From the NCBI GenBank assembly GCA_015486135.1, contig WFSE01000059.1, positions 1 through 38,030 of the forward strand: DNA of 38,030 bases, written 5' to 3'. The number at the start of each line of letters is the position of its first letter. Position 1 is the first letter of the stretch. Below the pieces are notes generated by a model. It searched no databases. It saw nothing but the letters and a program-made list of their open reading frames with translations, and was not told the origin of the DNA. Shown here piece after piece: positions 1-38,030 of this stretch. Origin of the DNA: Lentisphaeria bacterium. GTDB lineage: Bacteria; Verrucomicrobiota; Lentisphaeria; Victivallales; JAADHT01. Both the position numbers and the translations under genes were made by a program.

Positions 1-837
1 ATTGTGGGGAGGCTTGCTAGAAAACTGGGAGTTCCAGCCATCTTCATATTGACGACTCCGTTTTCTTTCGAGGGGCAGGCGCGGAAGGACGCCTCGGAGG
101 AGGGGTTGACCCACTTGTTGCCGGATGCGGACGTGGTGGTTCCTGTCCCGAACGATATACTGTTCACTTCGTTGCAATCGGATGTTCCCGCCACGGAGGC
201 ATTTAGCGAGGCTGACAAGGCCCTGGCCCATGCGATAATAGGTCTCGCTTGGACAATAGGTGATGCCAATTTGGTTTCGACGGATTTTGCGGATTTCAAA
301 AACACTCTTGGTGGACGGAAGGCTATTTGCGGGATAGGGATTGGAGTGGAGGAAGGGGAGGCGGGTGATCGTTGTTTGAAGGCTGTGGAGCGCTTGTTCC
401 GTTCGCCCCTGTTGGGGGGCAGAAAGAATATGGAGGCTGCGGACGCCATGATAATAGCGGTTCTCGGGGGACGCGGGCTCGGTATGGGGGAGATGAAGCA
501 GGCTTTGGAGGCATTGCGGCATTCTTCGGGGGAGTTCACCAGGATTGTCACTGGTGTCGGAGTCAACGATGCGTGGGAAGGGAAGGTGGCTTTGACCGTA
601 GTGACGATAAAATACGATGTGGGAATACCTCCCGTGCCCGATCCGGGTTTCGATACTATAATTTCCATGGCGAAAAGACCTTTGCCCCAGGGCGAGTTCC
701 ATCAGCCGGATCTTCTCCCGGAGCAGGAGCTTTCCAAGGGGTATTTCTCTAAAACTCCGAGCAATACCGTGAAAGGGGAGGACTTGGATATTCCAACCTT
801 CCAGAGGCTGGGCATAACGCTTGACAAGGGACGGTAA
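1..837 (+). CDS. ftsZ: Cell division protein FtsZ, C-terminal part (5' end outside window)
   Basis: Tubulin/FtsZ-like blocks: TTPFSFEGQAR, DFADFKNTLGG, GRGLGMGEMKQAL, VTVVTIKYD region, and C-terminal DLDIPTFQRLG tail typical of FtsZ. No start in window; stop TAA 835-837. Confidence 0.85.
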   Translation: MVGRLARKLGVPAIFILTTPFSFEGQARKDASEEGLTHLLPDADVVVPVPNDILFTSLQSDVPATEAFSEADKALAHAIIGLAWTIGDANLVSTDFADFKNTLGGRKAICGIGIGVEEGEAGDRCLKAVERLFRSPLLGGRKNMEAADAMIIAVLGGRGLGMGEMKQALEALRHSSGEFTRIVTGVGVNDAWEGKVALTVVTIKYDVGIPPVPDPGFDTIISMAKRPLPQGEFHQPDLLPEQELSKGYFSKTPSNTVKGEDLDIPTFQRLGITLDKGR

Positions 838-902
838 GTTGGGGGCGGGCGACGATTGAATCTCCGACGTTTGCGGTCGTACTTCCGGTTAATCTAGTGC
901 TT

Positions 903-1081
903 TCGCGGAATTGGCAAGAGCCTCAAGTTGAGCAGAAAACATCCCTCGGCTCCAAGACTTTTGGGAGAATCTCCACCAAAACCTTGGAGATGACGCCGCT
1001 AAAACGCTAAAATCAGATTAAACCCAATAATCCAAGCACTTGCCAATTATTCAGCAGGCCTCAATTATTCAGCGGGGCCTA
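903..1081 (+). repeat. Foldable intergenic repeat copy A (terminus duplicated)
   Basis: GCGGAATTGGCAAGAGCCTCAA...GGCTCCAAGACTTTTGGGAGA/TCTCCACCAAAACCTTGGAGATGACGCC...AACCCAATAAT..AAGCACTTGCCAATTATTCAG; matches copies at 2219, 14648, 25843 and 34773. The end CAATTATTCAGC(A/G)GG(C/G)C is present twice. Confidence 0.85.
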
Positions 1082-1088
1082 AAGGGAA

Positions 1089-1118
1089 AACGCGCCATCG
1101 GTGCATCGATGGCGCGTT
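1089..1118 (-). terminator. Rho-independent terminator for hsp20
   Basis: Perfect 12-bp stem AACGCGCCATCG / CGATGGCGCGTT with 6-nt loop, followed on the minus strand by TTTTCCCTTT; lies downstream of the hsp20 stop. Confidence 0.7.
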
Positions 1119-1139
1119 CAATCCGTTGAGCATTCGGGG

Positions 1140-1218
1140 CATTTTCGCTTTTTGACGGAAGCCGTAAGCGCTGGTCATGGACCCGACTGCTCGTTTCCGG
1201 CTTTTTCAGCAAGCCCTA
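1140..1218 (-). repeat. Second-type repeat (TAGGGCTTGCTGAAAAAGCCGGAAACG...) ending in the hsp20 stop codon
   Basis: Reverse complement TAGGGCTTGCTGAAAAAGCCGGAAACGAGC...GACCAGCG matches 34662-34772 (TAGGGCTTGCTGAAAAAGTCGGAAACGTGCC...GACCAGCG). Confidence 0.6.
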
Positions 1219-1650
1219 TTTGACCTTGATCTCCACGGGTTTGGGTTTGACCTCCTCTTTTTTGGGGATGGTTATTGAGAGCAACCCGTTTTTGAACGTG
1301 GCTTCCACCTTTTCAGCGTCGACTTCCTTGGGGAAGGATATTCTGTTGATCCTTTTGCCGTACAGAAAGTCGTCGTGGTGCTCGCACTCGCCCTCTTTGA
1401 TGTCGTCTTTTTTGCGTTCCGCCGCCACGACCAACGTTCCTTCGACCAATTCCACCGAGACATCCTTTTTCTCAACGCCTGGAAGTTCCAGTGTCACATG
1501 ATAGGATTTCTCGTCTTCTTTGACGGAAGCGTTGGCCCTGTAGGCCCTTTCAATCTCTCCAACCCCTCCGAAAAATCCCCGCATAGCGTCCCGAAGGAAC
1601 GGGGCGAAGAGGTCTTCCACAGTGTTTTCTCTCCGAGTTAGTCCGTACAT
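1216..1650 (-). CDS. Hsp20/alpha-crystallin small heat-shock protein
   Basis: 144 aa; Hsp20 core: YHVTLELPGVEKKDVSVELVEGTLVVAAERK, RISFPKEVDAEKVEATFKNGLLSITIPK. RBS AAAGGAGG upstream of ATG. Confidence 0.95.
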   Translation of the reverse strand: MYGLTRRENTVEDLFAPFLRDAMRGFFGGVGEIERAYRANASVKEDEKSYHVTLELPGVEKKDVSVELVEGTLVVAAERKKDDIKEGECEHHDDFLYGKRINRISFPKEVDAEKVEATFKNGLLSITIPKKEEVKPKPVEIKVK

Positions 1651-1736
1651 TTTTTCACCTCCTTTGCTTGTTTACCTTTGACTCTTTGCTGCCTCGCTTG
1701 TCGCATCCATCTATTGACAACTTCGTCTCGGAGAGT

Positions 1737-1752
1737 AGCATTGCCCATGCCA
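1737..1752 (-). promoter_or_regulatory. Putative sigma-54 (-24/-12) promoter of hsp20
   Basis: Minus strand TGGCATGGGCAATGCT vs consensus TGGCACGN4TTGCW: GG-N10-GC spacing, 2 mismatches outside the GG/GC core; about 85 nt upstream of hsp20 ATG. Confidence 0.65.
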
Positions 1753-1831
1753 TTGTTTTGTTGTTTGTTTTGTATCCTTTTGATTGTGAGTGCGTTGTGT
1801 GTTTTTGCCTTGAGGGCAGATGGGGAATTGC

Positions 1832-1873
1832 GTGACATTGTGTCACCACTGACAGCTCCATCGACGCTGCGTC
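1832..1873 (-). promoter_or_regulatory. Putative upstream activator sites for the hsp20 promoter
   Basis: Palindromes GTGACATTGTGTCAC (1832-1846) and GACGCTGCGTC (1863-1873), about 80-120 bp upstream of the -24 element. Confidence 0.45.
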
Positions 1874-1975
1874 AATATGTCTCTATCGGGAGGTGTTTGC
1901 GTGATGGGGAGAGTCGAGTTGTCCGGCGGGCTTGGTTTCAGTGATGCTTGAAAAGCTCGGAGCCTGCGGTATCTA

Positions 1976-2100
1976 TGTAGGGTTTAATAAAAAAAGTTGG
2001 AACCGTGCCAGTTCTTTGTCGCCGCCTGGCTGGCGGTTTTCGTCTTTGCCAATACTTCCGCCTTCGCATAAAGCAAAGGCGGAATAAGGCGGAGGGGCAA
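1976..2100 (+). repeat. Degenerate second-type repeat with hairpins
   Basis: TAGGGTTTAATAAAAAAAGTTGGAACCGTGCC resembles TAGGGCTTGCTGAAAAAGTCGGAAACGTGCC at 34662; internal hairpins CCGCCTGGCTGGCGG and TTCCGCCTT..AAGGCGGAA. Confidence 0.5.
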
Positions 2101-2218
2101 GTTGGGTGTTGCGGAAGGATGCTTAGCGGTTGGTTGGTATAGGAGTTCCAATCCTTACGCAGAGCCAAAATGGGAGCGGGGTTCGGAAGGGGACTCCCTT
2201 AAACCACACGAACATATG

Positions 2219-2371
2219 TCGCGGAATTGGCAAGTGCGAAAAAATGAACGAGAACCATCGTCAGGTCCAAGGGATTTGGGAGGAGGTTTCCCGAAATCGT
2301 GGAGATGACACCGAAAAAAAGAGATTGACCCAATGACTCTAAAACACTTGCCAATTATTCAGAACGCCCTA
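2219..2371 (+). repeat. Foldable intergenic repeat copy B
   Basis: TCGCGGAATTGGCAAGTGCG...GGAGATGACACC...TTGACCCAATGACTCTAAAACACTTGCCAATTATTCAGAACGCCCTA. Confidence 0.85.
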
Positions 2372-2443
2372 GGGCTTAAAGGGATCAGCAGTCGTTCAGG
2401 AAGTTTGGAACGGGCAAAGTTCGGCGAAAAAGAGAGGTTTTTC

Positions 2444-4918
2444 ATGCGAGGGTTCTGCGGATTTTGTTTTTTCTTGGCGTTGTTGCTGTTTTTGTCGTTG
2501 TGGGGTCCCGCCAGTTTGGCTGGGGAAGCCACGGAGGCGCCCCAAGGCGAGAGTAACGATTTGGCTCGGGATGCGTGGATGCATGGTATTTCCCTTTTTG
2601 AAAAGGGGGGGGACGCCGAGACGTCGGGGAATTTCGAAACGGCTTTGGCGTTTTATCAGGAAGCGATCAAAGTGTTCAGGAAAGTGAAGTCGGACTATCC
2701 TGATTGGCAACCCAAGTTTGTTGATTTCAGGATTAATCGTTGTCTCGGGAAGCTGGAGGAAATCTCGGCGGCTTTGAAGAAGAAGCATATCTCCGTTTCC
2801 AATGCTGCCCAAGAGAACGTGTTGCTTCGCGAGCGGATGGATGAGCAGGAAAAGAAAATAGTGTCTTTGAAGGCGGAGCTATCGAAGACCTTGGAGGATT
2901 TGGAGTCGTTACGACGCGAGTCGGTACGCGACGGGCGTTCCGCTTCCACGCTCGAGAGGATAATGAGGGAGAAGGCGGAGCTGGAGAAAAAATGTGCTCT
3001 TCTCGAGGATGCGAACAAACGTCTTCTCAAGGGGGGGCATGGGGCTGTGGCGTCGTCGGGAGGCGCGGATCTGGACAAGGCTCTTGCCAGGGCGGCCGAG
3101 CTGGAGAAAAGCAACAACCAATTGCGCGCTCTTTTGGAAAGGGGCAAGACGGCACTGGACAGTATGGCGGAGGCGAAGGCCAAGCTGGAATACGAATTGA
3201 AGATATCCAATGCTTCCGTGGAGGCCATCAAGCGGCGTCTTGACGCTACATCCGAGGCGTTGAAGAGCAAAGACGACATGCTGGTCAAGGTGCTAGCCCA
3301 GGGCCGTCGGTCCAAGGAATCTTTGTTGGAGACGCAAAAGGCTTTGGCGGACGCCAACGAATCCATAACGAAACTACGGGCTTCCCTTAAGCAGATTCGC
3401 ACTCAAAGCGGGGATGCGATTTTAAAGCAACTTCAAGGCGAAAATGAGATGTTGGTGAAGGATTTGGAGTTGGCCCGGCTGGAATTGGACAAGGTCAATA
3501 AGGAGAAACGCGGGTTGCGGGCGAAATTGGACGACGCGTCCCGTAAGACGGGCGAGTTAGGGAAACTTCTGGCGTTGAAAGACAAGCAAAGCACGGCCTT
3601 GGCCAATGATCTTCAGACCGTTAGGGACAAGCTTTTTATTGCCAACGCCGTTGTCAAGAAGCAGGATTTGGCGTTGGCTAAGGAGACGGAGCGGTATTCC
3701 AAGTTGAAGCATGATTTCGATGTTTTGGCGGGCAAGAGCAAGGGAGCCGATGATCGAAACAAGGATCTATTGAATTTTGCAAAAAGCGAGGAGAAAGCCG
3801 AAGCGGAGAACAGGCGATTGGAGGCCAAGATAAAAGAGTTGGAGGCCGCCAACGCCAAGAGCCAACTCGAGGCGAAGAAGGCGGAAAAGCGCTTGGAAAC
3901 GTTGAAAGGCGAATACGCCAACCTACTTGTGGGGAATTCGAAGCTCGAGGAGAAAGTGGCCAAATTGGAGGATCGCGCGGAATTGGCCGATAAGCTGGAG
4001 GCCCGGGTGAAAAATATGTCCCAGGGGGGCGGTCAACAGGATATGGACAACGCTTTGCGGGTGGCGCGCGACACCGAGGCTGAAAATTCGGCGTTGAAGA
4101 AGCAAATCGCTACTTTGACGGCAAAATTCAAGGAGCTGCGGAAGAGCGCGGACAAGGCTTCGGATAGCGGGGGGAACGTGGTTTCCGACGAGGAGATGCG
4201 GGTTCTTCGGAAAGAGAACGCCTCGCTTCAGGCCAAACTCAAGGACGCTGCTCAGCGAATTGCCACGCTGGAATCGCTTCCTCCCCCTGTGAGTCACGAT
4301 GCCGCGGCTACGACCGCTCCCGCCCAGTCAAGTAAGAACTTGAAGCAGTGCCGGGAATTGTTGAAGATGGCGAAAGAGGCGGAGAAGAACGGCACGGCGA
4401 AGTCCGCGATATGGTATTACGAGAAGGCTTTTGCTATTAATCCGGACGACATGAGGGTCGCCACGCGGTTGGGTTATGCCTACGCTAAAGCGGGCAACGA
4501 CGAAAAGGCAGTGGAGATTCTTACTCGGGTAGCTGCGGAGGACGCGGAAAACATAGACGCGCTTTTAGCGTTGACTTTCTGCCATATCAGACGGAAGGAA
4601 TATTACTTGGCTTTGGGGTCCGCCGCCAAGGCCAACGCCTTACGTCCCAAAGATCCCAGGATTCTCCGTTACATGGGTATTGTATGCGAGAATTTAGGCT
4701 GGAAGGAAGCCGCGCAGCGTCAATACGAAACATCTTTCAAATTGGATCCCACGTCGTCTAAAACCGCGTACAATGTTGCCTCCTTGCTATGCGGCTTGGG
4801 AGGGCGTAAGAAAGATGCTGTTAGCTGGTATAAAAAGGCTTTGGAGCTTGGGGCCAAGAGGGATTTGGCCTTGGAGAAGAAGCTGAAAATTCGGGTCAGA
4901 ATTAAAAGCTCGAAGTAG
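2444..4918 (+). CDS. Secreted/anchored coiled-coil protein with C-terminal TPRs
   Basis: Signal-like N-terminus MRGFCGFCFFLALLLFLSLWG; long heptad-rich Glu/Lys/Leu coiled coil; TPR-like repeats (IWYYEKAFAINPDDMRVATRLGYAYAKAGNDEKA). The ORF-track start at 2333 lies inside repeat B; ATG 2444 with upstream AGAGAGG preferred. Confidence 0.8.
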   Translation: MRGFCGFCFFLALLLFLSLWGPASLAGEATEAPQGESNDLARDAWMHGISLFEKGGDAETSGNFETALAFYQEAIKVFRKVKSDYPDWQPKFVDFRINRCLGKLEEISAALKKKHISVSNAAQENVLLRERMDEQEKKIVSLKAELSKTLEDLESLRRESVRDGRSASTLERIMREKAELEKKCALLEDANKRLLKGGHGAVASSGGADLDKALARAAELEKSNNQLRALLERGKTALDSMAEAKAKLEYELKISNASVEAIKRRLDATSEALKSKDDMLVKVLAQGRRSKESLLETQKALADANESITKLRASLKQIRTQSGDAILKQLQGENEMLVKDLELARLELDKVNKEKRGLRAKLDDASRKTGELGKLLALKDKQSTALANDLQTVRDKLFIANAVVKKQDLALAKETERYSKLKHDFDVLAGKSKGADDRNKDLLNFAKSEEKAEAENRRLEAKIKELEAANAKSQLEAKKAEKRLETLKGEYANLLVGNSKLEEKVAKLEDRAELADKLEARVKNMSQGGGQQDMDNALRVARDTEAENSALKKQIATLTAKFKELRKSADKASDSGGNVVSDEEMRVLRKENASLQAKLKDAAQRIATLESLPPPVSHDAAATTAPAQSSKNLKQCRELLKMAKEAEKNGTAKSAIWYYEKAFAINPDDMRVATRLGYAYAKAGNDEKAVEILTRVAAEDAENIDALLALTFCHIRRKEYYLALGSAAKANALRPKDPRILRYMGIVCENLGWKEAAQRQYETSFKLDPTSSKTAYNVASLLCGLGGRKKDAVSWYKKALELGAKRDLALEKKLKIRVRIKSSK

Positions 4919-4942
4919 GGCTTACTGAATATTAAGTGAGCT

Positions 4943-5266
4943 CTAGTGAGCTTCTTGTTCGATGGGCTGGGGCTCGGTTGGTTGTTCCGCGTAGATGAAA
5001 ATCAGGTCGCCTTTCCGGCATAGCCGCCCTTTTTCCCGAGCCACTTTTTCCACGGCCCATGGATTTTGTTTCAATTCGTAGATGCGTTGGCTCAATTCCG
5101 CGCGCAGGGTGTTGCTTTCTTCAAGCCTGGCTTCCAGCTCATCAACTTTGCGCTTCATTCTGTTCAATCCGTTCCAAGCGTTGAGCAACGCCAAAGCAAG
5201 AACACAGAACGCAAGCGCAAACAACGCTCCGAGAAGATATTTGAACGCACTTTTCATCGAAACCAA
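4943..5266 (-). CDS. FtsB/DivIC-like septum formation initiator
   Basis: Short protein with one N-terminal TM, coiled coil, then NPWAVEKVAREKGRLCRKGDLIF, typical of the DivIC/FtsB family. Start may be the internal Met at 5257. Confidence 0.7.
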   Translation of the reverse strand: MVSMKSAFKYLLGALFALAFCVLALALLNAWNGLNRMKRKVDELEARLEESNTLRAELSQRIYELKQNPWAVEKVAREKGRLCRKGDLIFIYAEQPTEPQPIEQEAH

Positions 5267-5318
5267 TCCTCACGGCACCAATTCCCCAATTCGGCGCGCA
5301 TCGGAAAAGGCGGAAGCG

Positions 5319-5498
5319 TCACTTGCCCGCCCCGAAGGGAGCCAAATCGTCGTCGTCGTCCAGAAATTCGTCGGCGATTTCGTCTTCGGAGGGCAGAATT
5401 AACGACGGGTCGATCGCCGTGCCGCACTCCGGACAAAACCCGTCTTCGGCATCGACGGCACTTATGGAAATCTCCATGTCGCAATAAGGGCATATCAT
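5319..5498 (-). CDS. Zinc-ribbon microprotein (59 aa)
   Basis: Not in ORF track. Reads MICPYCDMEISISAVDAEDGFCPECGTAIDPSLILPSEDEIADEFLDDDDDLAPFGAGK*; CxxC...CxxC plus acidic tail; AGGAAAC upstream. Confidence 0.7.
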   Translation of the reverse strand: MICPYCDMEISISAVDAEDGFCPECGTAIDPSLILPSEDEIADEFLDDDDDLAPFGAGK

Positions 5499-5529
5499 AT
5501 TCTGTTTCCTCCAGCGGGCTTGGCGCCCG

Positions 5530-7044
5530 TCAAATTTGCAGATTCATAAGGAACTCTATGTTGGTTTTGACTTTTTTCATTTTGCCAATCAAGAGTTCCA
5601 TCGCCTCAACTGGAGGCACACCATTCATGACTTTTCTTAGCGCCCAAACCTTCTGCAACTCGTCAGGATGAAGAAGTAGCTCCTCTTTCCTCGTGCCACT
5701 CCTCTCAATATTTATAGCGGGATAAACCCGCTTGTCAACAAGGCGTCTATCAAGGTGCAGTTCCATATTGCCTGTTCCCTTGAACTCTTCGAATATAACG
5801 TCGTCCATTTTGCTCCCGGTGTCGATCAACGCCGTGGCTATAATCGTCAGGCTCCCGGGGATGTTTTCTATGTTTCTGGCGGCACCGAAGAATCTTTTCG
5901 GTTTGTGTAGGGCGTTAGCGTCAACACCTCCCGTGAGGATTTTCCCACTGTGTGGCTGCAATGTGTTGTATGCTCTGGCCAGCCTGGTTATGCTGTCGAG
6001 GAGTATGACTACGTCCCTGCCGTATTCCACGAGGCGCTTGGCTTTTTCGATGACCATTTCGGCCACTTGCACGTGTCGTTCGGGTGGCTCGTCAAAGGTT
6101 GAGCTGACAACTTCCCCTTTCACGTTGTGCCTCATATCTGTGACTTCCTCGGGTCGTTCGTCTATTAGGAGCACGATCAGCACCACCTCTGGATTGTTTC
6201 TTGTGATGCTGTTGGCCATTTTTTGCATCAAAACAGTTTTTCCCGTTCTGGGAGGTGCCACGATCAGGCCTCGCTGTCCCTTGCCAATCGGGGTTAGTAT
6301 GTCGACGACGCGCGTTGAGAGTTCGTCGGGGTCCGTTTCGAGCATCAAGCGTTCTGTGGGAAAATACGGCGTGAGGCTTTTAAAGGGGATTATCGACTTT
6401 TTCCGATCGGGCGACTCTCCGTTGATGGACTCCACTTTCAGCATGGCGAAGAAGCGTTCTTTTTCGCGGGGCGGACGGATTTGCCCAGCCACGAAGTCGC
6501 CTGTTTTCAGGGAGAATCGTCGCACTTGCGAGAGGCTGAGATATATGTCTTCCGGGCAGGGGAGATAGCTGTAATTCGCCGATCTGAGGAATCCAAATCC
6601 ATCCGGGAGCACTTCCAGATGCCCGTTGCCGTACATCAATCCATTTTTCTCGGCGTTACGTTTCAGGATTTCAAAGATGAGAGTTGGTTTCTCAAGCGCC
6701 CCTATTCCCTCCACGTCCAATTCCGCCCCCATCGCCGCCAAGTCTTTCATATCCATGGCTTGGAGCTCGGAAATGTCCAAGCTAGGAGCGGTTTTGTCCC
6801 GGACCATTTCTCTATGGCGTTCGCCTCTGCCTCCGCGTCTAGCGTAGGTTTTTTTTCCGCGTGGTTGCGGTTGGGAATCTTGTTCCGCGGTCCCATCTTT
6901 CGGTATGGGAGCTTGTTCCATCGGAGCTTCCGCGGGGGCGTTCTCCGGGCTCTTTTCGGGAGCCGCGTCTTGGGGAGCTTGTTCTTTGTTCCCTTTCTTA
7001 GGCATTAGTGCCGCCTCTGTTCCCTCATCAACCTTTTTCGCCAT
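5530..7044 (-). CDS. rho: Transcription termination factor Rho
   Basis: [25 protein letters not shown] Walker [42 protein letters not shown]. Confidence 0.97.
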
Positions 7045-7078
7045 ATCAAACCACCTTTTTCTATTTTTAACTCAACCG

Positions 7079-7798
7079 CTATCCCGCCTTAATCAAGCGC
7101 GAGAGCGACTCGCATTGTTGCTTTAGCAATCCGGCGGAAGCGTTGTTAACCAAAACAAAATCTGCCAGGACCAATTTTTGTTCTTGAGGCTTTTGACACC
7201 TCCACAGTTTTTCCACTCGTCCAGGGGGCATTCCGCGATTTTCAAGTCGAATCCTTCGGGCCTTATCCTCGGCGAACACCGCCACGACCGCGCTGAATCC
7301 CGTTTCCCAGCCCGCCTCGAAAAGCAAGGGCACTTCGAACACCGTCCCCATTCCGGTTCCCGCCTTGCGGACTAAAACCGCTTTTTCCCATATCAAAGGG
7401 TGTGTCAATTCCTCGACCCACCGCATCTCGTCGTTATCAGACAGAATAATTTCTGCCAAAGCGCGCTTGTCCACCCTTCCGTCGGGGAGCAACATCTTGG
7501 CGCCCCATCGAGCCGCTATAGCCGTGGCCACTTTTCCGCCAACTTCCTCGTATAGCTCGCGAGCCAACGAGTCGGCGTCCATTGTTTGCCAACCCAATTC
7601 ACGGAAAAATTTCAACGCCAGCGTTTTTCCGCCACCCATTCCTCCGGTCAAACCGATAAACGGGCTTTCCACGCGGACATCGTCGGCGTGGACATTCAAC
7701 CCAAGCGTCCTGTCAACGGAATGTTTTGTGAGGTTGATAGACAATATGCCGAAGCGCTTCGCGCGGTCGCCATTCAGCGACGCATGAAATAACAACAC
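7079..7798 (-). CDS. coaE: Dephospho-CoA kinase (start possibly internal)
   Basis: FIGLTGGMGGGKTLALKFFRELGWQTMDADSLARELY ... VPLLFEAGWETGFSAVVAVFA; the first ~45 aa may be non-coding. Confidence 0.9.
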   Translation of the reverse strand: MLLFHASLNGDRAKRFGILSINLTKHSVDRTLGLNVHADDVRVESPFIGLTGGMGGGKTLALKFFRELGWQTMDADSLARELYEEVGGKVATAIAARWGAKMLLPDGRVDKRALAEIILSDNDEMRWVEELTHPLIWEKAVLVRKAGTGMGTVFEVPLLFEAGWETGFSAVVAVFAEDKARRIRLENRGMPPGRVEKLWRCQKPQEQKLVLADFVLVNNASAGLLKQQCESLSRLIKAG

Positions 7799-8049
7799 TA
7801 TAAATGTTTTTCGGTGGAAATTCCGTGGAAACGAATAGATGCCGAAAAAACGGCAGAAAACACTAAACTGTTCACAAGGTAAGCCTGTTCGAAGAGGTTT
7901 TCAACCATGGTTGGCGAGTTTTTTCATTTTTTTTGGCGCGTTCGTCAATAATCGTTACCGTTGACACATGCGTGTTTGTGTGTGTTCAGGTGTTTTCAGG
8001 ATTGTTTTTGTGGGGGTGCGAGGGGGGTGGGCAAGAGGCGGCGGAGCGA

Positions 8050-8106
8050 AAAAAAGAGTTGGCCAAATGGAAGTTAGGCGCTTGTCAATTGGTCATCAAG
8101 CCCTAG
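8050..8106 (+). repeat. 3'-half copy (F) of the foldable repeat upstream of pta
   Basis: AAAAAAAGAGTTGGCCAAATGGAAGTTAGGCGCTTGTCAATTGGTCATCAAGCCCTA aligns with the 3' half of copy B. Confidence 0.6.
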
Positions 8107-8170
8107 CTTAACGTGTTTGACGCGGTTCGTAATGTCTGATTGGTCTAGAGATTCACGGGAGGTTCGAGTT

Positions 8171-9184
8171 ATGTCGATCATAGACAAGTTCATCGGTAAG
8201 GCTAAGGAGCTTGACGGTACAGTGGTTTTGCCGGAGGGGCACGATCCCAGAGTTGTGGTCGCCGCCGACCGACTGGTGACGGAGAAGGTGGCTAGGGCGA
8301 TAGTGCTTGGCACGAAGGACGAGATCGCCGCATCGGTGGAAAAAGCGGGACTGGATGGGGTGAAATTCGAGACATTGGACCACTCCGAATCCCCGGACTT
8401 GGAGTCTTACGCCGACAAGCTGGTGGAAATACGGCGGGCGAAAGGCAAGTCCATGTCGAAGGAACGCGCCTTGGAGTTGATTTCGGACAGGATATTTTTC
8501 GGGGCAATGATGGTTCGAGATGGTGCCGCCGACGGTTTGGTCGCTGGAAGCATCGCTTCCACGGCGGATATGCTTAGGGCCGCTTTCACTGTCATAGGGA
8601 CTGCGGAGGGGATAAAGACCGCAAGTAGCTGTTTCATAATGGATTTGTCCACGCCGGCGCCGTCCGGGGAAGAGGTTCTTTTCTTCGCGGATTGCGCGGT
8701 CAATCCCGCGCCGGACGCCGGGCAGCTGGTGGACATAGCACTGGCCACCGCCGCGACGAGGAAGGCTCTCTTGGGGGACAGCCCTAGGGTGGCGTTCCTC
8801 TCGTTTTCAACCAAAGGCAGCGCCAACCACGAGGATTTGGAGGCGCCTAGAAAAGCTGCGGAAATCGCGGCGGAACGTATTGCCGCCAGCGCGATTGACG
8901 CGGTTGTCGACGGCGAGTTGCAAGCCGATTCGGCGATCGTGCCCGCCGTGGCCGCCAAGAAATGTCCCGACAGTCCCTTGGGAGGAGACGCCAACATCCT
9001 TGTATTTCCGGATCTGAATTCCGGTAATATATGCTACAAACTGACTGAGCGGTTGGCTGGAGCCAAGGCTTTGGGGCCGATACTGCAGGGGTTGGCTAAG
9101 CCGTTGAACGACCTCTCCAGAGGGTGTTCCGCGGACGATATATTCGGCGTGGCGGCGATAACTGTTTGCCAGGCGAAAAATTGA
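8171..9184 (+). CDS. pta: Phosphate acetyltransferase
   Basis: [103 protein letters not shown]. Confidence 0.95.
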
Positions 9185-9198
9185 GTGTGTCAACTGGT

Positions 9199-9972
9199 AT
9201 GGCATCACACCGCACTTTGATGGACGACATCGTCGATGTGTTCGAAAGCGAACGCCATCGGTCGGGATTGGTCGAGCTCTCTTCTGGTGTGTTGGAGGAG
9301 TTCATGAGCGACTCCCCGGACGATGCCGGGGTGGTGAGCCCGCAAGATGTAGTCGCGCCTCCTCGGGAGGCGCCAACAATCGCTTCGGCGGATCTGGCGA
9401 GTATGTCGTTGGGCGAGCTTTTGGCCGCGGCGCGTTCTTGTGTTTCCTGTCCGCTCCACCAAGAGAGGAAGAATCTTGTGTTTGGCGCTGGTGCTCCGGA
9501 CGCCGATTTGATGTTCATCGGGGAGGGGCCGGGACGCGACGAGGACGAGATTGGCGTCCCCTTCGTTGGGGAGGCGGGGCAACTCCTCACAAGAATGATA
9601 AACGCCATGACTTTCCAGCGCTCGGAAGTATATATAGCCAATATCGTGAAATGCCGTCCACCGCGTAATCGCAATCCCGAGGATTCCGAGGCCGCGGCGT
9701 GTCTTCCGTTTCTTCTAAGGCAGATAGAGCTGATATCCCCCAAGGTTATTGTTTTGCTAGGGGCGGTACCCCTAAAGTATCTTTTGGGGAAAACTGGCGT
9801 GACGAAATTGCGTGGGAACTGGATGGAATTTAGCGGGATACGCGTTATGCCCACTTTTCATCCCGCGTATCTACTACGGAATCCGTCCGCCAAGGCGGCC
9901 GTATGGCAGGATCTTCAAAAAGTCATGGCCTTGTTCGGAAAAACCCCGAAACCGAAGATTGAAAAACGGTGA
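9199..9972 (+). CDS. Uracil-DNA glycosylase, type 4/5-like
   Basis: CVSCPLHQERKNLVFGAG...LMFIGEGPGRDEDEIGVPFVGEAGQLLTRMI, NIVKCRPPRNRNPE, MPTFHPAYLLRNPSAK. Confidence 0.92.
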   Translation: MASHRTLMDDIVDVFESERHRSGLVELSSGVLEEFMSDSPDDAGVVSPQDVVAPPREAPTIASADLASMSLGELLAAARSCVSCPLHQERKNLVFGAGAPDADLMFIGEGPGRDEDEIGVPFVGEAGQLLTRMINAMTFQRSEVYIANIVKCRPPRNRNPEDSEAAACLPFLLRQIELISPKVIVLLGAVPLKYLLGKTGVTKLRGNWMEFSGIRVMPTFHPAYLLRNPSAKAAVWQDLQKVMALFGKTPKPKIEKR

Positions 9973-9994
9973 CGCACCAGGCATTCAGCGAGCC

Positions 9995-11785
9995 CTACAT
10001 TGCCTCGGGAACATCCACGGTTAGGGTTTTCAGGCCGTCAGCCATAAGTTCCCTCGAGCGTCTGCATAGTTCCAATCGGGCGTTTCGAAGCGTTTCGTCC
10101 TTGGCTCCGAGGACTGGGCATTCCCGGTAAAAACGGTTGAAAGCCTTGGCGAAATCCAAAAGGTAGGACACGATGCCCGAGCAGTCCATAGCGTCACTGG
10201 CTTTTGTTAGAACGAATGGATATTGCGATGCCATAACCGACAGAGCCCGTTCGTGGGGAGTGTCTAGCAGACTCCAATCTATTTGCTCCGCCACCGGGGA
10301 ATCGATGGGCAGGCCGGCTTTCCTGAGAATGGAGCTGATTCTAGCGCAGGCATATTGCACGTAGGGCCCAGTGTCTCCTTCGAACTTGACCGATTCGTCC
10401 GGATTGAACATAATCGTTGTCTTGGGATTGAATTTCAGGAGCATGAATTTCAGCGCGCCCATTCCAATGCTTTCCGCTCTTTCCTCAAGGTCATCCAGCG
10501 CCTCGTTGTGGCGTTCCAAGGTGGCTTTCCTGGCCAAATCCGCCATCTCGTCGAACAGGTCGTCCGCGTCCACAACCGTCCCCTCACGGCTTTTCATCTT
10601 GCCGGAGGGAAGATTCACCATCCCGTACGCCAGATGATGGAAGTTGTTTTTTGATGCGACCCCAAGGCGCTCTAGGATTTCGAATAGAACCTCGAAATGA
10701 CGTTTTTGTTCGTCTCCCACAACCCAGACCTGTATGTCCGGGGCGAAATCTTCGCGTTTTTTCAAGGTGGTGCCGATATCCTGCGTGATGTAGACGCTTG
10801 TTCCATCCGACCGCAATACGACCTTTTCCCCCAGTTTTTTCCCAAGGTCGATAACCACCGCTCCATCCGGGCGTTTTTGGAACACTCCCTTGTCCAGGCC
10901 TTCCAGGATGATGTCCCGTCCCAATGTGTATGTGTTGCTTTCGAGATAGGTCTTGTCGAATTCCACGCCCATCCGCTTGTATGTGGCCTCGAAGCCATCG
11001 AATACCCATGCGTTCATCATGCTCCACAAATTTCTGGTCTCGGGATTCTCCGCCTCCCATTCACGGAGGGTCTCTTGGGCTTCGCGTCCAATCTCGGTCT
11101 CCCCAAAAAGCTCGTCAGCGCTTTTGTCCGCGGCATCCGGGGCGCTTGAGCGCAATTCCGACAACTGTTTGCGGAACTCCTCTTCGAATTTGACATAGAA
11201 ATCGCCGACGAAGTGGTCGCCTTTTTTCCCCGTCGATTCCGGTGTCGCCCCATTTCCGAACTGACGGTAAGCCACCATCGATTTGCAGATGTGGATTCCC
11301 CGGTCGTTCACTAGATTGACCGCTACGACATCGTGTCCCACCCGTTTTAGCAGAGAGACCAACGCCATTCCGAGCGTGTTGTTTCTGACGTGTCCCAAGT
11401 GTTGAGGCTTGTTGGTGTTGGGGGCCGAGTATTCGACAAGTATTTTGCGTCGACCACCGTCTGGGGAGGCTTCCGAGGGAAGTTCATTCGATCTGGCGAT
11501 AGCGGCTTCATGAAGGGCGTCGGCGGCCATGCGTATATTCACGAACGCTTTTACGACATCAACGCCTTCCACGTCCGGACGTCCACGGAGGAATTCCCCT
11601 ACTCGGCCAGCCAAGTTCATGGGGTTCGTCTTTAATTCCTGGGCGAATCGAAAACAGTTTACGGTGAAATCCCCGCCCATATCTCCGGGGCAAGGCTCCA
11701 AGCGAATCGAGGACGGAGACGTGCCGAACTCCTCCTCCAGGAAATCCATAATGCCACTAACCAACTTGAATCCCATATTAACCAC
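9995..11785 (-). CDS. argS: Arginyl-tRNA synthetase
   Basis: EYSAPNTNKPQHLGHVRNNTLG, DIGTTLKKREDF, GKMKSREGTVVDADDL, FEGDTGPYVQYACARI. Start possibly 11776. Confidence 0.97.
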   Translation of the reverse strand: MVNMGFKLVSGIMDFLEEEFGTSPSSIRLEPCPGDMGGDFTVNCFRFAQELKTNPMNLAGRVGEFLRGRPDVEGVDVVKAFVNIRMAADALHEAAIARSNELPSEASPDGGRRKILVEYSAPNTNKPQHLGHVRNNTLGMALVSLLKRVGHDVVAVNLVNDRGIHICKSMVAYRQFGNGATPESTGKKGDHFVGDFYVKFEEEFRKQLSELRSSAPDAADKSADELFGETEIGREAQETLREWEAENPETRNLWSMMNAWVFDGFEATYKRMGVEFDKTYLESNTYTLGRDIILEGLDKGVFQKRPDGAVVIDLGKKLGEKVVLRSDGTSVYITQDIGTTLKKREDFAPDIQVWVVGDEQKRHFEVLFEILERLGVASKNNFHHLAYGMVNLPSGKMKSREGTVVDADDLFDEMADLARKATLERHNEALDDLEERAESIGMGALKFMLLKFNPKTTIMFNPDESVKFEGDTGPYVQYACARISSILRKAGLPIDSPVAEQIDWSLLDTPHERALSVMASQYPFVLTKASDAMDCSGIVSYLLDFAKAFNRFYRECPVLGAKDETLRNARLELCRRSRELMADGLKTLTVDVPEAM

Positions 11786-11909
11786 CGCGTTTCATGTTGA
11801 CTCACACACTTGAGGGGCGTAAAATTCCGCCTGGGGCGACTTTGTCAAGGAAAAGAAGCGGTTGAATGGCTTGAAAAGAAGAGACGACAGTCGTTTATTG
11901 ACGGAATAT

Positions 11910-13025
11910 ATGGAGTCCGATAGAGAAAAACTGAAGGTCCTTTTTCTGGGGGAGCCCTCCAGTCCCAATACCGTTTCTTTCGCGGAGGGGTTGAGGGAAG
12001 CGGGGTGCGAGGTGGTGTTGGCGTCCACTCGGACCGACGGTTCCGACGGCGCTTGGCCTATTGGCCCTGTGGGTATGCCACCCCGGCTAAGAACCTTGCT
12101 GGGGGTGGGAAGCGTCAAGACCCTTATTTCAGATATCAAGCCCGACATCCTGCTGGCGTACCGCGTGACTAGCTATGGATATCTCGCCGCGGGATCAGGA
12201 TTCCATCCGCTGGTTTTAGCGGCGCAGAACGAGAAAATAGTGTTTTTGAGGCGCCCGTCCCGATGGCGCGGTAAGCTTTTGGAGCGATTTGCCCGCAAAG
12301 CCATTCGGCACGCCGATTTGATCCACGCATGGGGGCCCAATATCAGGGACGGGCTCTTGGAGTTTGGCGCGGACGAGAATAAAATACTGACATTGCACAG
12401 AGGAATAGACCTGGCCGTCCTGCCGGCCTTGGAGGACAGGTCCTCCTTCAATCCCGAAAAACCCGTCTTCATATCGACGCGTTCGCTGTATCCCGAATAT
12501 CGTATCGATACCTTGGTGGAGGCGTTCAAGCGGTTCCAAAAGGGCGTTCCAGGCGCTAAACTGCGAATAGCCGGTGACGGACCCGAATCGGAGAAGATTT
12601 CAGCCATCGTCGAGGACGCGGGCCTTGGAGACAGCGTCGCCATTCTGGGGCATCTATCCGAGGAGGACCTGCGACGGGAACTTGGAGGAGCCGATATATA
12701 CGTGTCGATTATCGGGACGGAGGGCGTGTCGAGCTCGTTGATTGAAGTTTGCGCCAGCGGAATCCTCCCCGTGGTGGTTGAGATGCCGGCTTCCAAGCTG
12801 CTGGTGGAGGACGGCCGCACGGGATTTCTTTTGGACGATGTCTCCGTCGATAGCGTGTCGGATGCCATGAGGAAAGCGGTGGACGGGTTGGAGTCGATGC
12901 GCCCGGCGTTGATTGAGAACGCCAAGCGGGCGAGGGGGGATTTTGACAGGAATGTCAATATTAAAGTTTTTGTGGAGCGATACGCGGAATTGGCGCGGGA
13001 TATGGGAAGAGGTGGAAGGCGATGA
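11910..13025 (+). CDS. Glycosyltransferase family 4-like
   Basis: LRIAGDGPESEKISAIVEDAGLGDSVAILGHLSEEDLRRELGGADIYVS...EGVSSSLIEVCASGILPVV. Confidence 0.88.
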   Translation: MESDREKLKVLFLGEPSSPNTVSFAEGLREAGCEVVLASTRTDGSDGAWPIGPVGMPPRLRTLLGVGSVKTLISDIKPDILLAYRVTSYGYLAAGSGFHPLVLAAQNEKIVFLRRPSRWRGKLLERFARKAIRHADLIHAWGPNIRDGLLEFGADENKILTLHRGIDLAVLPALEDRSSFNPEKPVFISTRSLYPEYRIDTLVEAFKRFQKGVPGAKLRIAGDGPESEKISAIVEDAGLGDSVAILGHLSEEDLRRELGGADIYVSIIGTEGVSSSLIEVCASGILPVVVEMPASKLLVEDGRTGFLLDDVSVDSVSDAMRKAVDGLESMRPALIENAKRARGDFDRNVNIKVFVERYAELARDMGRGGRR

Positions 13026-13843
13026 ATACTGCGGACGAAATCCGGAAACCAGAAAAAAAAGACTTCGCCATTGGCATTTCCAATGGTACTATTGATCCGG
13101 CCGTGGCCTTGGCGGCGGTCGCGGCCGCGGGATTCGGAGGTGTGGAGATCCCGGGAGAATGGTTGGAGGACGATCGCGTGGACCGCGCCAGGAGAGCTTT
13201 CGATATAGGGCCGGAGGTCGTAGAGGTGGCGGATATCGCCCCATTGGCCGTGGCGTCCAACGTCGCCACGCAGTCGCCGGCTGTTGTTGACGCCTTTTTT
13301 GAGAAAATGGGGCGTATGCTGGAGCGGGCGGCTTCTGTGGGGGCGCGGGGTGTTTCCATGCACATCGGGGGACTTAGGGATATTTCCGAAAGCGGGGAGG
13401 AGTGGCAAGCCAATATCTTTTTGCTGAAAAGACTTTGCTACCATCTTGTTGACAAAAACATGAGATTGCTGCTCCCCGTGCGGGTGCCCTCCCCGTCGTC
13501 GAATGACGCGATGGATTACTGGACCGCCATCCTGCGCGAGTCCATGTGCCCGAATATCCGACTCAAGATAGAGGCGCATCCTCATGAGCCGGGAGGCGCC
13601 GCCCCTCCGGATGGATTGGCGGCCCCGTTTCTCCTCATGACTGATTCCGCGTGTTTCGCGTTCGAACCCGAGACGGGGAACGCTATATCGGTCGCGCTTC
13701 TCGCGGAATGGTTCGCGAAGCTCTCCTCCGAGACGTTCCAGGGACGGCTTGTTATCCGTCCTAGATGTTCCTCGGAGGGCTCATTCGAGGAGACGGTGGA
13801 GAAGCTTGGTGCGGGAGACTTCTTTTCAAAGGGTGGCGATTGA
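13022..13843 (+). CDS. Xylose-isomerase-like TIM-barrel sugar phosphate isomerase/epimerase
   Basis: FAIGISNGTIDPAVALAAVAAAGFGGVEIPGEWL...ASVGARGVSMHIGG; ATGA overlap with the upstream GT gene. Confidence 0.6.
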   Translation: MNTADEIRKPEKKDFAIGISNGTIDPAVALAAVAAAGFGGVEIPGEWLEDDRVDRARRAFDIGPEVVEVADIAPLAVASNVATQSPAVVDAFFEKMGRMLERAASVGARGVSMHIGGLRDISESGEEWQANIFLLKRLCYHLVDKNMRLLLPVRVPSPSSNDAMDYWTAILRESMCPNIRLKIEAHPHEPGGAAPPDGLAAPFLLMTDSACFAFEPETGNAISVALLAEWFAKLSSETFQGRLVIRPRCSSEGSFEETVEKLGAGDFFSKGGD

Positions 13844-13921
13844 GCTTGCATAGTGCTTGGTGTAGGGCTATTTTGAAGTTGTGTTTATTTTGAGTGTGCG
13901 AGCCAAAGGAGGATAAGTATT

Positions 13922-14488
13922 ATGGACCCGTTGTGGATTGTTTTGATAGTGGTCGGGGTGATTGTTCTCGTGGTGCTGTTTTGGTTCTTTGGGACCTACA
14001 ACACGTTAGTGATGCTGAGGAATCAAGCTAAAAACGCATGGGCGCAAATAGATGTCCAGCTCAAACGTAGGCATGACCTCATTCCCAACTTGGTCGAGAC
14101 TGTCAAGGGCTACGCCAAACACGAGAAAGGAACTCTCGAGGCGGTTGTGGAGGCCAGAAGCAAGGCCGTCAACGCCTCCGGGGTGGCGCAACAAGCTGCG
14201 GCCGAGGGCGAACTCTCCAACGCGTTGAGCCGATTGATGGTAGTCGTGGAGCAGTATCCCGACCTCAAGGCCAACCAGAATTTCATGCAAGTCCAGGAGG
14301 AATTGACCTCGACGGAGAACAAAATATCTTTCGCCAGACAGGCGTACAACGACCAGGTCATGGTATACAACACCAAAACCCAAATGGTCCCCTCCAACAT
14401 CGTCGCTGGAATCGGACACTTTGAGCAGATGGAGCTGTTCGAACTCAAGGACGAGGAGCAGAGGGAAGCCCCGCAGGTTAAGTTCTAG
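13922..14488 (+). CDS. lemA: LemA family protein
   Basis: YNTLVMLRNQAKNAWAQIDVQLKRRHDLIPNLVETVKGYAKHEKGTLEAVVEARSKA...YPDLKANQNFMQVQEELTSTENKISFARQAYND. Confidence 0.97.
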   Translation: MDPLWIVLIVVGVIVLVVLFWFFGTYNTLVMLRNQAKNAWAQIDVQLKRRHDLIPNLVETVKGYAKHEKGTLEAVVEARSKAVNASGVAQQAAAEGELSNALSRLMVVVEQYPDLKANQNFMQVQEELTSTENKISFARQAYNDQVMVYNTKTQMVPSNIVAGIGHFEQMELFELKDEEQREAPQVKF

Positions 14489-14647
14489 ACCAACTTCGAA
14501 GGGGTGCCGGGACTTTGTCGCTCGCGGATGGACGTTGGGTCTTCGGGATTTAGCTCGAGTGTCGGCGATTTCCCCGGGAGATAATTGTGAAGCCCCTTGG
14601 GCCCCCTCGCGGGTACTTGGGGGTGTTGCCGTCATCGTTCCCAATTT

Positions 14648-14803
14648 TCGCGGAATTGGCAAGTGCTCGACGTTGAATGAAAAATATTGGCTGGCTCCAA
14701 GGTGGTTGGGAGACACGTTCTCAAAATCTTGGATGCAGCATCGCTAAGAAGAGGCTTGACCGAATGGGAATAAAGGACTTGCCAACACATTAGGCAAGCC
14801 TTG
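14648..14803 (+). repeat. Foldable intergenic repeat copy C (divergent) between lemA and the M48 protease
   Basis: TTCGCGGAATTGGCAAGTGCTCGA...GGCTCCAAGGTGGTTGGGAGA...TCTCAAAATCTTGGA...GCTTGACCGAATGGGAATAAAGGACTTGCCAACACATTAGGCAAGCC. Confidence 0.75.
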
Positions 14804-14823
14804 GCATTAAACGGATTTACGAA

Positions 14824-16083
14824 ATGTGGGAAGCGATTAAAGCCAACAAGAGAAAGTCGATCGTCCTCATCGCTTGTATGGGGCTTTTGTTGCTGGCGCT
14901 TGGTGGGGCCATCGGTGGGTTTTGGTTTGGAACGCAGGACCCTAGACCCGCTGTTTTCGGCGCCTTGGTGGCTGGCGCCATATGGTTTATCATGACCTTG
15001 ATCGCTCTTTCCCAGGGGCGCAATATCCTCTTGGCGGTTTCCGGCGCTCGCGAGGTGTCCAAGAAAGATGCCCCCCAGCTCCACAACATTGTCGAGGAAA
15101 TGCGTATCGCGGCCTCTCTGCCAGCGACCCCGAGGGTTTTTATCATGGAGGAGAAGGCGCCCAACGCCTTTGCGGTAGGGTCCCCTGACAACGCTGCCGT
15201 GGCTGTCACCACGGGGCTTCTCTCCATCCTTTCAAGAGACGAGCTTCAAGGTGTCGTGGCGCACGAGATAGGGCATATAAAAAACCAGGACTCCCAATTT
15301 ATGACCATTGCCGGAGTGATGGTTGGAACGATCGTTATTATTGCCGACATATTCACAAGAAGCGTTTTCTACGGCGCTATGTTCGGAGGCAGGCGCCGCT
15401 CCCGTTCTAGTAGCGAGGGTGGCAATCTCCAAATCATCGTATTCGTTCTGGCTCTCGTTTTGGCCATACTAGCTCCGATATTGGCCAATATAATATATTT
15501 CGCATGTTCCAGGAGCAGGGAATACTTGGCCGACGCCTGCTCGGCCGTCTTCACCAGATATCCCGAGGGACTCGCTTCGGCCTTGGAGAAAATATCGGGC
15601 GCCAGAGTCCCGCTGGTGGCCGCCAACCGCGTGACGTCCCCGATGTATATCGTCCCCCCTATGTTGGCTGCTTCGGGGAGTGACGATGGCGCCTCGGGGG
15701 ATTTTATCCTGAGCACGCATCCACCAACAAGCGAGAGAATCAAAATTCTACGCACCATGGGCTCCACCGTTGGGCTGGCCGCCTACAACCAGGCGTTTAA
15801 AAACGTCACGGGTAAAAATGTAATCGGGGCGACCTCGTTACGCTCGGACGAGGAGCTTAGAATGCGTGGCGTGACCCCGGAGCAAAAACCGGTGGATGTG
15901 AAAAAACAAACCCGCGAGGCGACCGATATCCTGCACAGACTCAATGGATTCCTGTTTATCCCCTGCTCCTGCGGAGTGCGGATAAAAGTCCCTCCCACAT
16001 TCTCTAAAAATGATTTGAAATGTCCGCGATGCGGAACAATTCATAATATCGACGAAGTCAAAAAAAATCAGCCAGGGGGTTAG
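14824..16083 (+). CDS. M48 family (HtpX-like) membrane metalloprotease with C-terminal zinc ribbon
   Basis: VVAHEIGHIKNQD (HExxH), SREYLADACSAVFTRYPEGLASALEKI, STHPPTSERIKIL; C-terminal CSCGVRIKVP...CPRCG. Confidence 0.93.
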   Translation: MWEAIKANKRKSIVLIACMGLLLLALGGAIGGFWFGTQDPRPAVFGALVAGAIWFIMTLIALSQGRNILLAVSGAREVSKKDAPQLHNIVEEMRIAASLPATPRVFIMEEKAPNAFAVGSPDNAAVAVTTGLLSILSRDELQGVVAHEIGHIKNQDSQFMTIAGVMVGTIVIIADIFTRSVFYGAMFGGRRRSRSSSEGGNLQIIVFVLALVLAILAPILANIIYFACSRSREYLADACSAVFTRYPEGLASALEKISGARVPLVAANRVTSPMYIVPPMLAASGSDDGASGDFILSTHPPTSERIKILRTMGSTVGLAAYNQAFKNVTGKNVIGATSLRSDEELRMRGVTPEQKPVDVKKQTREATDILHRLNGFLFIPCSCGVRIKVPPTFSKNDLKCPRCGTIHNIDEVKKNQPGG

Positions 16084-16114
16084 GTCCTTCTTGGTGAATG
16101 CAAAGGATATGGTC

Positions 16115-16375
16115 ATGCGTGAAGCCGATGGCGGTTCTTTCAACCGGAAACCAAACCCCATCCTCCTGGGGGTGGGATTGGATGATGACGACGGACACGT
16201 CAGAATTACTAACGGCGACAATTTCCATTTGGTTGGGGGCTCCGATGAGACTCACGACAAAATGACCGAAACCGCGATAAAAGTGAATGAAAAACTGGAC
16301 CACCGGGGCAAATGCTTGGAAAACGTCTCCAAAGAGGAGTTTTTCGACATCCTCAGGGATGCCTTGGACGGATGA
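16115..16375 (+). CDS. Small conserved-looking protein of unknown function
   Basis: MREADGGSFNRKPNPILLGVGLDDDDGHVRITNGDNFHLVGGSDETHDKMTETAIKVNEKLDHRGKCLENVSKEEFFDILRDALDG; AAAGGAT upstream; same strand as neighbours. Confidence 0.6.
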   Translation: MREADGGSFNRKPNPILLGVGLDDDDGHVRITNGDNFHLVGGSDETHDKMTETAIKVNEKLDHRGKCLENVSKEEFFDILRDALDG

Positions 16376-16469
16376 TTCGGCGAAAGTAGGGCGACAGCCG
16401 TCGTTCTCACGGACAATCTGAGTCGCTCGTCGAGTCAATGCCAATCCGGTACTGTTCCGAGTGAGGAAA

Positions 16470-17630
16470 ATGGCGAACGCTAAAACAATAAAATTCGGGC
16501 GGCGTATCGAATTAGCATTCGAATACGAGGTGATCTTTACTTCGGACGCGTTTAATCCGGATAATCCAGCGATTTTCTCCCTGTTCGAATCCATTCTCGG
16601 GCCGGACATAGACGCGCCGCAACGCGCGTTGTTCGCGGTGGAGGAAGAGTTGCTAGATTACATCCCGGACTTGCTGCGCATGATTGAGAAATACGCCGAT
16701 ACAAACCTCGGCGTTTTGCTTTATTCGTATTCCCTGGAACTGATGCACGGTGGCGAGAATTCCAAGAGGATGGGCGCCTTGCCAGGGCTCTTGGAATCTT
16801 TTAGCGGGGCTCTTCTGGATAGGCATTCTATTGTCGTTATCATTGGCGGTGGCGCGTTTTTGGATGCTGTTGGATTCGCCGCTTCCCTCGTGCACCGCGG
16901 ACTCCGACAGGTGCGCGTTCCAACCACTGTCCTAGCCCAATGCGATTCCGGCGTGGGGGTTAAGACCGGCATCAATATGTTCGGAAAGAAAAACTACATT
17001 GGAACCTTCGCCCCTCCAGTGGCTGTCATCAACGACTTTGACTTCCTGGACACCTTGGAGCTCAGGGACTGGTTGGCGGGAATCCCGGAGGCGTTCAAAG
17101 TCGCCATGATTAAAGACGCCGATTTTTTCCAATGGCTCGTTGACGTCGCTCCGAGGCTGGCGAAACGCGACCGTCCGGCCATGGAGGAACTCGTGCGACG
17201 TTGCGCTATTATTCATCTTGACCATATCGCCAATTCGGGCGACCCTTTCGAGACCGGATCGGCCAGACCCCTCGATTTCGGACATTGGCTAGCTCACAAG
17301 CTCGAAATGGATTCCTACGGAAAAATCAGGCATGGCGAGGCCGTGGCTATTGGATTGCTAGTCGATACGCTTTACGCTATCGAAAAAGGTCTCTTGGAAA
17401 AAAAGGTTTTCGACGATTTGAAGTCGGCCTTTCAAATCTTGGGGCTCCCCTTGGACTGTCCCGAACTTAACCCCGACGCGGGCTTTATCGCCGTCGCTTT
17501 GGAGGATTTCAGGGAGCATCTTGGCGGAGAACTACATGTGACCCTTCCCAACGGACTGGGAAACAAGGTCGAGCACACCACGATGGACATCCCTCTTCTG
17601 CGGAAGATTATCGCTGGGATGAAAAGCTAG
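16470..17630 (+). CDS. 3-dehydroquinate synthase-like sugar phosphate cyclase (EboD-like)
   Basis: GGGAFLDAVGFAASLVHRGLRQVRVPTTVLAQCDSGVGVKTGINMFGKKNYIGTFAPPVAVINDFDFL; SGDPFETGSARPLDFGHWLAHKLE...RHGEAVAIGLLVDTLYA. Confidence 0.85.
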   Translation: MANAKTIKFGRRIELAFEYEVIFTSDAFNPDNPAIFSLFESILGPDIDAPQRALFAVEEELLDYIPDLLRMIEKYADTNLGVLLYSYSLELMHGGENSKRMGALPGLLESFSGALLDRHSIVVIIGGGAFLDAVGFAASLVHRGLRQVRVPTTVLAQCDSGVGVKTGINMFGKKNYIGTFAPPVAVINDFDFLDTLELRDWLAGIPEAFKVAMIKDADFFQWLVDVAPRLAKRDRPAMEELVRRCAIIHLDHIANSGDPFETGSARPLDFGHWLAHKLEMDSYGKIRHGEAVAIGLLVDTLYAIEKGLLEKKVFDDLKSAFQILGLPLDCPELNPDAGFIAVALEDFREHLGGELHVTLPNGLGNKVEHTTMDIPLLRKIIAGMKS

Positions 17631-17639
17631 CTCGGGGGG

Positions 17640-19451
17640 TTATTCCTCCCCGTCGGGGATATCCAGCAGTTTGACATTTTTCATGTATACGATGACCGCG
17701 CCGTTGGATTTCGGTTTGTAGTTGTAGACATTCCCTTTGAACGTGATCGTCTGGCCGATCTTGAGCTTGGCGGCGTTCGATTTTTCCGAGGTTACAAGTA
17801 TAACGTTGAATCTTTTGTAAAGCATCCTGCCTGGGCAGGCCACTCCTATCTCCGCCTTCCAAATACCCCCTTTGACATACGCCACTTTTCCGCTCCAAGT
17901 GTGCTCGGAGCCGCTGTGCTCCGACCAGAAGGTTTTGGCGTGCAACGACGTGTTTTTGGTCACGTCGAAGTTGTCGGCGAATTTAACGAAATCGGCTTCC
18001 GGCCCGGAAAGCTCTTTTTCCGCGTCCTTGCCAGGGGATGGGGCCTTCGCGGGGACACCCTTTGCGCTTTGGGACGAGCCATTTTTCGCTATGGAGTCAT
18101 TTGTTCTGGAATTCCGCGAATTCCGCGAGACCCGCGTGGGAGACGCGGGGCTTTCCGGGGCCTTTCGTCCGAAATACATGAAGGTTATAGCCGCTATCGC
18201 AATAAACGCGATACACGCTAGAACTATGGCGGCCCCAATTACGATAAACAGCGTTTTCTTGTCCTTGCCAGAGGGCGGGCCCCCGCCGTCCTTTCCCTTT
18301 GGTTTTTCGGTTTGGTCCCGGTTATCCGTGGGGTTGTCGCTTGACGTGTCAAATGTTATCTGAGTCGCCATCTTTGTGGCATCACCAATTTCAATTTTGT
18401 TGGCGGTGGACGCTTCCATTGGTGATATGGCGGACATGCCGACGTAGGTTTCCTCTCCGAAATCCACATATTCCTCGAGCGGGAGGGGCATGTTCGGAGG
18501 CTTCCCTTCAAGGACCAATTCAATATCCTTGCTAAGTTCCGACCAGCTCGATGGACGCTTCTCGCGTTCTTTCTCCATCATTCTTTTAAGAAGAGCTTCG
18601 CATTCAACGCTGATATCAATATTTTTTTCGCGGATTGGAGGATACGCGTCGTTGATATGCTTCATTATGATCGCCATGGCGGTGGACGCGTCGAATGGAA
18701 CCACGCCTGAAAGCATATGGTAAAGCGTGGCCCCCAGAGAGTACATGTCCGTGCGGAAATCCAAATCTTCGGACGCGACAGCCTGTTCCGGGCTCATATA
18801 GTATGGCGTTCCCACAACCGTGCCGGTCATCGTGAGAGCGGTGTCCTCGTCCAAACTCTTGGATATTCCCATGTCCAAAAGCATGGGAATCCCTTTTTCG
18901 TTCAATATTATATTGGAGGGCTTGATGTCCCTGTGGAGTATCCTGCACTCTTCCCAAGCGTATTCCAAGGCCGACACCAGGGCCAAGATGATCTTGAGGG
19001 CATCTTTCTCGGAGAATGGCCCGTCGTCCTCGATAATTTCTTCGATGGAGCGTCCCTTGACAAACGATATCGCCAAATAGTGAACCCCTTTGTCTCGCCC
19101 CGCATGGAAGGCCGTAACTATGTTGGGATGGGAGAGCTTGGCGGAATTTTTCACTTCGCGGTCGAATCGATCCACGAATCTCCGGTCCGAGGCGAGATGG
19201 GGAAACAGTACTTTCAGCGCTACCCTGCGGTTCATCGAGGTCTGCTCGGCAAGCCAAACCTCGCCCATGGCTCCGGAGCCGATAGGCTCGAGGAGCTTGA
19301 AGTCGCCCACCTCCATCCCAGGCTCCAGCCCGGGAATAGGCACCTGGATATCCTTTCCGCACGCGTTGCAGACGATAGCTTGCCCGCAAAGGGAATCGTC
19401 GGATGCCACAGGTTTTCCGCAATCAGGACATGGAAACGTGATTCCAGCCAT
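17640..19451 (-). CDS. Ser/Thr protein kinase with N-terminal zinc ribbon, TM segment and C-terminal extracytoplasmic domain
   Basis: N-term CPDCGKP...CNACG; kinase GSGAMGEVWLAEQ, VALKVLFP, HRDIKPSNIIL, LLDMGISK, GTPYYMSPEQA; TM LFIVIGAAIVLACIAFIAIAAITFMYF. Confidence 0.93.
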   Translation of the reverse strand: MAGITFPCPDCGKPVASDDSLCGQAIVCNACGKDIQVPIPGLEPGMEVGDFKLLEPIGSGAMGEVWLAEQTSMNRRVALKVLFPHLASDRRFVDRFDREVKNSAKLSHPNIVTAFHAGRDKGVHYLAISFVKGRSIEEIIEDDGPFSEKDALKIILALVSALEYAWEECRILHRDIKPSNIILNEKGIPMLLDMGISKSLDEDTALTMTGTVVGTPYYMSPEQAVASEDLDFRTDMYSLGATLYHMLSGVVPFDASTAMAIIMKHINDAYPPIREKNIDISVECEALLKRMMEKEREKRPSSWSELSKDIELVLEGKPPNMPLPLEEYVDFGEETYVGMSAISPMEASTANKIEIGDATKMATQITFDTSSDNPTDNRDQTEKPKGKDGGGPPSGKDKKTLFIVIGAAIVLACIAFIAIAAITFMYFGRKAPESPASPTRVSRNSRNSRTNDSIAKNGSSQSAKGVPAKAPSPGKDAEKELSGPEADFVKFADNFDVTKNTSLHAKTFWSEHSGSEHTWSGKVAYVKGGIWKAEIGVACPGRMLYKRFNVILVTSEKSNAAKLKIGQTITFKGNVYNYKPKSNGAVIVYMKNVKLLDIPDGEE

Positions 19452-19607
19452 TCAACACCATCCTCTCCCTCGCTTCAGTCACACTACTGGGGACGCGCGA
19501 AATTTACCACGTTCTGCGGAAGTCGCAAACTCTATTTCGGGAAAGACTCCCGTATCGTGCGAGGAAGCACCCACCTCTCATGTCCGAGGGAAACCTCCCG
19601 CTGACCT

Positions 19608-21452
19608 TCAATCCAGCGTGAAGGAGCTTTTGTACGCGTTCTTTTCCTCTTCCGACAGACGCGGCTGCTCCTCCTTGATCAATATATTGTTGCCCATGGC
19701 CAACGCGTCCATCTCGGTGTGCATGAAGCAACGGTAGGCGTCTTCGGGAGAGTGGACTATGGGCTCCCCTCGTATATTGAAGCTGGTGTTGATGATGACC
19801 GCGCGGCCCGTTTTCTCCTTGAAACGCTTAATCAGATCGTAATACGCTCCATGCCGCTTCCTGTCCACCGTCTGCACCCGCGCCGAGTAGTCCACGTGAG
19901 TGACTGCAGGAATGTCCGAGCGAGGTATATTGACCCGCTTTCTCAAATCGTCGTCCTTCTCCATGATCTTTTCCTCTTCGCTTGAGAGTTGTCTCCGGCG
20001 GGATCCCTTCACTGGCGCCACAAGGAGCATGTAAGGCGACTCGGTCTCCATTTCGAAATACTCGGATACATCCTCGGCCAAAACCGACGGCGCGAAAGGA
20101 CGGAACGATTCGCGGTATTTTATCTTGAGATTCATTTTCGTCTGCATTTCGGGGTTGCCAGCGTCGCCGATGATACTCCTGGCCCCTAGCGCCCTGGGGC
20201 CGAACTCCATCCTGCCGCGGAACCACCCCACGACTTTTCCCGCTACCAGCATGTCAGAAACCTCGTCCACTAACTTGGTGTCGCTTTCAATTCGCTTGAA
20301 CTTGGCTCCCAACGCGTCCAGCCTTTTAGCGATTTCCGTGTCGTCGAAGGACGGCCCGAGAAGCGAGCCTTTCTGCGAATCGCTTGGATTGGGAGTTCGG
20401 CTGTTGTCCAAAAGCTGGAACCAGGTCAGAAGTGCCGCTCCGAGAGCCCCTCCGGCATCCCCGGCCGCGGGTTGGATCCACACGTTGTCGAAAACGCCGG
20501 AGCGGAGAAGCTTGCCGTTGCCGACGCAATTCAGCGCCACACCCCCGGCGAGACAAATGTTTTCAGCTCCGACAACCTTTCTCGCGTGACGGGCCATTTT
20601 GAGCATGGCCTCTTCCGTCACCGCCTGCACCGACGCCGCCAAATCCATCTCTTTTTTCGTGATTGGTGTTTCGGGCTCGCGGGGAGGGGCTCCAAACAGA
20701 TCGTGGAATTTTCTCGAGGTCATTGTCAGTCCTTGGCAGTAATTGAAATACGACATGTCCATCCAAATGGAACCGTCTTCCAAGAGCTCCATCAACCGCG
20801 TCTTTATCGTCTCCGCGTAGACGGGCTCGCCGTATGGTGCGAGTCCCATCAGTTTGTACTCGCCGGAGTTGACCTTGAACCCGATGTAGTATGTGAAAGC
20901 CGAGTAGAGAAGTCCCAACGAGTGCGGGAATCGCAATTCCTGTAGAATCTCAACCCGGTTTCCGTCGCCGACTCCGATACTCGCCGTGGCCCATTCTCCA
21001 ACGCCGTCCAACGTGAGTATCGCCGCTTTTTCGAAAGGGGAGGGGAAAAAGGCGCTAGCCGCGTGGGACTCGTGGTGCTCCGGAAACAGTATTTTTCCGC
21101 GGAAACCATCGCCAAGCTCTTTGTGTATGACTCGGCGGATATTGATTTTTTGCTTCAACCACAACGGAATCGCCTTGGAGAAGGAGCCGAATCCGCGGGG
21201 TGCGAACGCCAGGTAGGTTTCCAGAAGACGGTCGAATTTCAGAAGCGGTTTGTCGTAGAATACCGCATAATCAATGTCTGAGACCGACAAGCCGGCGTGT
21301 CGCAAGCAGAATTGGACCGCGTTGGCGGGGAAATTGAAGTCGTGCTTGATCCGCGTGAACCTCTCCTCCTGCGCCGCCGCCACTACTTCGCCATCGACGA
21401 GAAGCGTTGCCGCCGAGTCGTGGTAAAATGCCGATATCCCTAAAATATTCAT
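19608..21452 (-). CDS. Carbamoyltransferase (NodU/CmcH family)
   Basis: MNILGISAFYHDSAATLLVDGEVVAAAQEERFTRIKHDFNFP; PEHHESHAASAFFPSPF; GGVALNCVGNGKL; FGPRALGARSIIGD; FNIRGEPIVHSPEDA. ORF-track N-terminal extension to 22184 rejected. Confidence 0.95.
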   Translation of the reverse strand: MNILGISAFYHDSAATLLVDGEVVAAAQEERFTRIKHDFNFPANAVQFCLRHAGLSVSDIDYAVFYDKPLLKFDRLLETYLAFAPRGFGSFSKAIPLWLKQKINIRRVIHKELGDGFRGKILFPEHHESHAASAFFPSPFEKAAILTLDGVGEWATASIGVGDGNRVEILQELRFPHSLGLLYSAFTYYIGFKVNSGEYKLMGLAPYGEPVYAETIKTRLMELLEDGSIWMDMSYFNYCQGLTMTSRKFHDLFGAPPREPETPITKKEMDLAASVQAVTEEAMLKMARHARKVVGAENICLAGGVALNCVGNGKLLRSGVFDNVWIQPAAGDAGGALGAALLTWFQLLDNSRTPNPSDSQKGSLLGPSFDDTEIAKRLDALGAKFKRIESDTKLVDEVSDMLVAGKVVGWFRGRMEFGPRALGARSIIGDAGNPEMQTKMNLKIKYRESFRPFAPSVLAEDVSEYFEMETESPYMLLVAPVKGSRRRQLSSEEEKIMEKDDDLRKRVNIPRSDIPAVTHVDYSARVQTVDRKRHGAYYDLIKRFKEKTGRAVIINTSFNIRGEPIVHSPEDAYRCFMHTEMDALAMGNNILIKEEQPRLSEEEKNAYKSSFTLD

Positions 21453-21684
21453 GTGCTTGTTCCAGGCAAACTTATGGGCGGAGGACGCTATTCTTGCGGA
21501 AACACCCGTCCCGTCGCCAATCCCGCGTCCGACAATAAGAGACCAGCGACTGTTTTTCAAGGCGATGTCTTCACTTGTGGCTCCTTTCGTCCAACGACCA
21601 GGCCGGGGGCGTTGCAATCGGCGGGCGGACATTGTATATTCAGGTTTCCGTACGCTTGCCTTTAGCGGAACCAGTAGGTGGGAA

Positions 21685-23046
21685 ATGGCATCGAAAGAAA
21701 GAGCGAAAATATTGATCGTCGAGGATGAGCGCAATACCCGAGAGGGGCTCGCGCGTCTCCTAAGACCAAAATACGACATCACCTTGGCGGAAGACGGCTT
21801 CCGAGGTGGAAATATTCTTAGGCGCCGTGATTTCGATATAGTGCTCACCGACCTCAAAATGCCAGGCGCGGATGGGATGGATGTCCTCGAGGAGGCGTTG
21901 AAGAAAAGCTCTCCGCCGCTGGTGATAATATTAACCGCGTATGGCTCTATCGAAGGCGCTGTCGGAGCCATGAGGGCCGGTGCGTACGATTTCATCTCGA
22001 AGCCCGTGAACCTGGACCAGCTCGAGCTGGTCGTCAAAAGAGCGCTCGAATCGCGCAAACTCGAAAAGGAGAATCGGGAACTTAAAAAACGCCTCGACCG
22101 TAAATTCGGACTGGAAAGCCTGATCGGCGATTCAACCGCTATGTGCCAAGTCGTGGACACCATCCGGCAAATTGCCCCAGCCAAAACAACGGTCCTGATA
22201 ACCGGCGAAAGCGGAACCGGAAAAGAGCTTGTGGCCCAGTCGATACACCAGTTGAGCGGGCGTTCCGGGCCGTTCGTTCCTGTTCATTGCGCGGCGTTGC
22301 CTGCCAATCTCCTGGAAAGCGAGCTTTTTGGACACGAGAAGGGAGCGTTCACGGGTGCCGTTGAACGCCGATTGGGACGTTTCGAATTGGCCGAGGCCGG
22401 TACAATCTTTCTTGACGAAATCGGCGAGATCGACAAGCAGACTCAAGTTAAACTGCTTAGGGTCTTGGAATCCAGAACATTCGAACGCGTGGGGGGTGTC
22501 GAACAAATAACAACATCCGCTAGAATCGTCGCCGCCACAAACCGAGACCTAAAGGCCATGGTCGAGAAAGGCGAGTTCCGCGAGGATCTTTTCTTCAGGC
22601 TTTTCGTGGTGGCTATCCATATGCCTCCGTTGAGGGAGCGCAAAGAGGATATCCCACTTATGCTCGATACCTTCGCCAACGAGTTCGCCGCTGAGGCTGG
22701 AAAGGAGTTGCAGGGCTTCTCGGATAAAGCGCTGAACATTCTCCTCGCCTACGACTGGCCGGGCAACGTCCGCGAACTCCGCAACTGCGTCGAGAGAATG
22801 GTCGTTATGACTAGGGGACATCTCCTCGACGAGGACTCTATCCCCGTCCATATTCGCGAGTCGGTGGTGCCAGGAGCCGTCAAGCGTCCAGTGCTGACCT
22901 CGTCCCTGAACTTGGAGGCTAACGAAAAGGCCTTGATCATCAAAGCGCTCGACGAGACCGGAGGTAACCGTACGAAAGCCGCCGAACTCCTTGGTATAAG
23001 TCGACGAACCATGCACCGGAAACTCCACCAGTATGGATTGACATAG
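21685..23046 (+). CDS. NtrC-family sigma-54-dependent response regulator
   Basis: Receiver ([51 protein letters not shown]); AAA+ ([31 protein letters not shown]); Fis HTH ([20 protein letters not shown]). Confidence 0.96.
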
Positions 23047-23280
23047 GGCTTGATGACATTATGGCGGATTTTGAGACGGCGGGGGCTGGACTAGCACTTC
23101 TGACTTTAGTCCTACCCTAGGAACGACGAGCCTGAGGAGCAGGCAACGCGCGGAACTATCAAAACATTTACCACCTGCTACAAGTCTCCAGCGAAGCGAG
23201 TGGTTGGAAAGGACGGAAGAAAAATGCGAATGACTCAAATCAGAAATAATACGGCGGAAACGTTCGAGGAGTCAGTTTTG

Positions 23281-23330
23281 GAACATTTGAATTTGGTTCG
23301 AGTTTCGGGTTTAGGATTTCGGATTTAGTA
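23281..23330 (+). repeat. GGGTTTAGGATTTCGGATTTAG-type dispersed repeat fragment
   Basis: TTTGAATTTGGTTCGAGTTTCGGGTTTAGGATTTCGGATTTAG; related to the TTTAGGG run at 29138-29160. Confidence 0.45.
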
Positions 23331-23403
23331 TCTCCGCGTTCTTTGCTTCTCTGCGAGGGAAAGAGAAAGAAGAAGAGATTGCCTCGCGAAGACGCGGAAC
23401 TGG
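23331..23403 (+). repeat. Inverted-repeat element (CTCCGCGTTCTTTGCTTCTCTGCGAGG ... CCTCGCGAAGACGCGG)
   Basis: Imperfect inverted arms flanking a purine-rich spacer GAAAGAGAAAGAAGAAGAGATTG. Confidence 0.5.
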
Positions 23404-23412
23404 CCGAGGTGT

Positions 23413-25596
23413 TTGGAAATGGAAAAACTGAATTTCAAATTGGGAACTAGAAGAAGCGAATTGGCTCTAATTCAAGCCTGTTCCGCGGCGGCAGCCATCG
23501 AAAATGATTTTCCAAGCGTCCGTTTCGACGTGGTGGAATTCGACACCCCCGGCGACCGCGACAAGTCCACCGACCTCAGAACCAGCGATCCCGACTTTTT
23601 CACGCGCGACTTGGACCAGGCGGTGTTGGACGGACGCTTGGACTGCGCCGTCCACAGCGCCAAAGACCTGCCATCCCCCGTGCCAGAGGGGCTGGACTGG
23701 TTCTGGCTCCCTTGGCGGGCCTCTAGGGAGGACGCTATCGTAACCCGAAACGGTATGGCCGTCGCCGACCTGCCGCCTAATCCCGTCGTGGGCGTTAGCA
23801 GCGATAGAAGGGCGGAATACGCGAAATACGCGTTCCCGGACGCCTGCCTCGAACCCATTCGAGGCAACATTCAAGAACGGTTGAAGCAACTCGACGAGGG
23901 GCGGTTCGACATCCTGATTATGGCCTTGGCGGCGCTGGAACGTCTGGGACTGCGTGACCGGGCTGTGGAAACCATCCCGTTGAGCGAATTGCCTACACCT
24001 CCCGGGCAAGGCGTTCTAGCGGTGACTTTCAAGGCGGGCGATCCCGTCATGGAGACAATCCGTGCGCTGTATGTCAAATCCGTCGCGTTCGTCGGCGCCG
24101 GCCCCGGCGACCCCGGACTCGCGACTTCCGCGACTGTGAGATTGCTTGGCGAATGCGATGTCTGCCTCTACGACGCCCTGGCGTCCGAGGCGCTACTGGA
24201 AAATCTCCCCGAAACCGCCGAGGCGGTGTTCGTAGGCAAACGATCGGGAAAACACTCGATGCCGCAAAACGAAATCTCCGCCCTGATAACCGAACGCGCC
24301 AGCCGCGGGGAACGCGTCGTGAGGCTCAAGGGCGGCGACCCCGGACTCTTCGGTAGACTCGCCGAGGAAATTGACGCGCTCGATGCCTTGCGCCTGCCGT
24401 TCCGAGTCGTCCCGGGGGTAACGTCGGTGTCGGCGGCTACAACCGGCACCGGACTCCTCCCCACGCGGGCTGGAATCGCTAGAACCTTCACGGTCGCCAC
24501 ACCTAGAAAACGGGGTGCGACACCACACGAAATCACCTGGCCGGACAAAAATGAAAGACTGAACGCCCCCTTGATTATTATGATGGGCGCGAAAAGCGCG
24601 CCGGAAATAGCGCGCGAACTCCGCGGCGAGGGCCGTTCCCCCGACGAGCCTTTCGCCATCGTCTTTTCCGCAGGGACGCATGACGAGAAAATCGTAACGA
24701 CAACCCTCGGAGAGGCGGCGGAGGGGAAACTGCCCGAAAACCCCGAGGCCCCCGGAATAATAATCTCGGGCGAAACCGCTTCCCCGGAATTCATATTCAA
24801 ACGGCGTGGCGCGTTCCGCGGCGCAAGAGTCCTCCTGACTGCCTCCAAAGACCTCTCGAAGCGGGCGGCGTCGCTTGTCGAATGGATGGGGGGACGCCCG
24901 ATCATATTCCCCTTGGTCGAGCTGCGGCCGGACACCGAACGGATCGCGGAATTGGCGGGGATAACCCAATGCGATTGGGTGGTGGTCACCTCTCCGGCCG
25001 CCGCGGAGATATTCCTCGACGCCCTCGCATCCTTGAACATAGATGCCAGGCATATCCCCAAAATCATGGTCGCCGGGCCGGGGACCGCTCGAGTGTTTAT
25101 CGCCAAAGGCATATTCCCCGATGCCGTTCCGGATAGCGATTTCGGTGCGAAAGGGATACGGAAACTGGCGATTCGCGAATTCCGCGACGGCGATAGAATT
25201 GCCCGTGTCCGTTCCGATCTGGCCGCCCCGGCGTCGGAACTTTTCGCGGATTCCGCGCTGAAACTCGACCTGCTCGACCTCCCAATCTACAAGAATGTCC
25301 GCCTTACGCCGGAATCCCTGCCCGATTTCGACGCCGCGCTTTTCGCAAGTTCATCGGCGGTCGAGGCGTTCAACGACAACTTCGGTGCCGCCGCCCTCGA
25401 CGGCAAAGACCTGGCGGTAATCGGCGAACCCACCCTGGCCGCCCTGAAACACCACCTCTCCAGCGCTTCCCCCGCCGTCCCGAAATGCGCCACAATCGAC
25501 GCTGCGGTCACCGCCCTTGCCGCGAATATGCTAAATACAGGTGGGTCCATGAAACACACTAAAAAAGAGGGTAGAACCACGAATGAACACGAATAG
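23413..25596 (+). CDS. Trifunctional HemC(domains 1-2)-CobA-HemD fusion; start possibly ATG 23419
   Basis: HemC: LGTRRSELALIQA, AVHSAKDLPSPVPEGL, VSSDRRAEYAKYAFPD, IRGNIQERL, TPPGQGVLAV; CobA: VAFVGAGPGDPGLAT...VRLKGGDPGLFGR...VVPGVTSVSA; HemD: VLLTASKDLSKRAASLVEWMGGRPIIFPLVEL. Confidence 0.93.
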   Translation: MEMEKLNFKLGTRRSELALIQACSAAAAIENDFPSVRFDVVEFDTPGDRDKSTDLRTSDPDFFTRDLDQAVLDGRLDCAVHSAKDLPSPVPEGLDWFWLPWRASREDAIVTRNGMAVADLPPNPVVGVSSDRRAEYAKYAFPDACLEPIRGNIQERLKQLDEGRFDILIMALAALERLGLRDRAVETIPLSELPTPPGQGVLAVTFKAGDPVMETIRALYVKSVAFVGAGPGDPGLATSATVRLLGECDVCLYDALASEALLENLPETAEAVFVGKRSGKHSMPQNEISALITERASRGERVVRLKGGDPGLFGRLAEEIDALDALRLPFRVVPGVTSVSAATTGTGLLPTRAGIARTFTVATPRKRGATPHEITWPDKNERLNAPLIIMMGAKSAPEIARELRGEGRSPDEPFAIVFSAGTHDEKIVTTTLGEAAEGKLPENPEAPGIIISGETASPEFIFKRRGAFRGARVLLTASKDLSKRAASLVEWMGGRPIIFPLVELRPDTERIAELAGITQCDWVVVTSPAAAEIFLDALASLNIDARHIPKIMVAGPGTARVFIAKGIFPDAVPDSDFGAKGIRKLAIREFRDGDRIARVRSDLAAPASELFADSALKLDLLDLPIYKNVRLTPESLPDFDAALFASSSAVEAFNDNFGAAALDGKDLAVIGEPTLAALKHHLSSASPAVPKCATIDAAVTALAANMLNTGGSMKHTKKEGRTTNEHE

Positions 25597-25656
25597 ACAC
25601 GAATGGATGGGGGAAAATAAAAATTATTAGAGTGTATTAGTATCCATTAGTGGTTC
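25574..25656 (+). repeat. GAACCACGAATGAACACGAATAGACACGAATGG...CCATTAGTGGTTC element
   Basis: Tandem (N)ACACGAAT-like units and inverted ends GAACCACGAATG / CATTAGTGGTTC. Confidence 0.65.
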
Positions 25657-25842
25657 GATATTTTGGGGCGCCATTCCGGGAATTGGAAAAGGGGGGGGCG
25701 TGCATGGTATGTTTTTCCGGTCGCTGGAGGAGTGTGTGGCTCCGCCTAGGGGTTCGTCCACGTTGAGGTATGGCAAAAGAGCATGGCATGTGCAATCCCC
25801 CGTATAGGATAACGTCCGCTGTTGTGTCGTTGGTCGCCGAGG

Positions 25843-25985
25843 TCGCGGAATTGGCAAGTGCCTCAAATGTCAGTCGGCTCCAAGGATTTTGGGAGATTCG
25901 CTCCCAAAACCTTGGAGATGACACCACCAAAACGGTATTTAACCCAATAATTCTTAAGCACTTGTCAATTATTCAGCAGGCCCTA
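25843..25985 (+). repeat. Foldable intergenic repeat copy D (best-preserved hairpin)
   Basis: TCGCGGAATTGGCAAGTGCCTCAA...CTCCAAGGATTTTGGGAG-ATTCG-CTCCCAAAACCTTGGAG...AACCCAATAATTCTTAAGCACTTGTCAATTATTCAGCAGGCCCTA. Confidence 0.9.
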
Positions 25986-27941
25986 TTTCAATGCGTTGCT
26001 TTCGGACAAGGTGACGCTATCGCTGATGTAGTTTTGTATGGGGTAGAGGGCGATTGCGCCTCCCGTCGCTTTCCAGTCGACAATGCTGGCGTTTTTGAGG
26101 AGCTTCATTTTCGCGTTGTCGTCTTCGGCTTTGATTGTTAATTTGAGTGCTGAGCGGAAGCCTTTTTTACACATGATAGTGTATATTTGGCGTGCTTCCG
26201 TAGCAAGCGACAGGGGGTCGTTGCCTATGGTCAAGTTCCATTTCTTCCCGACCTTCATCAAGAGTTTCGCACCTCGGTCCTGGAAAGTGTCCAGGAAACC
26301 GGTCACGTCCACGCTTTTACTTTTTAGCGGCTCGCGGTAGTTGGTTATGGTGCCGCCAGATGGTTCGGCTTCGATGTTGAATTCCAAGAAAGCTCCCTGG
26401 TATAGTACCTCCACACCGTACCAATTGACGATTTCCGCCTTTTCCAGGTTGACGGCGCCGGCCTTGGCCGGTTTGACCACGCCCCTAATGGTGGCTTTTA
26501 TTAGAAAGCTATGGAAGTCGTTGCGTTTGTTGTGTTTCAGTTTTTTCTGGGTGTCGTAGAATTGTTTTATGGGAAGTCCGCTCATTTGCGGCGCGTGGCA
26601 AACAACCCTGCCATTATACAGTTCTATTTTCAAGCCTTGGGGGTCGTTGGAGACTTGGTTAACCATTCCCGTTACCGTGACAGTTTTTCCGGCCAGCTGA
26701 TCGCGTATTCTCAAGCCCGCGGCGAACCAATATAGTCTGTGGGCCGCCATGACTGGCGGGATGAGTGGTGGAGGGCCGCCTCCCGCCACTTTCGAGTTGG
26801 GGCCAGCGGTTCTCTTCAAGGCGGTGGCTTTTTCCGACATATCCGCCACCAGGCGCGAGATGGCGGTGGCGAACACGCCGGTGTCCGCCACTTTTTCCTC
26901 GGCGAGATCGAATTTTTTCCCCGCAACGGCGCAGGCGACAAAATATATGGCCGCCGCGTCCGGGACCATATATTTGGATGCTCGTTTGTATTTTTCGGAG
27001 ATAGCCAAGTTTCCGAGGTCCACGGTAGTAACCACGTAGGATGCTTTGCCTTTGGGGACCTTGACGAGCAGTTTCCCCTTGTCGTTGACCTTAATCAGGA
27101 TTCCTGATACCGTGTGTCCGGTCTTCAGTTTGACCGCTATTTTTTTCTTAATGTCGGCCTTGAAGGAATCCCGTATGATTTTGTTTACGGATGCGAGCTG
27201 TCGCAAGGATTTGCTGGTGTCTTTGCTGAATACCTCGTCCGTGGGGGAGGATTTTGTCGATTGGGCGTGTTCGAATTTGGAGAGGGCGGTCTTGAATTTG
27301 CCCTCGATCAGTTCTTTAGAGAGTGCTTCCAGGAAGGCGTCCCTCTCGCTTTGTGCCTTGCGTTTGGCGTGGTATTTCGCCTGGCGAATTTGGACTTTGC
27401 ACTTTTTCAGCAAGTCTTCCCTAGCCTTGGCGGTTTCTGTTGCCAGTTCTCCGGAGTAATGTTTATATACGTTTACGGCTTTATCGAATTCGCCTTTTTG
27501 GATGAACGCCTCGGATTTCGCTTCCAACGCCTTCAGGATGTCGGCCGTACGGCGTTCCTTGTCCTTGGCCATGGCTTTAATCGCTTTTTGCGTCTCTTGT
27601 ATCTGGGATTTCGCCGCCGCCACGGATTCGGCGTCGGGATGAGCCTTTATGAATTCACGGAGAAGTTTTATAGCTGCGTCGTAATGCTTTGACGCACGCA
27701 ATTTCACCACTTGGCGCTGGGCGTTTTCCCATGCGGTGTTCTCCTGTTTTTTTACTTCTTCGGCTTTCAGTCTCAACGTCTCGCGGAGTTGCGCGGCCTG
27801 CGCCGCCCTGGCGGCCTGGGCTTTCCTGCTGGAGTTTATTTTACTCACCACCATTCCCAAAGCGATGACCACGACCACTCCCGCCACAATCTTCCAGAGA
27901 AGTTGCGGGGATATCTTTTTGCTGCCGGTATCTTCGTCCAT
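25983..27941 (-). CDS. Membrane-anchored Ala/Lys-rich protein of unknown function
   Basis: 652 aa; N-terminal TM (LLWKIVAGVVVVIALGMVV), coiled coil, TPR-like FDKAVNVYKHYSGEL, C-terminal OB-like GKTVTVTGMVNQVSNDPQGLKIEL segments. Confidence 0.75.
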   Translation of the reverse strand: MDEDTGSKKISPQLLWKIVAGVVVVIALGMVVSKINSSRKAQAARAAQAAQLRETLRLKAEEVKKQENTAWENAQRQVVKLRASKHYDAAIKLLREFIKAHPDAESVAAAKSQIQETQKAIKAMAKDKERRTADILKALEAKSEAFIQKGEFDKAVNVYKHYSGELATETAKAREDLLKKCKVQIRQAKYHAKRKAQSERDAFLEALSKELIEGKFKTALSKFEHAQSTKSSPTDEVFSKDTSKSLRQLASVNKIIRDSFKADIKKKIAVKLKTGHTVSGILIKVNDKGKLLVKVPKGKASYVVTTVDLGNLAISEKYKRASKYMVPDAAAIYFVACAVAGKKFDLAEEKVADTGVFATAISRLVADMSEKATALKRTAGPNSKVAGGGPPPLIPPVMAAHRLYWFAAGLRIRDQLAGKTVTVTGMVNQVSNDPQGLKIELYNGRVVCHAPQMSGLPIKQFYDTQKKLKHNKRNDFHSFLIKATIRGVVKPAKAGAVNLEKAEIVNWYGVEVLYQGAFLEFNIEAEPSGGTITNYREPLKSKSVDVTGFLDTFQDRGAKLLMKVGKKWNLTIGNDPLSLATEARQIYTIMCKKGFRSALKLTIKAEDDNAKMKLLKNASIVDWKATGGAIALYPIQNYISDSVTLSESNALK

Positions 27942-28132
27942 AGTGCTCCCTGTTAGCCAAATTCGGGCTTCGCATGTCTATCAAGCTGAACCTCGGCAAT
28001 ATAAGAACTTTCCCCCAAAACACAAGGGGGGATTCTCGCTCTTTTCGCATATCGGCAACAGCCGCGCCACGTTGAAAAAGCCCGTCTTCCGTATATACTC
28101 AAAAGGTGACTGGTGTTTTTTCGGGGGCTCCA

Positions 28133-29095
28133 ATGTACAAAGGTAAAAAAATCGGGGTGGTGGTTCCATGCCACAACGAGGAGACGCAGGTCGGGGGTGT
28201 CGTTGCCGGCATGCCGGGCTTTGTCGATAAAATCGTTCTTGTGGACGACTGCAGTTCCGACGGGACGCTGCGGGAGATGGAGCGTCTTAAAAAAAAGGGG
28301 GGGAAGAGGGTTAAAATAGTGCGCCATTCTGAAAACCTGGGAGTTGGCGCCGCCATTGCCAGCGGGTATCGCTGGTGCCTGGCCCACGACATTGATATTG
28401 CCGTGGTGATGGCCGGAGACGCCCAGATGGATCCGGAGGATTTGCCAGCCATACTGGATCCAGTCGCCGAGGGACGCGCCGACTACTCGAAGGGTAATCG
28501 TTTTATCACTGGCGAGGCGTTCCGTAAAATACCCAAGGTTAGGTATTTCGGGAACGCGGTTTTGACGATGATGACCAAGGTGGCTAGCGGCTACTGGCAT
28601 GTCACCGACTCCCAAAGTGGTTACACGGCTATTTCGAGGAAGGGCTTGGAGATGGTGCCGATAAAGGAGATTTACCCCGGATACGGCATGCCGAACGATA
28701 TGCTGGTTACGTTGAACATATACGACATGGGGGTTGTGGATGTTCCAGTCAATCCCCTTTACGGGGTTGGGGAGCGTAGCGGGATGGTGATTCATCATAC
28801 GATTCCCAAACTGCTTTTTCTGATGGGAAGGCTTTTCGTCAAACGTATGTGGCTGAAGTATGTGGTCCGCGACTTCCATCCGCTGATTTTCTTTTATCTT
28901 TTGGGGTTTTTGTTGGGGCTGATAGCCATTCCGCTAGCGGCGCGGGTGCTTTATCTGTGGATTTGGCTCGGTTGCTCCATAACGCCAATAAACGCGCTCG
29001 GAACGGGATTCGCAATGGTAATGTCCATGCAATTCTTTCTGTTCGCAATGTGGTTCGACATGGATTACAATCGGCATCTTAACGCCGGGCGGTGA
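28133..29095 (+). CDS. Glycosyltransferase family 2 (dolichyl-phosphate mannosyltransferase-like) with C-terminal TM
   Basis: KIGVVVPCHNEETQVGGVVAGMPGFVDKIVLVDDCSSDGT, HSENLGVGAAIASGYRW, VVMAGDAQMDPEDLPAIL, SQSGYTAISRKGLE. Confidence 0.92.
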   Translation: MYKGKKIGVVVPCHNEETQVGGVVAGMPGFVDKIVLVDDCSSDGTLREMERLKKKGGKRVKIVRHSENLGVGAAIASGYRWCLAHDIDIAVVMAGDAQMDPEDLPAILDPVAEGRADYSKGNRFITGEAFRKIPKVRYFGNAVLTMMTKVASGYWHVTDSQSGYTAISRKGLEMVPIKEIYPGYGMPNDMLVTLNIYDMGVVDVPVNPLYGVGERSGMVIHHTIPKLLFLMGRLFVKRMWLKYVVRDFHPLIFFYLLGFLLGLIAIPLAARVLYLWIWLGCSITPINALGTGFAMVMSMQFFLFAMWFDMDYNRHLNAGR

Positions 29096-29137
29096 CGTGG
29101 GTGTGAGTCCGACAGGTGGACGAGGGGGAGAGGTGTT

Positions 29138-29160
29138 GGGTTTAGGGTTTAGGGTTTAGG
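29138..29160 (+). repeat. TTTAGGG microrepeat
   Basis: GGGTTTAGGGTTTAGGGTTTAGG; encodes the last residues and the stop of the overlapping minus-strand ligase. Confidence 0.8.
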
Positions 29161-30845
29161 CTTCTTTTCGCAGCCCATTCAACCAGCGCCAGACGGTCGA
29201 TTTTGGCGTTGTGCCGGATGTCAACTGGCAACGAGTCGATGAACAGAAATGTCTCGACCATTTTCGCCATCGGGTGTTTTTTTCCCAACTCCGCGAGTTC
29301 CGCGATGAATGTTTTCCGTTCCTTGTCCGACAGGGGGAGGACACCTGGGTTGGGCTCGACCACCAGTATGGGGATTTGCTTTCCTCTTTGCCCTATTCCC
29401 ACCAGTGCGGAGCGGCGCACGTGGGCGTGATTGTTGAACACGGCTTCGACTCCGACGGGATACATGACTCCAGCCGCGGTGAAAACCCTGTGGGTTTTTC
29501 GACCCAGGAACCAAAGACGGCCGTTTTCGTCCACTCTGCCCATGTCGCCCATCCTGTGCATAACATTGCCGTCCGGAGTTTTTATTTTCGCCAAGGCGGT
29601 GTGGTCGGGCATTTTGTGGTATTCCGGCGTGACGATAGGGCCCGAGACGACAATTTCGCCTATTTCTCCCTTTGGCATTTCCAGGTCCGGATTCCATTCG
29701 GGCACATGCGTGTCGCTCGTCTTCATGATTAGCGCTTCCACCCCGGGGAGTGGCGAGCCCACGCAATAGCCTTCCCCATCGTTTATCCTTTTCGCGAGTT
29801 CCGCGGTCATCATGCCGCCTGTCATATTCGCCACGGGGAGGGCCTCGGTCGCACCGTAGGGGACGAACGTGTCGCCATCATCCGCGATAATCTTTTTCAA
29901 ATCCGCATGAAGCGCAGGGGGAACTGGCGCGCCCGCCATAAGAACTTTTTTCAGACTTGGCAACCGGATGTCGTGGGCTATGCAATACGTCGCCACGTTG
30001 CGCCAAAGGGTTGGAGATGCGAACGAGAATGAGACGTTGTGGCGGTTTATTGTGTTGACTATCAGCGCTGGGTCGGCTTTGGCTGGAAAGGATGGGTTGA
30101 AGTCCGGGATGACGAAAGGCATTCCCAGGGCGGCGCTAAACAGGCCGAATAGCGGGAAGCATGGCATATCGACGTGGGCGGGGCCCGCACCGTAAACTTC
30201 CCCTATAAGTTTCGTTTGCTCTATGAATATTCCATGGGTGTAAACGACCCCTTTCGGGGGGCCTGTGGCACCGGACGTGAAGAGAATCGCCGCCATGTCG
30301 TCGCGGTCGGTTTCCTCTATCTTTGTGGGGTGGGTCGACATTTTCCGCTTTTTGAACGTGGCCGCGGATGGCAGGCGCGCCGCGCCGGGGAAGAGTCCTC
30401 CTCCGATGGAAAATCGGAGATTCACGCTTCGAAACGCCCTTGGAAACACCGACGACATCCAATGCGCTTTAGGCACTCCCACCATCGCTTTTGGCTGGGT
30501 CGCTTTGACGCAGGCTAGGAATCCCCGTCCTCCCATTCCCGGATCTATCAGAACGGGAACGGCGCCCACCCGGAAAACCGCGAAAACCGCAGCGATCATC
30601 TCGATACTGGAGGGCACGGCCATCAGAGTCAACGTGCCTGCCGTCAATCCGTCTTGCCGAAACGTCTCGGCGTAGATATCGGTCAATGCGTTCAATTCCG
30701 CGAATGTAAGGCTGCTTTCCCTTGATATCGCCGCGGAGGTAGCGCCGTGCCGCTCCGCCGTTTTCTTCAATAAGCTGGACACATTGCCGCGCTTGGCGTC
30801 CACCCCGCCGCTATCTCTTTTTTCCCTCATCGCTTCTTTTTTCAC
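29142..30845 (-). CDS. OleC-like AMP-dependent synthetase/ligase
   Basis: ILFTSGATGPPKGVVYTHG, PYGATEALPVANM, GEIVVSGPIVTPEYH, HRMGDMGRVDENGRLWFLGRKTHRV, C-term SLPVDIRHNAKIDRLAL. Start could be 30830 (MREKRDSGG), overlapping the upstream stop. Confidence 0.88.
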   Translation of the reverse strand: MKKEAMREKRDSGGVDAKRGNVSSLLKKTAERHGATSAAISRESSLTFAELNALTDIYAETFRQDGLTAGTLTLMAVPSSIEMIAAVFAVFRVGAVPVLIDPGMGGRGFLACVKATQPKAMVGVPKAHWMSSVFPRAFRSVNLRFSIGGGLFPGAARLPSAATFKKRKMSTHPTKIEETDRDDMAAILFTSGATGPPKGVVYTHGIFIEQTKLIGEVYGAGPAHVDMPCFPLFGLFSAALGMPFVIPDFNPSFPAKADPALIVNTINRHNVSFSFASPTLWRNVATYCIAHDIRLPSLKKVLMAGAPVPPALHADLKKIIADDGDTFVPYGATEALPVANMTGGMMTAELAKRINDGEGYCVGSPLPGVEALIMKTSDTHVPEWNPDLEMPKGEIGEIVVSGPIVTPEYHKMPDHTALAKIKTPDGNVMHRMGDMGRVDENGRLWFLGRKTHRVFTAAGVMYPVGVEAVFNNHAHVRRSALVGIGQRGKQIPILVVEPNPGVLPLSDKERKTFIAELAELGKKHPMAKMVETFLFIDSLPVDIRHNAKIDRLALVEWAAKRSLNPKP

Positions 30846-31962
30846 CTTCGCATTTGCAGGACAATCCGGCTATGGCGTTACTATGGCAAGCGACCACGCA
30901 CGCTCCACATTGCATGCAAGTCGATGGCGATGCCACCATAATCCCGTCAACTTCGCGTATAGCTTGAACGCGGCAAACCTGGACGCACGCGCCACATCCC
31001 CCGCAACTGTCACGAACTATGGTGCGTCGCCTTAGGGCCACCTTGGAAATGATTCCCAGCAAGGCTCCATACGGGCATATGAATCGACAGAACGGGCGTG
31101 GTATCCAGTACCCCACGATCAATGCCACGGCCAATCCAATCCATGCCAGCCAAATGCCGGCGAACACTGGGAATGATTCGACTGGATATCCGTGTATTTT
31201 AGCCATCAGGCGGGAGACCCAGGAATATCCGGTATGGAAGACTACTTTGTACATATCCAAGTCGCAGACCAGGAATTCTTTTTCGCTCAGCGCCATATAC
31301 ACCGTGGCGACTAGAATTGAAAAGGCGGAAAGTGCGCCTAATCTTGTCAGCCAGCGGGGAAGACGTAAGAATCTTTTCCTAACAAACAGCGTTTGCATCG
31401 CTCCGATAGGGCAGCCGTAGGAACAGAAAATCCTTCCACCAATCAATGCCGCTATCAACGGGAGGAGGAACAGCAGCGCCACCGCCGTCCCCACCAGTTC
31501 GGGGTGTGCCACGCCTAACGCTACATTGACGACGGCGCCGACCGGGCACACGCATCCTCCTCGAAACAGACCGAAATACCCAAGCGCCGCCATCGGGACC
31601 AACCAGAGATGCTTGCGTGGGATGCACGAGGGCCGAAATAAGCATGCGAGCCCCAATATAAGAAATCCCGCGAGCACCGCGACATCCAAATAGCTCATAA
31701 ACCGGGGTTCGGGGAGATATTCTTTTGGAACATAATCGTGTCGATACTGAAGCACAACTGTCGAATGGTCGGCGGCTTCCGGATCGCAGTTCGGAGAGGG
31801 GTTTGGGGAAGCGGCGAGGCGAAATGGAATCAGTTGCAACGCAAGAAAGAGCGCGAAAAACGCAAGCGTTAAATTGCCCCGGAATCTATTGTGCGGGGTG
31901 GATAGCATGTCGCGCCTTTTTGTTTCGCGGATTATGTCACATTCCATTTTGCGTCGGGCCAT
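30811..31962 (-). CDS. NapH/NosR-like membrane polyferredoxin
   Basis: Multiple TMs; CVCPVGA, CSYGCPIGA, CRFICPYGA; two ferredoxin motifs CGGCGACVQVCR and CMQCGACVVACHSNAI. Start ambiguous. Confidence 0.88.
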   Translation of the reverse strand: MARRKMECDIIRETKRRDMLSTPHNRFRGNLTLAFFALFLALQLIPFRLAASPNPSPNCDPEAADHSTVVLQYRHDYVPKEYLPEPRFMSYLDVAVLAGFLILGLACLFRPSCIPRKHLWLVPMAALGYFGLFRGGCVCPVGAVVNVALGVAHPELVGTAVALLFLLPLIAALIGGRIFCSYGCPIGAMQTLFVRKRFLRLPRWLTRLGALSAFSILVATVYMALSEKEFLVCDLDMYKVVFHTGYSWVSRLMAKIHGYPVESFPVFAGIWLAWIGLAVALIVGYWIPRPFCRFICPYGALLGIISKVALRRRTIVRDSCGGCGACVQVCRVQAIREVDGIMVASPSTCMQCGACVVACHSNAIAGLSCKCEGEKRSDEGKKR

Positions 31963-32563
31963 GGTTCATTCCATATTCTCCGAGGAAATCGTCTTCCGGG
32001 GCTATCGGCACGCGTTCCACGGCTTCGGCGGGGCAATTTTTCGCGATTTCGCACTCGTTGCAGTTCAAGCACAAATCGGGTCGGATGATGAGGAACATCG
32101 ATTGGGAGCCATGCTCGCTGCATCGGCTGGCGCATTCGGCGCACCCCACGCATCGGGACTGGTCTATGGTGTAGGTGTGCGGTCCGTCGATTCCGCCTGT
32201 CAAATCTTTGCGGAGGACGGCGTTGTTCGGGCACACTTTCGGGGCGGTGTTTATTTTTTTTGAATCAACATACTGGTCTTTGACGTGTCCATAGCAAACC
32301 ACGCACAAGGAGCATTTTTTCTGGTCGTTGACGCATTTCACAGCCGACGGGCGCCGGACGCATGCGGTAGCGCACTGACCGCAAAAGACGCAGTTGTCGG
32401 GGTTGATCCGCCATGCGTAGCGGGTGCCGGGCTTGTCGAAATCGGAGTTGTCTCCACCTTTCATCAGTACCCGCGTCGCCAAACCTCCCAGCGCGCAGGC
32501 CGCGGCTATTCGGCCGGATACCGTGAGGAATTCCCGTCTATGCAATTTTCCGTCGTCAGCCAT
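31937..32563 (-). CDS. Tat-exported 4Fe-4S ferredoxin (NapG-like)
   Basis: HRREFLTVSGRIAAACALGG Tat-like signal; CVFCGQCATACVRRPSAVKC, CSLCVVCYG, CVGCAECASRCSEHGS, CLNCNECEIAKNCP. Confidence 0.9.
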   Translation of the reverse strand: MADDGKLHRREFLTVSGRIAAACALGGLATRVLMKGGDNSDFDKPGTRYAWRINPDNCVFCGQCATACVRRPSAVKCVNDQKKCSLCVVCYGHVKDQYVDSKKINTAPKVCPNNAVLRKDLTGGIDGPHTYTIDQSRCVGCAECASRCSEHGSQSMFLIIRPDLCLNCNECEIAKNCPAEAVERVPIAPEDDFLGEYGMNHGPTQNGM

Positions 32564-32583
32564 TGTTATCCACCAATCCTAAG

Positions 32584-33480
32584 TTACTTGTCTTTCAATG
32601 CCTCCTCGGAGGGCTTCCAGGGTGCCGGGGCGAGAATACGTCCATGAAAACTGGAGAACGCCGTTAAGGGGCTGGCGGCGCTCAATAGAGCTCGTTGGAA
32701 CCTAGTGGCATCCTCTTTGCTTACTTTGGACAGGTCAAGCATAATCGATGTCAAAGGGATTTGCTTGGTTTTGGCCAATATCTTGAAGTCGTTATCCTTC
32801 GCAATGTCTACCGCGCAGGACGCGTACAACGCGTAATCGGAAATGGCGGCGGCGGCGATCTTGCCATCCAGAAGGAGGCCTATAGACTCAAGGCAGCTAG
32901 CTCTTTCCAGTATTCTCGGCTTGACTCCTCGGGACCTTAGCAGTTCCAGCGCCGCGTAGTGCTTTTCGTAGACGTCTTTTTCGCCGATAGCCAAACGTTT
33001 GCCTGTCAAATCCTCTAATTTAGCGATGGGGGAGTCCTTTTTGACGATGAACATTCCGCGGAGCCACCTGTTGCCATCGGGATCCGCTATGTCGGCGATG
33101 CGTCTGAACGAATCCGTTCCGGAAATCGCGTAGACGCGCCAAGGTTTCGATATCGCGCCGTCGAATTTTCCGCCGGCCACCGCCCTGTCGAAGTCGTAAG
33201 ACTCGACGAAATAGGTCAATTTCAGGTCGATACCGTACTTCTGGTCCAAAAGTCGCTGGAGCGCTTCGTAGTGGCGGTTGGCTATGTAGCGGACACAGGA
33301 GCACGATGTCTCGGCGCAGTAGATGTCGTTTACCGCTAGGTTCAGCTCCAATCTGCTCTGCGGGATTGGAAACGATGTTTTGGGGGCTTTGAACGCTGTT
33401 TCAAACGGCCGCGCCCTCCATTGGGCGCACCCGGAAATAAATAAGGCCACTACCAACAAAGCCGTTCCGCGGAGACTCAT
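32584..33480 (-). CDS. PhnD-like substrate-binding lipoprotein with CxC-containing N-terminus
   Basis: Lipobox-like LFISGC; YFVESYDFDRAVAGGKFDGAISKPWRVYAI, GMFIVKKDSPIAKLEDLTGKRLAIGEKDVYEKHYAALELL; CAETSCSC near N-terminus. Confidence 0.8.
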   Translation of the reverse strand: MSLRGTALLVVALFISGCAQWRARPFETAFKAPKTSFPIPQSRLELNLAVNDIYCAETSCSCVRYIANRHYEALQRLLDQKYGIDLKLTYFVESYDFDRAVAGGKFDGAISKPWRVYAISGTDSFRRIADIADPDGNRWLRGMFIVKKDSPIAKLEDLTGKRLAIGEKDVYEKHYAALELLRSRGVKPRILERASCLESIGLLLDGKIAAAAISDYALYASCAVDIAKDNDFKILAKTKQIPLTSIMLDLSKVSKEDATRFQRALLSAASPLTAFSSFHGRILAPAPWKPSEEALKDK

Positions 33481-34427
33481 TTTTCCGCTCCCTTTTTTGA
33501 GCACCTAATAACAGCGCCTTTGTCCGAAGCCAAATAGATGTTTCCTTTGCTGTCCACTGCCAAGGGGATATGGACGCATCCTTTGACCAATTCCCGCACC
33601 CCTTCGATGACCTTGGCGTGTTTGCCTTGAGGATCGTATATCTTGATTCTAGTCGTGTCTTTTTCAACCGTGACAATCGACTTGTCCGGTAGTCTGGCCA
33701 CGCTTACGGGATTGCAGCAACCGTGGAAATCGTCCAAGTCGGGACCGCGCTTGCCGAACAGCTCTTTTCCCTCCTCGCCGGATGGATTGAACGAGAGCAC
33801 CTTGAACGCGGCCAAGCTGGCCACTAGAATCGACCCGTCGGAATCAACCCAAAAATCGAATATGCCGCAACAAAGCCGTATCCCCTTGCTGGTTTTATTT
33901 ATGATTTTATCAGCGGCGAGGTCGTAGAAAATCAACGACGATTGGATGTTGTCGGCTACTACGAGTATATTTTTGGAGTATCTTGCTGCGCTGGCGGTCA
34001 TGACCCCTTTCAATTCCCCCCGCTTTAATTCTTTGCCGCTTTGGTCTAGAATGAGGTAATTGGCTTGCACCGGAATGGTTCTTTTGAACCTTTTTCCGTT
34101 GTATTTGAAGTCCACTAGCTTTAATCTAGAGGAAAGAAGGGTCAGATTCCCCTTCGAGTCCGTAGCTATAGACTCTGGCCGGCCTTCCAGCTTGGGGGTG
34201 AAAGCTTTGAGCTGCTTTCCCGACGGGGCTATCTCCACCACGGTGCCGTTCTGAAGCAAGGCCCAAATATTGTCCTGAGGATCGGTTGCCATATACAAAA
34301 CCACGGAGGGTAACTGCACTTTGTACGAGTTGTCCACTCCATACTGGGGAGCGTTGTCCCCTGCGTCAACCGCGCAAGCACTTCCTAAAAACATTGCGGC
34401 TAGAGCGGGTAGCGCAAACTTTCTCAT
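33477..34427 (-). CDS. Secreted NHL/beta-propeller-like protein with vicinal cysteines
   Basis: Signal peptide MRKFALPALAAMFLGSACA; blade-like repeats (DPQDNIWALLQNGTVVEI, DSKGNLTLLS, DSDGSILVAS, DSKGNIYLAS); CCGIFDF and HGCCNPVSVA. ATGA overlap with the next gene. Confidence 0.82.
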   Translation of the reverse strand: MRKFALPALAAMFLGSACAVDAGDNAPQYGVDNSYKVQLPSVVLYMATDPQDNIWALLQNGTVVEIAPSGKQLKAFTPKLEGRPESIATDSKGNLTLLSSRLKLVDFKYNGKRFKRTIPVQANYLILDQSGKELKRGELKGVMTASAARYSKNILVVADNIQSSLIFYDLAADKIINKTSKGIRLCCGIFDFWVDSDGSILVASLAAFKVLSFNPSGEEGKELFGKRGPDLDDFHGCCNPVSVARLPDKSIVTVEKDTTRIKIYDPQGKHAKVIEGVRELVKGCVHIPLAVDSKGNIYLASDKGAVIRCSKKGAEK

Positions 34428-34661
34428 GGCGGAACTCTCCTCGTTGTTACGCTTCCCTTGGGAGCATCCTGGAAGCGAGCCCCCTAACTTGCCTCCAATG
34501 CGGTACGTTGTCAAGTTCGATGGAGGGGGCGTTGACTGTGTCATGGCGGTAGGGGGGCCTTACGGTTGAACTCCAGCACAAGAAAAATTCGAGATTTTCC
34601 TTTACTTTGCGTTGCAAAGTTCTTTGCGATGTGCTACAATGGCTTTCGGGAGGTCGGGACG

Positions 34662-34772
34662 GTAGGGCTTGCTGAAAAAGTCGGAAACGTGCCGATGGTT
34701 AGGCGACGAGCCGACGGCGTATAGGTATACTCCTAGGCGAAGGCAACGTGACCAGCGGTGCGTTTCCGGCTT
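34662..34772 (+). repeat. Second-type repeat with inverted ends
   Basis: TAGGGCTTGCTGAAAAAGTCGGAAACG ... CGTTTCCGGCTTT; AAAGTCGGAAACG pairs with CGTTTCCGGCTTT. Confidence 0.65.
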
Positions 34773-34958
34773 TAGCGGAATTGGCAAGTGCCTCAAATTG
34801 ATAGTCGGCTCCGAGGCTTTTGTGAGAATCGCTCCCATTGCGCCCAAGCGAAGCGAGGGGCGCCTTCAAGCCACACGAATGTGTGCTTGGAGATGACACC
34901 TTTAAACAGGCTTAACCTAATGAAAATTAAACACTTGCCAATTATTCAGTGAGCCCTA
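34773..34958 (+). repeat. Foldable intergenic repeat copy E (interrupted by ~48 nt)
   Basis: TAGCGGAATTGGCAAGTGCCTCAAATTGATAGTCGGCTCCGAGG...TTGGAGATGACACC...TTAACCTAATGAAAATTAAACACTTGCCAATTATTCAGTGAGCCCTA. Confidence 0.85.
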
Positions 34959-35563
34959 TGATAGCGAATCATGTCCATGACGCGTTGCGGCAGGTCGACA
35001 GGTTGCGGGAGCTGGTTCTCGACCGTAGGCGCTTTCTTGGCTATTCGGGGAAGGCCCGCGTGATTGGCGGGGTTGTGGCCCTTTCCGGCGCCGCCGCGAT
35101 TTACGCGTTTCGTTTGCCAGTCGACCCGTGGTTGCATTTTTTCGCTTGGTGCGGGGTGTTGGCGGTGGCGCTGATTTTGAATTACGGGGGATTGTTTTTA
35201 TGGTTCGCCGCCGGTGGCGGGTTCCGGGGCGAATTATCCAGGTTGGCGCCGGCGCTAGACGCTGTCCCGTCGTTGGCGGTTGGCGCGTTCGCGACGGTGG
35301 CGTTGCCTTTGCGAGGGGCTTTCGACCTGCTGCCGCCAATCTGGATGTGCTTGTATGGCTTGACGCACGTTCCGTATCGTCTGAATCTGCCGCGGAGCAA
35401 CTATTACGTCGGTCTTTTCTACATTTCCGCCGGAGTGTTGTTTTTGCTATGGCGGCAACCGTTCACAAATCCCTGGCCGATGGGCGTGGTGTTTTTTGTA
35501 GGGGAGGTCGCTGGGGGGATTTCGCTGACGCGTTGGCGCGGCGGGGAGGTGTGCGATGGATAG
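34958..35563 (+). CDS. Integral membrane protein, unknown function
   Basis: Multiple hydrophobic segments; precedes and overlaps an HTH regulator by 8 nt. Only ATG 34958 or GTG 34949 are plausible starts, both in repeat E. Confidence 0.75.
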   Translation: MIANHVHDALRQVDRLRELVLDRRRFLGYSGKARVIGGVVALSGAAAIYAFRLPVDPWLHFFAWCGVLAVALILNYGGLFLWFAAGGGFRGELSRLAPALDAVPSLAVGAFATVALPLRGAFDLLPPIWMCLYGLTHVPYRLNLPRSNYYVGLFYISAGVLFLLWRQPFTNPWPMGVVFFVGEVAGGISLTRWRGGEVCDG

Positions 35564-35924
35564 CACGGTTTACGAGGAGTTGAAGAGGATATTCCACGAG
35601 CCCAAACGGATGGCGATTATGTCCGCGCTTTGCGCCGCCGACAGGAAGGGACTGACATTTACCGAGCTTAAACGCGGATGCGGCATGTCGGACGGCAATC
35701 TCAACCGGCATTTGAAGGTTTTAGCCGACTCCGGAGCGGTGAGGATAGAGAAAAAATTTGTCGGAGTCAAGCCTAGGACGACGGTTTTCCTGACGGAGCG
35801 CGGATTGGATCGTTTCTCCGAATATCTGGAGGCGCTTCGGGTGGCGTTGGAGAATTCCCTCGCCGCCATGCCGGAGACGCGGAAGACTACTTCAGTACAG
35901 GGCCCCACGGTGGTGGCGCGCTAA
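35556..35924 (+). CDS. Winged-helix transcriptional regulator
   Basis: FHEPKRMAIMSALCAADRKGLTFTELKRGCGMSDGNLNRHLKVLADSGAVRIEKKFVGVKPRTTVFLTERGLDRF. Confidence 0.88.
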   Translation: MDSTVYEELKRIFHEPKRMAIMSALCAADRKGLTFTELKRGCGMSDGNLNRHLKVLADSGAVRIEKKFVGVKPRTTVFLTERGLDRFSEYLEALRVALENSLAAMPETRKTTSVQGPTVVAR

Positions 35925-35936
35925 TAAAGGGATGAC

Positions 35937-37061
35937 ATGGAAGGCAACGGGAAATACTCATACTGGAAAAGGGCGGTCGATTCCGCGGTTTTCGCGGTTT
36001 TGATGGCGCTTCCGCCGTTGGGAGTATGGCTCTCGGGACGGCCGGTAACGGAATATATGGAATTTCCCCCGCTGACCCGTTACGTGGAGCACGCCGGGTT
36101 TTCCACGCCTCTTTTCGCTGCTTTGGCCGCGGTTATCGCGGCCGTGGTGTCGCCGTTTGTGTTCAAGGTTGTCCGCGCCAATCTGGGGGGACGCGTCCGT
36201 AGTGGCTCGGATGGGTGCGGCCGCGGCGGGAAGGCGGGCTGGATGCTTCTGTCCGCGGGAATCGCGATTTCCGCGGCGGCGTGGGTGGTGGCGTGGGGAC
36301 GGTTCGCGGTTTTCGCGGATTTCCAACCTTACACGTTCACGCCGCTTTGGGTTGGATATATTCTGGCCGTCAACGGAATCGCCCAAATCCGCTCGGGACG
36401 CTGCGTGATGCTTTCAACGCCGGGTGTTTTCGCCGGGCTTTTCGCAGCTAGCGCGGTTTTCTGGTGGTTCTTCGAGTATCTGAACCGGTTTGTCCAAAAC
36501 TGGTATTACGTTGGAATAGACGATTTCGGGCCGTGGGAATATTTCCTCTACGCAACGCTTCCGTTCTCCACCGTGCTTCCGGCGGTGCTGGGGACGTACG
36601 AGGCGTTGATGACGTTTCCGCGGCTGGGGGCGGGATTGGATGATTCCGTCAGGATAAGAGTCCCGCGGTCCCGGTTGGCGGCGGTGTTGGCGCTGGCGGT
36701 CTCCGCCGCGGGGCTGGCGTTGATAGGGGTTTTACCCGATTACTTGTTTCCGTTGCTTTGGGTTTCCCCGCTGGGAATTCTTGTCGCCTCTAGAAGCCTC
36801 CGCGGGGAGCGGACCGTGTTGTCCGACGTGGTGTCGGGGAATTGGCGGAGAGTCGCGCTTCTCGCGCTTTCCGGGTTGGTTTGCGGGTTCTTTTGGGAGC
36901 TATGGAACTACCACAGTTTGGCGAAATGGGTGTACGCGGTGCCTTTCGTGGGGGACTTCAAGATATTCGAGATGCCGGTTCTAGGATACGCCGGATATCT
37001 GCCGTTCGGGCTGGAATGCGCGGTTGTCGCGGAGATGTACACGGGCTGGAGGGCGTTATGA
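35937..37061 (+). CDS. Multi-spanning membrane protein, unknown function
   Basis: 374 aa with many hydrophobic helices; RBS-like AAAGGGAT upstream. Confidence 0.8.
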   Translation: MEGNGKYSYWKRAVDSAVFAVLMALPPLGVWLSGRPVTEYMEFPPLTRYVEHAGFSTPLFAALAAVIAAVVSPFVFKVVRANLGGRVRSGSDGCGRGGKAGWMLLSAGIAISAAAWVVAWGRFAVFADFQPYTFTPLWVGYILAVNGIAQIRSGRCVMLSTPGVFAGLFAASAVFWWFFEYLNRFVQNWYYVGIDDFGPWEYFLYATLPFSTVLPAVLGTYEALMTFPRLGAGLDDSVRIRVPRSRLAAVLALAVSAAGLALIGVLPDYLFPLLWVSPLGILVASRSLRGERTVLSDVVSGNWRRVALLALSGLVCGFFWELWNYHSLAKWVYAVPFVGDFKIFEMPVLGYAGYLPFGLECAVVAEMYTGWRAL

Positions 37062-37495
37062 GGAAGACTACCAAATTGACGATGTTGCGGGTATTTCTTC
37101 TCTATTCGGCGGCGGGATGGATTATTTGTCTGGCGGGCGTGTTCGTGTCCACCCATACCGCCGCGGAGATCCTGCGTTATTTCGGGGGAGTTGCCTGCGA
37201 TGGTTTGATGGAAGTTCCTGTTTACGACTACTGGTTCAGGATGGCTTGCGGCGCTTTCGGGATGATTGGGGTGTTTTTTCTGCTCCTGGCCGCGAGGCCC
37301 GCGAAATACGCCGCGGTTCTGATGTTGGCGGGATGGTTCATGGTTTTTGAGGGGATTGTGTTGGCGGTCTACGGGGCGACGCTCGGGCTTCCCCCGACAC
37401 CTTGGATGGGCGATGTGGGCTTTTGTTTCGTTGGAGGAATCGGCATACTTGCGACTATGAACTCCGTCACTGGCGGAAAGGAGAGGAGAAAATGA
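37058..37495 (+). CDS. Small membrane protein, unknown function
   Basis: ATGA overlap with the upstream stop; MRKTTKLTMLRVFLLYSAAGWIICLAGVFVSTHTAAEILRYFGG..., four hydrophobic segments. Track start at 36842 rejected. Confidence 0.8.
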   Translation: MRKTTKLTMLRVFLLYSAAGWIICLAGVFVSTHTAAEILRYFGGVACDGLMEVPVYDYWFRMACGAFGMIGVFFLLLAARPAKYAAVLMLAGWFMVFEGIVLAVYGATLGLPPTPWMGDVGFCFVGGIGILATMNSVTGGKERRK

Positions 37496-38030
37496 GTTCA
37501 GTAAGGACGGTCAAAATTATGCTTTATGGCAATGCGGTGGTGGTTGTTTGCGCTACCTTGTATTTTCTGCTTATCCCCGGCGTTTTGGTGTTGCACCGTA
37601 TCTCCGATTCAGCTCTGCGTGAGGGGAGGATTCCCGGCGAGGCGTGGAGGTTGCATAAATATCTGACGCCGAGATTCGCGGAATATGCGGAGGCGCGAAT
37701 CGCCTCGGGTGCTGCGGCGAACGTCAATTATCGGGATGTGGCAGCTACTGAATGGCCCCTTTTTGGTGCGGTTTTCTATTTGTGGGCGACGGAGAATCTT
37801 CAGAGGGCATGGGAAAAAGGAGGCTGTCGTTGCGGAACCGCTCCCGCGGTTTACGCGAGAAAAACGATAGAGGCGTGCGGTAAGCTTTTGGCTGATCCGG
37901 TCCAGCATTCGTGGGTGAGACGCCATTGGGGCGACAAATATATGCACACCAGCGACGTCTTTTTCCGCTCCCTCCTTATCGCGGGCCTAGCGAGCTACGA
38001 GAAACTCCTAGCGACAGGAGAATACCTCCC
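37492..38030 (+). CDS. Membrane-anchored protein of unknown function (3' truncated by window)
   Basis: ATGA overlap with the upstream stop; open to window end: MSSVRTVKIMLYGNAVVVVCATLYFLLIPGVLVLHRISD...HSWVRRHWGDKYMHTSDVFFRSLLIAGLASYEKLLATGEYLP. Not in ORF track. Confidence 0.75.
   Translation, partial: MSSVRTVKIMLYGNAVVVVCATLYFLLIPGVLVLHRISDSALREGRIPGEAWRLHKYLTPRFAEYAEARIASGAAANVNYRDVAATEWPLFGAVFYLWATENLQRAWEKGGCRCGTAPAVYARKTIEACGKLLADPVQHSWVRRHWGDKYMHTSDVFFRSLLIAGLASYEKLLATGEYL

Follow-up and report, generated by a model that had tools for sequence, protein, structure and literature searches.

The open frame at 23413-25596 on the forward strand of the window (the whole 38,030-nucleotide stretch of Lentisphaeria DNA that was analysed) encodes the first two domains of HemC (HMBS, porphobilinogen deaminase), fused directly to CobA and HemD. 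Domain 3 and the cofactor cysteine that carries dipyrromethane are both missing. Considering the conservation of the remaining sequence, the protein is probably an active HMBS that works without a dipyrromethane tethered to domain 3, a reading to which we assign a probability of roughly 0.6. Such domain-3-less HemCs constitute a phylum-scale lineage and are not a peculiarity of one genome.

The frame is uninterrupted and specifies 727 amino acids if counted from TTG 23413, although ATG 23419 is the likelier start given the GAGG element 9 nt upstream. The motifs and coordinates that an earlier note had read from this stretch were found to be correct, and the parts of the gene are as follows:

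23406-23409, forward strand: GAGG, 9 nt upstream of ATG 23419 and plausible as ribosome-binding site (direct reading)
23419-25596, forward strand: HemC(domains 1+2)-CobA-HemD fusion gene, 725-727 aa, with TTG 23413 as alternative start
23437-24051, forward strand: HemC domains 1+2 (PF01379, residues 9-213; E 1.6e-52, positions 2-205 of 207)
23593-23601, forward strand: DFF in the active-site lid (residues 61-63), Asp replacing the canonical glycine
23644-23646, forward strand: Cys78, immediately ahead of the catalytic motif, which might be a relocated anchor but is a weak candidate (57% of group 1, absent from group 2)
23662-23667, forward strand: catalytic Lys84-Asp85 (human K98-D99, E. coli K83-D84), 100% in both lineages and in canonical HemCs
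23695-23715, forward strand: DWFWLPW (residues 95-101), a strand that appears remodelled on the basis of residue frequencies; canonical domain 1 docks domain 3 here
24052-24078, forward strand: short linker at the expected start of domain 3 (Pfam and NCBIfam borders, and spacing over the lineage)
24079-24780, forward strand: CobA, uroporphyrinogen-III C-methyltransferase domain (residues 223-456; TIGR01469, 210 bits, cut-off 185)
24868-25503, forward strand: HemD, uroporphyrinogen-III synthase domain (residues 486-697; PF02602, 90.5 bits, cut-off 27.5)

A Pfam search of the fusion protein recovered PF01379, TP_methylase (residues 224-435) and HEM4, and no match to PF03900, which describes HemC domain 3. 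The CobA and HemD parts are full length (positions 2-234 of 238 in TIGR01469 and 4-228 of 231 in PF02602) and score above the respective cut-offs, the former being a curated one. The hemC model TIGR00212 also scored above its cut-off (185.5 versus 164 bits), yet the match covers only model positions 2-211 of 293. There is no unassigned domain at the HemC-CobA junction. As HemC domain 3 measures around 75-95 residues and CobA starts only about 10 residues after PF01379 ends, there is no room for it; over the lineage, the distance between the GQG motif and the G-loop of CobA is nearly fixed at 27-31 residues. The earlier note's central claim, a HemC reduced to domains 1 and 2, devoid of the cysteine and fused to CobA and HemD, is thus confirmed by the Pfam and NCBIfam profiles. 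The adjoining reverse-strand gene (25983-27941) specifies a protein of 652 residues with zero Pfam matches.

It had been suggested in the same note that a second hemC or a stand-alone domain 3 might be found elsewhere. The assembly of the genome itself (2.98 Mb, 91% complete) contained neither: PF03900 gave no match at E<=10 and there was no second PF01379, which leaves the fusion as the single HemC. Of 14 control genomes, 11 were positive in the same PF03900 search and 12 in that for PF01379. Among 40 relatives PF01379 was present in 13, always within a long fusion frame and never accompanied by a PF03900 match over cut-off. The homologues within the order likewise lack domain 3, whereas close homologues with the Cys domain would have spoken against the note.

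Within the phylum, 390 genomes were surveyed, of which 106 carried a domain-3-less HemC (83 of group 1 and 23 of group 2); a canonical HemC was present in about 141. PF03900 was recovered at E<=0.01 in 132 of the 141 canonical-HemC genomes and exceeded the family cut-off in none of the 106. Among the domain-3-less genomes a single PF03900 match was seen, in a 1366-aa frame of G202 (E 0.006); it was rejected as a domain 3, being below cut-off and located elsewhere in the genome. A domain-3 profile specific to the phylum, for which 30 of its canonical HemCs were used, found nothing in any of the domain-3-less loci (best E 0.4). The cysteine loop was kept in all 37 canonical HemCs that were read, including a sub-class in which domain 3 has otherwise diverged strongly, and the dipyrromethane cysteine was present in 30/30 canonical members of the phylum that were checked. 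A third kind of HemC (L152-L158) is stand-alone and retains a GGGC-type domain-3 loop, but its domain 3 is recognisable over roughly the first 25 positions of PF03900 only.

In a maximum-likelihood tree of domains 1 and 2 the domain-3-less HemCs were located on one side of a branch with 100/100 support, and groups 1 (99/98) and 2 (99/97) each appeared as a single clade. Group 1 has the architecture HemC-CobA-HemD. The same holds for group 2, except for five proteins that are HemC-HemD fusions without CobA (L083, L092, L095, L098 and L121); in these five, hemB directly follows the fusion gene. Given these five, CobA was rejected as a general substitute for domain 3. One genome (G309) contained two different domain-3-less HemC-CobA-HemD genes (L128 and L129).

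Comparison with known systems makes clear which features are shared and which are not. Canonical HemCs (TIGR00212, PF01379 plus PF03900) have in common with the fusion domains 1 and 2, the catalytic Asp, the pyrrole-binding Arg/Lys/Ser/Gln set and the genomic link to HemA, HemB and HemL. The fusion differs from them in the absence of domain 3 and the anchor cysteine, in a lid of the DFF instead of the KGLF type and in a rewritten domain-3 docking strand. Another relevant model is NF002202 (PRK01066), the chlamydial HemC. Its model comprises 241 positions and ends right after domain 2, and since only about 19 residues are left, this HemC must also be without domain 3, although it is stand-alone and not fused to CobA-HemD. 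The domain-3-less proteins scored 143-166 bits on this model versus 109-139 for the canonical HemCs of the phylum, the reverse of what TIGR00212 gave; the window's protein obtained 143 bits, below the curated cut-off of 251, with a match that stops at position 222. Short HemCs have accordingly long been present in the databases. In the open-licence literature we found neither a paper remarking on the missing domain of this short type nor a report of a domain-3-less HMBS. L044, a protein of G219 in this phylum, likewise joins HemC, CobA and HemD in this order in a single 725-residue chain, yet keeps domain 3 and its cysteine (ADCHLPIG), so that fusion alone does not account for the domain loss. 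CobA-HemD fusions and the siroheme synthase CysG similarly join consecutive steps towards or beyond precorrin-2, but lack HMBS, and the Met8-like domain is here connected to HemA instead.

The catalytic Asp and the pyrrole-binding Arg/Lys/Ser set are present in the HemC part of the window's protein. On basis of the pyrrole contacts reported for human HMBS (PMC7907807), the counterparts of R26, S28, Q34, S96, K98, D99, R150, R167, R173, A189, R195, Q217 and G218 are kept at 96-100% in the domain-3-less lineage, while the counterpart of R149 is kept in group 1 and in only 39% of group 2. The HemC part is under purifying selection, with dN/dS values of 0.08-0.23 in nine pairs, similar to the rest of the fusion. 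The active-site lid of the lineage reads DFFT.DLD, with an Asp at human position 63; the first position of the DFF is Asp in 93-96% of the lineage versus Gly in all 30 canonical HemCs. A single-sequence AlphaFold2 model reached a pLDDT of 35 and was set aside as uninformative.

The genomic context connects the fusion to cobalamin synthesis. HemB was found in 104 of the 106 genomes with a domain-3-less HemC versus 1 of the 143 without HemC. It was not found in the genome of the window (G000, 91% complete) or in G017, both incomplete assemblies, in which HemA and the fusion are present. In G166, a complete single-contig genome of the same order, a cobalamin riboswitch is followed by cbiK, cbiL, Met8-HemA, HemC-CobA-HemD, hemB, hemL and a CobD-cobyric acid synthase frame; G004 shows the same core. 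CbiK, CbiL, CbiD and CbiA are encoded on another contig of the window's genome, together with a Met8-HemA fusion. Such fusions of precorrin-2 dehydrogenase (Met8/CysG N-terminal) and glutamyl-tRNA reductase HemA, adjoining cobalamin genes, were seen at L147:8240-9742 and L150:6158-7621. The window's genome also contains an Acido-Lenti-1 RNA (Rfam RF01687; contig C172, L147:16401-16445), which points to a Lentisphaerae-like organism. In families f4 and f5 of the order HemC and HemB are missing from many near-complete genomes, and HemA was missing from the three f4/f5 genomes tested (G006, G007 and G013), which we read as loss of tetrapyrrole synthesis.

The foremost alternative, which we nevertheless consider unlikely, is that dipyrromethane is still bound covalently, via another cysteine of domains 1-2 or of the fused CobA that perhaps differs between lineages. 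The cysteine carrying dipyrromethane has been described as 'invariant' (PMC3949521), and the canonical anchor does not tolerate substitution (PMC10577081). Loss of the tether would thus need a compensating change, and the absence of any fixed anchor is surprising. One candidate is found in group 2 (L079-L098, L119-L121), where all 23 proteins have acquired a new Cys within 'AACALERLGL', at the position of human A191. This position is Ala in 30/30 canonical HemCs and lies two residues from A189, which contacts a pyrrole acetate, making a relocated anchor conceivable in this group. In group 1, Cys78 (57%), Cys137 (73%) and Cys251 of CobA ('CLYD', 88%) are candidates. The window's protein lacks Cys137 and possesses Cys78, 7 residues before the catalytic Asp85; position 78 is a cysteine in none of group 2. 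As none of the three is universal in group 1, they were rejected as a universal relocated anchor: domains 1-2 are free of cysteine in 4 of 67 members, among them L112, L118 and L133, the last of which is without Cys251 as well. No cysteine of domains 1-2 can therefore represent a fixed thioether anchor in group 1, although one that varies between sub-lineages could serve. Judged by these residue frequencies, the window's own lineage most likely does without a fixed covalent anchor.

Another possibility, which we deem improbable, is that the HemC part has lost its catalytic activity or serves a different purpose, such as the binding or delivery of PBG, with hydroxymethylbilane arising by another route. 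Loss of the cofactor cysteine would indeed inactivate the canonical enzyme (PMC10577081). Against this stand the invariant catalytic Asp/Lys/Arg set, the low dN/dS, the co-occurrence with HemB, the position between Met8-HemA and hemB in the B12 operon of G166 and the fact that the genome holds no other HemC. The earlier note had left the choice between a noncanonical mechanism, a partner in trans and an inactive protein next to another hemC. The same observations, viz. the retained residues, the selection, HemB and the riboswitch-headed operon of a relative, support the first of these and make the other two unlikely, the inactive protein very much so.

More improbable still is a separate protein that provides domain 3 or a comparable anchor, even though the canonical chemistry would then be retained. 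Within the limits of the assembly, the absence of PF03900 excludes a trans-acting homologue of domain 3; the phylum-wide profile searches point in the same direction, so that any partner would have to be non-homologous. The docking surface argues against a partner as well. In human HMBS domain 3 docks on a domain-1 strand that includes T109, I110 and I113, and R116 forms a salt bridge with E250 (PMC10577081). The counterpart of Arg116 is present in 100% of canonical HemCs and in 52% of group 1, and is mostly gone from group 2, where it does not figure among the frequent residues. The corresponding strand of group 1 reads DWFWLPW (D 99%, W 84%, W 84%, L 100%, P 99%, W 81%), which differs from the canonical sequence. 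On this comparison of sequences the surface appears to be rewritten, as expected if domain 3 is long gone and is not supplied from elsewhere. Finally, an assembly error, frameshift or degenerate copy hiding domain 3, in favour of which we found only the fragmented state of the window's own assembly, can be dismissed given the identical layout in 106 genomes, including the single-contig G166, G004, G202 and G104.

The preferred reading, an active HMBS lacking the domain-3 tether, thus would entail an enzyme reduced to two periplasmic-binding-protein-like domains that still works and hands hydroxymethylbilane on to HemD and CobA within the fusion; one chain would thereby convert PBG to precorrin-2 for cobalamin. 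Catalytic activity, non-covalent anchoring and transfer between the domains are what we infer from the data above. The wider proposition, that a large bacterial lineage makes hydroxymethylbilane without any covalently attached cofactor, has in our estimation about an even chance of being correct.

HMBS is close to universal and its covalent dipyrromethane is a textbook feature. According to the accepted picture, the tether primes the growing chain, draws it past the catalytic Asp and fixes its length, six rings being reached before a four-ring product leaves. An HMBS that is widespread, under selection, linked to B12 and devoid of domain 3 would provide direct access to the purpose of the tether. 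It raises the questions how chain length is counted without a tether, and whether an HMBS of two domains is a derived form or one that stands near a PBP-like ancestor. A single chain leading from PBG to precorrin-2 may also be useful for B12 engineering. If the lineage indeed lacks a covalent cofactor, the dipyrromethane tether would not be strictly necessary for assembling a tetrapyrrole and counting its rings.
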